Both the position numbers and the translations under genes were made by a program. Of a DNA stretch of 64,000 nt, positions 1-64,000 are shown piece after piece (the first letter of the stretch is position 1; each line of letters opens with the position of its first letter). Source of the stretch: Halorubrum xinjiangense (GTDB taxonomy: Archaea; Halobacteriota; Halobacteria; Halobacteriales; Haloferacaceae); NCBI RefSeq assembly GCF_900102375.1, contig NZ_FNBO01000001.1, forward strand, positions 62,001 to 126,000, written 5' to 3'. The notes under the pieces are model-generated. The model saw nothing but the letters and a program-made list of their open reading frames with translations. It had not been told where the DNA came from and ran no database searches.

Positions 1-360
1 GACCTCCGGCCGCGTGAGCGAGATGGTGGCGAAGCCGGGATGGGGGACGAGGACGGCGGCGTCCTGCCGCTCGAACTCGGCCATCGCGCCCTCGAAGGTG
101 ATGTAGTCGGGGACCGGCTCGGAGAGGCCTAAGACGAGGAGGTGCCGCCGGTTTCCCCAGTCGCCGGTGAACACCTCGCGAGCGGGAACGACCGTCAGCT
201 CGTCGTCGGTGTACCGGGCCGCACGCTCGCGGATCGTCGGGAGGCGCGTGAAGTGCGGCGCGTACACGAGCGCGTCGATCCCGCGGGCCTTCGCGCGGGC
301 GACGACCTCGTCGTCGAGCACCTTGACGTGGGCGTCGACGCGCGTTTGCGATCGGGTCAC
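1..360 (-). CDS. PHP-domain protein, 3' end cut by window edge
   Basis: The minus-strand frame is open from a GTG at 358-360 to the window edge, giving the first 120 residues. A DAH motif at residues 9-11, an APHFT segment and a PHPGF segment resemble the metal-binding layout of PHP (polymerase and histidinol phosphatase-like) phosphoesterases. The second histidine of the usual HxH motif is replaced by lysine (DAHVK), so activity cannot be assumed. The only nearby ATG (at 368) runs into a stop after three codons, so GTG is the likely start. The substrate is unknown. The family call is moderately secure. Confidence 0.7.
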   Translation of the reverse strand, partial: MTRSQTRVDAHVKVLDDEVVARAKARGIDALVYAPHFTRLPTIRERAARYTDDELTVVPAREVFTGDWGNRRHLLVLGLSEPVPDYITFEGAMAEFERQDAAVLVPHPGFATISLTRPEV

Positions 361-520
361 GGTCGCATGGTCGTCGCGCCCGCGCAAAGGCGTATCGTTC
401 GACGACGACGGTGCCGCGACCGCGGACAGGGACGGTTGTGGCAGCAGGCACCGGTCGACGCCGGGAGGAGAGTCCGCCGGCTTGGGAAACCGTTAATCCC
501 CCTCGGGCGAGAGTTCGGGT
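361..520. other. Intergenic region between divergent genes
   Basis: This 160-bp spacer separates a minus-strand PHP gene from a plus-strand zinc-finger gene. An AT-rich TTAATC run near 490-497 lies about 25 nt upstream of the ATG at 521 and probably serves as its TATA box. I see no RNA gene or further coding sequence here. Confidence 0.4.
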
Positions 521-820
521 ATGGCCCCTCGCTGGACGTGCGGCATCGGCGACTGCGACGCCGCCTTCGACGACGTGGAGGCGGCGATCGTCCACCAGAC
601 GAACGACCACCAACGCCACGAGTGCAAGGTCTGCGGCACCATCGTCCCGGACGGCTACTTCGCGATCCGCCACGCGTTCGACGAGCACACCCGCGCCGAG
701 TTCGTCCGCGCGTACGACGCTGACTCAGCGGCCGTCCGCCGCCGCGAGGAGATCAAAGGCGAGATCGAGGCCGCGGCGGACCTCCAGCGGGTCGTCGAGG
801 ACCTCGACCGCGGCGTCTGA
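521..820 (+). CDS. Small C2H2-type zinc-finger protein
   Basis: This 99-residue protein carries two compact zinc sites. The first uses C7, C12, H25 and H30. The second uses C35, C38, H51 and H56. The C-terminal 40 residues are acidic and probably helical. Small zinc-finger proteins of this kind are common in haloarchaea and are usually thought to bind nucleic acid or protein partners, but no target can be read from the sequence. The gene stands alone. It starts about 25 nt after an AT-rich promoter element, so the transcript is probably leaderless. Confidence 0.75.
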   Translation: MAPRWTCGIGDCDAAFDDVEAAIVHQTNDHQRHECKVCGTIVPDGYFAIRHAFDEHTRAEFVRAYDADSAAVRRREEIKGEIEAAADLQRVVEDLDRGV

Positions 821-873
821 CCCGGCGTTTCGCTCGCCCGGGGTTCCGCCCGCTCTGTCTCCCTCCCTCCGAG

Positions 874-1779
874 TTATAAGACGCGCTTCCCGAACGCGCT
901 CGCTGCCAGCTCCGTCGCCAGCTCGGCCGTCTCGTTGTGCTGGTCCAGCGTCGGATTCACCTCGACTATCTCCATCGAGCGGAGCGCGTCCGTCTCGTCG
1001 ACGATCTCCATCGCGCTGTGCGCCTCGCGGTAGGTGACCCCGCCGCGGACGGGGGTCCCGACGCCGGGCGCGGCGTTGGGGTCGAGCCAGTCCAGATCGA
1101 GGCTGACGTGGATCCCGTCGACGCCGTCCGCGGCGACCGACAGGGCCTCCTCCGTGACCTCCGTGATCCCCCGCTCGTCGATGTCGGACATCGTGTACGC
1201 GGCGAAGCCGCGCTCTTTGATTAGCTCCGCCTCCGCTCCGTCGACCGAGCGGAGCCCGACCAAGGCGACGTTCTCCGGCGAGAGCCCCGGCGCGTTCGCC
1301 CACTCGGTGTCCGCGAACTCGTCGATCCCGAGCGCGGCCGCCAGCGGCATCCCGTGAACGTTGCCCGACGGCGTCGTCGCGGGCGTGTTGAGGTCGGCGT
1401 GCGCGTCGAACCACACGGCGCCGATCTCCGCGTCGCGCGCGGACCCGGCGAGGCTCCCGATCGCGATGGAGTGGTCGCCTCCGAGCGCGAGCGGCACCTC
1501 GCCGTCGGCGAGCGTCGCGGCGACCTCGTCGCCGAGCCGGCGGCAGACGTCTTCTGTCTCCCGGAGGAACTTCGCTTTCCCCTCGCTGGGCGCGTCCGCG
1601 TCCGGGTCGCGCTCCTCCGCCCGCGGGACGAGGAGGTCGCCCCCGTCGACGGTCTCCACGCCGGCGCCGGCGAGCTGGTCCGCGAGCCCGCCGTACCGGA
1701 TCGCCGAAGGCCCCATGTCGACCCCGCGTCGGTTCGCCCCGTAGTCGGTCGGCGCGCCGATGATCCTGACCGTGGTCAT
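874..1779 (-). CDS. rocF: Arginase (ureohydrolase family)
   Basis: A 301-residue ureohydrolase. The manganese-binding motifs are all visible: GGDHS at 100-104, DAHAD at 125-129 and SLDLDWLDP at 226-234. The segment around residues 130-144 (NTP, SGN, VHG) fits arginase, which converts arginine to ornithine and urea, better than agmatinase. The ATG at 1779 is preferred because the open frame upstream (to 1917) is low-complexity, arginine-rich and contains no conserved sequence. It acts in the cytosol in arginine catabolism. Agmatinase remains a possible alternative from sequence alone. Confidence 0.88.
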   Translation of the reverse strand: MTTVRIIGAPTDYGANRRGVDMGPSAIRYGGLADQLAGAGVETVDGGDLLVPRAEERDPDADAPSEGKAKFLRETEDVCRRLGDEVAATLADGEVPLALGGDHSIAIGSLAGSARDAEIGAVWFDAHADLNTPATTPSGNVHGMPLAAALGIDEFADTEWANAPGLSPENVALVGLRSVDGAEAELIKERGFAAYTMSDIDERGITEVTEEALSVAADGVDGIHVSLDLDWLDPNAAPGVGTPVRGGVTYREAHSAMEIVDETDALRSMEIVEVNPTLDQHNETAELATELAASAFGKRVL

Positions 1780-1915
1780 ACCGGCTACGCGGCGCGCCGC
1801 CGCTTCAATGGTGGGGGATCGGCGCGCTCGCGTCGCCCCGGATTCGTCGGCGACCCCGCCGTCCCCCCTCGCCGGATCGGACACCGTTTTGCGCCCGGCC
1901 CGCCACGGGATGCTC

Positions 1916-2134
1916 ATGGACAGCTCCGATCCCTACTCGGTCGACCCCGGCGACATCGAGCCGATCGGCGCCGTGATCGCGGTCGCGTTCACCGGGGCGG
2001 CGATCGGACTCGTCGGCGCCGCGGTCTCGTTCGTCGCGGTCGACTTCGGCGTCGCGCTGATCGGCGTCGGCGTCGTCGTCGCGCTGTCGAGCCCGCTCGC
2101 GTACGTCCGGATGAAGCGGCTGCGCGGGGAGTGA
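1916..2134 (+). CDS. Small two-helix membrane protein of unknown function
   Basis: A 72-residue protein with a short acidic N-terminus, two hydrophobic helices (about 20-40 and 43-62) and a basic C-terminal tail, MKRLRGE, which suggests a cytoplasmic C-terminus. ATG codons lie at 1910 and 1916. The second is used here and the first would add two residues. Similar short acidic-then-hydrophobic proteins are frequent in haloarchaeal genomes. I do not recognise a named family. It is divergent from arginase. Confidence 0.6.
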   Translation: MDSSDPYSVDPGDIEPIGAVIAVAFTGAAIGLVGAAVSFVAVDFGVALIGVGVVVALSSPLAYVRMKRLRGE

Positions 2135-2189
2135 GCCGGCGCCCTCGCGCGGACGGCGACCCGCTCACCGAGCGGATCTCACACGATCA

Positions 2190-2217
2190 TTTATAAGTGA
2201 ATTCCATCGCATTTAAG
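2190..2217 (+). promoter_or_regulatory. Two candidate TATA boxes before the Rrf2/TrmB-like regulator
   Basis: TTTATAAG at 2190-2197 and ATTTAAG at 2211-2217 both match the haloarchaeal TATA consensus. The first would give a transcript with a leader of about 20 nt. The second would start at or next to the ATG at 2242, giving a leaderless mRNA. Having both suggests two start points or overlapping control. Confidence 0.55.
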
Positions 2218-2241
2218 CGGGGGCGTCGTGTATTCGCCACC

Positions 2242-2775
2242 ATGTCATCGATCGAGCTCACGTCGAGCCAGAAAAGCATCCTCACGGCCCTCATCAACCT
2301 CTACGGGGAACAGGAGGACGCCGTGAAAGGCGAGGCGATCGCCGAGGAGGTCGACCGCAACCCGGGGACGATCCGCAACCAGATGCAGAGCCTCAAGGCC
2401 CTCCAGCTGGTCGAGGGCGTACCCGGACCGAAAGGGGGGTACAAGCCCACCTCGAACGCCTACGAGGCGCTCGACATCCAGCGCATGGACGAGCCGGCCG
2501 ACGTCCCGATCTACCACGAGGGCGAGCAGGTCGAGGGGACCAACGTCGACGGGATCGACCTCTCCAGCGTCCACCACCCCGAGCTGTGCCGCGCCGAGAT
2601 CCACGTCCAGGGCTCGGTCCGCGACTTCCACGAGGGCGACAGCGTCACCGTCGGCCCGACGCCGCTCTCGAAGCTCGTCATCGACGGGACCGTCGACGGG
2701 AAAGACGACACCGCGAACGTGCTCATCCTGCGGATCGACGACATGCGGGCGCCCGACGAGCCGGCCGAACACTGA
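2242..2775 (+). CDS. Winged-helix transcriptional regulator (Rrf2/TrmB-like)
   Basis: A 177-residue protein. Residues 1-75 form a winged helix (TSSQKSILTALINLY, then a GEAIAEEV recognition region). Residues 90-170 form a second, beta-rich acidic domain that may bind a ligand or metal (VHHPELCRAE, DSVTVGPTPL). Haloarchaeal homologues are usually annotated as Rrf2- or TrmB-type regulators. The ATG at 2242 follows the start-proximal TATA box. An earlier ATG at 2197 would overlap the upstream TATA box and is rejected. The regulated genes are unknown. Confidence 0.72.
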   Translation: MSSIELTSSQKSILTALINLYGEQEDAVKGEAIAEEVDRNPGTIRNQMQSLKALQLVEGVPGPKGGYKPTSNAYEALDIQRMDEPADVPIYHEGEQVEGTNVDGIDLSSVHHPELCRAEIHVQGSVRDFHEGDSVTVGPTPLSKLVIDGTVDGKDDTANVLILRIDDMRAPDEPAEH

Positions 2776-2918
2776 CTGCGAGAAGTCCTTCGATCGCTTC
2801 GAGAACAGTTCTATCGGAAATCGCGAGCCGTCCGTCGCCGAGCCGCCGGACTAGTTCGTCGCCGAAAAGCGTCGAAATCGGTGTCGAAAGAAGCGTCGCT
2901 ACCGCGAGTCGCCCGGGC

Positions 2919-4100
2919 TCACATGTCGCCGAACGCGCCGACGCCGCGGCTCGCGGAGGAGACCTTGGCGATCCAGCGCGTGGCGATGGCCTTCTTCAGC
3001 AGCTTCGCAGGCGTGCCGCCGAACGTCTTGATCGGCATGCCCATCACGTCGTGGGCGACCGCCTCCTCGCCGACGGAGATGACCGTCCCCTTGTCCTCGT
3101 GGGTCCACGAGCGGAGCGGCGCGCCGCGGGCGGCGCGCGCGAGGTTGGCGCCCGCGACCTCCGCGGCCTGCCAGGCGGCCTGCGCGGTCGGCGGTGCCAC
3201 GTCGTCTTCGCCCTGCTCAACGAGCGCGGTGTCGCCGATGGCGAACACGCGGTCGTCGCTGGTGGCGAAGTCGGAGCCGGCGTGGACGCGGTTCGAGCGC
3301 TCGTCCTTCTCGATCTCGACGTTCTCGAGCTCGGGCTGTCCCGTAATTCCGCCGGTCCAGATCAGGACGTCGTAGGCGAGCTCCTCGGGCTCCTCCTCGT
3401 CGCCGCCGCCGAGGTAGACGGCGTCCTCGTCGGCCTTCGAGATGAAGTCGCCGGTGAGGATCTCGATGTCCGCGTCCTCCAGCCGCTGGCGGAGCGCGCC
3501 CTGAATCTGGGGGTCGTTGCCGGGGAAGACCTCGTCGAGCCCCTCGACCAGCTTGATCTCTATCGGCGCGCGGTGTTTGTCGCGGTACTCGGCGATCTCG
3601 CCGGCCGTCTGGATGCCGGAGAGCCCGGCGCCGCCGACGATGACCTCGACGGGGTCGGAGCGGGTCGCCTCGGCCGCCGCCTCGCGGACCTCCTCGTGGA
3701 TCGCCTTCGCGTCGTCGAGCCCCTTCAGCTGGTGGGCGTTCTCCTCTAACCCCTCGATGCCGAAGAAAGCGGTCGTGGAGCCGACGCCGAGCAGCAGGTA
3801 GTCGTAGTCGACGGTCGTCCCGTCGTCGGTCTCGACGACGCGCTCGTCGGTGTCGACGTCGACGACGCGGCCCTGGACGAAGTCGGACTCGGGCGACTTG
3901 ATCTCGTCGACGGGGATCGTGATCTTGTCCTCGACCGCGGGGTTGCGGATCGCGCGGTGGACCTCGTGTAAGACGAGGTGGTAGTCGTGTTCAGAGACCC
4001 ACGTGAGTTCCGCCTCGCCCTCGCCGACCTCGTCTTCGAACGCCTTCACCGCCCCTGCGCCGGCGTAGCCGGAGCCGACGACGACGACCTGTGTACTCAT
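2919..4100 (-). CDS. ndh: Type-2 NADH dehydrogenase (NDH-2) family flavoprotein
   Basis: A 393-residue pyridine nucleotide-disulfide oxidoreductase. It shows an FAD-binding GSGYAGAG near the N-terminus, a second dinucleotide-binding glycine motif (VGGAGLSGIQTAGE near 160) and the FAIGDTA motif that contacts FAD near 290. Proteins of this type transfer electrons from NADH to quinone as single peripheral membrane subunits that do not pump protons. This fits the Nuo operon at 31.6-42 kb, which lacks NADH-input subunits. The start chosen is the ATG just before the first glycine motif. A related FAD reductase role cannot be excluded. Confidence 0.82.
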   Translation of the reverse strand: MSTQVVVVGSGYAGAGAVKAFEDEVGEGEAELTWVSEHDYHLVLHEVHRAIRNPAVEDKITIPVDEIKSPESDFVQGRVVDVDTDERVVETDDGTTVDYDYLLLGVGSTTAFFGIEGLEENAHQLKGLDDAKAIHEEVREAAAEATRSDPVEVIVGGAGLSGIQTAGEIAEYRDKHRAPIEIKLVEGLDEVFPGNDPQIQGALRQRLEDADIEILTGDFISKADEDAVYLGGGDEEEPEELAYDVLIWTGGITGQPELENVEIEKDERSNRVHAGSDFATSDDRVFAIGDTALVEQGEDDVAPPTAQAAWQAAEVAGANLARAARGAPLRSWTHEDKGTVISVGEEAVAHDVMGMPIKTFGGTPAKLLKKAIATRWIAKVSSASRGVGAFGDM

Positions 4101-4184
4101 GCCAGTAAGTCCACGGTGCGCGGATAAAGTCGCTTTGGAACGCTCGCAGGCAGATAACGTCAACGCGGCGGGGCGACGCGGCCG

Positions 4185-5003
4185 CTACAGCGAGAGGCCG
4201 GCGTGCCAGCGGTCGGCGCCCGCCTCGCGTTTCACCTCGTCCATGCGAGCGAGCAGCTTCACCGCGAGGCTCGCGGTCTCGGCCGCGCGCGACTCGCCCT
4301 CCGCCCGGAACTCGCCGGTCACGCGGTTCGCGTAGACGGAGCAGACCGCGCCGGCGCGGAGCCCGTACACGTTCGCGATCGTGAGGATCGCCGACGCCTC
4401 CATCTCGATGTTCTTCACGTTCGCGTCCTGAAGCTCCGCGACGAGCTCGTCCGAGCCGGCAGCCTCGAACCCCTCGAACCCGGGGCGGCCCTGCCCGGCG
4501 TAGAAGGAGTCGGCGCTCATCGTAACGCCGGTGTGGTAGTCGTGGCCAAGCCGCTCGGCGGCGGCGACTAGCGCGGAAACGACCTCGCCGTCCGCGGCGG
4601 CGGGGTAGTCCTCGCGGACGTACTCGTCGCTCGTCCCCTCCTGGCGGACGGCGCCGGTCGTGATCACCAGGTCGCCCACGTCCATCTCCGGCTGGATCGC
4701 GCCGCAGGAGCCGACCCGGACGAACGTGTCGACGCCGACGCGCGCGAGTTCCTCGACCGCGATGGCGGCCGATGGAGAGCCGATCCCGGTCGACGTCACC
4801 GAGATCGGCGCGCCGTCGTAGCTGCCGGTCGCGGTGCGGTATTCGCGGTGGCGGGCGACCTCCTCGTGGTCGTCCCACAGCGCCGTGATCTTGTCGACCC
4901 GCTCGGGGTTGCCCGGGAGGAGGACGGCGTCCGCGACGTCCTCGGGCGCGGCCTCGACGTGGTAGCCGGCCTCGTCGTTGGGGTCCTCGCTGTCGTCGGT
5001 CAT
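4185..5003 (-). CDS. udp: Uridine phosphorylase / nucleoside phosphorylase
   Basis: A 272-residue PNP/UDP-family enzyme that splits uridine (or a related nucleoside) with phosphate into base and ribose 1-phosphate. The phosphate-binding PGNPERV, the RVGSCGAIQ strand and the EMEASAI ribose-binding segment are present. It lies 83 nt downstream of cytidine deaminase on the same strand, which suggests stepwise cytidine to uridine to uracil catabolism. In haloarchaea ribose 1-phosphate can enter the pentose bisphosphate pathway (established for the group). ATG 5003 is chosen because the upstream extension is not conserved-looking. Confidence 0.87.
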   Translation of the reverse strand: MTDDSEDPNDEAGYHVEAAPEDVADAVLLPGNPERVDKITALWDDHEEVARHREYRTATGSYDGAPISVTSTGIGSPSAAIAVEELARVGVDTFVRVGSCGAIQPEMDVGDLVITTGAVRQEGTSDEYVREDYPAAADGEVVSALVAAAERLGHDYHTGVTMSADSFYAGQGRPGFEGFEAAGSDELVAELQDANVKNIEMEASAILTIANVYGLRAGAVCSVYANRVTGEFRAEGESRAAETASLAVKLLARMDEVKREAGADRWHAGLSL

Positions 5004-5086
5004 GTCTTCGCTCTTCGGCGAGCCGTTTAAAAGTAGTTCCGTCTCGGTCGCTCGGGGACGTGTAGCGGGCATCGGGCCGCCGTGCG

Positions 5087-5491
5087 TCAGTCCTCCCTGG
5101 CGTCGTCGAGCGTCCCCTCCGAGATGGTGTTCGGGAGCAGCTCGCCGAGCGTGTACTCCGTGGCCGCGTCGCCGCCCTCATCGCAGGCGACGACGAGGTC
5201 GTCGGCCGCGAACTCGGCGAGCGTCTGGCGGCACATCCCGCAGGGGGTGACCCCGTCGCGGACGCCGGAGGAGACCGCGATGCGGTCGAACTCGCGGTGG
5301 CCCGCCTTCACCGCCTCCGCGAGCGCGACCTCCTCGGCGTGGAGGCTGTTGGAGTAGTTCGCGTTCTCGATGTTACAGCCCGTGTAGACGGTGCCGTCGG
5401 CGGTCCGGAGCGCGGCGCCGACGCGGTACTCGGAGTACGGGACGTGGGCCGCCTCTAAGGCCTCGCGCGCCGCGGCGATCAGCTCGTCCAT
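5087..5491 (-). CDS. cdd: Cytidine deaminase
   Basis: A 134-residue zinc hydrolase of the small tetrameric type, deaminating cytidine to uridine. The catalytic HAEE near residue 50 and the zinc-binding PCGMCRQ near 87-93 are intact, and the substrate-binding CNIENANYSNS precedes them. It is followed on the same strand by uridine phosphorylase and probably forms a two-gene pyrimidine salvage unit with it. Confidence 0.93.
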   Translation of the reverse strand: MDELIAAAREALEAAHVPYSEYRVGAALRTADGTVYTGCNIENANYSNSLHAEEVALAEAVKAGHREFDRIAVSSGVRDGVTPCGMCRQTLAEFAADDLVVACDEGGDAATEYTLGELLPNTISEGTLDDARED

Positions 5492-5558
5492 ACGGGCGAG
5501 TGACGCGGCGGGCCGATAACTGTACTGTGTCGCGATCGCGAGGGAGCCGGCGGCCCGG

Positions 5559-7151
5559 TCAGCCGTCCGTCCACGCCGAGAAGCCGCCGTCGATGAGCGT
5601 GTCAGCCTGCTGGCGGATGTACTCGCGCTGGGTGTTGACCACGGCCGCCTCGAAGTCGTCGCCGTCGTCGAGGCGGGCGCGGACGCGGTCCCGCTTCCAG
5701 CTGGCCGGGGTCGTGCGGTTCGCGACGCGCCAGCGGAGCGGCGCGATCCACGCTGCGGCCTCGTCGTCGGCGCAGCCGGCGGTCCGGAGCCCCGCCTCGG
5801 CGTGGTCGAGGAGGTCGGCGTACAGCGCGTCCGTGTCGGTCGTGCGCTCCCCGTCGCGGCCGATCCACGTCATGTCGGCGTCGAGCCCGTCGGCGACGGC
5901 GGCGTAGAAGTTGTCGCAGGCGGTCTCCCAGTCGAGCCCGATCACGGGGTGTTCGCGCTGGGCGAGCGCCTGCATCAGCCCCGCGAACGCCCCCTGGAAC
6001 GCGATGGAGTCGCGGACCGTGGGCTGCCCGGGGATCGGGCGGAACTCGATCCGGGCGTTCGCGGCCGAGCGGCTCGACCCCTCGAAAACTGGGCGGACCC
6101 ACCGCCAGTAGCTGCCGTGTTTCGTCCGGAACGTCGCGAACGCGTCGTCGAAGCGGTCGCTGCCGCCCGGGTCGGGCATCGGGATCAGCGTCTCGTCGGC
6201 CGCGATGCGGTCTACCGCCGTCTCGACGTCGTGGACGTCCCGCGGGAACCGCACCTTGTCCGCGTCGGTCCGCGCGTTGAGGACGGACTCGAACACGTGG
6301 ATCCGGTTCTCGGTCGCCCCCTCGGCGAGGACCCGCTCGCCGTCCCAGCCGTCGTCGTAGAGGTCCGGCGGGAAGAAGGGTGAGTTGACGCCGAGCGCTA
6401 AGAGCGGCCCGGCGATCCGGAGGGCGTATCGGAAGTGCCGCGGCAGCGTCTCGGCGTGGGCCACCTGATAGTGCGGCTGGATCGACGTGATGAGGCTCTC
6501 GGGCATCACCGTCTCCGCCGACAGCGACACGCCCGGCGCGGAGAGCTCGACCCGATCGCCCGCCGGCCGTGCGTCCGCCGACCCGTCCCGGTCCGCCCTC
6601 TCGGGGTCCGCGTTGGCCATCGCGTGGTACCGGACCGCGTCGCTCATGTTGACCGCCACGGTCACGCCGTCGACCGCGACGCTGTCGGTGAGGTACTCGC
6701 GGGCGGTCTCGCCCGCCGGCGGGATGGTCCAGAGCCCGTCGGAGACGAGCCGCATCCCCTCGACGCCCGCGGTGTTCTCCGCGGCCTCCAGCCGCGCGCG
6801 GACCTCGGCGAGCTGGGCGCGGAGCCCGTGGTCGGAGAGGGGCTGCGGGCTCGTCGACATCTCGGCGTTGTGGAGCCCGAGCTCCTTCTCGAACCCCATC
6901 AGCTCCAGCAGGCGGCGCGGCACGCGCATCAGCGCGTACTCGCCCGCCCGCGACTCCTCACTCCACCGCCCGTCGCCGACCGCGTAGAACTCGTACTCGA
7001 AGCCGACGATCGACTGGTGGTTGTCGAAGGAGCCGTCGCGCAGCTCCTGTTTGACGATCTCGGCCTCCTCGGCCGCGCGCTCGGCGAACGCCTCGGCGTC
7101 GACCGAAAGCGCCTCCCGGACCCCGTCGGCGAGCGCGGACTCCGTGGTCAT
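5559..7151 (-). CDS. Glutamate-cysteine ligase-like protein (GCS2-type)
   Basis: A 530-residue protein whose N-terminus (VGFEYEF near 50, HNAEMSTSPQPLSDHGLR near 100) resembles the carboxylate-amine ligase/GCS2 fold. The C-terminal part keeps an arginine-rich active-site strand (ARIEFRPIPGQPT). Haloarchaea accumulate gamma-glutamylcysteine rather than glutathione, and enzymes of this superfamily make it, but paralogues with other amide products exist. The substrate is therefore unproven. The start is the ATG at 7151. The gene stands alone between cdd and an MBL-fold gene on the same strand. Confidence 0.68.
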   Translation of the reverse strand: MTTESALADGVREALSVDAEAFAERAAEEAEIVKQELRDGSFDNHQSIVGFEYEFYAVGDGRWSEESRAGEYALMRVPRRLLELMGFEKELGLHNAEMSTSPQPLSDHGLRAQLAEVRARLEAAENTAGVEGMRLVSDGLWTIPPAGETAREYLTDSVAVDGVTVAVNMSDAVRYHAMANADPERADRDGSADARPAGDRVELSAPGVSLSAETVMPESLITSIQPHYQVAHAETLPRHFRYALRIAGPLLALGVNSPFFPPDLYDDGWDGERVLAEGATENRIHVFESVLNARTDADKVRFPRDVHDVETAVDRIAADETLIPMPDPGGSDRFDDAFATFRTKHGSYWRWVRPVFEGSSRSAANARIEFRPIPGQPTVRDSIAFQGAFAGLMQALAQREHPVIGLDWETACDNFYAAVADGLDADMTWIGRDGERTTDTDALYADLLDHAEAGLRTAGCADDEAAAWIAPLRWRVANRTTPASWKRDRVRARLDDGDDFEAAVVNTQREYIRQQADTLIDGGFSAWTDG

Positions 7152-7195
7152 GCGACCGGGGAAGGACGCGGCGAGGTAAAAAGGCCTCCGACCGG

Positions 7196-7930
7196 CTACT
7201 GGTTCGCCGAGCGCGCGTCGAGCGCGACGGGGATCGACCGGCTCGCGACGTCGCCGGCGAACGCCTCGCCGTCGGCCTCCAGCATCTCGAAGGTGTCGTA
7301 GTGGATCGGGACGACGAGGTCGGGGTCCATCGCCTCGGTCAGGTCGGCCGCCTCGCGCCGGTCGGCGACGATGCCGCCCCCGCCGATGTTCGCGAGGAAC
7401 ACGGAGACGTCGAGCTCGGCGAACCCGTCCAACGCGTCGGAGTCGCCGGGCCAGAAGACGGTGCGCCCGCCGAGCGACAGCAGGAAGCCGCAGCCGAACC
7501 CTGGCGGGTGCGGCACCGAGCCGTCGGCGTCCGCGTTCGGCCCCTCCGGGTCGTTGTGGGCGGGGACGGACCACACCCGCACCTCGCCCACCGGGGTCTC
7601 GACGTCGACGCGGTCCTCCTCGCCGACGCGGACGACCTCGTAGTCGGCCGCGAGCGCGTCGATCGACTCCACGTTGCGGTCGATGCCGGCGGGGTCGACG
7701 GCGTCGTAGATCACGACCGTCGCGTCCTCGCTCGCGACCGACCGGATCCCGTCGCTGTCGTAGTGGTGGTCGTGGGTGACGACGACGAGGTCGCCGTCGC
7801 GCGCCCAGTAGTCGTCGAGGACGCCGTACCGGCCGGGGTCGGTGTAGACGACCGGACCCCCGTCGGTCTCCAGCCGCGCCGTCGCGTAGCCGAGCCACTC
7901 CACCGCGAGCTCCTCGTAGCGGACCGTCAT
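7196..7930 (-). CDS. Metallo-beta-lactamase-fold hydrolase (UlaG-like)
   Basis: A 244-residue MBL-fold protein. The zinc motif THDHHYDSDG (HxHxxD, near 52-61), a downstream GDSD aspartate and the late PIHYDTF histidine give a complete dinuclear metal site. The layout fits the UlaG-like group of L-ascorbate-6-phosphate lactonase and related hydrolases, whose archaeal substrates are mostly unknown. It lies 44 nt upstream of the GCS2-like gene on the same strand and may be cotranscribed with it. Confidence 0.82.
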   Translation of the reverse strand: MTVRYEELAVEWLGYATARLETDGGPVVYTDPGRYGVLDDYWARDGDLVVVTHDHHYDSDGIRSVASEDATVVIYDAVDPAGIDRNVESIDALAADYEVVRVGEEDRVDVETPVGEVRVWSVPAHNDPEGPNADADGSVPHPPGFGCGFLLSLGGRTVFWPGDSDALDGFAELDVSVFLANIGGGGIVADRREAADLTEAMDPDLVVPIHYDTFEMLEADGEAFAGDVASRSIPVALDARSANQ

Positions 7931-7965
7931 GTCACCGACTGTGGCCCCGGTCGTCTTGAGGGTGG

Positions 7966-8781
7966 CTATCGCTCTTCATCGTCGATCACGGTGAGGTCCC
8001 ACGCCGCCGCGAGCGCCTCGTCGTCGATCGACCGCCCCAGCGCGTGTTCAGGGACCAGCGGCATCGGAATCGGGACGTACCCGGCCTCGCGCATCGCCCC
8101 GAACCCGCCGACCGTCTCGACGACGGTCCCGTCGTCCCCGCGGCGGACGCGGAACCGCTTGTCCGTCGGGTCGCGACGGTACGCGAACGGGAACGACTCG
8201 GCCGGCGGCGTCTGGAGGCTGTCGACGCCCGCGAGGACCGCGACGGGCGCCCCGTCGACCTCGCAGACGAGCCGGGGGACGACCGGGCGGCCCTCGTCGT
8301 CGATCGCGGCGGCGTCGACGTCCTCGCGGCCCGTCACCGGGCCGACGGGAGTGTCAGTCTCGCGCCAGCCGAACGTCGGCTCGCCGAGGCCGTCGGCGCG
8401 GACGCAGGCGTACCCGCCGCCCGAGACCGGGATCCGGTCCGGGCCGAGGTGGAAGGTGCGCCGACCGTCGCTTCGGGCGGCGAGCAGCGGCGGGTCGGCG
8501 AGGAGGTCGCGCACGGCCGCGGCGGTGTCGGGGTCGCGGACGGCGAACAGGACGCGGCGGTCGCGGTCGAGCGCGTGCCCGAGCCGCGAGGTGATCACGA
8601 CCGGCGTCGCGTCGTCCGCGGCGAGCGGCTCCACCGCCACCCGGTCGTCGCCGCGGGTCGCGACCGCCGGCGGCTCGGCGCCCGTCTCCGGGCGCTCGAC
8701 CGCGAACCCCGCGGCCGCGAGCCGGTCTGCGGCCGCGTCGGTGAGGTCGCGCCGCGTGGCGTCGCCGAGCGGGCCTGGCAT
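7966..8781 (-). CDS. Haloarchaeal protein of unknown function
   Basis: A 271-residue soluble acidic protein without a recognisable catalytic motif. The N-terminal third (about 1-95) has an alternating alpha/beta pattern (RRVLFAVRD near 90). The C-terminal half holds FGWRETDTP, VPRLVCEVDG and a beta-rich stretch ending with IPMPLVPEH. It lies between DNA ligase (upstream, same strand, 95 nt) and an MBL-fold gene, but no DNA-repair motif is visible. The start is the ATG at 8781, after which codon use is typical. Confidence 0.6.
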   Translation of the reverse strand: MPGPLGDATRRDLTDAAADRLAAAGFAVERPETGAEPPAVATRGDDRVAVEPLAADDATPVVITSRLGHALDRDRRVLFAVRDPDTAAAVRDLLADPPLLAARSDGRRTFHLGPDRIPVSGGGYACVRADGLGEPTFGWRETDTPVGPVTGREDVDAAAIDDEGRPVVPRLVCEVDGAPVAVLAGVDSLQTPPAESFPFAYRRDPTDKRFRVRRGDDGTVVETVGGFGAMREAGYVPIPMPLVPEHALGRSIDDEALAAAWDLTVIDDEER

Positions 8782-8876
8782 ACGCGACGCTACGGGCCGG
8801 ATCGTCAAGGGGTTTCGCGTGTCGGAAGGTCAGTCGTCGCCGGCTACCGCGTCGCCGGCCGCCCGGCCGACTCGGC

Positions 8877-10775
8877 TCAGTCGTCGCCGGCGAGCCGGCG
8901 GACGCGGGCGAGCGAGTCGGCGTCGTCGACGTCTTTGTCCTCGCGGACGCCGACGAAGCGGGGGAATCGGAGGGCGTAGCCCGCGGAGTACGTCGGCGAG
9001 GTCTGGATCTCCTCGTAGCCGACCTCGACCACCAGCTCGGGGTCGAACGCGACCGTCGTCCCCGTCTCGTCGACGACGTGCGGCTCCAGCCGCGCAGTGA
9101 GGTCCGCGAGCGCCTCGTCGGTGATCCCCGTCGCCACCTTGCCGACCGTGGCGTACCCCGCGGGCGCGAGGTCGTCGTCGTCGTCGCGGTCAGTTCCTTC
9201 CGCGCGAACCGCGAGCAGGAACGTGCCGAACAGCTCTGCGCGGCGCCCCTCGCCCCACTCGGCGCCGACGACGACGGCGTCGAGCGTCTCCACGTCCGGC
9301 TTGCGCTTCAGCCAGTCTCGCCCGCGGTCGCCGGGGGTGTACGCCGCCTCGGGGTTCTTCAGCATGACGCCCTCGTGGCCCGCGTCGAGGGCGTCCCGCT
9401 CCGCGGCGGCGATCGCGTCCGGGTCGGCCGCAAGTTTGAGGTCCGCGGCCGCGTCCGGGAGGACGGCTCGGAGCCGCTCGTGACGGTCGCGGAGCGGCTC
9501 GTCGAGCAGGTCGTCGCCGTCGGCGTGGAGGCAGTCGAAGGCGTGGAGCCGCAGGGAGACGGTCTCGCGCATGCGCTCGACGTCGTGTTTGCGGCGGAAC
9601 CGCCGCAGCACTTCTTGGAACGGGAGCGGGTCGCCGTCGTCGTCGACCGCGACGACCTCGCCGTCAAGGATGACCGGGACGTCGACGCGTTCGGCGACGT
9701 ACTCGACTATTTCTGGGAGCGCCTCGGTCACGTCGTCCATGTTCCGGGAGTAGAGCTGCGGACCGAGTGCCTCGCCGTCCGCGTCGTCTCCGTCAGGCCC
9801 GGCTCCGGCGTCTGTCGCGTTCCCCTCGGGCGCGTAGTGGACCTGGACGCGGGCGCCGTCGAACTTCGTCTCGACGGCGACCTCGCCGAACGCGTCGACC
9901 GCGTCGGTCGCGGTGCCCGCCTGCGCGAGCATCGCTTGGACCGGTCGTCCGACCCGAAGCGACTCCTCGCGGAGCCCCGGGATCCCCTCGTCGCGGGCGC
10001 GGACCGCGACCCGGCCGTAGTCGTTCGTCACCTGAAGCGCGCGTTCGACGGCCGCGACCGCCTCGTCAGGGGCGGCGAGTCGGGGGTCATCGGTCGCATC
10101 CGCGCCGGCTGATTCGGGCTCCTCCGCCGACGCGAGGAACGCCTCCGCGACCGCGTCGCGGACCGTCCCCTCGCCGACGCCGAGCCGCATCTCGCCGAGG
10201 ACGAGCCGGGCAAGGAACGCCGCCTCGCTCGGTGAACACCGGGTGAACAGCCCGAACAGCGCGTCCCGCTTGCGCGACTCGCTCCCGTCGCCGCTCGCGG
10301 CCGCGAGGTCGCGGAGCGCCTCGTCGAGCGCGGCCACCGTGAGCGCGTCGCGGCCGGCCCCGAACGCGGCGAGCCCCTGCTGGCCGCCGAAGTCGTAGTC
10401 GGCCGCGACGGCGCCGATCTCGCCGCGCTCCGCGAGGCGGTCCTCCACGTCAGCCGCGGAGACGTTCGGGCCCGCGGCGCGGGCGATAGCCTCGCGGCAG
10501 AGCGCGGGGCCGACGTCGAGGGTCCGGGTGTCGTGAGCGGGGAAGACGCGCCCGAGGAGGAACCGGACGACGACGGGCAGGTCGTCGGTGGGTCCGTCGG
10601 TCGATCCGTCGCTCTCGGGGCCGTCCCCCTCGGCGCTGTCCCCCTCGGCGTCGCCTCCGGCACCGTCGCCAGCGCCGGCGTCTGCGAGTAGGTCGGCGAC
10701 GGCGAGCGTCGTCTCGATGTCGCCGTCGTTCGCGGCCACCCGTTCCGCCCGTTCCGCCAGCGCGGCGAATTCCAT
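8877..10775 (-). CDS. lig: ATP-dependent DNA ligase
   Basis: A 632-residue ligase that seals nicks using ATP. The adenylated lysine lies in KFDG (304-307), followed by the nucleotidyltransferase motifs LDGEVVA, EGVMLKN and WLKRKPD. The N-terminal DNA-binding domain carries an acidic, glycine-rich insertion (about 33-65), a common haloarchaeal adaptation, and a second acidic insertion follows the lysine motif. The protein is longer than the usual 550-600 residues because of these insertions. ATG 10775 is chosen since the upstream frame is low complexity. Confidence 0.93.
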   Translation of the reverse strand: MEFAALAERAERVAANDGDIETTLAVADLLADAGAGDGAGGDAEGDSAEGDGPESDGSTDGPTDDLPVVVRFLLGRVFPAHDTRTLDVGPALCREAIARAAGPNVSAADVEDRLAERGEIGAVAADYDFGGQQGLAAFGAGRDALTVAALDEALRDLAAASGDGSESRKRDALFGLFTRCSPSEAAFLARLVLGEMRLGVGEGTVRDAVAEAFLASAEEPESAGADATDDPRLAAPDEAVAAVERALQVTNDYGRVAVRARDEGIPGLREESLRVGRPVQAMLAQAGTATDAVDAFGEVAVETKFDGARVQVHYAPEGNATDAGAGPDGDDADGEALGPQLYSRNMDDVTEALPEIVEYVAERVDVPVILDGEVVAVDDDGDPLPFQEVLRRFRRKHDVERMRETVSLRLHAFDCLHADGDDLLDEPLRDRHERLRAVLPDAAADLKLAADPDAIAAAERDALDAGHEGVMLKNPEAAYTPGDRGRDWLKRKPDVETLDAVVVGAEWGEGRRAELFGTFLLAVRAEGTDRDDDDDLAPAGYATVGKVATGITDEALADLTARLEPHVVDETGTTVAFDPELVVEVGYEEIQTSPTYSAGYALRFPRFVGVREDKDVDDADSLARVRRLAGDD

Positions 10776-10912
10776 ACGCGTCCGGTCGGCGGCCGGCGGG
10801 CAAAAGCGGTCCGTCTCGGGCGGGCGAGGCAATCGCGCCGGCGGCGCGGTCGGGGAACGCGAGACGGGCCGCCGGGGAACCGCTTTTCACCTCCGGTCTC
10901 GTACGTCCCGGT

Positions 10913-11497
10913 ATGTACGTCCGCGACGCCAAAAACCGTGACGAGGCGTGGTTGTTGGACGCGATCGAGCAGTTGGGGCTCGACGACGTCGCCTTCCGGT
11001 CGCGGGACTACGTGATCGCGGTCGACGAGGAGTCCGGCGACCGGGCCGGGTTCGGCCGGCTCCGGCTCCACCGCGGCGACGAGAGCGAGGCAAACCGGAT
11101 CGAGCTCACCGGCATCGGTGTCCTGCCCGAGTGGCGCGATCGCGGGGTCGGGGCGCACGTCGTCGAGCGCCTCGTCGACACCGCGGCCGCGGACGGGTTC
11201 GAGACGGTGTACGTGCTCACCGACCAGCCGGAGTACCTCGCGCAGTTCGGCTTCGAGCGCGTCGACACCGACGACCTTCCGCCCGCGCTCGGAGAGCGCC
11301 TCACCGAGAAGCGAGAGTTCCTCGGCGGCGGGGTCGTCGGCCTCGAGCTGGCCGTCGACGCGTTCGAGATGCCGAGCGGCCTCCGCACGGCGTTCAAAGA
11401 CGCCGAGCCGACCGGCGACGACGAACCGGAAGAGTCGGCCGAGGATTTCGGAATCGACCCGGACTCGGCGACGTACAAGTACGACACCGGTCGCTGA
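10913..11497 (+). CDS. GNAT-family N-acetyltransferase
   Basis: A 194-residue protein. The acetyl-CoA-binding motif is ELTGIGVLPEWRDRGVGAHV (about 63-82), followed by the VYVLTDQPEYLAQFGFERV strand-helix typical of GNAT enzymes. The last 30 residues are acidic. It is divergent from DNA ligase. The acceptor substrate cannot be inferred. Its stop codon lies about 22 nt before structured repeat copy A. Confidence 0.83.
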   Translation: MYVRDAKNRDEAWLLDAIEQLGLDDVAFRSRDYVIAVDEESGDRAGFGRLRLHRGDESEANRIELTGIGVLPEWRDRGVGAHVVERLVDTAAADGFETVYVLTDQPEYLAQFGFERVDTDDLPPALGERLTEKREFLGGGVVGLELAVDAFEMPSGLRTAFKDAEPTGDDEPEESAEDFGIDPDSATYKYDTGR

Positions 11498-11518
11498 GCC
11501 GCGACGATCACCTGTTTT

Positions 11519-11823
11519 CTGCGGTCGCGGTCGGCGCGTGCCTGCGAGCGGTCGCCTCCGGCGACCGCGAGACAGCACGCGCGAGGGACGCCGCGAGCGG
11601 TGCGAGGTGCGAGCGAAGCGAGCACCTCGGTTGCGAGCGGTGAAACCGCGAGCAGCGAGCGGCGAGGCTGGGGAGGCGTGAGGTGCGGTTGCTGTGCCGG
11701 GCGGGCCTCGCGGCTGGGGCTTCGGCGGTGTTCGCCGCTGATCTGTTATCAGCTATTTATAAGCGAGCGGCTGGAGCCTCGGCGGTGTTCGTCGCCGAGC
11801 CGTCGTCAATTATTTGGCTCTGT
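11519..11823 (+). repeat. Structured intergenic repeat, copy A (third stem deleted)
   Basis: This is the shortest and most diverged of four copies. Stem 1 pairs 11534-11541 with 11575-11582 and encloses an inner hairpin (11548-11556 with 11560-11568). The second position is a branched structure: an outer stem 11589-11594/11659-11664 enclosing hairpins 11603-11610/11622-11629 (loop GAGCGAAGCGA) and 11637-11641/11645-11649. The invariant purine-rich linker is at 11664-11686. Stem 3, present in the other copies, is missing. Two 57-bp units follow (11710-11766, 11767-11823). The first ends in TTTATAAG (11756-11763). The second has lost this box. No coding function is seen. Confidence 0.85.
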
Positions 11824-12069
11824 CGAAAGTCTATTATTCAGATATATTATCACTTGAATCAGCGGGTGAATAAAAGTTGCGTATCTTGTACGGAATCAAC
11901 TACAGATTCACCGAACTGGAGTACTCAATATACGGCAGGGAGGGAGAGATGTGGACTTCCAAGTGCCTCTGACAAGTGTAGGTTGGAAGTCAAGAGAATA
12001 TAACAGGTATAGCAATAAGTGAGTATTGCTTGATGTGTACGGGTGTATGAAACCCTGTCGACCCTCTAA
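11824..12069. other. Low-GC intergenic island, no gene recognised
   Basis: The base composition drops sharply here, with runs such as TATTATTCAGATATATTATC, compared with surrounding DNA near 68-70 percent GC. Together with the small gene at 12070-12225 it looks like imported or decaying DNA. I find no transposase fragment, tRNA or long conserved frame. A 106-codon plus frame crosses it from the repeat but has mixed composition and is not credible. Confidence 0.55.
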
Positions 12070-12225
12070 CTACTCGTTTTTCTCCCCCTCATCTGAATCA
12101 TCTGGACCACCATCAGACTGGCCTTTGCCAGTCTCCTCACCTTCTGAGGCAAGTTGTTCCCAAAAATCCTCTTCAAGAAATCGGGTGATTTCTTCAGCGC
12201 TGGCGTCTTTTGGTGGTCGATCCAT
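12070..12225 (-). CDS. Small acidic protein, 51 residues, unknown function
   Basis: An ATG at 12225 opens a 51-residue frame ending in TAG. The protein has an amphipathic, probably helical first half (EEITRFLEEDFWEQLASEG) and a very acidic, glycine- and aspartate-rich tail (SDGGPDDSDEGEKNE). TTTATTAT lies 30 nt upstream of the ATG (12248-12255), exactly where a leaderless haloarchaeal promoter is expected, which supports a real gene. Codon use is AT-richer than in neighbours (AAA, CTT, GAT), so it probably arrived with the low-GC island. No family recognised. Confidence 0.6.
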   Translation of the reverse strand: MDRPPKDASAEEITRFLEEDFWEQLASEGEETGKGQSDGGPDDSDEGEKNE

Positions 12226-12247
12226 CGTTCACACTTTTCTTTGTCGA

Positions 12248-12255
12248 ATAATAAA
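12248..12255 (-). promoter_or_regulatory. TATA box for the 51-residue gene
   Basis: TTTATTAT on the minus strand starts 30 nt upstream of the ATG at 12225. This spacing predicts a transcript starting at or next to the start codon. Confidence 0.5.
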
Positions 12256-12340
12256 TTGTCCTGTCGGTGACCTACTATATTTTACTCAGGCGACCGCAAC
12301 GCCGCAGCGTCACCACTCGTCGGACAATTCAGCGTATGAA

Positions 12341-12648
12341 TGACGGACAGGCGGGGTAGCCCGGCGTTCCGGCACGGGGTATCCCGATTGCCTCCTCCAC
12401 CCCGCGACCCGACGAGCGACGGGCGTTCGGCGGTGGGCTGCTCGCTTCCGCGCCTGACCCAGTGTCGCCGACGAACCGCGACGGACCGCTCCTGCGAGCG
12501 GGCGCCGCAGACCGCTGTCCCCGGCGGACGAGGCTTCCACGTTGGCTCTCGGGGCCCGCGCCGGTCTGACCGGACGTGCCCGCTGTTCGGTCCCCGCTAA
12601 AGACTGCCTCACGGGTGACGAGCGGGGCCTAACCGCCCGACCTAGTCC
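12341..12648 (-). ncRNA. ffs: 7S signal recognition particle RNA
   Basis: The minus strand contains the diagnostic SRP helix 8: CAGG, then a GGAA tetraloop (12446-12449), then AGCAGCC (overall 12432-12458), which is the SRP54-binding site. The 5' segment GGTCGGGCGG (about 12634-12645) pairs with the 3' segment CCGCCTGTCC (12345-12354), closing helix 1. A length of about 305 nt fits archaeal 7S RNA. Exact ends are inferred. With SRP54 and SRP19 (gene at 30617) this RNA targets nascent proteins to the membrane. Confidence 0.93.
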
Positions 12649-12670
12649 GTTTGACGATATTCGGGTGCGG

Positions 12671-12676
12671 CATAAG
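12671..12676 (-). promoter_or_regulatory. TATA-like box for the 7S RNA
   Basis: CTTATG on the minus strand lies about 25 nt upstream of the predicted 5' end of the SRP RNA near 12648. Confidence 0.45.
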
Positions 12677-12787
12677 GGCCTTTCGTTCGGCGGACGCCGG
12701 CGCGGGCCGCGGGCGGGTCCGTGGCCGCGGTCTGCGAGCGGGTCCACAGCCGTGGTCCGCGGCCGCAACGGATCGCGGACGGCGCAG

Positions 12788-13201
12788 CTACGTCAACACC
12801 GCCCGAGCGTGCACCGCTGCGGCGAGCGGCACGGGGACCGACAGCGCGACGACGGCGCGCGCGTGCCACACGAGCCAGAGGTGGTCGCGGAACACCGGGC
12901 TCGGCTCGACCGCCAGCGCCCACGTCGCCGCGCTCGCGGTCGTCGCCAGTCCGAGGACGACCGCCACGCCCGCGAGCGTCCCGGGGTCGACGTTCCCCCG
13001 CTCGACGGAGGCGATGACGACCGCGGAGAGCAGCGCGAACAACGCGATCCCGGTCCAGCCGACGACCCCGGAGGCGTAGTACGCAGCCAGCTGGTCCGCG
13101 TACTCCGGCCCCGAGACGACCGCGTACGGGGCGACGAGCGCGACGACGGTGGCGACGGCGGCGGCGATCCCGACGCGGCGCGAGACGGCGCGGAGGTCCA
13201 T
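12788..13201 (-). CDS. Small integral membrane protein of unknown function
   Basis: A 137-residue protein with four hydrophobic segments (about 8-28, 42-66, 74-95 and 110-132) and few charged residues between them. There is no catalytic motif. The ATG at 13201 places a short basic N-terminus (MDLRAVSRR) before the first helix. It is transcribed toward the 7S RNA gene, whose promoter lies in the 140-bp gap downstream. Haloarchaeal homologues are uncharacterised as far as I know. Confidence 0.65.
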   Translation of the reverse strand: MDLRAVSRRVGIAAAVATVVALVAPYAVVSGPEYADQLAAYYASGVVGWTGIALFALLSAVVIASVERGNVDPGTLAGVAVVLGLATTASAATWALAVEPSPVFRDHLWLVWHARAVVALSVPVPLAAAVHARAVLT

Positions 13202-13349
13202 ACCCGCCCTCGGGACGGAACCGCGGTAAAAGGACCGGATCGGGCGCGGCAGGCGAACGAGCGCGCGCACAAACCAGACGCCGGACCTGACCGGACCGGG
13301 CGCGACCCGCTCCCGTAGCGTTTTGCCCCGTCGGCGCCCACTTCGTGGC

Positions 13350-13808
13350 ATGTCACTCGACGTCGACCCGCCGGAGCCGCCCGAACTCGCCGCCGTCGAT
13401 CCCAACGAGTACGAGGACGCCGAGGTCGCGGGCGGGGAGTACCGCCGCGACGAACTCGAGGCGTTCCTCCGCGAGGGCGCGTGGGAGGAGGCGTTCGGCG
13501 AGTGGGCCGCCGGCAGCGACATGGACGAAGAGGACTGGGAGATCGCGCTCGACCTCGAATTAGTCTCCCGGTTCGACTTCTTCTGGGACGACTTCGCCGA
13601 CCGCGTCGGCTACCACGCGCCCGGGCTCCCCGAGGACTGGAAGGAGCGGGACCTCCACCCCGACCTCGACTCGTGGGGGACCGTCTCCGCGATCAACGCC
13701 GGGCTCACGGAGCTGGGACAGATCGTCTGCGAGACACTCAAGGAGGAGTACATCGACTGGGAGGCCGACTTCGACGCGCCGGACGACCTGCCCGACTTCG
13801 AGACGTAG
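13350..13808 (+). CDS. Acidic haloarchaeal protein of unknown function
   Basis: A 152-residue soluble, very acidic protein rich in tryptophan and aromatic residues (AWEEAFGEWAAG, FDFFWDDFADRVGY, YIDWEADFD). The predicted content is mainly helical. No metal site, nucleotide motif or membrane segment is visible. The ATG at 13350 is chosen over an upstream in-frame ATG because the extension is short and arginine-rich, unlike the rest. It is divergent from the membrane-protein gene and convergent with an aldo/keto reductase. No function is proposed. Confidence 0.65.
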   Translation: MSLDVDPPEPPELAAVDPNEYEDAEVAGGEYRRDELEAFLREGAWEEAFGEWAAGSDMDEEDWEIALDLELVSRFDFFWDDFADRVGYHAPGLPEDWKERDLHPDLDSWGTVSAINAGLTELGQIVCETLKEEYIDWEADFDAPDDLPDFET

Positions 13809-13848
13809 CGGGGCGGCGGAGGCGGCCCCGCCCGGTTTTATGCCCCGC

Positions 13849-14874
13849 TCAGTGTCCCCAGAGGTTCCCGTCCGGGTCGTAGCGCGCGTCCATGATCCGG
13901 TCCCACTGCTCGTCGGAGAGGTCGAGGTCGGCCGCCGCGACGTTCTCGTCGAGCTGGTCGACCGTCCGGGCGCCGACGATGGGGACGCAGGTGAACTCGT
14001 CCCACTCGGTGAGCCACGCGAGCGCGACCTGCGCGGGCGTCGCGTCCAGCTCGCCGGCGACCTCGCGGACCGCGTCGAGCACCTTCCAGCCGCGTTCGGA
14101 GAGGTAGAAGCGCTCGAACCGGTCGTCGAAGCTCGCGCGCGACCCGTCGGGCGCGATCACCTTCTCGGGATCGTCCGGGTCCGCGCGCTCGTACTTCCCG
14201 GTGAGGAACCCGCCCGCGAGCGGGGAGTACGGACAGACGGCCAGATCCTGGTCGATACAGACGTCGAGGTACTCCTTGACGTCCTCGTAGTAGCCCGCGT
14301 GGTGGAGCGGCTGGACCACGTCGAAGCTCGCGTAATCGTTGACGTCGGCGGTCCACTGCGCCTTCGTCAGCCGCCACGCCGCCATCGTCGACGCGCCGAG
14401 GTGGTGGACCTTCCCCTCGGCGACCAGCTCGTCGAGCGCGCGCATCGTCTCCTCGATGGGAGTCTCCTCGTCCCAGCGGTGGATGTAGTACACGTCGAGG
14501 TAGTCGGTGTCGAGCCGGTCGAGGGTCCCCTCAATCTGCGCGCGGATGTGCTTCCGACCGAGCCCCGAGTCGTTGGGGCCGGGCTCGCCGCGCCCGTCGA
14601 ACGGGAAGTACACCTTCGAGGCGATGACGTAGTCCTCGCGGTCGCGGTCCGCGAGCCACTCGCCGATGTACTCCTCGCTCGTTCCGTGCGGCGACCCGTA
14701 CACGTTGGCCGTGTCGATGAAGTTGATCCCCTGGTCCGCGGCCGCGTCGAGGAGCTCGTGCGACTCCTCGCGGCCCGTCTCTACGACGCCGTTCGTCTCG
14801 CGCCCGAACCGCCACGTGCCGAAGCAGAGCTCCGAGACGCTGAGCCCCGTGTCGCCGAGTCGTCGGTAGTCCAT
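13849..14874 (-). CDS. Aldo/keto reductase
   Basis: A 341-residue NAD(P)H-dependent reductase with a TIM-barrel fold. The catalytic tetrad can be placed: Asp in IDTANVYG, Tyr in the same segment, Lys in ASKVY and His in YYIHRWDE. The N-terminal MDYRRLGDTGLSVSELCFGT is typical of the AKR11-13/YajO-like group. The substrate is unknown. It is 85 nt upstream of the 3' neighbour's reading direction and convergent with the acidic hypothetical gene. Confidence 0.9.
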   Translation of the reverse strand: MDYRRLGDTGLSVSELCFGTWRFGRETNGVVETGREESHELLDAAADQGINFIDTANVYGSPHGTSEEYIGEWLADRDREDYVIASKVYFPFDGRGEPGPNDSGLGRKHIRAQIEGTLDRLDTDYLDVYYIHRWDEETPIEETMRALDELVAEGKVHHLGASTMAAWRLTKAQWTADVNDYASFDVVQPLHHAGYYEDVKEYLDVCIDQDLAVCPYSPLAGGFLTGKYERADPDDPEKVIAPDGSRASFDDRFERFYLSERGWKVLDAVREVAGELDATPAQVALAWLTEWDEFTCVPIVGARTVDQLDENVAAADLDLSDEQWDRIMDARYDPDGNLWGH

Positions 14875-14959
14875 ACCCGCTCATCTCGGGGGCGACACGT
14901 AAAGCGTGGTGGCACCGGCGGGCGAGGCCGCGGAGCAAAGTCGGCCGCCTGAAAAGCCG

Positions 14960-15604
14960 CTACCCGAAGTTCTCGACCTTCGCGGCGTCCGCGTCGCCGC
15001 CGGCCGCGTCGACCGCGGCCTCGGCGTCTCCGACGAGGTCGGCGAAGCCGTAGACGAAGATCGTCTCGCATTCCCCGCCAGTGAGGACATCGGCGACGGC
15101 GTCGGTCAAGGAGTCGTCCGCGTCGAGGAGCCGAACGTCGGCGCCACGCTCGCGGAGGGCGTCGATCCGGTCGGCGTGGGCGACGTCGTCGTCGCGGTAG
15201 ACGACCGCGGCCTCGGCACCCTCGTCGAGCGCGCGCTCCGCGATGGCGACCGCGGGGCCGACCCCGGGGCCGCCCGCGATCACGACCGCGCGGGCCTCGC
15301 CGGCGTAGTGCTGGTCACCAAACGGCCCCGAGAGCGTCATCTCGGTGCCGGCCTCGGCGCCCGAGAGGAACGCCGAGAAGTCGCCGCCCTCCTCGGGGTC
15401 GATGCCGACCGTGACCTCGAACGTCTCGCCGACGCGGGGCGACGAGAGGGTGTAGAAGCGCGCGACCGACTCGCCGTCTATCTCGGTGCCGAGCTTCACG
15501 AACTGTCCGGGTTCGGCCGCGAACCCCTCGGGCGCGCGGAAGCGGAGCGCGTACGTGTCGGGGCCGACCGACTCGATCGACTCGACCGTCGCTGTCGTGT
15601 CCAT
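14960..15604 (-). CDS. FAD-dependent ferredoxin/flavodoxin reductase-like protein
   Basis: A 214-residue FNR-fold flavoprotein. FAD binding is indicated by ARFYTLSSPR near residue 48, and NAD(P) binding by the GGPGVGPAVAIAE loop near 112-124. The C-terminal FVYGFADLVGDAE resembles the nicotinamide-pocket strand. Proteins of this size usually pass electrons between NAD(P)H and a ferredoxin or another oxidoreductase. It lies directly upstream of korAB but on the opposite strand, so a role with ferredoxin is only suggested. The ATG at 15604 begins the beta-barrel domain directly. Confidence 0.8.
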   Translation of the reverse strand: MDTTATVESIESVGPDTYALRFRAPEGFAAEPGQFVKLGTEIDGESVARFYTLSSPRVGETFEVTVGIDPEEGGDFSAFLSGAEAGTEMTLSGPFGDQHYAGEARAVVIAGGPGVGPAVAIAERALDEGAEAAVVYRDDDVAHADRIDALRERGADVRLLDADDSLTDAVADVLTGGECETIFVYGFADLVGDAEAAVDAAGGDADAAKVENFG

Positions 15605-15952
15605 ACCACGGATCGGCGAGGGAGACACAAACGCCTTCCTGTCGGCGGCGGTCCTGCCCGTGTCGAAACGGGTACGCACGGTGCGCTCTGACCCGCCGGA
15701 CGGCTTTCGACGCCGCGTTCCGGTGGCCCGTTCGCGACCGAGAGTGTTCGACGGTCGTCGAAAACCGGTCCGACGCGAAGGGTCGATCGTGAGGAATGCG
15801 GTGGATGTATGTTCAGTTCTATGCGCTCTCTGACCGAATAGACCGCTTAGAGCCGACAATATTCGCGAGAACAAACACGTTCGTCCAGAAACACCTCGGT
15901 GGCTCCTTCCAGAAGCCTTTTGATGAGTCCGCCAGAACCTTGCGCATAGCAC
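15605..15952. other. Divergent intergenic region upstream of korA
   Basis: This 348-bp spacer separates the FNR-like gene and korA. A CTTTTGATG run about 30 nt before the korA ATG is the best TATA candidate. AT content is moderately raised near 15840-15900. No small gene or RNA recognised. Confidence 0.35.
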
Positions 15953-17710
15953 ATGGCCGCGGATTTCAACTGGGCTGTCGGCGGAGAAGCCGGCGACGGC
16001 ATCGACTCGACGGGGAAGATCTTCGCACAGGCGCTTTCCCGCGCGGGTCGACACGTGTTCACGTCGAAGGACTTCGCATCGCGGATCCGAGGCGGCTACA
16101 CCGCCTACAAGGTGCGGACCTCCGTCGACAAGGTACAGAGCGTCGTTGACCGGCTCGACGTGCTCATCGCGTTGACTCCTCGGACGATAGAGGAGAACCT
16201 CGACGAGCTCCACGAGGGGTCGGTGATCATCTACGACGGCGAGCGGACCACGATGCAAGACGTCGAGATCCCCGAGGGGATGATCGGTCTCGACGTGCCC
16301 CTGAAGAGCCTCGCGGAGGAGGCAGGCGGCGCCATCATGCGGAACGTCGTCGCGCTCGGCGCGGCCTGCGAGGTGGCCGAGTTCCCCATCGAGAACCTCG
16401 ACTCCGCGCTCGAGAAGCGATTCAAGGACAAGGGACAGAAGCTCGTCGACAACAACAAGGAGGCGGCCCGCGCGGGCCAGTCGTACGTCGCCGACGAGTA
16501 CGTCCACGAGTTCGACTACGACTTAGAGACCACCGACGAGGACTACGTCCTCCTCAACGGCGACGAGGCGATCGGGATGGGCGCCATCGCGGCCGGCTGC
16601 CGCTTCTACGCGGGCTACCCGATCACGCCCGCGACCGACGTGATGACGTACCTCACCGGCCGCATCGATCGGTACGGCGGCCACGTCGTCCAGGCGGAAG
16701 ACGAGCTGTCCGCGATCAACATGGCGCTGGGCGCGGCCCGCGGCGGCGCCCGCGCGATGACGGCGACCTCCGGGCCGGGGATCGACCTGATGACCGAGAC
16801 GTTCGGGCTGATCGCCACCTCGGAGACGCCGCTCGTCATCTGTAACGTGATGCGCTCGGGCCCCTCGACGGGGATGCCGACGAAACAGGAGCAGGGCGAC
16901 TTAAACCAGATGCTGTACGGCGGCCACGGCGAGGTCCCCCGGTTCGTCCTCGCGCCGACGACCATCGACGAATGCTTCTGGAAGACCGTCGAGGCGTTCA
17001 ACCTCGCCGAGAAGTACCAGCTCCCCGTCTACCTCACCGCGGACCTCTCGATGGCGGTCACCGAGCAGACGTTCTCCCCGGAGACGTTCGACATGGACGA
17101 GGTGGAGATCGACCGCGGCAACGTCGTCGACGAGACGACGATCGACGACCACATGAGCGAGTCCGGCGGCTTCCAGCCCCACGAGATCACCGACGACGGG
17201 GTCTCGCCCCGAGCGTTCCCCGGCACGGCCGACGGCGCGCACATGTCCACCGGCCTCGAACACGACGAGCAGGGCCGCCGGACGGAGGACACGGAAATGC
17301 GCGTCGCGCAGGTCGACAAGCGCAACCGGAAGGTGGAGACGGCCCGCGAGCGCGAAGACTGGAGCCCGCGCGAGTTCGGCGACGCGGACGCCGACGACCT
17401 CGTTATCACGTGGGGGTCGAACGAGGGTGCGCTCGCCGAGGCGGTCGAGATCCTCGACGACGAGGGGCAGAACGTGCGGGTCCTCTCGGTCCCGTACATC
17501 TTCCCGCGGCCGGACCTGTCGGCGGACGTCGAAGCCGCCGAGACGACAGTCGTCGTCGAATGTAACGAACAGGGGCAGTTCGCGGACCTCGTCGAGCACG
17601 ACGTGCTCGAGCGAGTCGACCGCGTGAACAAGTACAACGGCGTGCGATACAAGGCCGACGAACTCGCAGCGGAGATCAAGTCGACCCTCGAAGCGGGGGT
17701 GGAGGCGTAA
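15953..17710 (+). CDS. korA: 2-oxoacid:ferredoxin oxidoreductase alpha subunit (2-oxoglutarate type likely)
   Basis: A 585-residue fused gamma/alpha subunit. Residues 1-190 are the gamma domain (GGEAGDGIDSTGKIFAQ near 10, SRIRGGYTAYKVR near 45). From about 200 the alpha domain starts with GCRFYAGYPITPATD. With KorB it oxidatively decarboxylates a 2-oxoacid with CoA and reduces ferredoxin, replacing dehydrogenase complexes in the haloarchaeal TCA cycle. The gamma/alpha fusion and two-subunit form are typical of haloarchaea. I favour 2-oxoglutarate over pyruvate because of the N-terminal motif wording; this is from memory, not a search. Confidence 0.87.
   Translation: MAADFNWAVGGEAGDGIDSTGKIFAQALSRAGRHVFTSKDFASRIRGGYTAYKVRTSVDKVQSVVDRLDVLIALTPRTIEENLDELHEGSVIIYDGERTTMQDVEIPEGMIGLDVPLKSLAEEAGGAIMRNVVALGAACEVAEFPIENLDSALEKRFKDKGQKLVDNNKEAARAGQSYVADEYVHEFDYDLETTDEDYVLLNGDEAIGMGAIAAGCRFYAGYPITPATDVMTYLTGRIDRYGGHVVQAEDELSAINMALGAARGGARAMTATSGPGIDLMTETFGLIATSETPLVICNVMRSGPSTGMPTKQEQGDLNQMLYGGHGEVPRFVLAPTTIDECFWKTVEAFNLAEKYQLPVYLTADLSMAVTEQTFSPETFDMDEVEIDRGNVVDETTIDDHMSESGGFQPHEITDDGVSPRAFPGTADGAHMSTGLEHDEQGRRTEDTEMRVAQVDKRNRKVETAREREDWSPREFGDADADDLVITWGSNEGALAEAVEILDDEGQNVRVLSVPYIFPRPDLSADVEAAETTVVVECNEQGQFADLVEHDVLERVDRVNKYNGVRYKADELAAEIKSTLEAGVEA
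17701..17705 (+). promoter_or_regulatory. Shine-Dalgarno site for korB
   Basis: GGAGG overlaps the end of korA and lies 8 nt before the korB ATG at 17714. This supports translation of korB from the shared mRNA and fixes its start. Confidence 0.6.
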
Positions 17711-17713
17711 CCA

Positions 17714-18577
17714 ATGAGCTCAGAGATCCGATTCACCGACTTCAAGTCCGACAAGCAGCCGACGTGGTGCCCGGGGTGCGGCGACTTCGGTACGATGAAC
17801 GGCATGATGAAGGCGCTCGCGGAGACGGGCAACGACCCCGACAACACCTTCGTCGTCGCCGGTATCGGCTGTTCCGGCAAGATCGGCACGTACATGCACA
17901 GCTACGCGCTCCACGGCGTTCACGGGCGCGCGCTCCCCGTCGGCACCGGCGTCAAGATGGCCCGGCCCGACATCGAAGTGATGGTCGCCGGCGGCGACGG
18001 CGACGGCTACTCCATCGGCGCGGGCCACTTCGTCCACGCCGTCCGGCGCAACGTCGACATGACGTACGTCGTGATGGACAACCGCATCTACGGGCTGACG
18101 AAGGGGCAGGCGTCGCCCACCTCCCGCGAGGACTTCGAGACGTCGACGAGCCCGGAGGGGCCGAAACAGCCCCCGGTGAACCCGCACGCGCTGGCGCTCG
18201 CCTCGGGCGCGACGTTCATCGCGCAGTCGTTCTCCTCGGACGCGCTCCGCCACCAAGAGATCATTCAGGAGGCCATCGAGCACGACGGGTTCGGCTTCGT
18301 GAACGTCTACTCCCCGTGTGTCACGTTCAACGACGTCGACACGTACGACTACTTCCGCGACTCGCTGGTCGACCTCAAGGAGGCGGACCACGACCCGACC
18401 GACCGCGAGGCGGCGAAAGACGTCATCCTCGACAACGAGAAGGAACACCAGGGCGTCATCTACAAAGACGAGTCGTCGGTGCCGTACCACGAGCAGCACG
18501 GCGTCGACGAGGACATGTCGGTCATCCCGGACGGCGCCCCCGAGGGCGCGACCGACCTCGTCCGCGAGTTCTACTGA
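17714..18577 (+). CDS. korB: 2-oxoacid:ferredoxin oxidoreductase beta subunit
   Basis: A 287-residue thiamine diphosphate-binding subunit. Cysteines C19, C22 (WCPGCGD) and C53 (IGCSGK) belong to the 4Fe-4S site. GDGDGYS at 94-100 followed by the NVD and MDNRIYGLTKGQ segment binds magnesium-thiamine diphosphate. It begins three nucleotides after the korA stop, so the two subunits are cotranscribed and probably coupled in translation. A fourth cluster cysteine lies near 200 (YSPCVTFND). Confidence 0.9.
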   Translation: MSSEIRFTDFKSDKQPTWCPGCGDFGTMNGMMKALAETGNDPDNTFVVAGIGCSGKIGTYMHSYALHGVHGRALPVGTGVKMARPDIEVMVAGGDGDGYSIGAGHFVHAVRRNVDMTYVVMDNRIYGLTKGQASPTSREDFETSTSPEGPKQPPVNPHALALASGATFIAQSFSSDALRHQEIIQEAIEHDGFGFVNVYSPCVTFNDVDTYDYFRDSLVDLKEADHDPTDREAAKDVILDNEKEHQGVIYKDESSVPYHEQHGVDEDMSVIPDGAPEGATDLVREFY

Positions 18578-18705
18578 GACCGCCGCACGAGGCGGGTAGA
18601 ATTCCGACCTCTCGTAACGGCCAAAACCGGCCGAACGAGGGCGTTCGCACGGATTTTTCGTCGGGTTTCAGCAAGCCTAATTAGGTGGGTCCGCAACTGG
18701 CGTGT

Positions 18706-19941
18706 ATGGTTGATCGCTACGACGTCGCTATCGCCGGGGCGGGTCCGGCGGGCGCGCAGTGCGCTCGCGACCTGGCGACGCGCGACTACGACGTCGTCGT
18801 CTTAGAGACGGAGTCTGAAGACGAGTTCCCGCGGCAGAGCAACAAGTCGACGGCCGGCACGTTCCCGTCGATGATGTCCTCGTTCGGAATCCCCGACGAC
18901 GTCGTGATGTCGTACACCGACGACGTCGTGTTGGAGTCGCCAAACGAGTACTACGAGAGCTACCAGCCGGGGGCGGTGTTGGAGTTCGCCGACTTCAAGC
19001 GGTTCCTCGTGGAGGACGGCCGCGAGAACGGCGCCGAATACCGCTTCGACGCGCGGGTCTCGCGGCCTGTCCTCGACGACGACGGCGTCATCGAGGGCGT
19101 GCGGTACAACGGCGACGAGGAGGTGTACGCGGACGTCGTGATCGACGCCACCGGGCCCGCCGCGCCGCTCGCGAGCGCGCTCGACGTCGTCGACCTCGAA
19201 CGCGAGAACCAGGCGATCGGCATCGAGTACGAGATGGAGGGCGTCGAGATGAACCACCCCCAGTACGCGGACCTCCGGCGCGCGATGATGCTCCGACTCG
19301 ACCACAACATCGCGCCCGGCGGCTACTCGTGGATCTTCGCCACCGGCGAGGACACCGCGAAGGTCGGGATCTGTTACATCCAGAACGACCGGCACCGCGA
19401 GTTCGCCGAGGCGGGCAAGACCGTCGACGGCTACCTCGACGACTGGATCGACCGCGACCCCCGGTTCGCCGACGCCGAGCAGATCGACGAGACGGTCCAC
19501 CGCGGCTCCGCGCACATCCAGCGCCCAGGGCAGATGCACACGGACAGCTTCATCGCCATCGGCGACACCGTGCCGAGCATCGACCCGCTGTGGGGCGAGG
19601 GGATCCACAAGGGAATGAAGTCCGCCCGCGCCGCCGCGGCGACTGTCGACCGCTGTCTTACCGACTCGGAGCGGCGCATCGACGCGGAGAGCCTCGCGGT
19701 GTACGAGACGCTGTGGCACCGGGACGTGGCGCCGCGCGCGGCGTCGCGGCTGGCGCTCACGGAGCTGCTGTACCTCGCACCCAACGAGCGGTACGACAGG
19801 CTGATGCGGGACCTTCAGCGGACCGACGACGACATCTTAGCGAAGGCGAACCGCGGCGAAAAGGCCGGAATGGCCCGGCTGCTCCACCTCGACGACGTTC
19901 CGCTGCTCGCGAAGTACGCCCGCGAGCGGTTCGATATCTGA
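18706..19941 (+). CDS. Geranylgeranyl reductase family FAD-dependent oxidoreductase
   Basis: A 411-residue flavoprotein with the FAD-binding VAIAGAGPAGAQCARDLA at the N-terminus, an internal DVVIDATGPAAP strand and the FIAIGDTVPSIDPLWGEGIHKGMKS motif near 285-310 that contacts FAD. The family saturates isoprenoid double bonds in archaeal lipids or quinone side chains. Haloarchaea encode several paralogues and which lipid this one handles cannot be read. ATG 18706 is chosen; an upstream ATG would overlap the promoter region. It follows korAB on the same strand with a 128-nt gap. Confidence 0.78.
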   Translation: MVDRYDVAIAGAGPAGAQCARDLATRDYDVVVLETESEDEFPRQSNKSTAGTFPSMMSSFGIPDDVVMSYTDDVVLESPNEYYESYQPGAVLEFADFKRFLVEDGRENGAEYRFDARVSRPVLDDDGVIEGVRYNGDEEVYADVVIDATGPAAPLASALDVVDLERENQAIGIEYEMEGVEMNHPQYADLRRAMMLRLDHNIAPGGYSWIFATGEDTAKVGICYIQNDRHREFAEAGKTVDGYLDDWIDRDPRFADAEQIDETVHRGSAHIQRPGQMHTDSFIAIGDTVPSIDPLWGEGIHKGMKSARAAAATVDRCLTDSERRIDAESLAVYETLWHRDVAPRAASRLALTELLYLAPNERYDRLMRDLQRTDDDILAKANRGEKAGMARLLHLDDVPLLAKYARERFDI

Positions 19942-20045
19942 GACGGCGGAGCCGGATCGGCGAGAGGACCCGACGGCTGTCGCGCCGCTCGCGTACCGAA
20001 ACGGGTTGCGTAAAAAAGAGAACCGGAGCGCGTCGCGTGCGGTCG

Positions 20046-21188
20046 CTATCGCTCGTCGAGGGGAACGAACGCGGCGTCCTCGGGCCCGGTGTACCGGGCG
20101 CGCGGGCGGATGAGGCGGTTGTCCTCCTGGTACTCGGCGACGTGGGCGATCCAGCCGCCGACGCGGCTCATCGCGAAGATGGGCGTGTACATGTCGACCG
20201 GGATGCCGAGCGAGTCGTAGACGGAGCCGGAGTAGAAGTCGACGTTCGGCGCGATCCCCTTCTCGACGAGCCCTTGGTCGGTGAGGTACTCCTCGATGGC
20301 GGTGGTGTAGTCGAGCCACTTTGTGTCGCCGGACGACTCCGCGAGGTCGCGGAGCTTTTCCTCTAAGATGTTCGCGCGGGGGTCTTTCACCTTGTAGACC
20401 CGGTGGCCGAACCCGGGGATGCGTCCGCCGTCGTCTCGCGTGTCTTTCACCCACTGAACCGGGTCCTTCGAGGAGTCGTCGATGTCGTGGAGCACCTCCA
20501 TCACGTCTTGGTTGGCGCCACCGTGGAGGGAGCCGGAGAGCGCACCGATACCGCCCGTGACGCTGGAGTAGACGTCCGCCATCGTCGAGCCGATCACCAT
20601 CGCGGTGAACGTAGAGGCGTTGAGTCCGTGGTCGGCGTGGAGGGTGAGCGCCATGTCGAACGTCTCCTCGCTCACGGCGTCCGGCTCGGTCCCGGTGAGC
20701 ATATAGAGGAAGTTCCCGGCGTGCGAGAGGTCGGGGTCGGGGGCGACCGGCTCCTCGCCCTGCCGGACGCGCTCGAACGCGGCGAGGACCGTCGGGATCT
20801 TCGCCGTGATCCGGCGGCCCTGACGGAGTGTGGCCCCATCGTCGTCGCCCTCGTTGTCGGGGTCGTACGCGGACAGCATCGACGTCGCGGTCCGGAGCGC
20901 GGCCATCGGCCGCTCGCCGGCGTCGGCGAGCGCGCGGACCGTCTCGATGACGCCGTCGTTCACCTCGCGCTCCGCCGCGAGGTCGGCGACGAACGAGTCG
21001 AGCTCCGCGGCGGTGGGGAGTGAGCCGTGCCACAGCAGGTACAGCACCTCCTCGTAGCTCGCGCCGCGCGCGAGGTCCTCGATGTCGTACCCGCGATACA
21101 CGAGCTTCCCGACCTCGCCGTCGACGTAGCTCAGATCCGACTCCGCGACGAGGACGCCCTCGAGCCCGCGTTTTAACTCATCGGCCAT
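20046..21188 (-). CDS. citZ: Citrate synthase
   Basis: A 380-residue enzyme that condenses oxaloacetate with acetyl-CoA. The catalytic residues are identifiable: His in GSLHGGANQDVME, His in GFGHRVYKVKDPR and Asp in APNVDFYSGSVY. The length matches the short archaeal/Gram-positive type. With KorAB nearby it belongs to the TCA cycle, although it is convergent with the preceding reductase gene and not in the same operon. A methylcitrate synthase activity cannot be fully excluded from sequence alone. Confidence 0.93.
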   Translation of the reverse strand: MADELKRGLEGVLVAESDLSYVDGEVGKLVYRGYDIEDLARGASYEEVLYLLWHGSLPTAAELDSFVADLAAEREVNDGVIETVRALADAGERPMAALRTATSMLSAYDPDNEGDDDGATLRQGRRITAKIPTVLAAFERVRQGEEPVAPDPDLSHAGNFLYMLTGTEPDAVSEETFDMALTLHADHGLNASTFTAMVIGSTMADVYSSVTGGIGALSGSLHGGANQDVMEVLHDIDDSSKDPVQWVKDTRDDGGRIPGFGHRVYKVKDPRANILEEKLRDLAESSGDTKWLDYTTAIEEYLTDQGLVEKGIAPNVDFYSGSVYDSLGIPVDMYTPIFAMSRVGGWIAHVAEYQEDNRLIRPRARYTGPEDAAFVPLDER

Positions 21189-21334
21189 ACCACGTCGTTC
21201 CGACCAACGGCAAAAAAGCGTTATCTTTCAGGAGGAATACGGTACGTCGATCGTGGTACTCCGCCGCGTCGGACGACGACGTGACAGGGTTCGGAAACGT
21301 CACAGCGGGAGAACGGGAGACCCGAAACGCCGGC

Positions 21335-23224
21335 TCAGCGGGCCGGGACGACCGTCACCGTCCGGTTCCGGTCGATCGCGTCTTCCAGCTCCTCGGCGAT
21401 GGCGGAGCCGCGGGAGACCTGCACTTCGCCGCCGCGGCCGACGGTGGCGGTGAAGAGGTACTCGCCGTCGGCGCGCACCTCGACCGTCTCGCCGACCCCG
21501 TCGTCGACGTCGATGACGACGTGTCGAGAGGTGATCTCCGGCGCGACCACCGTCCCGCGCTCGGCGCCGACCTGACCGTCGCCGCGGCCGTTCTCGCCGG
21601 CGCCGCCCGAGGCGCTCGACCCCGACCCGCCGGGCTTCTCGTCGTGCGTTCGGACGTCGATGTCGATCCCGAGTCGGCTCTCGATGTCGGCGATACGACC
21701 GCCGCCTTTCCCGATCACGGTGCCGATGTCCCCCTCGGTGACGTAGACGACCGCCTCGTCGTCGCCGTTGAGCTCCACGTCGACGTGCCCGTGGGCGACC
21801 GAGCGGATCTCGCGTTCGATCTCCTTTTTCGCGATGCGGCCGACGCCGGACTCGCTTTCGGCCTCGCCGCCATTCTCGTCGAGCGGAACCGTGACGACCT
21901 GCCGGTTGAACGTGTAGATCTCGTACTCCGGGCGCCCGGTCTCGAAGTTCGACACCTGTATGACCGGGCGGGCGAGGTCCTCGGCGGTGAGCCCGGCGGG
22001 GACCTTCACCTCGGTGGTCACGTCGTAGACGGTGTGGACCTCGCCGGCCTCGATGTAGACGACGGTGTCGACGATCTGCGGGATCATCCCGAGCTCGACC
22101 CGGCCGACGAGCCGCTGGAGCGCGTCGATCGCGCGGGAGGCGTGAACGACGCCGACCATCCCGACGCCGGCCATCCGCATGTCCGAGAACACCTCGAAGT
22201 CGTTCGTCTTCCGCACCTCGTCGTAGACCGTGTAGTCGGGCCGGACGAGGAGGAGGGAGTCGGCGGTGTTCTCCATCTCGCCGCCGAGCGCGCCGTACTG
22301 CGTGATCTCCGGGCCCACTTGGAGGTCCCGCGGCTTCTCCATCGTCTTCACCGCGTAATCGCTGTCGTTTAAGAACTCCGCGACCGCCTGCGCGAACGTC
22401 GACTTCCCGGCGCCGGGCGACCCCGAGATGAGCACGCCGCGCTTCCGCTCCGTGAACCGGTCGCGAAGCTCGTCTGCGAACTCGTAGTCGTCGAGGGTCG
22501 TCTTCGCTATCGGTCTGACCGCGGTGATTTCGATGCCGTCGGCGAACGGGGGCCGCGCCACCGCGATCCGGTAGTCCCGGAACTGGACGATGTCCATCCC
22601 GTCGTCCGACAGCTCGATGAACCCCTCGCTCGACTGGCGAGCGAGGTCCACGATCGAGTTGGCCCACTCGCGCATCTGTGCCTCGTCGCTCGGCTCCTCG
22701 GCGATCTCGACGTAGCGCATCTCGCCGAGCGTCCCGCGCTTCGCCTTCGGGACGGTGTCCGTCTTGAGGTGGACGGACATCGTCTCCTCGGTGAAGAAGT
22801 CGCGGATCGGGAGGTCGTCGACGACGCCGCGGGCGACCGGTTCGACGTACTCGACGTCGAGCCCCTTCGCGCGGGCGACCTCGGCTTGGACCACGTCGCT
22901 GGAGAGCAGCGTCGCGTCGTGGTCGGCGGCGAGGTCGCGGATCAGCGCGTCCACGTCGCCCTCGTGGGCGTTCGAGCGGGCGTCGCCGCTCGCGCGCTCG
23001 CCGACGTACCGCAGTTCGATCGTCCCGTCGTCGGCATAGTCGGCGAGCCGCTTGAGCTCGCTCAGCCCGTCCCAGCCCGATTCGAGCCCGTCGTTCGCCT
23101 GCGACTCCAGTTCGCCGACGACCGCCTCCGGGACGAACACGGTGACCGACTCGTAGGCCCCGTCGGCGACGCGTTCGGACACGCGGCCGTCGACGACCGC
23201 GCTCGTGTCCGGTACTACGTTCAT
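21335..23224 (-). CDS. PIN-domain ATPase with KH domain
   Basis: A 629-residue protein. Residues 1-140 are a PIN ribonuclease domain with acidic residues in PDTSAVVDG, EGDVDALIRDL and LSSDVVQAE. A PilT/VirB11-like P-loop ATPase follows, with Walker A GSPGAGKST near 265-273. A KH RNA-binding domain lies near 485-530 (GTVIGKGGGRIADIE). A disordered, serine- and glycine-rich linker precedes a final TRAM-like beta segment. This fusion is conserved in archaea and suggests ATP-driven RNA cleavage or remodelling; its substrate is not established to my knowledge. Confidence 0.86.
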   Translation of the reverse strand: MNVVPDTSAVVDGRVSERVADGAYESVTVFVPEAVVGELESQANDGLESGWDGLSELKRLADYADDGTIELRYVGERASGDARSNAHEGDVDALIRDLAADHDATLLSSDVVQAEVARAKGLDVEYVEPVARGVVDDLPIRDFFTEETMSVHLKTDTVPKAKRGTLGEMRYVEIAEEPSDEAQMREWANSIVDLARQSSEGFIELSDDGMDIVQFRDYRIAVARPPFADGIEITAVRPIAKTTLDDYEFADELRDRFTERKRGVLISGSPGAGKSTFAQAVAEFLNDSDYAVKTMEKPRDLQVGPEITQYGALGGEMENTADSLLLVRPDYTVYDEVRKTNDFEVFSDMRMAGVGMVGVVHASRAIDALQRLVGRVELGMIPQIVDTVVYIEAGEVHTVYDVTTEVKVPAGLTAEDLARPVIQVSNFETGRPEYEIYTFNRQVVTVPLDENGGEAESESGVGRIAKKEIEREIRSVAHGHVDVELNGDDEAVVYVTEGDIGTVIGKGGGRIADIESRLGIDIDVRTHDEKPGGSGSSASGGAGENGRGDGQVGAERGTVVAPEITSRHVVIDVDDGVGETVEVRADGEYLFTATVGRGGEVQVSRGSAIAEELEDAIDRNRTVTVVPAR

Positions 23225-23272
23225 ACCGAGGATCGGTCCGGGAGGCGTATAAGGGTGTTCGACCGGGGGCGC

Positions 23273-23803
23273 TCACCGGGACGAGTCGCCGTCGCGGCTC
23301 GCGTCCCCGTCGTCGACGGTGACCGGGACCGCGTCGGCGACGGTCGCGGCGAGCGACGTCTCGCGGATCGCGTGCGCGCTCACCAGCCGGTGACAGACGA
23401 CGTAGCTGGCGCCGGCGGCCGCGAGCGCGAGGATCAGGTTCCCGACGAGGAGCCGAGCGACGATTCCGGGGCCCGCCGCGAGCGACACGGTCGCTGGCGT
23501 GGCGCCCGGAACGGGGCCGAGAATCGCGGTCCCGAGCGCGAAGCTCGCGCCGTACACGCCCCACTTCACCGCGGGATTGAACACGATAACCGACGCGAAC
23601 ATCGCGATCCGGTTGACGCGCTCGGAGAGCCACGCGAGCGCGACGAACGCGAGCAGCCCCGTTCCGAGCGTTGGGAGCATCGTAATGAACACGCCGACGG
23701 AGAAGCTGCCGGCGGTCTCGCGGGACGTGTGTTCCTCGGTAAACGACCGCCTGACCGCAGCCGCGGCGCGACCGAAGGCGGCCTCGGCGCGGCGGCGTAT
23801 CAT
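23273..23803 (-). CDS. DUF2062 membrane protein
   Basis: A 176-residue protein with a basic N-terminal region and three or four hydrophobic helices. The segment GVFITMLPTLGTGLLAFVALAW near residues 40-60 and NPAVKWGVYGASF near 80 match the DUF2062 pattern. The function is unknown. ATG 23803 is preferred because a TATATTC box lies about 30 nt upstream; the earlier ATG at 23848 would include that box. It is downstream of a glutamine amidotransferase gene and upstream of the PIN-ATPase gene, all on the same strand. Confidence 0.75.
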   Translation of the reverse strand: MIRRRAEAAFGRAAAAVRRSFTEEHTSRETAGSFSVGVFITMLPTLGTGLLAFVALAWLSERVNRIAMFASVIVFNPAVKWGVYGASFALGTAILGPVPGATPATVSLAAGPGIVARLLVGNLILALAAAGASYVVCHRLVSAHAIRETSLAATVADAVPVTVDDGDASRDGDSSR

Positions 23804-23877
23804 CGTCTGACGTACGGGAAAGCGGCGAATATAGCTGTCGGCCCCCAAAACCGTTCGTCGCCCGCGGCCGACTCCGT

Positions 23878-24600
23878 TCAGTCGTCCGCGGCGACCGCCT
23901 CTGCCTCCGACTCGTCGCCCGCCAGCCGCTCGGCGTAGGCGGTGAAGTTCTCGAACAGCGCCTTCGCCTCGCAGGCGGCGTCGTACGCCTCGGGAGTGAT
24001 CGATTCGAGGACGCCGTCCACGCGGGCGTCGCCGATCCGGTCCCGCTTGCCGTCCGTCACCTCGCGGGCCGTCTCGATGTCGTACTCGGGGTGGAACTGG
24101 ACGCCCCAGCAGTGCCCGTCGCGGAACGCGTGGACGCCCCGGTCGTTCTCGGCGAGCAGCGTCGCGGACGGCGGGAGCTCGACGACCGCGTCGCCGTGAG
24201 TCGTGAAGGCGGTAAAGGAGTCGCCGATCCCCTCGAACAGCGGGTCGTCACGGATTCGGCGGATCTCGTTGTAGCCGATCTCGAAGCCATCCATGCCGGC
24301 GACGCGGCCCCCCAGCGCCTCCGCGAGCACCTGATGGCCGTAACAGACGCCGAGGACCGGGACGCCGGCCTCGGCCGCCTCGGCGACGTAGTCGACGAGC
24401 GGCGGGATCCACGCCTCGTCCCAGTAGACCGAAGAGCGCGACCCCGTCACCACGACGCCGTCGAACTCGGCGTGGTCGGGGAGGTCCCCGGCGGTGGCGT
24501 CGAACTCGACGAGGTCCGCGTCGATCTCTCGACGGAAGTTTCGCCGGGTGCTCTCGCCGTCGTGAGCGGCGTTAAGCAGGGCGAACCGGAGCCGTGTCAT
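23878..24600 (-). CDS. Class I glutamine amidotransferase-like protein
   Basis: A 240-residue protein. The catalytic triad is visible: Cys in GVCYGHQVLAEALGG near residue 84, and His and Glu in VQFHPEYDIE near 175. It resembles the stand-alone GMP synthase-like amidotransferases (guaA-amidotransferase family), which often act on unknown ammonia acceptors or degrade gamma-glutamyl compounds. No synthase partner is adjacent. ATG 24600 is used because the upstream 17 codons extend into the promoter. Confidence 0.83.
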   Translation of the reverse strand: MTRLRFALLNAAHDGESTRRNFRREIDADLVEFDATAGDLPDHAEFDGVVVTGSRSSVYWDEAWIPPLVDYVAEAAEAGVPVLGVCYGHQVLAEALGGRVAGMDGFEIGYNEIRRIRDDPLFEGIGDSFTAFTTHGDAVVELPPSATLLAENDRGVHAFRDGHCWGVQFHPEYDIETAREVTDGKRDRIGDARVDGVLESITPEAYDAACEAKALFENFTAYAERLAGDESEAEAVAADD

Positions 24601-24752
24601 TAACCCTACTGAGGGCGACGAACGCAAAACGGTTGCGACACGGATCCGCAATCGGCGTCGTGAGATAAGTCCGGCTTACTCGGAGGCGCGACCGGATAAC
24701 CCGGAGACCGAGTCGACGACGTAACGTCGAATTACTCGGCGGGCGTGACGGG

Positions 24753-25559
24753 CTACTCGGAGAACGGGTCGGCTCCGTGCTCCGCGAGCCAGCCGACGAG
24801 CAGGTCGTTGACCGCGGCCGACGCCTCGACCCCGACGAGGTGCCGGGCGCCCTCGATCGAGTGGAACTCGCCGCGCGGGAGGCCCTCAGCGAGCGTCTCG
24901 CCGGCCGTCACCGGACAGACGGTGTCGTCGCTCCCGTGGACGACGAGCGCCGGCGTCGTGACCTCGAAGAGGTCGTCCGCCAGATGGAATCCTTCGACCG
25001 CGGCGCGGTGCGCCTCGTACGTCTCGCGGTCGGCGTCCTCCGCGAGGCGCCACTCCGCGATCCGCGAGAGCACGTCTGGGTGCGCCTCGCGGAAGTCGGG
25101 CGACAGCAGGCCGGAGAGCGAGCCCTCGACCGCGGCCGGGTCGGCCGGGTCGGCCCAGACGCCGTCGGGGTTGTACGCGTCGCCCGCGGGGGGCGTTCCC
25201 ACCACGGCGACGCTCGCCGGCCGCGAGGTGGTCAGCGCGGCGGTAAGGGCGACCATACCGCCGAGTCCGTAGCCGACGAGGTGGGCGTTCCGGATCCCCT
25301 CGGCCGCGCAGACCGCGTCGAGGTCGGCCGCGAGCGACTCGACCCGGTAGGGACCGGGCGGGGCATCCGACCGACCGATCCCGCGCGTCTCCGGCGTGAT
25401 AACCGTGTGCGGCCCCGCCAGCGCGGCGTGCTGCCAGCCGAACTGCCAGGCGCCGAGGCCGACGTCGCCGCAGAAGACGACCGCCTCGTCGGGGTCGCCC
25501 GCGTCCGGGGCGTCGACCTCGTACCGGACCTCGACGCCGGCGTTGGTCGCGTAGGGCAT
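24753..25559 (-). CDS. Alpha/beta-hydrolase-fold protein lacking the nucleophile serine
   Basis: A 268-residue protein of the alpha/beta hydrolase fold. The oxyanion region, the acid residue in VHGSDDTVCP and the histidine in GARHLVGVEA are in place. The nucleophile elbow reads GYGLGG, where active enzymes have GYSLGG, so the catalytic serine is replaced by glycine (codon GGA). The protein may therefore be non-hydrolytic, for example a binding protein or a lyase-like family member. It is 18 nt upstream of the alaS stop on the same strand but reads first, suggesting shared transcription is possible. Confidence 0.8.
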   Translation of the reverse strand: MPYATNAGVEVRYEVDAPDAGDPDEAVVFCGDVGLGAWQFGWQHAALAGPHTVITPETRGIGRSDAPPGPYRVESLAADLDAVCAAEGIRNAHLVGYGLGGMVALTAALTTSRPASVAVVGTPPAGDAYNPDGVWADPADPAAVEGSLSGLLSPDFREAHPDVLSRIAEWRLAEDADRETYEAHRAAVEGFHLADDLFEVTTPALVVHGSDDTVCPVTAGETLAEGLPRGEFHSIEGARHLVGVEASAAVNDLLVGWLAEHGADPFSE

Positions 25560-25576
25560 GGTAGGTCGCGGGAGCT

Positions 25577-28357
25577 TCAGGCCTCCAGAAGGCTCCGGAG
25601 GACGTCCGGCGCCGCGTCGAGCGCGTCGTCGAGCGCGTCCGCGTCCGGGCCGCCGCCCTGCGCGAAGTCCGGCGGCCCGCCACCGCCGCCGCCCACGCGG
25701 CCGGCAAGCTCGGAGACAACCTGCCCGGCGTTCACGTCGACGCCGTCGGGGACGCCGACGACGAAGCTCGCTGAGCCGCCGGCGCCGCTACCGATCACCG
25801 CGACCCTCCCGTCGTCGACGTGGGCGTTGGCGGTCGCGCGCAGTTCGTCGGCGTCGCCGTCGAGCCGCTGGATCACCGCGGTCGTGCCGGCGACCTCGAC
25901 CTCCTCGGCGTCGGCGCCGCCGGAGGCGCGCGCGGCCGCCAGCTCCTCTTTCAGCGACTCGATCTCTTTGCCCCGCGCCTTCCACTCCTCGAAGAAGCGC
26001 TCGGCGGTTTCGGGCACGTCGGGCGGGTCGACGTCCAAGGCGTCGGCCGCGTCGTACAGCGCGTCCTCCGTGCGCTGGGTCGCCTCGACCGCCGCGGCGC
26101 CGGCCGCGAACACGAGGCGCTCGACGCCGTCTTGAACCGGCTCCGTCTTCAGCACCTTCACGGCGCCGATCTCGCCGGTCCGGTCGACGTGGGTCCCCGC
26201 GCAGGCCTGTACGTCGGCGTCGCCGACGTGGATCAGGCGGACGTTCGTTCCCGGCGGGACGCCGCCCTGGTACAGGTCGAAGCCGTGTTCCGCCTCCGCT
26301 TCGTTGCGATCGGGCCACTCCTGACGGACGGGCACGTCGTCGCGGACGAGTTCGTTGGCGACGCGCTCGATGGCCTTCACGTCCTCGCGGGTGATGCGCT
26401 CGAAGTGGCGGACGTCGAGCCGCGCGGAGTCGGTCCCCTTCTGGGCGCCAGCCTGTCGGACGTGGTCGCCAAGGACCTCGCGGGCGGCGTGGCCGATCAG
26501 GTGGGTCGCGGTGTGGTGCGCGCGGAGCCGCTCGCGGCGGTCGCCGTCGACCTGCCCCTTTACGAACTCGCCTTTCCCGGGGTCCGCGTCCGTGCGGTGG
26601 AGGACGACGCCGTCGCGCTCCTGGACGTCGGTGACGTCGACGGTGGTCTCGCCGACCGTGAGCTGGCCCCGGTCGGCCGGCTGCCCGCCGCCCTCGGGGT
26701 AGAACATCGTCTGGTCCAACACGACGTCGTACCCCTCCTCGGCGTCGATCACGTCGAGGACGACCGCCTCGAACTCCGTGCGCCCCTGGTCGTCGTAGAA
26801 CAGCTTCTCCGTCTCGGGAAGGTCGGCCAGCCGCTCGTCGCGCTCGTCGGCCGTCGCCGCGGCGTCTTCCTCCTCGTGGCGGTCGGCGACGAGCGCGTAG
26901 AAGTCGTCGGGCACGTCGACGGCCGCGCCGCGCTCGTCGGCGATGTCGGCGACCATGTCGGGCTGGATCCCGTGGGAGTCGTACAGCTCGAGCAGCTCCT
27001 CGGTCGGGATCGGCTCGCCGGTGCCGGCGTACTCGTCGGCGAGCTGTTCGACCTTGCGGGCGCCGCGCTCCAGCGTCCGCTCGTACTTCCGCTCCTCGCT
27101 GCGGACGATCTCGCGGATCGTGTCGCGGTTCTCGTAGCCGAGCCGATCGGCTTGCATGTCGACGAGCTCGTCGAGGGGCGCGTCGACGCCCACCTCGTCG
27201 ACGAGCCGCTTCATCCGCCGTAACACCATCCGGGCGAGGTAGCCCGTGCCGACGTTCGAGGGAACGATCTCGTCGCCGAACATGTACGCGAGCGTCCGCG
27301 AGTGGTCGGCGATCGCGTAGATCGACTCCAGGGGTTCGACCAGCTCTCGCAGCCGGTCGACGTCGACGTCGAGCCGGTCTGCGATCTCCCCGCGGGCGGC
27401 CTCGACGTCGTCGACGTCGTCGATGTCGAGCCGGCCGGAGAGCTTCGCGGCGCGGTGGACGAGCTCGCGTTCCGCCTCCGTGTGCTCGATGCCGGCGTTG
27501 TCCTTCAGGAAGTCGATGGCGTCGGGGTAGACGGCCTCGTACACCGTCGCGGTCCCCTGGCTCATCCACGTCCACCGCTCTAACCCGTACCCGGTGTCGA
27601 CGATGTACGTGTCCATGAACGAGTACGTGTTCCCGTCTTTCATCTCGTAGTCGCCGTCCGGGTCCTGCTCCATACACATGAAGACGAGCGTCGCCAGCTC
27701 GGCGCCCTTGTAAATGACCTCGATGGCGGGGCCGGCGTTGCCGCCGCCGACCCACGGGTCCTCGATGTAGGTGATCTCCTCCAGATCCGCGCCGAGGCTC
27801 TCGAACAGCTCGTCGCAGTACCGGACCGTTTCGTCTTTCCAGTACACCTCGCCGTGGTAGGCGTACTCGCCCTCGTCGACCGCCTCGCGCGTGTTGAACG
27901 CGTGGTGGGCCATCATCTCGAACGCCATCGTGTGCCGGCCGGTCTTGCCGACGTTGTCGATGTCCTGCATCCGGATACAGGGCTGTGAGATGGTGAGGGG
28001 GTTCGCCGGCGGCGGCGTCTGTCCCGAGGTGACGAGCGGCTGGAAGTCGTAGATGGACGCCTGCGTCAGGAGGACGTCGTCGCGCCACCGGTTCGCGGCG
28101 ACCGGGTACGGGTCGATCCGCTCGTGGCCGTGGTCTTCGAAGAAGGAGAGGAACGCCTCGCGCATCTCCGACAGCGAGTGGGCCTCCGGAAAGCCCGGGT
28201 CGTCGATGAAGCTGTAGTCCTCACAGGGCGGCTCGCCGCACAGGTCTCGCCCCGCGTCGCGGGTCCAGAAGTGCGCGCCGCAGGAGGGACACTCCTTGCG
28301 CTCGAACCCCTCCTCCTCGAAGTAGTCGAGACGGTACTCCGCTTCGAGATCGCTCAT
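25577..28357 (-). CDS. alaS: Alanine-tRNA ligase
   Basis: A 926-residue archaeal AlaRS. An N-terminal zinc module (CPSCGAHF ... CGEPPCEDY, about 20-45) is specific to archaeal enzymes. The class II catalytic domain follows (motif 2 around [20 protein letters not shown]). The editing domain has [16 protein letters not shown] near 650 and [13 protein letters not shown] near 735. A C-terminal coiled-coil and glycine-rich DHHA1 domain completes it. It charges tRNA-Ala and edits Ser/Gly mischarging. Start chosen at ATG 28357, which leaves a 234-bp upstream region divergent from the sensor kinase. Confidence 0.97.
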
Positions 28358-28557
28358 TACACGAACGTGGCCCGTGTTGCTCCAAAAGGGTTCCGGGGTC
28401 GCTTTCGTCCGCGACGGCACCGCTCGGCGCCGCGAGACGGGCTCGACGGGGGACTTCCGGAGTGAGCGGCGACCGACGGGTCTCGCATGCGGCCGGAAAC
28501 GGCGACGATCGGGCGGAAAACGGCGAAATATCCGCGTTTCGGCGGTCGGTACGAAGA

Positions 28558-28563
28558 TTTATG
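28558..28563 (+). promoter_or_regulatory. TATA box deciding a GTG start for the sensor kinase
   Basis: TTTATG ends about 29 nt before the GTG at 28592, predicting a leaderless mRNA beginning at that GTG. An in-frame ATG at 28487 lies upstream of the box and would not be in this transcript. Confidence 0.55.
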
Positions 28564-28591
28564 CTCTCGGCGTGGCCTTTCACGAACAATT

Positions 28592-30556
28592 GTGACTTCT
28601 GCGCTGGGCGAGTGCGTGCGTGTCCTCGTGCTCGACGACGACCTCGAACTCGCCCGCGACCTCGGGACTCACCTCGACGCCGAGCGCCGCGACGCCGGCG
28701 AGGACGGGGCGGTCGAGACGCACGCCGCCGCTCCGGACGGCGTCGGCCAGGAGCGTCTCGTCGAGGCCGACGTGACGGTCATCGTCGACGAGGCGGGGCT
28801 CGACCGGGTTCGGTCGGTCGAGCGCGTCGGCGCCGTCGTCGCGTACGTCGACGACCCGACGGGCCGGACCGCGACCGACCCGATCGTGGACGCGGTCGCG
28901 GGCTCGCCCGCGTCGCTCTCGGAGACGGTGTCGTGGCTGCTCGCCAGAGATCGACGGTCCGTCGTCCGGTCGAAACCCACGCTGACCCCGTCGAGGATCG
29001 AACAGCTCAACGCCGGGATGACGGAGCTCGCCGCCGTCAGGTCGGTCGACGAGGCGTATCGGGCCGCCATCGCGGTCGCAGGTCAGGTGTTTCCGGCGTA
29101 TCAGGCCGTCGTCGCCGTCCGGGACGGCGAGTGGGTCGAGCCCGTGGTCGCCTCCAGCGGGACGCCCGTCGACGACTGTAACCGCGTCCGCGTCGGCACC
29201 GGCGTGGCCGGCAGGACCGTCCAGACCGGCGACGTCTCCATCGCGCCGAACCCGAACCCCGACAGCCAGTTCGAAACACTGCTCACCGTGCCGGTGGGCG
29301 ACGACGTCGTCTTCCAGCTCGCGGCGGACGAGACCGATGACGACGCCGAGTTCGACGACGCCGACCGCCGGCTGGCGGAGCTGCTCGCGTCGCACCTCGA
29401 AGAGAGCCTCGACCGGATCGCGGTCACGGAGACGCTGCGGAGCGAGCGCGACAAGCTGCTCGCGCTGTTCACGAACGTCCCCGACCCCGCCATCGCCTAC
29501 GACTACGTCGACGGCGAGCCGATCGTCCGGCAGGTGAACGACGCGTTCGAGGAGACGTTCGGCTTCGACGCCGAGACCGTCCTCGGCGAGTCCGTCGACG
29601 ACTACATCGTTCCCCCTGGCGCTGAGCCGGAGGCAGACGACCTCAACGAGCGGTTACAGCGCGGCGAAAACGTCCGCCGGGAGGTGACGCGGACGACGGC
29701 CGACGGACCGCGACACTTCATCCTCCACGTCATCCCGATCCGGCTCGACGCCGCGAACGCGGCCGGCTACGCAATCTACACCGACGTCACCGACCGGCGC
29801 GAGCGCGAGGAGACGCTCCGTCGACAGAACGAGCGGCTCGACGAGTTCGCGTCCATCGTCTCCCACGACCTCCGGAACCCGCTGTCGGTCGCGGAGGGGT
29901 ACGTCGACCTCGCCCGCGAGACGGGCGAGGCGGACTCCCTCGAGAAGGCCGCGGACGCCATCGATCGGATGGACGAGCTCGTCGGCGACCTGCTGTCGCT
30001 GGCCAGAGAGGGCCGGTCGGTGGGAGAGACCGAACCCGTCTCGCTGTCCGAGGTCGCCCGAGAGGCGTGGGAGAGCGTCGACACCGCCAACGCGACGCTG
30101 ACCGTCGAGTCCGACGCGACCCTCGACGCCAACCGGACGCGGCTCCGCGAGCTGTTCGAGAACGTCTTCCGGAACAGTGTGGAACACGGTTCCACGAGCA
30201 GTCGGGCAGAGCCCGACGACAGCGTCGAGCACGGCTCGACGGGCAGCCGGACGGAGTCCGGCGACAGCGTGGAGCACGAACGCGACTCGCCCGACGAACC
30301 GCTCAGGGTCCGCGTGGGGGCGGGGACGCTTCGCGACGACGACGGGGAGCCCGTGTCGGGGTTCTACGTCGAGGACGACGGGGTCGGGCTCCCGGAGGAG
30401 GCCGACCGGGTGTTCGAGAGCGGCTTCACGACCGACGAGTCGGGCACGGGGCTCGGGCTCGCCATCAGCGAGCGCATCGCCGAGGCGCACGGCTGGACCG
30501 CCCACGCGCTCGCCGGCGCGGACGGCGGGGCCCGCTTCGAGTTCCGGACCGGTTGA
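28592..30556 (+). CDS. Sensor histidine kinase (receiver-like, GAF, PAS, HisKA, HATPase)
   Basis: A 654-residue soluble kinase starting with GTG. Residues 5-115 resemble a degenerate receiver (VRVLVLDDDLELARDLG). A GAF domain (about 145-280), a PAS domain (about 290-405) and the phosphoacceptor HisKA helix (SIVSHDLRNPLSVAEGY near 425) follow. The HATPase domain has an N-box (ENVFRNSVEHGS) and the DDGVGLP and GTGLGLAI motifs. Inside the N-box region are about 2.3 copies of a 15-residue unit beginning SVEHGST. No transmembrane segments are seen. No response regulator is adjacent, as is common in haloarchaea. Confidence 0.88.
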   Translation: MTSALGECVRVLVLDDDLELARDLGTHLDAERRDAGEDGAVETHAAAPDGVGQERLVEADVTVIVDEAGLDRVRSVERVGAVVAYVDDPTGRTATDPIVDAVAGSPASLSETVSWLLARDRRSVVRSKPTLTPSRIEQLNAGMTELAAVRSVDEAYRAAIAVAGQVFPAYQAVVAVRDGEWVEPVVASSGTPVDDCNRVRVGTGVAGRTVQTGDVSIAPNPNPDSQFETLLTVPVGDDVVFQLAADETDDDAEFDDADRRLAELLASHLEESLDRIAVTETLRSERDKLLALFTNVPDPAIAYDYVDGEPIVRQVNDAFEETFGFDAETVLGESVDDYIVPPGAEPEADDLNERLQRGENVRREVTRTTADGPRHFILHVIPIRLDAANAAGYAIYTDVTDRREREETLRRQNERLDEFASIVSHDLRNPLSVAEGYVDLARETGEADSLEKAADAIDRMDELVGDLLSLAREGRSVGETEPVSLSEVAREAWESVDTANATLTVESDATLDANRTRLRELFENVFRNSVEHGSTSSRAEPDDSVEHGSTGSRTESGDSVEHERDSPDEPLRVRVGAGTLRDDDGEPVSGFYVEDDGVGLPEEADRVFESGFTTDESGTGLGLAISERIAEAHGWTAHALAGADGGARFEFRTG

Positions 30557-30616
30557 GCGACCGTCGGACGCGCGCCGGTCCGAAACGACCTTACGCCGCG
30601 CGCGAAGGTATCCGGT

Positions 30617-30895
30617 ATGGTCGAGAACGTCGTCTACCCCGCCTACTTCGACGCCGAGCTGTCGCGCTCGGAGGGACGCCGCGTCCCGACGGATCTGGCG
30701 GTCGAAGCGCCGACCGTCGACGAGATCGCCAAGGCCGTCCAGCAGGTCGGCTACGACGCCGTCGTCGAGCGTGACGCAACGTACTCCCGGGAGTTCGAAC
30801 CCCGCGGCTCCGTCGTGGTCAAGGGCACCGAAGACACCGCGAAAAACGACCTCGTCCAGGCGATCGCCGCGTACCTCGGCGTGCTGCGGGAGTAA
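30617..30895 (+). CDS. srp19: Signal recognition particle subunit SRP19
   Basis: A 92-residue protein that binds helices 6 and 8 of 7S RNA and promotes SRP54 loading. The N-terminal strand [20 protein letters not shown] contains the conserved YP and GRR residues, followed by [16 protein letters not shown] and a C-terminal VVVKG strand. Its RNA partner is encoded at 12341-12648. It overlaps no other gene but is followed after two nucleotides by gar1. Confidence 0.93.
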
Positions 30896-30897
30896 CC

Positions 30898-31128
30898 GTG
30901 CGGCGCGTCGGCACCGTCGTCCGGACCGCCGGGGGGCTCGCGATCGCTCGCGGCGACCCCGGCGCGGACCCGCCGCGTATCGGCGCGAGCGTCGTCGACG
31001 AGTCGCTCTCGACGGTGGGCCGCGTCGTCGACGTGTTCGGCCCCGTCGATCACCCCTACGTGGCCGTCACGCCCGGCGACGGCGTCGGACTCCCCGATCT
31101 CGTCGGCGGAAAGCTGTACGCGCGGTAG
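30898..31128 (+). CDS. gar1: H/ACA ribonucleoprotein subunit Gar1
   Basis: A 76-residue protein starting with GTG two nucleotides after the srp19 stop. It has the small beta-barrel of Gar1 (RRVGTVVRTAGGLAIAR, then VVDESLSTVGRVVDVFGPVDHPYVAV and a final GGKLYAR). Gar1 binds the Cbf5 catalytic subunit in H/ACA guide RNPs that make pseudouridine in rRNA. The pairing with srp19 couples two RNP biogenesis genes and is common in haloarchaea. Confidence 0.9.
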   Translation: MRRVGTVVRTAGGLAIARGDPGADPPRIGASVVDESLSTVGRVVDVFGPVDHPYVAVTPGDGVGLPDLVGGKLYAR

Positions 31129-31140
31129 CGTCGCCCGCCG

Positions 31141-31437
31141 TCACTCCGCCGCGACCGCGTCGGCGGCGTCGGTCACGTCGAAGTCGGCGAGCGTCTTCTC
31201 CGTCCGCGCGAGCCGCTCGGCGACGATCAGTTTCTCCCGTCGCTCCAGCCGCTCCCAGTCGAGTTCGGCCGGCGGCGACGCCTCCAACGCCTCGAACCGG
31301 TCGACGACCGACTGGTTGGCGAACCGCTCGAACGAGTCGCAGTTCGGGCAGGTCCGCGAGAGGTGCGACGTGTCGAACGCCCGCGTGACGACCTCCTCGA
31401 GGCAGCTCAGACACCGATAGGTGTGGGTCCGGGACAC
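31141..31437 (-). CDS. Zinc-ribbon protein of unknown function
   Basis: A 98-residue protein using GTG at 31437. It contains a four-cysteine zinc ribbon, CLSC near residue 10 and CPNC near 31, followed by a charged helical region (ELDWERLERREKLIVAERLARTEK). An in-frame ATG at 31500 would add 21 residues, but a GATACTC promoter-like box lies inside that extension, so the GTG is preferred. It is convergent with gar1. No function is assigned. Confidence 0.65.
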   Translation of the reverse strand: MSRTHTYRCLSCLEEVVTRAFDTSHLSRTCPNCDSFERFANQSVVDRFEALEASPPAELDWERLERREKLIVAERLARTEKTLADFDVTDAADAVAAE

Positions 31438-31576
31438 GAGTAGATGGAGGGCCCGAACGAATGAGTATCTGTGGTCGGCGGGACGGGGTTCGTCGAGCAA
31501 AACCGAGCGCCCGCGGAGAAATCGTCGGCGGCGCGACCGACAGCGAAACCGAAGATCGACCGGCGGAACGCGCCGG

Positions 31577-33082
31577 TCAGAACAGCGCGGAGGCCGCCGC
31601 CTCGGCCGTCTCGATGACGGGCCCGAAGCCGGGTAAGAGTAGCACCGTCGCGACCGCCGCGAAGACGACCGCGGCGTACAGCGCCGTCGGCCGCACGTCG
31701 ATCGTGTCGAGCGCGCTCGGCGACGCGGGGTCGTCTAAGAACAGCGCCTTCACCACCCGGCTGTAGTAGTACAGCGAGACGACGCTGTTCACCGCGCCGA
31801 GGCCGGCGAGCCACAGGAAGCCGTTGTCGATCGCCGCCTGGAACAGGAAGTACTTCGAGAAGAACCCGGCGAACGGCGGGAGCCCCGCGAGCGAGAACAT
31901 GAACACGGCCATCGCGACGGAGGCGACCGGCGCGCGCCGCCAGAGCCCCGCGTAGTCCGCGAAGGTCTTGCCGACGCCCCACCGCTCCGCCATCGCGACG
32001 AAGAGGAACGCGCCGGTGTTCATGAACCCGTAGACGAGCAGGTGCGCCATCGCGGCGCCCATGACGGTGCCGTTGGCGGGCCCGTCGACGGTGAGCGCGG
32101 CGACGCCGATGAGCGCGTACCCCGCGTGGCCGATAGAGGAGTACGCGAGCATCCGCTTGACCTCTTCTTGAACCGCGGCCGCGAAGTTCCCGAGCGTCAT
32201 CGTGACGGCCGCGAGGACCGCGAAGGCGAACATCCAGTCGATGTTCGCCGACGCCGCCAGCTCCAGCGGGAACGCCTCGGTGAACACGCGGAACGCCACG
32301 ACGAACCCGGCGGCCTTCGAGGCCGACGAGAGGAACGCGCTCACCGGCGCGGGCGCGCCCTCGTACGCCTCCGGCGCCCAGAAGTGGAACGGGACGGAGG
32401 CCGTCTTGAACGCGACGCCGCCGATCATCATCACGACGCCGACGCCGAGCACGCCGGCGAGCCCCTCGACGGGCGCCGACGCGATGTCGGCGAGGATGAG
32501 CGACCCGGTGGCGGCGTACACGAGCGAGATCCCGAACAGGAAGATGGCCGACGAGAGCGCGCCGACGAGGAAGTACTTCAGCCCCGCCTCCACGCTCCCG
32601 CGGTTGTGCTTGAGGTACGCGACGAGCACGTACGACGGCAGCGACACCATCTCTAAGGCGACGAACACGACCGCGAGCGAGTTCGCGACCGCGAGCAGCG
32701 CCATGCCGGTCGCGGCGAACGTCACCAGCGAGTAGAACGCCGCCGGGTTGGCGTGGTCGTGGAAGTAGTCGTTGGCCGCGACGACGACGAGCGCCGTCAC
32801 GGACGCGAAGATGGCGGTGAAGAACAGCGCCATCGTGTCCACCTTGATCGCGTCGGCGAACAGCGTGATCGCGCCGCCGGTGTCGACGCTGCCGGTCCCC
32901 GAGGCGACGAACCAGACCGTCGCCGCGAGGGAGGCGAGCGCGCCGAGCGCGCTCACGGCCGCCATCGAGGTGTTCGACCGCTCGTCGGGGCTGATGGTGT
33001 CGACCAGCAGCAGCGCGAGCCCGGTGAACCCGAGCAGCAGCACCGGGAGCAGCGCCGCGACCTGCGGAAGCGCGTTAACCAT
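31577..33082 (-). CDS. nuoN: NADH-quinone oxidoreductase-like subunit N
   Basis: A 501-residue antiporter-like membrane subunit with about 14 transmembrane helices, last gene of the nuo operon. Conserved lysines appear in SPTVSAFLSSASKAAGF-like and EEVKRMLAYSSIGHAGY segments, part of the proton channel. Its ATG overlaps the end of nuoM by eight nucleotides. It contributes to proton pumping in the membrane arm of the complex. Confidence 0.93.
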   Translation of the reverse strand: MVNALPQVAALLPVLLLGFTGLALLLVDTISPDERSNTSMAAVSALGALASLAATVWFVASGTGSVDTGGAITLFADAIKVDTMALFFTAIFASVTALVVVAANDYFHDHANPAAFYSLVTFAATGMALLAVANSLAVVFVALEMVSLPSYVLVAYLKHNRGSVEAGLKYFLVGALSSAIFLFGISLVYAATGSLILADIASAPVEGLAGVLGVGVVMMIGGVAFKTASVPFHFWAPEAYEGAPAPVSAFLSSASKAAGFVVAFRVFTEAFPLELAASANIDWMFAFAVLAAVTMTLGNFAAAVQEEVKRMLAYSSIGHAGYALIGVAALTVDGPANGTVMGAAMAHLLVYGFMNTGAFLFVAMAERWGVGKTFADYAGLWRRAPVASVAMAVFMFSLAGLPPFAGFFSKYFLFQAAIDNGFLWLAGLGAVNSVVSLYYYSRVVKALFLDDPASPSALDTIDVRPTALYAAVVFAAVATVLLLPGFGPVIETAEAAASALF

Positions 33083-34607
33083 CGACCGTCACCCCCTCGA
33101 CGACCGGCAGGGCAGCGTCACGGATCATCTCGAAGAAGATGTCGGGCGCGACGCCCAGCACGATGATCGCCACCAGCAGCACCGCGAGCGGGGCGACGTC
33201 GTGGAACGCCGCGGGCCCGACGTCGTAGTCGGTCTCCAGTTCGAACGGCCCGAACAGCGTGCTCTGCATCGCCGACAGCAGGTAGCCGGCGACGATGACG
33301 ATACCGAACATCGCGAGCGCCGTGAACACCGGGGCGTACGGGAGCGCCGGTGCGGACAGCGAGCCGACGAAGATGAAGAACTCGCCCGCGAAGCCGGCCA
33401 TCAGCGGCAGTCCCATGTAGCCGAAGGCGCCGGCGACGAGGATGCCCACGGTAATCGGCATCCGGTCGGCCATGCCGGCCATATCGTCCACCATCCGGGT
33501 GTGGGTGACGTTGTAGATGACGCCGACCGCCATGAACATCAGCCCCGAGATGAGGCCGTGCGCGACCATCTGGAACGTCGCGCCGCCGACCCCGTACTCG
33601 GTGAAGACGATGAGCCCGAGGATGACGTAGCCCATCGACGAGACGGACGAGTAGGCAACGATCCGCTTGAGGTCTTTCTGTGCCAGCGCCAGCATCGCGC
33701 CGTAGATGACGCTGATGACGGCTATCGCCGCTATCGGGACCGCGAGCATCGACGCCTGCTCGGGCAGCATCGTGAAGTTGAACCGGAGCAGCGCGTACGT
33801 CCCCATCTTCAGGAGGACGCCCGCCAGGAGCACCGACGCCGGCGTCGGCGCCTGAACGTGAGCGTCCGGCAGCCACGTGTGGAACGGCACGATCGGGACC
33901 TTCACCGCGAATCCGAGGAACATCGCGAGGAACGCCACCATCGCGATCCGGTCCGGCGGGATGCCGAACCACGCGCTCAGATCGCCCGTCGCGATCGCCT
34001 GCGCGATCTCCGGCAGGGCGAACGACGACACCGAGTCGCCGAGCGCGAACACGAGGCTCATGAAGCCGATGAACATCAAAAGCGACGCCGCGTTCGTGTA
34101 GACGAAGAACTTGATCGCGGCGTACTTGCGGCGCGGACCGCCCCAGATCCCGATAAGGAAGTACATCGGGACCAGCACCGCCTCCCAGAAGACGAACCAG
34201 AGGAAGAAGTCGAGCGCGGCGAACACGCCGAGCAGGTTCGCCTCCATGAACAGCATGAGCCCGTAGAACTGGCTCTGTCTCGTGTCGACGGGCGTCCACG
34301 CGCTGAGGATCGCCAACGGCACGAGGAACGTCGTGAGCACGAACAGCGGGAGGCTGATCCCGTCGAGCCCGACGAACCACGAGACGCTGCGACCGCCCAC
34401 TTCGAGCCACTCGATCTGCGTCGCGTACGCGATCTCGCCGCCGAGCAGCGCGTTACCGCCGGCCTCAAAGCCGGACCACAGGTAGAGGCTGCCGACGAAC
34501 GGGATCAGGCTGACCACGAACGCCAGTCGGCCGGCCCACTCGTCTGGCGCGAGGAACACCGTCAGCGCACCGACGAACGCGGCCGCCATGAGCGCTTCGA
34601 GTATCAC
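33075..34607 (-). CDS. nuoM: NADH-quinone oxidoreductase-like subunit M
   Basis: A 510-residue antiporter-like subunit with about 14 helices. The channel motifs PFHTWLPDAHVQAPTPASVLLAGVLLKMG and AQKDLKRIVAYSSVSSMGY are intact. The GTG at 34607 overlaps the nuoL stop in a GTGA arrangement, suggesting coupled translation; a GTG three codons upstream is also possible. Part of the proton-pumping membrane arm. Confidence 0.93.
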   Translation of the reverse strand: MILEALMAAAFVGALTVFLAPDEWAGRLAFVVSLIPFVGSLYLWSGFEAGGNALLGGEIAYATQIEWLEVGGRSVSWFVGLDGISLPLFVLTTFLVPLAILSAWTPVDTRQSQFYGLMLFMEANLLGVFAALDFFLWFVFWEAVLVPMYFLIGIWGGPRRKYAAIKFFVYTNAASLLMFIGFMSLVFALGDSVSSFALPEIAQAIATGDLSAWFGIPPDRIAMVAFLAMFLGFAVKVPIVPFHTWLPDAHVQAPTPASVLLAGVLLKMGTYALLRFNFTMLPEQASMLAVPIAAIAVISVIYGAMLALAQKDLKRIVAYSSVSSMGYVILGLIVFTEYGVGGATFQMVAHGLISGLMFMAVGVIYNVTHTRMVDDMAGMADRMPITVGILVAGAFGYMGLPLMAGFAGEFFIFVGSLSAPALPYAPVFTALAMFGIVIVAGYLLSAMQSTLFGPFELETDYDVGPAAFHDVAPLAVLLVAIIVLGVAPDIFFEMIRDAALPVVEGVTVDG

Positions 34608-36652
34608 AGGAACCACCCCCCGGTCGCGCCGAGCACGAGCAGCAGCGCGACGAGTCCGAAGGTGAGCAGCGCGGCGTACTGCGAGACGACCCCCGACTGG
34701 AGCTTCCGGATCCGGCCGCTGCCGGTCAGGCTCACCGAGGAGACGCCGTTCACGACGCCGTCGATGATCCCTTGGTCGAAGGTATTCGCGCCGCCCGCGA
34801 CGTCTTCCGTCCGATACGCGAGCCAGACCTGCAGTTCGTCGAGGTAGTAGTTGTTGTACAGCACGTCTTTGACCCCGCCGAGTTTGGCGGTGTGTTCCGT
34901 CGGCGACGCCACGTTGTAGAGCCGCCAGGCGAGTCCGAGTCCGAGCAGCGCGAGGCCGAGCGAGACGGCGGCGCCGACGAGGACGGTTCCGACTTCACCG
35001 CCGACGAGGTACGCACTGCTGTACGGGCCGATGTCGGCGTAGTGGTGTGAGGAGAGCCCCTCGATGCCGCCCCACTCGTTGTCGAGCCAGCGGTGGAGCA
35101 GGTCGATCCCCTCGAGTCCGAGCACCTTCTGGACCGGCACCATGTTGATGAGGCCGGTGACGACCGCGAGCGACCCGAGGACCGTCAGCGGTCCCTTCAC
35201 GTTCCAGCGAACGGGTTCGGGGTCGCGGGCGGTGTCGCTGCGGGGCTCGCCGTGGAAGGTCAAGAACACCATCCGGAAGGTGTAGAAGGCGGTGACGGGC
35301 ACCGCGAGCAGCCCCATCAGGTAGCCGCCGAGCAGCAGCGGGTCGTTGAGGCCGTGGACGAGCGCCTCGTAGAGGATCTCGTCTTTCGACCAGAAGCCGG
35401 CAAACGGGAAGATGCCCGCGAGCGCCAGCGAGCCGGCGAGGAACGTGTAGTAGGTGACGGGCATCCGCGATTTGAGCCCGCCCATGTCCCACATGTCCTC
35501 GTTGTGGTGCATCGCGATGATGACCGACCCGGCGCCGAGGAACAGCAGCGCCTTGAAGAACGCGTGGGTGGTCAGGTGGAAGACCGCGGCCACGTACCCG
35601 CCCGCGCCGAGCGCGAGCATCATGTACCCGTACTGCGAGATGGTGGAGTACGCGAGCACCTGCTTCAGCTCGTCTTTTACGAGCCCCATCGTCGCCGCGA
35701 ACAGCGCCGTGAAGCCGCCGATGAAGGCGATGACCGCCATCGTCGTCGGCGTCAGCACGTAGAAGCCGTACATCCGAGCGACGAGGTAGACGCCGGCCGC
35801 GACCATCGTCGCGGCGTGGATGAGCGCGGAGACGGGCGTCGGGCCCTCCATCGCGTCGGGGAGCCACGTGTGAAGCGGGAACTGCGCGGACTTGCCGACG
35901 ACGCCGCCTAAGACGAGCAGGCCGACGACTGTCAGCCACGTCCCGAGGTCGAGGCCGCCGGGCGTCCACGCGACCGAGCCGGAGCCGTTGAGCGCCGCGT
36001 CGGCGAGCGCCGGGAACGACTCTGGGCCGGCGAACTGCGCCGTGCCGAAGGTGGCGAACACCGCGACGACGCCGACGAGGAAGAAGTAGTCGCCGAAGCG
36101 GGTGACGAGGAACGCCTTCTTCGCCGCCGACGGCGGGCCCGGCTCCCGGAAGTGGAAGCCGATGAGCAGGTACGAGCAGAGCCCGACCAGCTCGAAGAAC
36201 ATGAACGCCATCAGCAGGTTGTCGGCGACGACGAAGCCGAGCATCGACGCCGTGAAGAGACCGAGGCCGGCGTAGTAGCGCGGTAGACCTGTTTCGCCCT
36301 CGTCGTTCATGTAGCCGAGCGAGAACACGTGGACCAAAAGCGCAACGAGCGTCACGATGACGAGCATGAGCGCCGACAGCGGGTCGATCAGGACGCCGAA
36401 CGTGAGTTCGATGTCGGTCGGCCCGATCCCCGCGCCGCCCTCGCCCGCCCAGTAGTACAGCGTCTCATTGTACGCCCGTCCGCCCGCGACGGCGGCGGCC
36501 ACCCAGATCGACAGCAGGAACGACCCCGCCGTGGCCGCGATGCCGCCGAAGGCGCCGCCCTTGGGGAGGTACTTCCCCGCGCCGAGCGCGACGAGGAACG
36601 AGAAGAACGGAAGGAGTACGATCGCCGGAACGTATGCGAATGCGTTCACCAT
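34604..36652 (-). CDS. nuoL: NADH-quinone oxidoreductase-like subunit L
   Basis: A 682-residue protein, the largest antiporter-like subunit, with about 15-16 helices and a C-terminal extension ending in a final membrane helix after a lateral amphipathic segment. The motifs PLHTWLPDAMEGPTPVSALIHAATMV and KDELKQVLAYSTISQYGYM mark the proton half-channels. It lies one nucleotide after nuoK and overlaps nuoM. Confidence 0.94.
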   Translation of the reverse strand: MVNAFAYVPAIVLLPFFSFLVALGAGKYLPKGGAFGGIAATAGSFLLSIWVAAAVAGGRAYNETLYYWAGEGGAGIGPTDIELTFGVLIDPLSALMLVIVTLVALLVHVFSLGYMNDEGETGLPRYYAGLGLFTASMLGFVVADNLLMAFMFFELVGLCSYLLIGFHFREPGPPSAAKKAFLVTRFGDYFFLVGVVAVFATFGTAQFAGPESFPALADAALNGSGSVAWTPGGLDLGTWLTVVGLLVLGGVVGKSAQFPLHTWLPDAMEGPTPVSALIHAATMVAAGVYLVARMYGFYVLTPTTMAVIAFIGGFTALFAATMGLVKDELKQVLAYSTISQYGYMMLALGAGGYVAAVFHLTTHAFFKALLFLGAGSVIIAMHHNEDMWDMGGLKSRMPVTYYTFLAGSLALAGIFPFAGFWSKDEILYEALVHGLNDPLLLGGYLMGLLAVPVTAFYTFRMVFLTFHGEPRSDTARDPEPVRWNVKGPLTVLGSLAVVTGLINMVPVQKVLGLEGIDLLHRWLDNEWGGIEGLSSHHYADIGPYSSAYLVGGEVGTVLVGAAVSLGLALLGLGLAWRLYNVASPTEHTAKLGGVKDVLYNNYYLDELQVWLAYRTEDVAGGANTFDQGIIDGVVNGVSSVSLTGSGRIRKLQSGVVSQYAALLTFGLVALLLVLGATGGWFL

Positions 36653-36653
36653 C

Positions 36654-36974
36654 TTACCACCTCATCTCCGCGGGAACAGTCACGTCAGTCGTGCCGAAGT
36701 TGCGGTATAACACGAGTATGATGCCAATGCCGATGGCGACCTCGGCGGCGGCGAGCGCGATGACGAACAGCGCGAACACCTGCCCCGTGAGGTCGCTGTA
36801 GTACCACGCGAACGCGACGAAGTTGATGTTGGCCGCGTTCATCATGAGCTCGACGCTCATGAGGAAGTACAGCGCGCTCCGCCGCGTTAACACGCCGAAC
36901 AGCCCGATACAGAACACCGCCGACGCCAACAGCAGGTACCACGACGGCGGGATCGAGGACGCGATGCCGGTCAC
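36654..36974 (-). CDS. nuoK: NADH-quinone oxidoreductase-like subunit K
   Basis: A 106-residue three-helix membrane subunit starting with GTG. The conserved glutamates lie in MSVELMMNAANINFVAF and ALAAAEVAIGIGIIL, which carry protons in the E-channel. It overlaps the upstream nuoJ2 gene by four nucleotides and precedes nuoL. Confidence 0.92.
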   Translation of the reverse strand: MTGIASSIPPSWYLLLASAVFCIGLFGVLTRRSALYFLMSVELMMNAANINFVAFAWYYSDLTGQVFALFVIALAAAEVAIGIGIILVLYRNFGTTDVTVPAEMRW

Positions 36975-37330
36975 CGGCGGTCACCCCCGTCGCGTCCGCC
37001 GTCGGTGAACGCCTGCCCGAGCGCGGAGACGACCGTGTCGTCCTCCTCGCGCTTCGCCAGGTAGACGGCGCCGTCGACCGCGACGTCGAGCGCGACCGCG
37101 GCGATCAGGAAGGCCGCGAGGAACCCCTCGGACGGCACCGAGCCGAGCTCGTACTCGGCGAGGTTGAAGAGGGCGTACCCGATGTTGTGGACGATCGAGG
37201 CGTCCGCCGGGAAACCGACCTCCTCGAAGCCGAACGTCGCCGCGTTGACCGTCGCGGCCAACACCGCGAACAGCCCGCCCACGGCGATCGCGGGTGCGAT
37301 CTTGGAGCCGCGGCTCTCGTCGTTGCTCAC
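36971..37330 (-). CDS. nuoJ2: NuoJ C-terminal half, encoded as a separate gene
   Basis: A 119-residue protein with a GTG start overlapping the nuoJ1 stop (GTGA). It has hydrophobic helices at about 12-32 and 66-88 and a glycine-rich, acidic tail. It corresponds to the second half of NuoJ; splitting of this subunit into two genes is known in haloarchaea. The middle segment (GFEEVGFPADASIVHNIGYALF) resembles the loop before the last NuoJ helices. Confidence 0.85.
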   Translation of the reverse strand: MSNDESRGSKIAPAIAVGGLFAVLAATVNAATFGFEEVGFPADASIVHNIGYALFNLAEYELGSVPSEGFLAAFLIAAVALDVAVDGAVYLAKREEDDTVVSALGQAFTDGGRDGGDRR

Positions 37331-37593
37331 GCGCTACTCACCTCCGTTTCCGAATCCGATCGCGTGAGCATCACGGCGAACGTGACCAAGATGAGGACCC
37401 CGCCGACGTAGACGAGGATCTGCATGGCGGCGATGAACTCCGCCCGCAGCATCACGTAGTGCACCGCGACGCTCGTGAGGGCTCCGCCCAGAAGCAGCGC
37501 GGCGTGGAACACGTCGCGCGCCAGGACGACCCCGAGGGCGAACGCCAGCGTGACCGCGGCGAACAGCCCGAACGCGATGGTAGCATAAACCAT
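37327..37593 (-). CDS. nuoJ1: NuoJ N-terminal half, encoded as a separate gene
   Basis: An 88-residue protein with three membrane helices. The conserved NuoJ segment YVGGVLILVTFAVMLTR is at the C-terminal end, with HAALLLGGALTSVAVHYV before it. In bacteria this would continue into the region now encoded by nuoJ2, which starts in the overlapping GTGA. It follows nuoI with a 49-nt gap. Confidence 0.88.
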   Translation of the reverse strand: MVYATIAFGLFAAVTLAFALGVVLARDVFHAALLLGGALTSVAVHYVMLRAEFIAAMQILVYVGGVLILVTFAVMLTRSDSETEVSSA

Positions 37594-37642
37594 TGTGTTT
37601 GTCTCCTATGAGAACCCCTTTGAAGATTTCGAGACGTGCCCG

Positions 37643-38104
37643 CTACTGGTAGTCGACCTCGCCGTCGCCCTCCCCGATCCACGCGCCGCGATCGGGGTTG
37701 CGGGACTCCAGCGGGTCGATTCCCTTGTACCACGGGACGTTCTTGAGCTGTTCTTTGTTGAACACGAAGTCGTCTTTCGTGTCGGCGGTGAACTCGAAGT
37801 TCTGCGTCAGCAGGATGGCGTCGACGGGACAGACCTCCTCGCAGAGCCGGCAGTAGATGCACTGCCCGATGTGGAGGTTGTACTGCTCGCCGTTGCGCTG
37901 GTCGTCCTGAACGATCTGAATCGTGTCGTTCGGACAGACGTTCTCGCACTGCCGGCACCAGATACACCGCTCCTGGCTGAACTTGTGGACCCCGCGGAAC
38001 CGCGGGCTCACCTCGGGCGCGTCCTCGGGGTATTCCACCGTGAACGTCGTCCCGTCCAGCGCGTGTTTCATCGTCGTCGCCATGGATTTCATAAGTCCGA
38101 TCAT
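37643..38104 (-). CDS. nuoI: NADH-quinone oxidoreductase-like subunit I
   Basis: A 153-residue protein with two 4Fe-4S ferredoxin motifs, CIWCRQCENVCP and CIYCRLCEEVCP (near 48 and 87). It carries electrons from the input side to cluster N2 in NuoB. The start codon sits one nucleotide beyond the nuoH stop region, consistent with operon organisation. Confidence 0.94.
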   Translation of the reverse strand: MIGLMKSMATTMKHALDGTTFTVEYPEDAPEVSPRFRGVHKFSQERCIWCRQCENVCPNDTIQIVQDDQRNGEQYNLHIGQCIYCRLCEEVCPVDAILLTQNFEFTADTKDDFVFNKEQLKNVPWYKGIDPLESRNPDRGAWIGEGDGEVDYQ

Positions 38105-38105
38105 A

Positions 38106-39179
38106 TCAGGCGATCACCCCCACGATTACGGCCGTGAGCACCAGGTTCGCGAACGACAGCACCAGCATTCCCTTCCAGCCGATCTCGATCAGCTGGTCGA
38201 TACGGACGCGCGGCAGCGCCGCGCGGGCCCACTGCGTGAACAGGAAGAAGCCCCAGATCTTCACCACGAACCAGACGAAGCCGATGCTCTCCGGGCCGGG
38301 CCCGGAGGCGCCGCCGAGGAACGTCACGGCGAGGATCGCCCCGCCGAGGAAGATGTGGACGAACTCCCCGAGGTAGAAGAGGACGAAGTACGCGGAGGAG
38401 TACTCCGTCTGGTACCCGCCGACGATCTCCGTCGGCGCCTCGGGGATGTCGAACGGGTTCCGCCCGATCTCGGCCATGTTCGCGGTGAGGAACAGCACGA
38501 ACGCGAACGGGTTCACGAGCGCGTACCACGACGGGATCGAGACCCCGGCGATCGTGACGAGCGTCTCCGTCTGCGCGCCGACGATGCCGCTCATCTGGAG
38601 CGTGCCGGCGAAGATCACGACCGACATCGCCGTGACGATGAGCGGGATCTCGTACGCGAGGTTCTGCGCGACCGCGCGGAGGCCGCCGAGCAGCGAGTAC
38701 TTGTTGTTCGACGCGTAGCCGGCCATCACCAGCGAGACCGACGCGATCGACGCGAACGCGAACACCAGCGCGAACCCGACTTCGGGGTCCGCGAGGTGGA
38801 GGTTGATCGGGCCGAGCTGCCCCATCGGGATGACGGAGAAGCCGAGAAGCGCCGACGCCGGCAGGAGGATCGGCGCGATATCCCACGAGGGCCGATCGAC
38901 GCCCTCGGGGATGATGAGCTCCTTCGCGAGGAGCTGGACCGCGGCCGCCGGGATGATTAACAGTCCGTAGGGGCCGATCCGGTCGACCGCGATCCGGTCG
39001 GTGAACGCGGCCGTGATCTTCCGTTTCGCCCACGGGCCCGCGACGCCCGTGAACGCGAGGATGATGTTTCCGACGACGAACGCGGCGACGAGCGAGGCCG
39101 CGACCTCGCCGATGACGCTATCGAGGCCGAGCGTGTCGACGATGAACTCGGGGAACAGCTGCGCGGGCGCCGTACCCAT
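38106..39179 (-). CDS. nuoH: NADH-quinone oxidoreductase-like subunit H
   Basis: A 357-residue membrane protein with eight helices forming the quinone-site end of the membrane arm. The conserved ADRIG-like segment reads TDRIAVDRIGPYGLLIIPAAA, and EIGRNPFDIPEAPTEIVGGYQTEYSS is the quinone-site loop. Its ATG overlaps the nuoCD stop in a TGATG junction. Confidence 0.94.
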   Translation of the reverse strand: MGTAPAQLFPEFIVDTLGLDSVIGEVAASLVAAFVVGNIILAFTGVAGPWAKRKITAAFTDRIAVDRIGPYGLLIIPAAAVQLLAKELIIPEGVDRPSWDIAPILLPASALLGFSVIPMGQLGPINLHLADPEVGFALVFAFASIASVSLVMAGYASNNKYSLLGGLRAVAQNLAYEIPLIVTAMSVVIFAGTLQMSGIVGAQTETLVTIAGVSIPSWYALVNPFAFVLFLTANMAEIGRNPFDIPEAPTEIVGGYQTEYSSAYFVLFYLGEFVHIFLGGAILAVTFLGGASGPGPESIGFVWFVVKIWGFFLFTQWARAALPRVRIDQLIEIGWKGMLVLSFANLVLTAVIVGVIA

Positions 39180-40843
39180 CAGCGGTCCACCTCCCCGAGG
39201 ACGATGTCGAGGCTACCGAGCGCGGCGATAACGTCGGGGATGTACTCCCCGTTCGCCATCTCCGGTAGCGTCTGAAGGTTCGAGAAGCACGGCGAGCGGA
39301 TCTTGAACCGAGCCGGCTTGTCCGTCCCGTCGGCGCGGATGTAGATGCCGAGCTCGCCTTTGGCGCCCTCGACGGCGCGGTAGATCTCCGTGTCGTCGTC
39401 CGGGCGCAGCGTGCGCGGCACGTTCGCCTGAATCGTCCGCTCGTCTTCGGGCCAGTCCTCGAGCAGGTCGACGCACTGCTCGATGATCTTCGCGGACTCT
39501 TCGACCTCGCGCATGCGAACGAGGAGGCGGCTGAAGTTGTCACAGCCCTCCTCGGTGACGACGTCCCAGTCGAGCTCGTCGTAGTAGCCGTACGGGTCGT
39601 CGCGGCGCAGGTCGTAGTCGACGCCCGACGCGCGGGCGACGGGACCGGTCGCGCCGTAGTTCTTCGCGACCTCCGGCGGGAGGACTCCCGTGTCGATCGT
39701 CCGCATCTGGAACACCTCGTTCGAGGTGATCAGGTTGTGGTACTCCTCGATAGACCCCGGGAGCTGGTCGAGGAAGTCGCGGGTGTTCGAGAAGAACTCC
39801 TCACGGGGCTCGGGCAGGTCCCAGACGACCCCGCCGAGCCGGAAGTAGTTGAACATCAGCCGCTGGCCTGTCAGATCCTCTAAGAGGTTCTGGACGCGCT
39901 CGCGGTCGTTGATGGCGTACATGAACGTCGCCGTGAAGTCGCCGTTGATGTCGAGCGCGAACGTCGCGAGCGCGAGCATGTGCGCGGCGATCCGGCACAT
40001 CTCCGCGCCCATCGTGCGGATGACCTGCGCGTACTCGGGGACCTCGATGTCGGCGAGGTCCTCGGCCGCGCGGGCGTACGCCCACTCGTTGAGCAGCCCC
40101 GCCGAGATGTAGTCCCAGCGGTCCGGGTACGGCATGATCTGGTGGCGGTACGTCCCGGACTGCGCCATCTGCTCCTCGCTGCGGTGGAGGTAGCCGATGT
40201 CGGGCTCGACGTCGGCGACCTGCTCGCCGTCGAGGACCGTTTTCAGGTGGAGGACGCCGTGGGTCGCCGGGTGGTGCGGTCCGATGTTGAGGAACATCGT
40301 GTCGGACTCGGCGTCCTTGTGGTGGTCCTCCAGCGGGTTCGCGTGCTCCGGCAGCGTCGCGATCTGCGGCCGGTCCTTGTCGTAGTCCATCGACAGGGGG
40401 TGGCCCTGCCACGTCTCCGGCAGCAGGATCCGGCGCAGGTCGGGGTGGCCGTCGTACTCGATCCCGATCAGGTCGTACGCCTCGCGCTCGTGCCAGTCGG
40501 CCGTGCGGAAGACGGGTTCCGCCGACTCGGAGACCGGATCGTCCTTGTCGGCGGGGACGACGATGCTGACCTCTTGGGTCGGGTCGTCGTACTTCTTCAG
40601 GTGGTAGATCGACTCGTAGCGGTTCTCGTACTCCTGAGCGGAGACGACCGAGAGGTGGTCGTACCCCGCCTGCTCTTTCAGGGTCCGAAGCGTTTCCTGA
40701 ACGGTGTCCGGGCGGATGACGAAGCCGGGCGCGTTCAGATGGTCGTCGCGGTCGACGACGAGGTCACCGAGCAGCGCCTCCAGCTCGTCGGGGGTGCGCT
40801 CGATCGCCGCGTCGTCGACGCTGTCTGGTCGTTCGAGGCTCAT
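39179..40843 (-). CDS. nuoCD: Fused NuoC-NuoD subunit
   Basis: A 554-residue fusion. Residues 1-170 are NuoC-like (ERPDSVDD... EAYDLIGIEYDGHPDLRRILLPETW). Residues 180-554 are NuoD-like with the IGPHHPATHGVLH motif near 187 and the C-terminal quinone-site region. C/D fusion occurs in several lineages. The ATG overlaps nuoB in an ATGA junction. It forms part of the quinone-binding module. Confidence 0.93.
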   Translation of the reverse strand: MSLERPDSVDDAAIERTPDELEALLGDLVVDRDDHLNAPGFVIRPDTVQETLRTLKEQAGYDHLSVVSAQEYENRYESIYHLKKYDDPTQEVSIVVPADKDDPVSESAEPVFRTADWHEREAYDLIGIEYDGHPDLRRILLPETWQGHPLSMDYDKDRPQIATLPEHANPLEDHHKDAESDTMFLNIGPHHPATHGVLHLKTVLDGEQVADVEPDIGYLHRSEEQMAQSGTYRHQIMPYPDRWDYISAGLLNEWAYARAAEDLADIEVPEYAQVIRTMGAEMCRIAAHMLALATFALDINGDFTATFMYAINDRERVQNLLEDLTGQRLMFNYFRLGGVVWDLPEPREEFFSNTRDFLDQLPGSIEEYHNLITSNEVFQMRTIDTGVLPPEVAKNYGATGPVARASGVDYDLRRDDPYGYYDELDWDVVTEEGCDNFSRLLVRMREVEESAKIIEQCVDLLEDWPEDERTIQANVPRTLRPDDDTEIYRAVEGAKGELGIYIRADGTDKPARFKIRSPCFSNLQTLPEMANGEYIPDVIAALGSLDIVLGEVDR

Positions 40844-41538
40844 GGGGAATCAGCGAAGTTGTACCGCATGACGAGCTCGTCGTCGTCTATCTGGTCTGCC
40901 AGCTTGTCGACGAGTTCGTCGCGTTCGAGGTCCGAGAACTCCTCCAGCTCGTACGGCTTGACGGTGACGGGCGCGGCCTCGCCGTTGGCGACGCGCTCTT
41001 GCAGCTTCACGACGCCGTACACGAGCGCCTCGGGACGAGGCGGGCAGCCCGGGACGTGGATGTCGATCGGGATGACCTCCTCGGCGCCCTTGATCACGTT
41101 GTACCCCTCCTGGAACGGGCCGCCGGAGATGGTACACGAGCCCATGCCGACGACGAACTTCGGCTCGGGCATCTGGTCGTAGACGCGCTTCATCCGCGGG
41201 GCGAACTTCGAGACGATCGTCCCGGGGACGATCATCACGTCGGCCTGTCGCGGCGACGCGCGGGGGACGCCCGACCCGAAGCGGTCGAGGTCGTGTTTCA
41301 CCGCGTAGGTGTGCATCATCTCGATGCTGCAGCAGGCGATGCCGAACTGCAGCATGAACATCGAGGAGCCCCGACACCAGTTCAGGAACTTGTCGAACTT
41401 GGTGAGGATGAACGGCGAGGAGCCGAACGCCTCCCGGAGCCGGGAGTTGAACCGGTCCCCCTGCCCGGTCATCCGGGCGTCTCGGGTCTCGGTTACGACC
41501 TGCGATTCGTCGGTGATAAACGGTTGATCGCTGCTCAT
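40840..41538 (-). CDS. nuoB: NADH-quinone oxidoreductase-like subunit B
   Basis: A 232-residue protein carrying the N2 4Fe-4S cluster ligands: tandem cysteines in [10 protein letters not shown], plus [10 protein letters not shown] and [17 protein letters not shown] 41538 gives a TAATG junction with nuoA; the longer upstream frame overlaps nuoA and is rejected. It has an N-terminal extension of about 25 residues beyond many bacterial forms. Confidence 0.94.
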
Positions 41539-41954
41539 TAGTTGATGTCCTCCGTCGTCTTTCTGCTGGTCGCGCGGGGGCTGCGAGCCCAGCTGATCGC
41601 CCCCGACCGCCACGCCCAGACGAGTCCGACCGCGAGGATCCCGACGAACGCCAACATCGGCCACAGCAGGTCGGCCATCGGCACGCCGGCCTGAACGGCC
41701 GGACGGTAGATGACCGCCCACGGGAACAGCAACACGGTCTCGATGTCGAACACGACGAACAACAGCGCGACCATGTAGTACTGGATGTTGAACCGGATCC
41801 GCGTCCCGCCCGTCGGGGTCTCGCCGGACTCGTAGGTGGTACTTTTACCGGTCTCAGGCACGCTCGGACGGAGCAGCGCCGACACTGTCATCATCGCTAT
41901 CGGGATGAGCAGGCCGACGACCGCCAAGGCGCCAATCGCTATCCAATCGCTCAT
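41538..41954 (-). CDS. nuoA: NADH-quinone oxidoreductase-like subunit A
   Basis: A 138-residue three-helix membrane protein, first gene of the nuo operon. The YESGETPTGGTRIRFNIQYYMVALLFVVFDIETVLLFPWA region is diagnostic. ATG 41954 is chosen. A TTATGAGG box about 35 nt upstream probably drives the operon. The basic C-terminal tail (RSPRATSRKTTED) is unusual. Repeat copy B lies 194 bp upstream on the opposite strand. Confidence 0.92.
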   Translation of the reverse strand: MSDWIAIGALAVVGLLIPIAMMTVSALLRPSVPETGKSTTYESGETPTGGTRIRFNIQYYMVALLFVVFDIETVLLFPWAVIYRPAVQAGVPMADLLWPMLAFVGILAVGLVWAWRSGAISWARSPRATSRKTTEDIN

Positions 41955-42147
41955 ATAGGTCTCCGTAACGTGCTGGCGTTTGGACCGCCCCCTCATAAGC
42001 GTTGAGTCTTGTGCGTCCCCGGGCGTGCGGGCCGGTATCGACCGTTCGCGGTCGAAGCGCCCGCCAACCGTGCGAGAGCCTTCGATCCGGATCGGCGTGC
42101 GAATCGACGGAAGCGCAGCGACTCGACGGCGGACGAGCCGATCTCCA

Positions 42148-42574
42148 TTTATAAGTGAACACCGTGCGGTGGCGCGTGCCTCCGAGCGTCCGAAGGACGC
42201 GAGGAGCACGCGCGAGGGAGTCGGTGGTCCGGAGCAACGCGGAGGACCACCGACGAGGCTGGGGAGGTGTGAGGTGCGGGGCTGTGCGGTGCGGGGTGGG
42301 ACTCAAAGGGGCAGTCGCGAGGACGAAGCACGGCGACGGAAGCACCGCAGCGAGTGAGCGGAGCGAACGAGCGAGGAGCGCACCGAGCCGCGCGAGTCCT
42401 CGCGGCTGGGGCTTTGGCGGCGTTTGCCGTTGATCTGTTGAGGACTACTTATAAACGAGCGGCTGGGGCTTTGGCGGCGTTTGCCGTCGATACGTCAGCG
42501 GTTATTTATAAGCAAGCGACCGGGATTTGGAAGGGTTCACCGCGCCGCAGACACCTCCCGTACGCGTTTATAAA
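42148..42574 (+). repeat. Structured intergenic repeat, copy B
   Basis: It begins with TTTATAAG (42148-42155). Stem 1 pairs 42172-42179 with 42206-42213 and encloses GCGTCC/GGACGC (42186-42191/42195-42200, loop GAA). Stem 2 pairs GTCGGTGGTCC (42220-42230) with GGACCACCGAC (42244-42254) over a 13-nt loop. The invariant linker is 42255-42277 and the second conserved block is 42298-42314. Stem 3 pairs 42314-42324 with 42396-42406. Two 57-bp units follow (42402-42458, 42459-42515), ending in CTTATAAA and TTTATAAG, then a decayed third unit ending in TTTATAAA (42567-42574), 15 nt before the purE stop. Confidence 0.9.
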
Positions 42575-42588
42575 TCCGAGAGTCACCT

Positions 42589-43197
42589 TCACCGATCGCG
42601 GAACTCGTCGATGCCGAGGTCGTGGAGGGCCGCGGAGACGTCCGCGACGCCCGCCTTCTGCTCGTCGTGGAACTCGACCAGCCGCTCTTCGATCTCGTCG
42701 TGTTCACGCGCGAGTACCTGCGCCGCCGACAGCGCGGCGTTGTACGACTTCCCGGCGTCGACGGCGACGATGGGCGCGCCCGTCGGCATCCCGATGACGG
42801 AGTCGACCGACTTCTCTTGGACCGGCACGCCGATCACGGGCACCGGGTAGGCGACGGAGGCGGTCATGTTCGGCAGGTCGGCGGATTTCCCGCCCGCGCC
42901 CGCGATGATAACATCTAGCCCGCGGTCGGTCGCGGTCTCCCCGTATGCGTACATCAGCTCCGGCGTGCGGTGCGCGGAGACGACGTAGCTCTCGTAGGTG
43001 AACCGCGCGTCCGGCGCCTCCTCGAAGTCGGTCTGCTCCGCGAAGCCGAGGGCGTCGAGCGCCTCGTAGGCGTCCTCCATGACGGGGAGGTCCGAGTCGG
43101 AGCCCATGATGATCCCCACGTCCGGGGTGGTCGCCGGGTCCGCGTCGGCCGCCGCCTCAGCTTCGAGCCGCTCGATCAGGTCGTCCACCGTGGTCAT
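42589..43197 (-). CDS. purE: N5-carboxyaminoimidazole ribonucleotide mutase PurE
   Basis: A 202-residue enzyme of purine synthesis that rearranges N5-CAIR to CAIR. The motifs GSDSDLPVM near 33, SAHRTPELM near 74 and AGGKSADLPNMTAS near 100 are the phosphate- and substrate-binding loops of class I PurE. It has a 25-residue acidic N-terminal extension and a helical C-terminal extension. Inverted copies of the structured repeat lie on both sides (B downstream, C upstream), separating it from purK, its pathway partner. Confidence 0.93.
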   Translation of the reverse strand: MTTVDDLIERLEAEAAADADPATTPDVGIIMGSDSDLPVMEDAYEALDALGFAEQTDFEEAPDARFTYESYVVSAHRTPELMYAYGETATDRGLDVIIAGAGGKSADLPNMTASVAYPVPVIGVPVQEKSVDSVIGMPTGAPIVAVDAGKSYNAALSAAQVLAREHDEIEERLVEFHDEQKAGVADVSAALHDLGIDEFRDR

Positions 43198-43250
43198 AGA
43201 CGGGCGTTCGGCGGAAGGCGGTAAGGAAGTGCCGGATGCGGCGACTACGC

Positions 43251-43670
43251 ATATCAGTTGGTAGCCGCGGTTGCTGCCGTGGTCGACACCGCCGAAGCCC
43301 CAGCCGCTCGCTTATAAATGTCTGTTCGCAGATCGGCGGTGAACACCGCCAAAGCCCCAGCCGGGAAGCGGGCGCACGCTCGCTGTGCTCCTCGCTCAGT
43401 CGCTCGTTTCACTCGCTCCTTCGCTGCGGTGCTTACTTCGCCTGCGCCCGCTTCCCGGCTGCCCCTTTGAGTCCCGCCCCGCACAGCACAGCACCTCACG
43501 CCTCCCCAGCCTCGTCGGTCGCCCTCCGCTTCGCTCCGGACGACCGACTCCCTCGCGCGGTGCCGCTCACGGCCGCCAAAGCGGCCGTTCGCGGGCACGC
43601 AGGGAGGCGCGACGCGCCTCTTGCAGCCGGCGGCAGAGCCGCCGGCGACGCCACCGCAGTTCGTTTATAA
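43251..43670 (-). repeat. Structured intergenic repeat, copy C (with two extra hairpins)
   Basis: On the minus strand it runs from TTATAAAC (near 43670) toward purE. Two extra hairpins, 43626-43634/43638-43646 and 43605-43610/43614-43619, precede stem 1 (43594-43600 with 43557-43564, inner 43581-43588/43569-43576). Stem 2 pairs 43538-43548 with 43514-43524, including one G-U pair. The invariant linker is 43491-43513 and the second block 43459-43476. Stem 3 is a perfect 16-bp helix, 43444-43459 with 43360-43375. 57-bp units occupy 43308-43364 and 43251-43307; the first ends in TTTATAAG (43311-43318). It starts about 25 nt after the purK stop and ends about 54 bp before purE. Confidence 0.9.
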
Positions 43671-43694
43671 GCAGATGTCGCCGTTGCCCGAAAT

Positions 43695-44876
43695 CTACGC
43701 GTCTTGGAACGTCAGCTCGTCCCGGAGTTCCCGCGCCCGAGAGAGCAGCGCGTCAGGGTCGGTCTCGCCGTCGCCCGGCGAGTCCGCGTCCCGCTCGGTC
43801 ACCGTCAGGTGCCCCATCTTCCGGAGCGGGTACACGTCGGCTTTGCCGTACCAGTGGAGGTCGGCGTCAGGCGCGTCGAGGACCGTCTCGACGTTCCGGA
43901 GCGTCGCCGCCCCTCGCTCGTCCACGTCGCCGAGGAGGTTCGCGGTGACCGCGGGCGCGACGAGGTCGGTCGGGCCGAGCGGCCAGCCGAGGACGGCCCG
44001 GACGTGGTTCTCGAACTGCGACGTGCGCGCGCCCTCGATCGTCCAGTGGCCGGAGTTGTGTGGCCGCGGCGCGATCTCGTTGACCAGCACCTCACCCTCG
44101 CGGGCCTCGAACAGCTCGATCCCGAAGACGCCGCGACCGTCGAGGACATCGAGTACGTCGCGGGCGACCGACTCCGCTTCGGCGACGACCGCGTCGTCGG
44201 CGCGGGCCGGACTGACGCTCTCGCGAAGGATCTCCTCGCGGTGGACCGTCTCCGTGACTGGGTAGGTCCGCGTCTCGCCGTCGGCGCCCTTCAGCCCCAT
44301 CACGGCGATCTCGCGCTCGAAATCGAGGAACTCCTCGGCCATCGCGGCGCCGCCGACCGCGTCGAGCGCGTCCGCGGCCTCATCTGGTGTCTCGACCGGG
44401 ACGTTCCCGCGGCCGTCGTAGCCGCCCTCGCGGGCCTTCAGCATGACGCCGCCGAACTCCTCGACGACGCGTTCGAGCCCCTCCGCGGTCGCGACCGCGA
44501 CGAACTCGGGGACGGGGATCCCGGCGTCAGCGAGCGCCTCCTTTTGAACCAGTTTGTCCTGAATCGTCTCCAGCGTGCCTGGGTCGGGGTGGACCGGCAC
44601 GCCGTGCTCCTCGCTCGCGGCCGCGAGGACGTCCGGGTCCGCAAGCTCGATCTCGAAGGTCAGGGCGTCGACGCGGGCGGCGAGCTCGTCGATCGCGTCC
44701 GCGTCGTCGAAGTCGCCGACGATCTGGTCGCTCGCGACGGGCGCGGCCGGGCAGTCGGGCGTCGGGTCTAACACGACGAGGTCGACGCCGAGCGGCGCGG
44801 CGGCCTCGGCCAGCATTCGGCCCAGCTGTCCGCCGCCGACGACGCCGAGCGTCGGCCCCGGAAGAGTGATCGACAT
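43695..44876 (-). CDS. purK: N5-carboxyaminoimidazole ribonucleotide synthase PurK
   Basis: A 393-residue ATP-grasp enzyme that carboxylates AIR with bicarbonate and ATP to N5-CAIR. The N-terminal GVVGGGQLGRMLAEAA is the dinucleotide-like loop. The ATP-grasp segment MLKAREGGYDGRGN near 150 and the metal-binding VFGIELFEAREGEVLVNEIAPRPHNSGHWT near 260-290 are intact. ATG 44876 is used because TACTTATTC lies about 35 nt upstream as a promoter. It is followed on the same strand by repeat copy C and then purE. Confidence 0.93.
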   Translation of the reverse strand: MSITLPGPTLGVVGGGQLGRMLAEAAAPLGVDLVVLDPTPDCPAAPVASDQIVGDFDDADAIDELAARVDALTFEIELADPDVLAAASEEHGVPVHPDPGTLETIQDKLVQKEALADAGIPVPEFVAVATAEGLERVVEEFGGVMLKAREGGYDGRGNVPVETPDEAADALDAVGGAAMAEEFLDFEREIAVMGLKGADGETRTYPVTETVHREEILRESVSPARADDAVVAEAESVARDVLDVLDGRGVFGIELFEAREGEVLVNEIAPRPHNSGHWTIEGARTSQFENHVRAVLGWPLGPTDLVAPAVTANLLGDVDERGAATLRNVETVLDAPDADLHWYGKADVYPLRKMGHLTVTERDADSPGDGETDPDALLSRARELRDELTFQDA

Positions 44877-44975
44877 GTGCGCGTCGATACCCAACAGAGA
44901 TGAATAAGTATTGCCAAACACGCGACCGAATACGCATGAACACGGATCAATTCGCGGCGAGTCGGCCGGAGAGCG

Positions 44976-45710
44976 TCAGACCGAGACGCGTTCGAGGTCG
45001 CTCTCTAGCTCGTCGACGAACTCGTTGTACGCCGCGACGAACCCGTCGAACCGGTCGGCGTACTCCCGGACGTCGGCCGCGGAGGGCGCGCCGTACTGCG
45101 AGAGGAGGTAGAGCCCGCCCGACCCGCCGATCCGGAGGTACGAGACGGTCCCCTCGTCGTACTTCAGCTCCCAGCGGTCGCCCTCGACGCGCGCGGTGAA
45201 CGTCCCGTAGTCGTCCCCCTCGTAGCGGTGGATCTCTCCGGCGATGACCGCGCAGGTGTCGCGGATCCCGTCGAGGACGCGGTCGCGCTCGGCCACCAGC
45301 CCCTCGGTCGTCGCCGGCTCGGGGAACTCGGCACTCACGCCGTCGAGGACGCCCGACAGCGAGTCGACGTGGTCGTTCCACGCCGCCACGAACGCCGCGT
45401 AGTCATCCAGCGCGGTCGAGAGCGCGGCCGGCTCCGGCGGCTGCTTCGTCGAGATGACGTACGTGTCCGAGCCCGACTTCGGCGAGAACAGCAGGAACTC
45501 CAGCTCGCCCGCCTCGTGTTTCACCGTCCACTCGCCGCCGGGCGTCGACAGCGTCTCGCGGCCGTAGTCGCCGCCCTGGAGCCGCGCGAGCTGGAAGGCG
45601 ATCCGTCCCGCGTGGTCGCGCACGGCGGCCACGATCTCGTCGCGTCGCTCCGCGACGGCCGCGGCGTCGCGCACGTCGAGGTCGATGCCGAGGTCTGCCT
45701 GCGTCGTCAC
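44976..45710 (-). CDS. Protein with two tandem copies of an unknown domain
   Basis: A 244-residue protein starting with GTG. Residues about 23-118 and 140-238 are clearly related: both contain a helix before a DYG turn (GGDYGRETL / GDDYGTFTA), a beta strand with WTVKHEAGEL / WELKYDEGTV, then ...DDYAAFVAAWNDHVDSL / ...DRFDGFVAAYNEFVDEL. This is an internal duplication of a roughly 100-residue alpha/beta unit. The function is unknown. The TATA-like region for purK lies upstream on the other side. It is 78 bp from the tubulin-like gene. Confidence 0.7.
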   Translation of the reverse strand: MTTQADLGIDLDVRDAAAVAERRDEIVAAVRDHAGRIAFQLARLQGGDYGRETLSTPGGEWTVKHEAGELEFLLFSPKSGSDTYVISTKQPPEPAALSTALDDYAAFVAAWNDHVDSLSGVLDGVSAEFPEPATTEGLVAERDRVLDGIRDTCAVIAGEIHRYEGDDYGTFTARVEGDRWELKYDEGTVSYLRIGGSGGLYLLSQYGAPSAADVREYADRFDGFVAAYNEFVDELESDLERVSV

Positions 45711-45788
45711 GGGATCACTGGGCGCGCCACCCGGTTAACCGGTTCGGGTCGGTCGTCGGCGCTCGACCGCCGGCTCGCTGCGACGCAG

Positions 45789-46940
45789 TCACGCGATCGT
45801 CTCCCGGAGCTCGCGGATCCGCTCCGGCTCGTCGATCCCGGAGCGGATCACGACCGCGGAGACGGCGTCGCCGTCGGGGACCGGGGCGTCGCCGCTCAGG
45901 ATGGCGTCCGAGCCGGTCTCCTCGGCGAGCCAGCGCCGCCCGTCGGCGATCGCCTCCCGGTTGAGCCACGCCGGCGGGCCGCCGACCACGAGCAGGGTCC
46001 GGTCGGCGCGCCCCTCGGGGACCTCGACCGTGTTCTTCCCGCGGGCCGCCTTCCGAATGACCGTCTCGATGGCGGATACCGCGGCGCTCGTGTCGACCTC
46101 GGCCGGCTCGGAGGAGCCGAACAGCCCGAGCCCGAACCGCGAGCCAGAGTCGGGGGGCTCCACCGCCTGCGTCGCGTGGCCGATCGCCGCGATCTCGCCG
46201 TCGCTCCCGACCGCGCGGGCGACGTCGCTCGCGTCGAGCACCTGCTGGGGCGTCGCCGTGCCCTCGGGCGTCTCGCCGGCGCCGAACAGCGCCGCGACCC
46301 GCTCGACGACGACCTCGTTGAGCCGGTCGCGGGCCCCGCCGAGCGTCTCGCTCGGGCGGAGCCACGCCGCGTTGTCGAAGGGGAAGACGGCCGCGCACTC
46401 GTCCGAGAGCGCGTCGAGGGTCCGCGCGGCGTTCCGCTCGGCCAGCGGGCGGTGGGGGGTCGGCGGCGCCGACTCGCCGTCCGGAACCCCGCTCGTCGGC
46501 CCGTCGTCGTCCGGTTCGTCCGTTTCGCTCGGGACCGGAAGGATCCCGAACGCGTAGACGGGGGCGTCGTAGAGCCGCGAGAGCTCCGCGGCGAGCGCGG
46601 GGGCCGCGCCCGCGCCGGCCGCGCCGCCGAGGCCGACGACGATCAGGAACGCCTCCGCGAGGGACGGCTGCTGGTCGTCCATCGTCCGATCGAGTTCGCT
46701 CGCGTGGGCGTCCCCGAGGCGGCGCCCGGCGTGGAGGTCGCCCTCGAGCCCGTCCCCGCCCGCGGCGTCGCCGAACCGGTACCGGCGCTCCTCGCCGAGC
46801 GCGTCCAACGCCTCAAGGGCGTCCATGTCCGTGTCGAATGCGTGTACGCCCGCGAGGAAGGGTTCGGCGTCGTGGCCGGCCGCGAGGCGGTCGACGATCC
46901 GCCCCCCGGCTCCGCCGAGGCCGATGACGTGTAGTCGCAT
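45789..46940 (-). CDS. Divergent tubulin/FtsZ-superfamily protein
   Basis: A 383-residue protein. The N-terminus MRLHVIGLGGAGGRIVDRL and the following HAFDTDMDALEAL match the first GTP-binding loop and T2/T3 region of FtsZ/CetZ. The signature loop reads VGLGGAAGAGAAPALA (about 99-114), where FtsZ has GGGTGTG followed by A-P, so the threonine is replaced by alanine. The C-terminal domain is divergent and the C-terminus lacks the usual FtsZ tail. It is probably one of the noncanonical haloarchaeal tubulin-like proteins, whose role is unknown. GTP hydrolysis may be reduced. Confidence 0.75.
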   Translation of the reverse strand: MRLHVIGLGGAGGRIVDRLAAGHDAEPFLAGVHAFDTDMDALEALDALGEERRYRFGDAAGGDGLEGDLHAGRRLGDAHASELDRTMDDQQPSLAEAFLIVVGLGGAAGAGAAPALAAELSRLYDAPVYAFGILPVPSETDEPDDDGPTSGVPDGESAPPTPHRPLAERNAARTLDALSDECAAVFPFDNAAWLRPSETLGGARDRLNEVVVERVAALFGAGETPEGTATPQQVLDASDVARAVGSDGEIAAIGHATQAVEPPDSGSRFGLGLFGSSEPAEVDTSAAVSAIETVIRKAARGKNTVEVPEGRADRTLLVVGGPPAWLNREAIADGRRWLAEETGSDAILSGDAPVPDGDAVSAVVIRSGIDEPERIRELRETIA

Positions 46941-47039
46941 ACGTGGGCCGGTCGTCGAGCGGGGATATATGACTTCGGCTCGCCGCGAACGAGGGGCCGG
47001 GCGGCGGCGTCGGAGCCGGCGGCGGCGGCGGACGCCGAC

Positions 47040-48143
47040 TCAGAACTCGTCGATCCGGCGCTGCGCCTCGGGGACCTGTGGACCCGGGTCCGGCTCCGCG
47101 CCGAGCAGGCGCAACAGCGCGGTGTCCGCGAACGTCAGCGCCAACACGAGGATGATCGGCGCGAGGAACAGCCCGTGGAATCCGAACACGACCGGGCCGA
47201 AGATGTACGCGAGCATGAGCAGGCCGACGTGCGTCGTCTCGCCGCTGAAGTACGGCCGGAGGACGATGTCGGGGATGGTGTCGACGACCACGGCCGCGAC
47301 CGCGAGGAACCCGGCGACGTAAGCGAGCAGCGAGAGCTCGCCGTCGATCGCGATCGGGATCGACATCGCCGCCGCGATCGGGATGTAGACGATCTTCATC
47401 CCGATCACAGGGATCAGGCTGGCGACGCCGGTCAGCGCGCCCGCGAGCGTCGGGTAGGGTATCTCGACCGCGGCGGGGGCGACCGCGTTGTACCCGAGGT
47501 AGGTGACGACCGCGATGACCGAGATGGCGATGACGTTGAGGAGGTTCCCGTACAGCACCGCCTCCAGCTCGTCGTCGGCGGTCTCGAGGTACTCGCGGAC
47601 GAGCGCGTCGTCGTCGAATCGCAGGAGCCACTCGTGGAACCGAGAGCCGTCGATGAGGAGGTAGTAGGTGACGACGATGGTGATGAGGAGGTTCAACGCG
47701 AGCCCCGAGAGGGTGCTGGCGAGGAGCGACGCCTGGTCGGAGACGAGCTCGATGAGCGGGTCGAACTGCCCCGAGCGGTACGCCGCGAGCAGCTCGTCCA
47801 TCGTCGGGTTCGACAGCTCCGCGAGGTCGCCGACCACCGAGTTCTCCGCGCCGATGGTGTCGGCCACCGGGTACGTCTCGATGAACCGCCGCGCCTCCAG
47901 AACGAGCAGGACCAGCGTGTAGCTCACCAGCCCGATGAGCGGGACGCCGATGACGGACAGCGACACCACCGCGCGCACCCGGGCGGGCAGTCGGAAGCGT
48001 TCGAGCCGGTGGTAGAACCGCCGTGTCGAGTAGTAGAGGAAGACGGCGACCGTGAGCGGGGCGACGAACCGATAGGCCACGTAGCCGGCGACGATCGCGA
48101 CCGCGAGGCCGAAGAGGGCGACGACGAACCGCTTTTCGTCCAT
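47040..48143 (-). CDS. AI-2E family (PerM-like) membrane protein
   Basis: A 367-residue integral membrane protein with seven or eight helices: a pair at the N-terminus (about 6-24 and 28-46), one near 66-90, a long soluble loop (95-150), then helices in the C-terminal half (GNLLNVIAISVIAVVTYLGYN, GALTGVASLIPVIGMKIVYIP, VFGFHGLFLAPIILVLAL). This is the PerM/YdiK-type AI-2E exporter family, whose substrates in archaea are unknown. ATG 48143 follows an ATG eleven codons upstream that lies in an unlikely basic extension. Confidence 0.82.
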   Translation of the reverse strand: MDEKRFVVALFGLAVAIVAGYVAYRFVAPLTVAVFLYYSTRRFYHRLERFRLPARVRAVVSLSVIGVPLIGLVSYTLVLLVLEARRFIETYPVADTIGAENSVVGDLAELSNPTMDELLAAYRSGQFDPLIELVSDQASLLASTLSGLALNLLITIVVTYYLLIDGSRFHEWLLRFDDDALVREYLETADDELEAVLYGNLLNVIAISVIAVVTYLGYNAVAPAAVEIPYPTLAGALTGVASLIPVIGMKIVYIPIAAAMSIPIAIDGELSLLAYVAGFLAVAAVVVDTIPDIVLRPYFSGETTHVGLLMLAYIFGPVVFGFHGLFLAPIILVLALTFADTALLRLLGAEPDPGPQVPEAQRRIDEF

Positions 48144-48263
48144 GGGCCACGGTCGCCAGCGCCGGACATAAACCATGGTGGTCGTTGCGGGGGTCCCGCG
48201 GCCGCGACGGACCTCGTAATCGCGGTCGCGCGGATCCCAAAGCCCCTAACTGCGGGGGGTGAA

Positions 48264-48268
48264 GGAGG
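48264..48268 (+). promoter_or_regulatory. Shine-Dalgarno site for the NYN-domain gene
   Basis: GGAGG lies four nucleotides before the ATG at 48273 and fixes that start within a long frame that is also open upstream. Confidence 0.55.
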
Positions 48269-48272
48269 ACGC

Positions 48273-48770
48273 ATGAGCGAGATTCACCCGGACCAGCGCG
48301 TCGCCGTGCTGGCGGACTCACAAAACCTCTATCACTCGGCACAGAGCCTCTACTCCCGGAACATCGACTACTCCGGCCTGCTCGACGAGGCCGTCGCGGA
48401 CCGGTCGCTGGTGCGCGCTATCGCGTACGTGATCCGCGCCGACTCGCCGGAAGAGGAGAGCTTCTTCGAGGCGCTCCGCGACATCGGCTTCGAGACGAAG
48501 ATCAAGGAGATCAAGACGTTCGCCGACGGGTCGAAGAAGGCCGACTGGGACCTCGGGATGAGCCTCGACGCCGTCTCCTTAGCGAGCCACGTCGACACCG
48601 TGATCCTCTGCACCGGCGACGGCGACTTCGCCCGGCTCTGCTCGCACCTCCGCCACGAGGGCGTCCGCGTGGAGGCGATGGGGTTCGGCAACTCCGCCGC
48701 CGACGAGCTGATCGAGGCCGCCGACGACTTCGTCGACCTCGCCGAGGAGGAAGACACCTTCCTGCTGTAG
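48273..48770 (+). CDS. NYN-domain protein (LabA/DUF88-like nuclease fold)
   Basis: A 165-residue protein. Aspartates expected to bind metal are present in AVLADSQNLYHSAQ near 13, KKADWDLGMSLDA near 90 and CTGDGDFARL near 112, which is the full NYN nuclease pattern. Proteins of this group are PIN-related and often act in RNA metabolism. The start is the ATG preceded by GGAGG. It is divergent from the AI-2E gene and convergent with dapE. Substrate unknown. Confidence 0.85.
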   Translation: MSEIHPDQRVAVLADSQNLYHSAQSLYSRNIDYSGLLDEAVADRSLVRAIAYVIRADSPEEESFFEALRDIGFETKIKEIKTFADGSKKADWDLGMSLDAVSLASHVDTVILCTGDGDFARLCSHLRHEGVRVEAMGFGNSAADELIEAADDFVDLAEEEDTFLL

Positions 48771-48812
48771 TTGGTCGCGAATCGCGGCTTTTGGACGGCG
48801 GCCGTCCGTCGG

Positions 48813-50060
48813 TTATCCGAGCAGCGCCGCAACCGCGTCTTCGACCGCCGCCGCCGCGGCCTCGACCTCCCGCACCCGGACGTACTCCCGCTCGGCGTGC
48901 GCAACCGCGCCCGCGTCGTCCGCGAGATCGCCCGGCCCGAACACGACCGTCGGCGCCGGTGCGAAGTAGGAGGCCTCCGTCGCGGCGCCGAAGGGGCGCA
49001 CGTCGCCGCCGCGTTCGCTCGGAAGACCGACCGCGTCGACCGCCTCGCGCGCCGCCCCCGAAACGGTTCGGACGAGCTCGTGGTCCGGGTCCGTCGCGAA
49101 CGCCTCGAGGAACGGCGACTCGCGGTCCGTTAGCGAGACCGCGGCGTCGACGCCGGTGTGGTCGCCGCCGTCGCCCGTGCCGCCGGGGAGTGACTCCCGC
49201 ACCGCGCCCGCGAGCGACGACCGGAACTCCTCGGCGGTCTCCGGGGGGACGCTCCGCCGGTCGACGGTGATCGCGCAGTCCGCCGGCACCTGGTTCGTCG
49301 CCGCGCCGCCCTCGATGACCGTGGGGGTGAGCTTCGGCGGGCCGAGCTGGGGATGCGCGTCGGCCCCGTCGTCGAACGTCCGGATCGCGGCGAGCGCGTC
49401 TTCTGCGGCCGCGACCGCGTTCGCGCCCGCGAACTCCGCGGCGTGGGCCGCCGTGCCCGACAGCTCCACGGTCCCCTGGAATCGCCCCTTCGCTGCGGTA
49501 CACGCGTCGAGGCCGGTCGGTTCCCCGACCAGGTACAGGTCGCCGTCGAGCCGGTCGTCGGTCCCCGGGAGCCGCCCCGTCAGCGCCGCCGCCCCGAGCG
49601 ACAGCGCCTCCTCGTCGGGGGTGAGCGCGAGCGTGATCCGCCCGCGGTCGGGGTCGGCGGCGAGGAATCCCGAGAGCAGCGCCGCGAGCGGCCCCTTCGC
49701 GTCGCAGGCGCCGCGCCCGCGGATCACCTCCTCGCCGGCCGCCGCGTCTGGCTCGGAACCGCCCCGCTCGTCCTCTCGCGCCGCGCCGCGCTCGAACGGG
49801 ACGTGCGGCGTCACCGTGTCGAGGTGGGTGTTCAACACGAGGTGCGGGCCGGCCTCGGGCGCCGGCGAGCGCTTCTCCGCGAGGACGCAGCCGTCCGCGA
49901 CGACCGCGGGGTCGGCGCCCCGGTCGTCCAGCAGGTCGACGACGAACTCGCGCATCTGGGCGACCGACTCGTGGGAGGGAATCCGGACCGCGTCTTCGAG
50001 GAAGGAGACCGGGTCGAATCCGGATCCGGCGTCCGCGTCGGCGTCGCCCCCGTCGCTCAT
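48813..50060 (-). CDS. dapE: Succinyl-diaminopimelate desuccinylase-like M20 peptidase
   Basis: A 415-residue metallopeptidase of family M20. Metal ligands occur in LVLNTHLDTVTPH near 70, GACDAKGPLAALL near 103 and the catalytic glutamates TPDEEALSLGA near 135. M20 enzymes also include ArgE and LysK, so the activity is inferred from its position as the last gene of the dap operon. It would remove succinate from N-succinyl-LL-diaminopimelate. It overlaps dapF by an ATGA junction. The insert with DERGGSEPDAAAGEE is acidic. Confidence 0.85.
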   Translation of the reverse strand: MSDGGDADADAGSGFDPVSFLEDAVRIPSHESVAQMREFVVDLLDDRGADPAVVADGCVLAEKRSPAPEAGPHLVLNTHLDTVTPHVPFERGAAREDERGGSEPDAAAGEEVIRGRGACDAKGPLAALLSGFLAADPDRGRITLALTPDEEALSLGAAALTGRLPGTDDRLDGDLYLVGEPTGLDACTAAKGRFQGTVELSGTAAHAAEFAGANAVAAAEDALAAIRTFDDGADAHPQLGPPKLTPTVIEGGAATNQVPADCAITVDRRSVPPETAEEFRSSLAGAVRESLPGGTGDGGDHTGVDAAVSLTDRESPFLEAFATDPDHELVRTVSGAAREAVDAVGLPSERGGDVRPFGAATEASYFAPAPTVVFGPGDLADDAGAVAHAEREYVRVREVEAAAAAVEDAVAALLG

Positions 50061-51007
50061 CGCGGGTCGGCGGGGAGCGTCCCCGAGAACTCGTGGGCAA
50101 CAGGGCCGGTGAGCGTGGCGTGGCCCGCGTCGGGGACCGTTATCTCCAGTTCGCCGCCCGGCGGGCGGCTCACCGCGGACTCGCCGTCGATCAGCCCGAG
50201 CCGGCGAGCGGCCGCGACGACCGCGACCGCGCCGGTGCCGCAGGAGCGCGTCTCGCCCTCGACGCCGCGCTCGAAGGTGCGCTGGTCGATGACCGCCGGT
50301 CCCTCACCGCTCCCGTCGTCGACGACCGCCGCGAGGTTCACGTTCGCGCCCTCGGGGAAGACGTCGGCGTGGCGGACCGGTGTCGCGACCGCGTCGAGGT
50401 CGACCGCGTCGATCCCCTCGGGGTCGTCGCGGCCGCCCTCGACGAACGCGACCGCGTGCGGGACGCCGGTGTTAACGGCGGTGACGGTCAGTCCCTCGAC
50501 CGGTTCGTCGACCAGCGGGTCGTCCCCGAGCGCGCCGTCGCGGGCGACCGGAACGCGACGGGGGTCGAACGTCGGCTCCCCCATCTCGATGGTGGCCGCG
50601 GTCGCGTCCGCGGTCACGGTGGCGCGGCGGGTGCCGGCCTGCGTGTCGATCATGAACTCGCGGTCCCCGGTTCGATCGTGGGCCCAGCGCGCGACGACCC
50701 GAGCGCCGTTGCCGCACATCGTCGCCGTCGAGCCGTCCGGCTGGACCAGCGTCATCACGACGCGGGTCGGGTCGAACCGCTCCTCGACGCTGACGAAGAG
50801 GACGCCGTCGGCGCCGCGCCGGTCCGCGGGCGCGTCGCGCTCGGCGGCGTCGGACCCGAAGTCGCGGCCGGCGACGCCCGTCTCGCGGTCGCAGTGGGCC
50901 CGCGCGAACGCCGCGCGGTCGCCGACGTTCTCGGCGGCCGCGTCGACGACGAGAAAGTCGTTGCCCGTCCCGTGGTACTTCTCTACCGGGACGGCGTGAG
51001 TGCTCAT
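50057..51007 (-). CDS. dapF: Diaminopimelate epimerase
   Basis: A 316-residue enzyme converting LL- to meso-diaminopimelate. Two catalytic cysteines are in MCGNGARVVARWA near 99 and SCGTGAVAVVAAAR near 270. The N-terminal HGTGNDFLVVDA is the substrate-binding motif. It overlaps lysA upstream by four nucleotides. It has two acidic loop insertions compared with bacterial enzymes. Confidence 0.94.
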   Translation of the reverse strand: MSTHAVPVEKYHGTGNDFLVVDAAAENVGDRAAFARAHCDRETGVAGRDFGSDAAERDAPADRRGADGVLFVSVEERFDPTRVVMTLVQPDGSTATMCGNGARVVARWAHDRTGDREFMIDTQAGTRRATVTADATAATIEMGEPTFDPRRVPVARDGALGDDPLVDEPVEGLTVTAVNTGVPHAVAFVEGGRDDPEGIDAVDLDAVATPVRHADVFPEGANVNLAAVVDDGSGEGPAVIDQRTFERGVEGETRSCGTGAVAVVAAARRLGLIDGESAVSRPPGGELEITVPDAGHATLTGPVAHEFSGTLPADPR

Positions 51008-52413
51008 CGGCCGCCCTCCGGTCGGTCGGTTCGGTGACGCTCGGCCGCGTCTCGTTCGACCGTCGTCAGGTCGCCGAGCGTCTCCCTGCTTCGGGCGACC
51101 GTCGCGGTTCCGTCGTCGAGCGCGACCTCCGCGGGCCGCGGTCGTGAGTTGTATTGGCTCGCCATCTCGTATCCGTACGCGCCCGCGACGCCGACCGCGA
51201 GGAGATCCCCCCTGGCCGGGTCGGCGAGCGCTCGGTCTCTACAGAGGGCATCGCCGGTCTCACAGATAGGTCCGGCGACCGTGACAGGGGTTGCCTCTCG
51301 CTCGGCGACGGGGGGCGCGTCGCTCCCGTCGCGTCCCCGTCCGCCTCCGAGGTTCCGGATCGGGTGATACGCGCCGTACATCGCCGGCCGCAAGAGGTCC
51401 GTCATCCCCGCGTCGACACCGACGACCGTCTCGTCCGGCGTCGGCTTCACGGTGTTCGCGCGCGTCAGGAGGACGCCCGCGTCGGCGACGACGTAGCGCC
51501 CGGGCTCTATCGCGAGGTCGACGACGTCGGGGAGCGGCGCGACCGCCTCGCGCGTCGCCTCGGCGACCGCCGGGAGGTCGAGCGCCGGGGCGTCTTCCTC
51601 GTAGGGGACGCCGAAGCCGCCGCCGACGTCGACGTATTCGAGGTCGAGGGGGTCGACGTCCGCGGTCGGTTCCTCTCCGCTCGGTTCGGCCAACTCCCGC
51701 GCCAGTTCGCCCATCCGCGCGACAAGCTCGCGGTGGCTGTCCAGCTGGTCCGGGTCGATGCCGGAGCCGGCGTGGGCGTGGATTCCGACCACGTCGAATC
51801 GCTCGGCCGCGTCTCGCGTCGCCTCCGCGGCGCGGTCGTACGGGATCCCGAACTTCGCGGCGCCGCCGGTGGTGACCTTCTCGTGGTGGCCCGCGCCGAC
51901 GCCGGGGTTCACGCGAACGCAGACCCGACCGTCGTAACCCCGCGCCGCGAGGCGGTCGAGGGTGTCGACCGCGCCGACGGTGACGGTGAGGTCGGGCTCC
52001 GCCTCGGCGACGCCGGCGACGTAGTCGAGGTCGCGGGCGGGCGGGTTGACGGCGGTGTAGTGGAGCCGCGAGCCGCCGAAGCCGGCCGCGAGCGCGCGGT
52101 CGACCTCGCCCGCCGAGGCGCACTCGGCGCCGAGGCCGGCGTCGCGGACCGCCTCCAGCACGGCCCGGCCGGTGTGCGCCTTGACGGCGTACCGCACCTC
52201 GGCCTCCGGGAACGCCGCGAGCAGGCGCTCGCAGTTCTCGCGGACGCGGTCGAGGTCCTGGACGTACAGGGGCGTCTCGTACTCGGTCGCGAGCCCGCGG
52301 AGCCGCTCGGCGTCCCAGTCGCTCACGCGGCGGACCGGGGGGTTGTCGGCGGCGGGCTCGCCCGCTGCCTCCGTGCCTGCGTCGCCCCTACCACCCGCGT
52401 CGCCGTCGCTCAT
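51004..52413 (-). CDS. lysA: Diaminopimelate decarboxylase
   Basis: A 469-residue PLP-dependent enzyme of the fold III family that makes lysine from meso-diaminopimelate. The PLP lysine lies in RYAVKAHTGRAVLEAV near 77. IHAHAGSGID and EPGRYVVADAGVLLTR are barrel motifs, and GPICETGDALCRDR near 385 holds the active-site cysteine and glutamate. It overlaps dapF and lies 4 nt from dapD by an ATGA junction. The N-terminal 30 residues are acidic and probably disordered. Confidence 0.94.
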   Translation of the reverse strand: MSDGDAGGRGDAGTEAAGEPAADNPPVRRVSDWDAERLRGLATEYETPLYVQDLDRVRENCERLLAAFPEAEVRYAVKAHTGRAVLEAVRDAGLGAECASAGEVDRALAAGFGGSRLHYTAVNPPARDLDYVAGVAEAEPDLTVTVGAVDTLDRLAARGYDGRVCVRVNPGVGAGHHEKVTTGGAAKFGIPYDRAAEATRDAAERFDVVGIHAHAGSGIDPDQLDSHRELVARMGELARELAEPSGEEPTADVDPLDLEYVDVGGGFGVPYEEDAPALDLPAVAEATREAVAPLPDVVDLAIEPGRYVVADAGVLLTRANTVKPTPDETVVGVDAGMTDLLRPAMYGAYHPIRNLGGGRGRDGSDAPPVAEREATPVTVAGPICETGDALCRDRALADPARGDLLAVGVAGAYGYEMASQYNSRPRPAEVALDDGTATVARSRETLGDLTTVERDAAERHRTDRPEGGR

Positions 52414-53249
52414 TCGCGGAGCGCGTCCTCCCGCCGCGTCGCTTCGAGGGTGTCCTCCTCGACGTGCGTCGCGACGACCGCGGGCTTGTACGCGCCGCCC
52501 TCGAAGAGGTCGTGGTCGCCGACGGACGATTCGACCATCCGGGTGAACGCGCGGCGCTCGGCAGGGAGGTGGCCGTAGATCACTTCCTCCTCGACGAGGT
52601 CGTAGACCGGGATCCGGGGCGTCAAGAGGGTGTTCTCCCCGACGATCGAGTTCTCGCCGACGCGGAACCCGGAGGTGACCCGGCAGCCGGCGCCGAGCGA
52701 GACGCCGTCCTCGAGTATCACCGGCGCGTCCTCGACGGGTTCGAGGACGCCGCCGATGAGCGTGTTGGCGCCAAGCTTGACGTTCTCGCCGAGCTGCGCG
52801 CAGGAGCCGACGGTGTCACAGGAGTCGACGAGCGTGCCGTCGCCGACGTACGCGCCCATGTTGACGAACGAGGGGCTCATCATGATGCAGTCGCTGCCGA
52901 GGTACGCGCCGCGGCGGATCGCCGTGCCGTCCGGCGTGTTCCGGGTGCCGCGCTCCGCGAGGTCGTCGGTGTCGCGCAGCGGGAGCACGTCGTGGTAGGT
53001 GACGCCGCCGTACTCGCGGGGCTCCGTCTCGCGCAGGCCGAAGTTGAGCAGGATCCCTCGCTTGACCCACTCGTTGGCCGCCCACGAGGTCACGTCGTCG
53101 CCGGTCTTCTCGGCGGCGCGGACCTCGCCGGCCTCCAGCGCGGCGAGGAACTCGTCGATGACCGCGGCGTCGGCGTCGGTCGCGTCCGCGGCGGTCAGCC
53201 CGTCTTGATAGCGGTTCCAGAGGTCGGTGACGTCGGCTTCGAGGCTCAT
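52410..53249 (-). CDS. dapD: Tetrahydrodipicolinate N-succinyltransferase
   Basis: A 279-residue enzyme that succinylates tetrahydrodipicolinate using succinyl-CoA, committing the pathway to the succinylase variant. The central region (about 105-225) shows left-handed beta-helix hexapeptide repeats (GAYLGSDCIMMSPSFVNMGAYVGDGTLVDSCDTVG). The C-terminal VEEEVIYGHLPAERRAF is typical of DapD. It is separated from dapB by 57 nt and overlaps lysA. Confidence 0.93.
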   Translation of the reverse strand: MSLEADVTDLWNRYQDGLTAADATDADAAVIDEFLAALEAGEVRAAEKTGDDVTSWAANEWVKRGILLNFGLRETEPREYGGVTYHDVLPLRDTDDLAERGTRNTPDGTAIRRGAYLGSDCIMMSPSFVNMGAYVGDGTLVDSCDTVGSCAQLGENVKLGANTLIGGVLEPVEDAPVILEDGVSLGAGCRVTSGFRVGENSIVGENTLLTPRIPVYDLVEEEVIYGHLPAERRAFTRMVESSVGDHDLFEGGAYKPAVVATHVEEDTLEATRREDALRE

Positions 53250-53306
53250 TGGATGGCGTATAGATGAGTGACGGTATTTACCCGTCGATATCCGGATACT
53301 CGACGG

Positions 53307-54155
53307 TTATTCATCGACGGCCTCGTCGGCCCGGTCGTCGCCGGCGCCGCCCGCGTCCAGCACGTCGCCGAACCCGTACCAGCCCGTGTCGCGGTCGGCG
53401 AGCCACGCGGCGGCGTCGAGCGCGCCCTCGGCGAACACCCCGCGGTCGCCCGCGCGGTGCGTGAGTTCGAGCGTCTCGCGGTTGCCCGCCAGCAGGACCT
53501 CGTGCTCGCCGGTCACGTCGCCCGCGCGGCGGGCGTGGACGCCGATCTCGCCCGGGCTCCGCGGAGCGTCGCCCTCGCGGCCGTGGACGCGCTCGTCGAG
53601 GTCGTCGCGGGCGGCCTCCACGTCGTCGAGGATCGACTTCGCGGTGCCCGAGGGTGCGTCGCGCTTCGCGTTGTGGTGCGTCTCGGTCAGTTCGACGTCG
53701 TAGCCGGGCAGCGCCGCGGCGGCCTCGCGGACCGCCCGACGCAGCGCGGCCACGCCGCGCGCGAAGTTCGACGCCTTGAGGACGGGCACCGCCTCGCTCG
53801 CGGCCCGGAGGTCGTCGATCTGCGCGTCGGCGAAGCCGGTGGTCCCGGTGACGAGCGGGACGCCCGCGTCGGCGCACGCCTCGGCGTACGCGACCGCCGA
53901 GGCCGGCCCGGTGAAGTCGACGAGGGCGTCCGGCGTCTCGCTCGCGAGCAGGTCGTCGAGGTCGTCGGCGTCGTCGACCGCGACGCCCGCCACTGGGTCG
54001 GCCGGGGTTCTGTTGACCGCGACCGCGACGGCGACGCCCTCGCGGTCGGCGGCGGCTTCGATCACTTCTCGACCCATCCGGCCGCCGGCACCGGTGACGG
54101 CGATCCGGAGGTCGCCGTCGCCCGCGCCGCCGGCTGCGCCGCCCGCGTCGCTCAT
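53307..54155 (-). CDS. dapB: 4-Hydroxy-tetrahydrodipicolinate reductase
   Basis: A 282-residue NAD(P)H-dependent reductase. The nucleotide-binding VTGAGGRMGREVIEAA begins near residue 19, after a glycine- and alanine-rich N-terminal extension. Substrate and catalytic residues are in ELTETHHNAKRDAPSGTAKS near 165-184. It overlaps dapA upstream by an ATGA junction and precedes dapD. Confidence 0.94.
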   Translation of the reverse strand: MSDAGGAAGGAGDGDLRIAVTGAGGRMGREVIEAAADREGVAVAVAVNRTPADPVAGVAVDDADDLDDLLASETPDALVDFTGPASAVAYAEACADAGVPLVTGTTGFADAQIDDLRAASEAVPVLKASNFARGVAALRRAVREAAAALPGYDVELTETHHNAKRDAPSGTAKSILDDVEAARDDLDERVHGREGDAPRSPGEIGVHARRAGDVTGEHEVLLAGNRETLELTHRAGDRGVFAEGALDAAAWLADRDTGWYGFGDVLDAGGAGDDRADEAVDE

Positions 54156-55153
54156 TCGGCGCCCTCCGTCGCCGGGGGTTCGAGAGCCGTTTGGTCGAGC
54201 GCTCCCGCTGCGTGCTCGTCGTACGCGGCCAGCAGCTCGCGGAGCGGCTCGCGACGATCCTCTGAGAGCCGCGAGAGCGGCGGGCGGACGCGGGGGCCGC
54301 CCCGCCCGCGGAGGTGCATCGCCTCCTTCACCGGGATGGGGTTCGTCTCGGCGAACAGCTCGCGGACGAGCGGCGACAGCTCGTGGTGGAGCGTCCGCGC
54401 GCGGTCGTAGTCGCCCGAGAGCGCGGCGCCGACCATCGCGCAGGTCCGCTCGGGCTCGACGTTGGCGACCACGCTGATCGTCCCCGTCCCGCCCACCGAG
54501 AGGACCGGGAGCGTGAGGCCGTCGTCGCCCGACAGCACCGCGAACGCCTCGTCGCGGGTGCGCTCGATCACCTCGCTTATCAGGTTCAGGTCGCCGGAGG
54601 CGGCCTTGTACCCCCGGATGTTCGGGTGTGCTGCGAGCTCGACGGTGACGTCGGCCGGGATCGACTGGCCCGTCCGGCTCGGCACGTTGTAGACGATCTG
54701 CGGGAGGTCGACCTCGTCGGCGACGGTCCGGTAGTGGTCGAGGAACCCCTGCGGCTCGGGCTTGTTGTAGTACGGTGAAATGAGAAGTAGGCCGTCGGCG
54801 CCGGCGTCGGCCGCGCGCTGCGACAGCGAGAGCGCCTCCGCGGTGTTGTTCGAGCCGGTGCCCGCGATCACGGGGATGTCGTCGAGCGCGTCGCGGACCG
54901 TCTCGATCACCGCGACGTGCTCGTCGTGGCTCATCGTCGCCGACTCGCCGGTGGAGCCGACGGGGACGACCCCGTCGACGCCGGCCCGCTCCAGGTAGCG
55001 GGCGTTCGCGGCGAGCTGCTCGTGGTCGACCGCGTCGTCGTCGGTGAAGGGGGTCGTCATCGCGGGGTAGACGCCCTCGAAGGGCGCGTCCGTCGGTTCG
55101 CTGTTCGTCTCCTCGTGCGTCGCGTATGGTGTCGTCGTGGTCGTGTCTGTCAT
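54152..55153 (-). CDS. dapA: 4-Hydroxy-tetrahydrodipicolinate synthase
   Basis: A 333-residue aldolase-fold enzyme condensing pyruvate with aspartate semialdehyde, first step of the lysine pathway. The Schiff-base lysine is in IRGYKAASGDLN near 185. The catalytic tyrosine is in YNVPSRTGQ near 158 and the GSTGESATMSHDEH loop near 62. It has a 25-residue hydrophilic N-terminal extension. It is first in the dapA-B-D-lysA-F-E operon. Confidence 0.95.
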   Translation of the reverse strand: MTDTTTTTPYATHEETNSEPTDAPFEGVYPAMTTPFTDDDAVDHEQLAANARYLERAGVDGVVPVGSTGESATMSHDEHVAVIETVRDALDDIPVIAGTGSNNTAEALSLSQRAADAGADGLLLISPYYNKPEPQGFLDHYRTVADEVDLPQIVYNVPSRTGQSIPADVTVELAAHPNIRGYKAASGDLNLISEVIERTRDEAFAVLSGDDGLTLPVLSVGGTGTISVVANVEPERTCAMVGAALSGDYDRARTLHHELSPLVRELFAETNPIPVKEAMHLRGRGGPRVRPPLSRLSEDRREPLRELLAAYDEHAAGALDQTALEPPATEGAE

Positions 55154-55380
55154 GGGTGCTGCCGCGAGTCCGGGTCGGTAAGCGGACCTGTGCGCGCGCC
55201 GGGGGTCGTCCGGGACGGGGTCGCCACTCCCGCCGGCGGACGGTTCACGCGCGTTTCTTCGAGAAGAGCCGCGCCGCTGGCGTCGACGGCTGACCGCGTA
55301 CGGACGCGGGACGGGTCACACCGGTGTATGGATCGGTCGCGCGCTTATAGGTTGTGCCTCGGGTCGAAACTGCCGCCGGG
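55154..55380. other. Upstream region of the lysine operon
   Basis: This 227-bp spacer contains CCTATAAGCG on the minus strand near 55344-55353, a TATA-like box about 190 nt before the dapA start, and a weaker GCTTACC box near 55178. If the first is used, the mRNA would have an unusually long leader. No aptamer-like structure recognised. Confidence 0.35.
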
Positions 55381-55530
55381 GTCGGTCGCGGGTCCGGCGT
55401 TCACTGGCGCGTCGGTCGCGGGTCCGGCGCTCGCGGGCGCGTCGGTCGCGGGTCCGGCACTCGCGGGCGCGTCGGTCGCGGGTCCGGCGCTCGCGGGCGC
55501 GTCGGTCGCGGGTCCGGCGTTCGCGGGCGC
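55381..55530. repeat. Tandem repeat, five units of 30 bp
   Basis: Five contiguous 30-bp units start at 55381, 55411, 55441, 55471 and 55501. Units 2-5 are nearly identical (GTCGGTCGCGGGTCCGGC followed by a 12-nt half); unit 1 has an ACTGG variant. The array ends two nucleotides before the HAD gene stop codon (55533-55535). Its length is a multiple of three and open in several frames, but it is outside the HAD frame. There are no spacers, so it is not CRISPR. Confidence 0.9.
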
Positions 55531-55532
55531 GG

Positions 55533-56216
55533 TCAGGCCCCGAGCAGGTCCGCGAGCTCGTGGAGCGTCTCGACGGTGACGTCCGGGTCGCCGCCGAACG
55601 GCTCCCACGGCGTTCCCTTCCGGTCGATCCACGCGGCCTGCATCCCGGCGTGGCGCGCGCCCAGCACGTCGAACCAGCCGGCGGTCGCGTGGACCACCTC
55701 GTCGATGGGCGTCCCGGTCCGGGCCGCGCCGTGGCGGTAGAGCTCGGCGGCCGGCTTGAACGTCTCCACCTCGTCGGCGCTGATCGTGTCCGCGACGAGG
55801 TCCGCGATGTCGGCGTGGTCGACGAGCGACGCGAGCATCTCGGGGTCGCCGTTCGAGAGGACGTAGCAGTCGTAGCCGGCGTCGCGGAGCCGCCCGATCG
55901 CGTCGCGCACGTCGTCGAACACCTCCAGCTCGTGGTACACCGCGAGGATCTCGTCGCGCTCCGCGTCGGGGAGGTCGACGCCGTGTGCGGCGAGGGCGTG
56001 CGTCAGCGCGTCGCGGTTCATCTCGTAGAACGGCTGGTAGGCGTCGACCGCGTTCGCGACGAACGTGTACGCCAGCGACCGCGACCGCCACAGCCGCGAC
56101 ACCGGCTCGGGGTCGGCGACGCGGTCCGCGAGCGCCGCCTCGGCGGCCTCCACGTCCACGAGCGTGCTGTACGAGTCGAACGTCACCGTCGAGACGCGGT
56201 CCGGGTCGAGCGCCAT
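55533..56216 (-). CDS. HAD-superfamily hydrolase (haloacid dehalogenase type II-like)
   Basis: A 227-residue protein. The nucleophile aspartate lies in TVTFDSYSTLVDV near 14, the threonine/serine motif in YVLSNGDPEML near 118, the lysine in ETFKPAAELYRHG near 155 and the final segment in ATAGWFDVLGARHAGMQAAWIDRKG. The cap and spacing resemble the 2-haloacid dehalogenase type II family, although many archaeal members are simple phosphatases. ATG 56216 is chosen. Its stop codon abuts a 30-bp tandem repeat. Confidence 0.83.
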   Translation of the reverse strand: MALDPDRVSTVTFDSYSTLVDVEAAEAALADRVADPEPVSRLWRSRSLAYTFVANAVDAYQPFYEMNRDALTHALAAHGVDLPDAERDEILAVYHELEVFDDVRDAIGRLRDAGYDCYVLSNGDPEMLASLVDHADIADLVADTISADEVETFKPAAELYRHGAARTGTPIDEVVHATAGWFDVLGARHAGMQAAWIDRKGTPWEPFGGDPDVTVETLHELADLLGA

Positions 56217-56327
56217 ACCCGGGGCCACACCGGGCGGCCGGATAAGCGGTCGGGGCGCCGGCAGGATCCGTCGCGGTTCGGGCACCGAGTCGCCCGCTCC
56301 GGGCGCCGAGGGCGCGCGCCTCGCACA

Positions 56328-56333
56328 TTTATC
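56328..56333 (+). promoter_or_regulatory. TATA box for the HD-domain gene
   Basis: TTTATC ends about 26 nt before the ATG at 56359, predicting a nearly leaderless transcript and supporting that start. Confidence 0.5.
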
Positions 56334-56358
56334 CCTGCCGGGCGACTGGTTGAGACGC

Positions 56359-57306
56359 ATGAACGACCCCGCCGACGGCTCCGGCCCGACCGACCGCGAC
56401 GACTCCTCCGACCGTGACGAGCCCGCCGACCCGACCGCGGATCACGATCCGACCGCAGAGGGCGCGCCGGCCGCGCGCGAGGGAGTCAACGCCGGCACCG
56501 ACGCCGACCGGCACGAGTACGACCCGGACGCCGACCACGCGTTCCCGGACGACCGGCTCAACGAGGTCATGTCGCGGCTCACGTCGGACGAGGAGATCGT
56601 CACCTACCTGGAGGCGCAGAACGTCAACCCGGTCGCCCGGAAGGGGTATAACGACCACGGCGCCAAACACGTCGAGATCGTCCGGGACCGCGCGCTCCGG
56701 CTCTACGACCTGCTCAAGTCCGGCGGCGTCGAGTTCAACGGCGCCCGCCAGCAGGGGCTTGACGAGGCGGACGAGCCGGTGATCGTCGCGCTGGCGGCGA
56801 CGCTCCACGACATCGGCCACGTCGTCCACCGCCACGACCACCCGTACTACTCGATCCCGCTGGCGGCGGACCTCTTAGACGATCTCCTCCCCTCTTTTTA
56901 CGACGTGGCCGATCAGGTCCGCGTGAAGGCCGAGGTGCTCCACGCGATCTTATGTCACCACACGGAGGAGCAGCCGCTCACGCTGGAGGCCGGCGTCGTC
57001 CGGATCGCCGACGGCCTCGACATGGAGCGCGGGCGCTCGCGCGTCCCCTACGAGGAGGGCGGCCGCGGGATCAACACCGTCTCCTCGCAGGCGATCGAGC
57101 GCGTTTCGCTCCGCGAGGGCGACGAGACCCCGGTACAGGTCGTGATCCGGATGAACAACGCGGCCGGCGTCTACCAGGTCGACTCGCTTTTGAAGGCGAA
57201 GATCGACGGGTCGTTGCTCGAAGACCGGGTCCGGACCGTCGCGATCAACACCCACAGCGACGGGAACGACGGGAACGGGTCGATCGTTGATCGGATCGAG
57301 CTCTGA
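56359..57306 (+). CDS. HD-domain phosphohydrolase
   Basis: A 315-residue protein. After a 60-residue acidic, disordered N-terminus, the HD metal site is visible: His in NDHGAKHVEIV near 96, His-Asp in ATLHDIGHVVHRHDH near 145 and Asp in VRIADGLDM near 220, with LCHHTEEQ between. HD-fold proteins hydrolyse phosphodiesters or phosphomonoesters of nucleotides. The substrate is unknown. It is divergent from the HAD gene. Confidence 0.87.
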   Translation: MNDPADGSGPTDRDDSSDRDEPADPTADHDPTAEGAPAAREGVNAGTDADRHEYDPDADHAFPDDRLNEVMSRLTSDEEIVTYLEAQNVNPVARKGYNDHGAKHVEIVRDRALRLYDLLKSGGVEFNGARQQGLDEADEPVIVALAATLHDIGHVVHRHDHPYYSIPLAADLLDDLLPSFYDVADQVRVKAEVLHAILCHHTEEQPLTLEAGVVRIADGLDMERGRSRVPYEEGGRGINTVSSQAIERVSLREGDETPVQVVIRMNNAAGVYQVDSLLKAKIDGSLLEDRVRTVAINTHSDGNDGNGSIVDRIEL

Positions 57307-57357
57307 CCGGTCGGCGAGGCGGGGTAGGGCGGTGGGGTAGGGCGGGGCGTCCCCGGC

Positions 57358-58893
57358 TCAGGGTCCGCGAAGCGTGTCGCCCGCCCCGTTCCGGTGGGCG
57401 GCCTCGTCGACGACGCTCGTCGCGGCGACGGTCGTCGTCCGCGCGAAGTACTCCGGCGTGAGCCCCCCGCACAGCTGGCTCCCCTCTGCGGTTCCGCCGC
57501 CCAGCACGGGCGCCGCCTCGAACCCGTTTGAGCGAGCGCCCGTCGCCGCGATCCCCGGCTGGTTGACGACGAGGCGCCCGGGGGCGAGCCGCGCCGCGAC
57601 CCGGCGGGCGCGACGCTGTTGGGTGGTGTGGACCGCCGCGGCGTGCGATGAGCCGATCTCGGCGGCGAGGTCGAGCGCGGCGTCGAACCCGCTCCGACCG
57701 TGGACCGCGACCGCGGGGATCCCTGGCAGCGTCGCGAGCCGGTCGTCGGCGCCGTCGGGCTCGGCGACGAGGAACGCCGCTTCGCGGGCCGGGGTCGGGA
57801 GGTCGAGCGCGGCCGCCAGCCGGCGCGGCGAGTTCCCGCGGGGGTCCGCCTCGTCGCTTCCACCTCCTCCGAGCAGCGCGCGGAGGCGGTCGCGCTCGGC
57901 GGCGTCGAGGACGTACCCGCCCTCGGCTTCGAGCGCAGAACACAGCGGGTCGACCGCCGGGGAAACCGTGACGACCGCGGCGTCGCCCGCGGGGTGGGCG
58001 CCGAAGTCGTAGGTCGCGCCCACCGAGACCCGCGTGGCCACGGCCTCCGCCGGGACCGAACCGTCCGCGACGGCGACGACGCCGTCGGCGCTGGTCGCGG
58101 CGTTCGGCGTGCCGCACCGCTGCCCGGCGGCGACCGTCGCCGCGGAGCCGGCCGCGACGACGAAGTCCGCACGCTCGAACAGCGCGTCGGTCCCCGGCTT
58201 CGAGGCCGGCGCCGGCAGCATCGAGACCGCGCCGGTCGGCGCCCCCGCGTCGGCGAGCGCGCGCCTGACGGTCTCGACGACGACGTCGCACGTCTCCACG
58301 GCCGAGGGAGAGGGCGCGAAGACGACCGCGTTCCGGCCGGCGAGCGCGTACAGCGAGACGACGGCGGGGATCACGACCGGGTGCGTCGCGGGGACCGCCG
58401 CGCCGACGACGCCGATCGGTCCGGCGAGCGTCACCGTGCCCGTCGCGCCGTCGCGGTCGACCACGCCGGCGGTCGGCGCGTCCCGCAGCGTCCGTCTGGC
58501 CGCGTCGAGCGCGGTAGCGACCTTCTCGGTCTTCGTTCCCGGGTGGCCGCGCCCCGTCTCGTTGGCCGCCGACCGCGCGAGGCGACTGACCGTCTCCCTG
58601 TCCGCCAGGCGCTCGCCGACCGACCGCACGAGCGCGGCGGTGTCGTCGGGGTCTCGGCATGCGAGTTCGTCCGCCGCTTTTCGCGCGGCCGCGACGGCAC
58701 GCGACGCGCGGTCGGGCAGCTCGGAGGTGCTCGCTCCGTACCGGCCGCGCGCCGGAGTCGCTCCGTCCGGGTCGGTCCCGGCCGCCGCGTTGACACGCTT
58801 TCGCCCCGTCTCGTCGCCTCGGTCCGCTTCCGTCTCACCGGTCCCGTTCGCCGCGCCCGGATCGTCGCTCTCGCCCGCGGGGTCCCCGTCCAT
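57358..58893 (-). CDS. Aldehyde dehydrogenase-fold protein with catalytic cysteine replaced
   Basis: A 511-residue protein resembling the CoA-acylating ALDH of AdhE/EutE type. The NAD-binding domain has GPIGVVGAAVPATHPVVIP near 150 and a conserved GTPNAATSADGVVAVAD-like stretch. Where AdhE has TFDNGVICASEQ, this protein has TYDFGAHPAGDA, so the nucleophile cysteine aligns with proline. The C-terminal GGGTAEGSQLCGGLTPEYFARTTTVA keeps the family shape. It is therefore probably inactive as a dehydrogenase, or uses another residue. It has a 60-residue acidic N-terminal extension and is divergent from the large STAND-like gene. Confidence 0.75.
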   Translation of the reverse strand: MDGDPAGESDDPGAANGTGETEADRGDETGRKRVNAAAGTDPDGATPARGRYGASTSELPDRASRAVAAARKAADELACRDPDDTAALVRSVGERLADRETVSRLARSAANETGRGHPGTKTEKVATALDAARRTLRDAPTAGVVDRDGATGTVTLAGPIGVVGAAVPATHPVVIPAVVSLYALAGRNAVVFAPSPSAVETCDVVVETVRRALADAGAPTGAVSMLPAPASKPGTDALFERADFVVAAGSAATVAAGQRCGTPNAATSADGVVAVADGSVPAEAVATRVSVGATYDFGAHPAGDAAVVTVSPAVDPLCSALEAEGGYVLDAAERDRLRALLGGGGSDEADPRGNSPRRLAAALDLPTPAREAAFLVAEPDGADDRLATLPGIPAVAVHGRSGFDAALDLAAEIGSSHAAAVHTTQQRRARRVAARLAPGRLVVNQPGIAATGARSNGFEAAPVLGGGTAEGSQLCGGLTPEYFARTTTVAATSVVDEAAHRNGAGDTLRGP

Positions 58894-59010
58894 GGGTCCG
58901 ATTGCGGCGTCGTCCGGCTTATTCTCACCCCGTGAAACACTGTGTCACCGCGCGCGGCGAGTCGTCACCGAAGAAACAGTTATGTCGGTGGGGTCGGTGC
59001 GGGGTGACGT

Positions 59011-62000
59011 ATGACGGAGCCGTCGGAGCTCGTGGGCGTCGTCGAACGCCGCCTCGACTTCCTCGAACGGCTCGCCGCGGAGCCGCTGCGGAAACACGAG
59101 CTCGTCGACGCGCTCGGCCACTCCCGGTCGACGGTGAACCGCGCGATAGACGAGCTGGAGGCGGCGGGGCTCGTGGCCGGCGAGACGGACGGCTACCGCA
59201 CGACGCTCTCCGGCCGCCTGCTCGCGAACGGCTACCGCGAGTTCCTGACGGTCGCCGACGACCTCGCGGCCGCGGGCGACGTGCTCGACCCCCTCGGCGC
59301 GGACGCCGACGTCGACTCCGCGGTCCTCCGCGACGCGGAGACGTACCGGGCCGCGGCCCCGGACCCCTACCGGCCGCTCGAGGTCCTCGACGACGCGCTC
59401 GCCGACGCGGACGCGATCGCCGCCGCGCTGCCGGCCTTCCCGTACCCCCAGGTCGCGGAGCGGCTCCGGCGCGCGGCCGGCGGCGGCGGGACCGTCGACC
59501 TCGCGCTGGCGGACCGGGCGTACGGACACGCGGCCGAGCGCTTCGCGGACGACCTCGCCGCCGTCGCGTGCCGGGAGGGCTGTCGGGTCGCCGCGGTCGA
59601 CGCCGTCGACGCGGGGGTGGTCGCGGCCGACGAGACCGCGCTGCTTCTCACCTTCGACGGCGACGGCACGCTCCACGGCGCGGCGGCGTCGACCGACCCC
59701 GAGGCGGTCGCGTGGGCGGAGGCGGCGGTGCGCGAGCTGGTCGACCGCGGACGCGACGCGGGCGAGGCGCTCGCGGCGATGGACCGGGCCGAGTCGGAGA
59801 CGGCCGGCGGCGAACGCCCCGACGGCTCGCGGGGGGCGGACGAGAGGGGCACGAGCGCCGCCGGCAGCCTCTTCGGACAGATCGGTCCGAGCGACGCCGG
59901 TCCGGGCACGCTCTCGACGCAGGGGTTCCACGCGGTCGACGAGGACCGGCTCACCGGCGACCCGGACCCGTACGGACCGCTCCGCGCCACCGCGTCGTTC
60001 TCGGAGGTGGACGCAGGATACGTCCTCGACAGGACCGCGGCGCGGGGCCGCGACCGGCGTTCGCTCGCCGGGCTGCTGGTCGACGGCCTCGCCGAGGGAA
60101 CCGACCACGCGCTGGTCGGCCCGCCGGGGAGCGGGAAAAGCACCGTCTGCCGGAGCGTCGCGGTCGAGTGGTTCCGGTCGGGACGCGGCCCCGTGACGTA
60201 CCGCCCGAGCGACGGCGGCGACCCATTTTCCGCGACGGAGCGGCTGCGCAAGCGCGTCACAGAGGGCGACGGCCACCACCTCGTCGTCGTCGAGGATGCC
60301 GTCGATCCGGGGGCCGCGGAGGCTATCGGCGTCGCCCGCGAGCTGGCCGACCGCGACGACGTGTCCTTCCTGTTCGACGCCCGCGAGGGGCCGTACGACG
60401 ACCCCGACGGACTCCCGCTGTCGCCCGCCGACCTCCGCTACCGCCGAGCGATCGAGACCGTGCGGATGCCGCGGCTCGACGAGCGCGAGGTGGAACGGTT
60501 CGTCGACCACGTCGCCGACCGTACCGGAACCGTGCCGGCGGCCGACCCTGCTGCGCTCCTCGATGACGTGCGGCGCACCGACGACGAGCGCGTCGGCGAG
60601 CTGCTCGCGCTCGTCCACCGCCTCGTCCGCGCGACCGGCGACGGCGCGGGCGGCGTCGGCGATGGCGGCGGCAGCGCCGCGGCCGGGTCGTTGGCCGGCG
60701 GCGACGCCGGCAACGCGAGTGGTGCGACGGGCGTGCGCGACGGCGACGCGGGCCCCCAGTCCGGGCTGGAGGCGGCGGTCGCGGAGGCGGTCCGGGAGGT
60801 CCGGAACCGCCCGCCGCCGACCGCCGACGTCGCGGTACTCGTGAACCTCCTCAACGTCGCCAGCGTGGGCGAGGTCTCAACTCTGGCGTACGCGCTCGTC
60901 GACGGGCCGGAGCGGAGCGATGGATCGGAGGCCGGCGGGTCGGGGGCCGACGGCGATCCCTCGACGACCGCCGACCGCTCGCCGACCGTCGACGGGGTTC
61001 GCCGCGCGCTCGACCGCCTCCTCGGGAGGGTCCTCGTCGGGTCGGGCGACGGGGAGTACCGCGCCGTCCACGACGAGTGGTCGGTGCTGTTCTTAGAGCG
61101 GCTCGTGGAGCGGGAGCCGGCGCCGGTGGTCGCCAGACGCGTGGGCCGGACCGTCTCTCGGGTGCTCGCGCTCGCGGACGATCCCGCGCGTCGCTCCCGA
61201 GTCCGGCGGGCCGTCGGCGGTGACGCGCCGACGGTGAGCCGGATCGAGCGCGACCCGGCCGCGTGGGCGGCGGAGACGGTCCGGGCGGTGTACGGCGTCG
61301 GGCGGCGCTACCCCCGGCTCGCGGCGCTGTACGGGCGCGTCCGCTACGCCTGGATCGACCTCCCGGACGCGTGCCCGGACGACCTGCGCGACCGGCCGCC
61401 GGAGTGGGTGGCGCGGATGTACATCGACGCCGGCGACCTCGGCGGCGCGACGGAGGCGCTCGACGCGTGGCGGCCGGTCGACGAGGCGGGAGCGGCCGAG
61501 CGGCAGCGCGGGTACGGCGACGTCGCGCGGCGGCGCGGCGAGTACGACGTGGCGCGCGAGCGGTACGAGCGCGCGGAGGAGCTGTTCGACGCCGCGGGCG
61601 ACCGCGGCGGCCTCGCGGCGGCGGTCCGGGGCCGAGCGCAGGCGGCGCACTTCGACGGCGACTACGAGGTCGCCTACGAGGCGGCCTCGAGAGCGTACGC
61701 CATCGCGGCCGAGGTCGGCGACCCGATCGCGACGGCGAAGGCGCTGATGGACGTCGGGAACGCGCTTGACGGGCTCGACGGGACCGACGCCGTCCTCGAT
61801 CACTACCGGGTCGCCGGCGGCCTGTTCCGGGCCTACGACGACACCCACGGGGCGGCGAACGTCCGGGCGAACCTCGCGGTCGCGCTGCGGCGCCGTGGTG
61901 ACCTCGACGCGGCCAAGCGTTCGGCGAGCCGCGCGCTCGACGGCTACCGAACGGTCGGCGACAAACACCGCGAGGCCATCTCGCTTTTGAACCTCGCGGT

Positions 62001-62790
62001 GGTCGCCGAGCAGCGCGGCGCGGTCGGCGAGGCGATCGCCCGCGCGGCGGAGGCCCGAACCATCGCCGAGCGGATCGGCTCGGAGCTGTACGAGGCGTTC
62101 GCGCTGAGCCACCTCGGCAGCGCGGCGCACGTCGCCGGCGATCTCGACCAGGCCGAGCGGTTCCTGACCGCCGCGCTGGATCGCCTCGACGCGCTCGACG
62201 CCGACACGCGCTGCGCGATGGTGACCGCGATCCTGGCGGAGGTGGCGATCGACCGCGGCAACCTGACCGAGGCCGAGCGGCGGATCGAGCGGACCGCGTC
62301 GCTGCTCGACGACCACGCGGGCCGCAAGCGGCTGGCCGAACTGGACCGGGTCCGGGGGCGGCTGGCGCTCGCCCGGGGCGATGGCGACGACGCGGCGTCG
62401 GCGCTGGAGTCGGCGGTCGAGTCGGCCCGTGACGGCGGGTTCACGCAGGTCGAGGCGCAGGCGCTCGCGGCGCTGGGGGCCGCGGCGGCCGAGCGCGGCG
62501 ACGCCGTCGCGGCGGTCGACCGGCTGACCGCGGCCCTCGATCTGGGCCGCCGGATCGAGGGCGCGCGGGCGACCGTTTCGGCGGCCGATCGGCTCGCCGA
62601 CCTGCTCGCGGGGAGCGCCGCCGGGTCGAGTTCGATCGACCGCGAGGCCCTGACCGAGGCGCTCCGGGAGTCGCCGCCGGAAGCGGTCCCGGCGGAGTCG
62701 GCCGCGGACCCCGAAGCGTACAGGGAGATCGCCGACCGCTGGCGCGTCGACGGCGAGGACGTCGCGGCGGCGTACCCCCCGCTCGGCTGA
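59011..62790 (+). CDS. Large HTH-NTPase-TPR protein (STAND-like signalling ATPase)
   Basis: A 1259-residue multidomain protein. Residues 1-75 are a winged helix (LAAEPLRKHELVDALGHSRSTVNRAIDELEAAG). About 80-260 resembles the ligand-binding middle region of haloarchaeal HTH regulators. A P-loop NTPase begins at about 330, with Walker A GPPGSGKST near 370-378 and a Walker B-like HHLVVVEDA near 423. From about 810 to 1200 there are roughly eight TPR units. This order resembles MalT-type STAND switches. The ligand and targets are unknown. It is divergent from the degenerate ALDH gene, which may be a target or partner. Confidence 0.8.
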   Translation: MTEPSELVGVVERRLDFLERLAAEPLRKHELVDALGHSRSTVNRAIDELEAAGLVAGETDGYRTTLSGRLLANGYREFLTVADDLAAAGDVLDPLGADADVDSAVLRDAETYRAAAPDPYRPLEVLDDALADADAIAAALPAFPYPQVAERLRRAAGGGGTVDLALADRAYGHAAERFADDLAAVACREGCRVAAVDAVDAGVVAADETALLLTFDGDGTLHGAAASTDPEAVAWAEAAVRELVDRGRDAGEALAAMDRAESETAGGERPDGSRGADERGTSAAGSLFGQIGPSDAGPGTLSTQGFHAVDEDRLTGDPDPYGPLRATASFSEVDAGYVLDRTAARGRDRRSLAGLLVDGLAEGTDHALVGPPGSGKSTVCRSVAVEWFRSGRGPVTYRPSDGGDPFSATERLRKRVTEGDGHHLVVVEDAVDPGAAEAIGVARELADRDDVSFLFDAREGPYDDPDGLPLSPADLRYRRAIETVRMPRLDEREVERFVDHVADRTGTVPAADPAALLDDVRRTDDERVGELLALVHRLVRATGDGAGGVGDGGGSAAAGSLAGGDAGNASGATGVRDGDAGPQSGLEAAVAEAVREVRNRPPPTADVAVLVNLLNVASVGEVSTLAYALVDGPERSDGSEAGGSGADGDPSTTADRSPTVDGVRRALDRLLGRVLVGSGDGEYRAVHDEWSVLFLERLVEREPAPVVARRVGRTVSRVLALADDPARRSRVRRAVGGDAPTVSRIERDPAAWAAETVRAVYGVGRRYPRLAALYGRVRYAWIDLPDACPDDLRDRPPEWVARMYIDAGDLGGATEALDAWRPVDEAGAAERQRGYGDVARRRGEYDVARERYERAEELFDAAGDRGGLAAAVRGRAQAAHFDGDYEVAYEAASRAYAIAAEVGDPIATAKALMDVGNALDGLDGTDAVLDHYRVAGGLFRAYDDTHGAANVRANLAVALRRRGDLDAAKRSASRALDGYRTVGDKHREAISLLNLAVVAEQRGAVGEAIARAAEARTIAERIGSELYEAFALSHLGSAAHVAGDLDQAERFLTAALDRLDALDADTRCAMVTAILAEVAIDRGNLTEAERRIERTASLLDDHAGRKRLAELDRVRGRLALARGDGDDAASALESAVESARDGGFTQVEAQALAALGAAAAERGDAVAAVDRLTAALDLGRRIEGARATVSAADRLADLLAGSAAGSSSIDREALTEALRESPPEAVPAESAADPEAYREIADRWRVDGEDVAAAYPPLG

Positions 62791-62860
62791 GGGGAGCGGT
62801 CACGGTACAACCGGGAACCGGTGTCGCAACCGCTTTCAGCGCGCGCGGGGAACCGCGACC

Positions 62861-63370
62861 ATGACCGACGCCGACACGCTCGCGGACCTGCGGACCGCCG
62901 CCGACTACCAGTTCGGCGCCGGCGCGGGCGAGGCCCTGTTCCCGCCGGACGACGCCCTCACCGTGCGCCGATCGAGCGGCGGCCGCCCGCGGCAGGTGAT
63001 CGACGGCGACGTCGACGACACCCCCGGCAGCAGCGAGGGCGACCGGCTCGTCTCGTACGGCACCGACGGCCGGTTCACGCTCGGGCTCGCGGGCGGGAAG
63101 CGGATCGCCGACGCGTTCCCCGAACCGCGACACCGGATGGTCGTCGGCGAGGAGAGCGAGCCGTTCGTGCGCGAGGGGCGCAACACGTTCGCGAAGTTCG
63201 TGACCGCAGCCGACGACGGGATCCGCCCGGGCGACGAGGTCCTCGTCGTCGACGAGACGGACGAGATATTCGGGGTCGGCCGCGCCGAGCTCTCCGGCAC
63301 TGAGGCCGAGGAGCTCGGCTCCGGCGTCGCCGTCAAGACGCGCGACGGGAACCCCGCGGACGACGACTAA
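62861..63370 (+). CDS. PUA-domain protein
   Basis: A 169-residue protein. The N-terminal half (YQFGAGAGEALFPPDD, YGTDGRFTLGLAGGKRI) and the C-terminal PUA domain (FAKFVTAADDGIRPGDEVLVVDETDEIFGVGRAELSG) match the haloarchaeal pre-PUA/PUA pair also found at the end of archaeosine tRNA-guanine transglycosylases, but here it stands alone. PUA domains bind tRNA or rRNA. The specific RNA is unknown. Its stop lies just before repeat copy D. It is 70 bp downstream of the STAND-like gene. Confidence 0.8.
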   Translation: MTDADTLADLRTAADYQFGAGAGEALFPPDDALTVRRSSGGRPRQVIDGDVDDTPGSSEGDRLVSYGTDGRFTLGLAGGKRIADAFPEPRHRMVVGEESEPFVREGRNTFAKFVTAADDGIRPGDEVLVVDETDEIFGVGRAELSGTEAEELGSGVAVKTRDGNPADDD

Positions 63371-63375
63371 CGAAT

Positions 63376-63741
63376 TTCTCTGCGGTGAATTCTCTGCGGT
63401 GGCGCGTGCCTGCGAGGCCGCCTTGCGGCCGAGCAGCACGCGCGAGGGAGTCGGTCGTCCGGAGCGAAGCGGAGGACGACCGACGAGGCTGGGGAGGTGT
63501 GAGGTGCCGTGCGGTTGTGGTCGGGCGGGACTCGAAGGGGCAGCCGCGAGGCGGGCGCAGGCGACGTAAGCACTGGAGGGAGCGAGCACCGCGAGCGACC
63601 GAAGCGCGCAGCGAGCGTGCGCCCGCCTCGCGGCTGGGGCTTCGGTGGTGGTCGTGTCGATCGGCAGTTTATAAACAATATCATCGTACAGCCGAGCGGC
63701 TGGGGCTTCGGTGGTGGTCGTGTCCCTCAGCGATTTATAAA
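63376..63741 (+). repeat. Structured intergenic repeat, copy D
   Basis: It opens with a direct 12-bp repeat (63376-63387 and 63390-63401). Stem 1 pairs 63402-63409 with 63436-63443 around GGCCGC/GCGGCC (63416-63421/63425-63430). Stem 2 is GTCGGTCGTCC (63450-63460) with GGACGACCGAC (63474-63484). The invariant linker is 63485-63507 and the second block 63527-63543. Stem 3 is a perfect 16-bp helix, 63543-63558 with 63619-63634. Two units follow (from 63630 and 63696), here 66 bp apart, each with TTTATAAA (63668-63675, 63734-63741). It starts 6 nt after the PUA-gene stop and ends 26 nt before the presenilin-like stop. Confidence 0.9.
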
Positions 63742-63766
63742 CACAGTCGTCGTACGGCGAATATAT

Positions 63767-64000
63767 TTAAAAGAACCCCGCGAGCCCCAGCGCCTCGAGC
63801 AGCGGGACCCCGGCGACGACCGAGCCGATCAGGTAGCCGCCGATCGCGCCGCCGTTTAAGAGGGGAAGCCCCGCGTGCGGCCGACCCTGTATCACCCAGC
63901 GCATGAGGACGATCAGCCCCGCGAGCGTCCCGACCATCGCGAGCAGTGCGGGGAGGTTGACACCGAGGAGCGGGACCGCGAGGTCCGCCGCCGGCGAGAA
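63767..64000 (-). CDS. Presenilin-like intramembrane aspartyl protease, C-terminal end only
   Basis: The minus-strand frame is open to the window edge and gives the last 77 residues. The motifs NLPALLAMVGTLAGLIVLM (with the PAL signature) and GLPLLNGGAIGGYLIGSVVAG match archaeal presenilin homologues (PSH family), where the catalytic aspartate-containing GxGD segment would lie upstream, outside the window. Two hydrophobic helices are visible. It is convergent with repeat copy D. Confidence 0.7.
   Translation of the reverse strand, partial: FSPAADLAVPLLGVNLPALLAMVGTLAGLIVLMRWVIQGRPHAGLPLLNGGAIGGYLIGSVVAGVPLLEALGLAGFF

Follow-up and report, generated by a model that had tools for sequence, protein, structure and literature searches.

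The gene and its family

The gene considered here lies on the minus strand of a 64,000-nucleotide stretch of Halorubrum xinjiangense DNA (the whole of which we call the window), and its features are collected in Table 1. Its 383-residue product is a CetZ of the tubulin superfamily, a family reportedly named by Duggin et al. in 2015. Membership of the superfamily had been proposed from the letters of the window alone, and Pfam, fold and trees agree with it and narrow it to the CetZ family. The CetZ_C domain (PF21011), above its cut-off in 30 of 30 A1 members, is matched at 1.4e-37 (129.3 bits against a cut-off of 21.6), and the Tubulin/FtsZ GTPase domain (PF00091) at 1.2e-16 (62 bits against 33). 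The FtsZ equivalog (TIGR00065) scores 30.6 bits, below the NCBIfam cut-off of 295.2, and this rules out an identity as FtsZ.

Table 1. Features of the divergent cetZ locus, in positions of the window
Feature	Position	Strand	Basis or conservation
Divergent CetZ gene	45789..46940	minus	ORF from ATG to TGA, 383 aa; Pfam matches; nearest structures 4b46 and 4b45
TATA-like box, 25-30 nt ahead of the start codon	46965..46970	minus	A/T runs in upstream stretches
T1 glycine loop, residues 7-13, GLGGAGG	46902..46922	minus	G7, G9, G10, G12 and R14 invariant in 51/51 covering rows
T4 signature loop, residues 103-114, GLGGAAGAGAAP	46599..46634	minus	Translation and CetZ1 alignment; glycines and P114 kept in 52/52
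Ala108 codon at the canonical threonine site (E. coli FtsZ T108; T111 in the CetZ1 of the same genome)	46617..46619	minus	
T5-loop insertion, residues 136-163, acidic, proline rich, variable	46452..46535	minus	15-50 residues, median 28 (52 rows)
T7 (catalytic) loop region, residues 231-240, PQQVLDASDV	46221..46250	minus	Aligns with CetZ1 VVDSSE
M-loop motif, residues 267-275, SRFGLGLFG	46116..46142	minus	S267, F269, G270 and G272 in 52/52
Neighbouring gene, 244 aa	44976..45710	minus	

By sequence the nearest solved relatives are CetZ1 (4b46) and CetZ2 (4b45) of H. volcanii, and the AlphaFold2 model, built from a 30-sequence alignment (mean pLDDT 78, pTM 0.81), ranks the same two first, with Z 39.1 for CetZ1 (318 residues, 2.1 A, 33% identity) and Z 37.0 for CetZ2 (30% identity). 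The Methanosaeta CetZ (3zid) comes third with Z 34.8, and the best FtsZ lies lower, at Z 31.4. Confidence in the model is low in T3 (60-65), in the T5 insertion (146-156, with pLDDT below 50), ahead of T7 (228-233) and in the M-loop (266-278). The prediction of an altered tubulin nucleotide site withstands this structural comparison, since the model can be superposed from end to end on CetZ1 and CetZ2 and its T4 loop sits between the strand of residues 96-103 and the helix of residues 108-124, as in the rest of the superfamily. A modelled fold in common with CetZ1 and CetZ2 would not by itself prove a common function.

In the trees (quick trees with SH-aLRT support and without bootstrap, with several long branches flagged; 11 genus sequences in the tree made without the T4 columns and 28 in the other) the protein groups with CetZ, apart from FtsZ. 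It is not CetZ1, as its clade is separate from that of CetZ1 and the same genome holds a CetZ1 of its own. Nor is it CetZ2, as its M-loop is long (residues 260-283 in the model); that of CetZ2 is short, about 3-6 residues, and the C-terminal tails of CetZ1 and CetZ2 are negatively charged, according to the available part of PMC9856176. Only 3 residues follow H11 in the 383-residue protein, compared with 35 in CetZ1 and 29 in CetZ2 of the same genome. By its long M-loop and the missing acidic C-terminal tail we assign the protein to a third haloarchaeal CetZ group. It has the whole fold of CetZ1 and CetZ2, their CetZ_C domain, their glycine loops and their type of T7 motif, and it differs from both in the T4 loop (where Thr and Ser are lost), in a T2 loop that reads DTD instead of being led by Asn, in the T5 insertion, in the M-loop motif and in having no tail.

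A third, unnamed and uncharacterised CetZ subfamily is reported across diverse Halobacteria (Brown and Duggin 2023, PMC9856176, the part available), and the group described here may be that subfamily. CetZ-like 'Halo.Tub' proteins are described in the available part of PMC9871819. The diversity of CetZ and the third haloarchaeal subfamily are thus already published; a loss of the T4 threonine in CetZ is a description that we did not find by title and abstract in the open-licence literature, an absence that carries little weight. The accessible text of PMC9856176 has no mention of this loss, and that of PMC11621097 none of a GTPase-dead CetZ.

A search of the genome with the Tubulin family gives five proteins above the cut-off: two with the signature GGGTGTG, which we take by that motif as FtsZ1 and FtsZ2, the divergent CetZ, and one CetZ1 and one CetZ2, named from motifs, tails, M-loops and tree position. 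CetZs of the canonical signature therefore persist alongside the divergent one. There is also a weak Tubulin match of 27.8 bits, below the cut-off, at G000:C1:534806-535093 within an open frame of 1061 residues. Two more CetZ genes, adjacent to each other and with the canonical GGGTGSG, occur in some genomes of the genus (L153:1-2733, L157:187-2799); one of the two is long and has an inserted stretch ahead of T3.

The T4 signature and its conservation

The T4 loop reads GLGGAAGAGAAP where CetZ1 of H. volcanii (4b46) has GLGGGTGSGGAP. In the alignment of the two, the seven-residue signature GGGTGSG becomes GGAAGAG, with Gly107, Thr108 and Ser110 all replaced by Ala, and the canonical CetZ signature GGGTG(S/T)G is absent from the 383 residues. 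The original prediction held that the signature threonine was lost while the N-terminal glycine loop remained, and on both counts the alignment agrees with it, across the genus as well as in the window. We regard GGGTG(S/T)G as typical of the CetZ family and not as defining it, because relatives in the third group vary their T4 loop too; other readers may give the signature more weight.

A copy of the divergent CetZ is present in all 52 genus genomes (split over contig ends in one), and the listed copies are free of internal stop codons. At position 108 the 52 sequences have Ala in 51, Val in 1 and Thr in none, so the loss of Thr108 in the Halorubrum CetZ is neither chance nor a sequencing error. 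The alanine codon itself varies (GCC 28, GCG 21, GCT 2), so that it is the amino acid that is maintained, beyond the DNA letters alone. Around it, G103, G105, G106, G109, G111 and P114 stand in 52/52, while position 107 is A in 30 and G in 22, and position 110 is A in 41, G in 8, S in 2 and T in 1. The T7 residues Q233, D236, A237, S238 and D239 are likewise found in 52/52. Before these counts, proteins shorter than 350 or longer than 500 residues, exact duplicates and two further entries (L154, L039) were left out, and one of the 52 rows (L141) is missing roughly its first 85 residues. Almost every named record in this clade is from Halorubrum, the exceptions being one titled Halobellus captivus and one unclassified Halobacteriales bin.

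Timing of the threonine loss

When the 52 genus sequences are aligned with 29 near relatives from outside the genus, 28 of the latter have Thr at position 108 and 1 has Ser. These relatives comprise Haloparvum, the g4/g24 proteins and the f7 ('MQLEV') group, and they share with the genus one clade (support 100), the DTD of T2, the T5 insertion, for the most part the motif SRFGLGLF, and the missing tail; what sets the genus apart from them is Ala or Val at 108. In the tree made without the T4 columns the genus forms a single clade (support 100), nested in a 40-row clade (support 100) whose remaining members have Thr or Ser at 108, so Thr108 appears to have been lost once, on the stem leading to the genus. 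Over 80 rows the state of position 108 requires 5 changes, among them the Ser found in g12/g14 and in one f7 protein. The 40 order-level proteins are among the best-scoring matches and not a random sample, and one of them (L194) falls outside the third group.

Other parts of the T4 loop vary among the relatives too. Haloparvum has GGGTGAG, the g4/g24 proteins GGATGGG or GGATGAG, and the f7 group mostly GGATGGG, such that both the change of Gly107 to Ala and the loss of Ser110 are found outside the genus; from these sequences we infer that the loop may have loosened before Thr108 was lost. The neighbouring g12/g14 CetZ branch (L103-L108, L110, L117) reads GLAG(G/A)(S/T)G(A/S)T in T4, with Ser replacing Thr in 6 of 8 rows, and T4 seems to have loosened repeatedly in this group. 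The DTD of T2 is common to nearly all of the wider third group and the long T5 insertion to the 40-row clade (f7 and Haloparvum included). The acidic tail of CetZ1 and CetZ2 is missing from every listed third-group protein, each of which ends at most 15 residues after H11. In Halolamina pelagica CDK2 a related CetZ gene lies over two reading frames (L039:4770-6188), as either a broken gene or a sequencing error.

Selection, promoter and gene neighbourhood

The divergent CetZ is under purifying selection, looser than that on CetZ1: its median dN/dS is 0.24 (1258 pairs) and that of CetZ1 0.046 (462 pairs), a fivefold difference by a simple counting estimate on GC-rich DNA. Across the genus 126 positions are invariant. 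They are enriched in T1, T3 and T4 taken together (20/33 against 66/242 for the rest, p = 2e-4) and in T7/H8 (11/17, p 2e-3 against the same remainder); S8-H10 has 22/34. T4 by itself has 6 of 12 (p 0.10), and the T5 insertion is unconstrained, with 1 of 29 positions invariant.

A run of at least five A/T starts 28-36 nt upstream of the gene in 50 of the 65 listed upstream stretches, in which some genomes are counted twice. This TATA-like box, which begins 28-36 nt ahead of the start codon, suggests that the divergent CetZ is transcribed leaderless from its own promoter.

In most genus loci the gene after cetZ encodes the 244-residue neighbour. It was considered as a functional partner, but it occurs in 108 of 167 genomes of the family (15 of 28 genera), including genomes without the divergent cetZ, and we judge the arrangement an ordinary neighbourhood. 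It is a conserved haloarchaeal protein, apparently duplicated internally when judged by eye, in which no Pfam domain exceeds its cut-off. An AI-2E transporter gene and purK/purE are also neighbours of cetZ in most genus loci. None of the six neighbouring genes tested lies beside the CetZ relatives outside the genus (L037, L038, L039, L100-L119).

Proposed function

We turn to what a CetZ with alanine at this site may do. A close counterpart is an engineered one, the T108A mutant of E. coli FtsZ, with the identical substitution at the identical position of the signature loop. In the available part of PMC5979038 its GTPase is almost zero, it forms well-formed rings with GTP and Mg, and these rings have no rotation or treadmilling and a near-absent turnover; the available part of PMC8175707 describes T108A as a low-GTPase mutant with residual activity and comparable polymerisation rates. 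The published oligonucleotide changes GGGTGTG to GGGAGTG (PMC5979038, the part available), and one genus genome (G033; L015 and L095) has exactly this laboratory motif, GGGAGTG, as its natural T4 signature. Because the same substitution leaves rings and removes nearly all GTPase activity, the reading that we favour by analogy, with a probability of about one half, is that the divergent protein, a third-type haloarchaeal CetZ, is a natural equivalent of FtsZ T108A, predicted to bind GTP, to be competent in assembly and to be poor in hydrolysis. The divergent CetZ would still bind GTP, would dock head to tail, either with further copies of itself or with CetZ1/CetZ2, and would turn GTP over very slowly. 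The outcome would be long-lived, weakly dynamic filaments or a stabilising subunit within CetZ1/CetZ2 filaments, with lateral contacts probably made through the conserved M-loop motif; having no C-terminal tail, the protein would not be handled by tail-binding partners.

The comparison has its counterpoints. The mutant is an engineered FtsZ, while the natural CetZ has further changes around the site, and the behaviour of the mutant may not transfer to a CetZ in high salt. The dN/dS, five times that of CetZ1, weighs on the same side. The co-occurring changes of the pocket (T2, H7, T3, the T5 insertion and Ser110 to Ala or Gly) could abolish binding, though most of them are common to relatives that retain the threonine. 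We assign the nucleotide contacts of the T loops and the tyrosine on the guanine side from tubulin and FtsZ structures, which we assume to hold here.

The next question is "does the pocket still hold a nucleotide?" The original prediction left two outcomes, a protein that binds GTP and hydrolyses it poorly, which matches FtsZ T108A (PMC5979038 and PMC8175707, as far as available), and one that has lost nucleotide binding, against which stand the five T4 glycines, invariant in 52/52, and the conservation of T1, T3 and T4 given above. The latter outcome would make the protein a nucleotide-free pseudo-tubulin, a regulator that, for example, caps one end of a CetZ1/CetZ2 filament by way of its intact, invariant T7 face. 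The loss of both Thr and Ser from T4 would suit it, as would the Asn to Asp change in T2, the Tyr to Arg change in H7 (46/52), the T5 insertion and an acidic residue in T3 (D in 32 and E in 5 of 52). There is a precedent in the FtsZ of Nitrosopumilus maritimus, another tubulin-superfamily protein of an archaeon whose signature is naturally non-canonical; according to the available part of PMC3684127 it has AGKAGSA for GGGTGTG, forms no filaments in yeast and is not rescued when the motif is restored. It is, however, an FtsZ and not a CetZ, and its signature has lost glycines too. Few residues of the divergent CetZ are kept as well as the glycines of T1, T3 and T4, which is hard to explain without a ligand, and most of the extra changes are also seen in relatives with an intact threonine. 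Both the H7 and the T2 change are found in such relatives, and we rejected them as proof of lost guanine binding. A cap would further predict a bottom face better kept than the top, that is, a T7/H10 face that retains CetZ1-invariant residues better than T1-T6. In 52 distinct sequences (which coincide only in part with the one-per-genome set; the element borders were drawn from motifs and the model) such residues are kept at 24/65 in T1-T6 and the start of H7, 12/22 in H10/S9 and 3/15 in T7/H8, against 53/189 in the rest; T7 lends the cap no support and we set it aside. We hold a nucleotide-free regulator to be rather unlikely. By the same counts T7/H8 keeps the CetZ1-invariant positions no better than the rest, so docking of the divergent CetZ on CetZ1 itself would be conjectural.

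At the other extreme, the protein might be an ordinary GTPase that behaves like other CetZs, with another residue, such as T37 in the T2 loop, making up for the missing Thr108. Of the 51 rows that cover position 37, 50 indeed have Thr and 1 has Ser, the aspartates of T7 are invariant, and most g12/g14 relatives already have Ser at the site. Yet the DTD of T2 is also present in relatives that retain the threonine, so it is no compensation specific to the genus, and a lone Thr to Ala change nearly abolishes the GTPase of E. coli FtsZ (PMC5979038, the part available); we hold such full activity to be quite improbable. Drift of a redundant paralogue towards loss would account for a dN/dS five times that of CetZ1 and for the unconstrained T5 insertion. 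It has to face a copy in every genus genome with no internal stops in those listed, a dN/dS well below 1, the 126 invariant positions and a conserved promoter-like box, and it deserves very little credence.

For the hydrolysis-poor CetZ that we favour, we tentatively go one step further and suggest that the genus has fixed by selection a hydrolysis-dead CetZ, which would stay in a static GTP state beside the dynamic CetZ1 and CetZ2, either forming a permanent scaffold or braking mixed filaments from within. The usual view of tubulin-family GTPases is that they exist for the sake of the dynamics which GTP hydrolysis drives. If the suggestion is true, a paralogue without the hydrolysis threonine, its alanine kept genus-wide, would mean that cells can use a deliberately static subunit.

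The M-loop is a low-confidence part of the model, and within it the motif SRFGLGLF is kept across several genera. In the form SRFGLG(L/I)(F/L/I) it is found in the genus, Haloparvum, g4/g24, g12/g14 and most f7 proteins, and it has the look of a segment for lateral contacts or partner binding.
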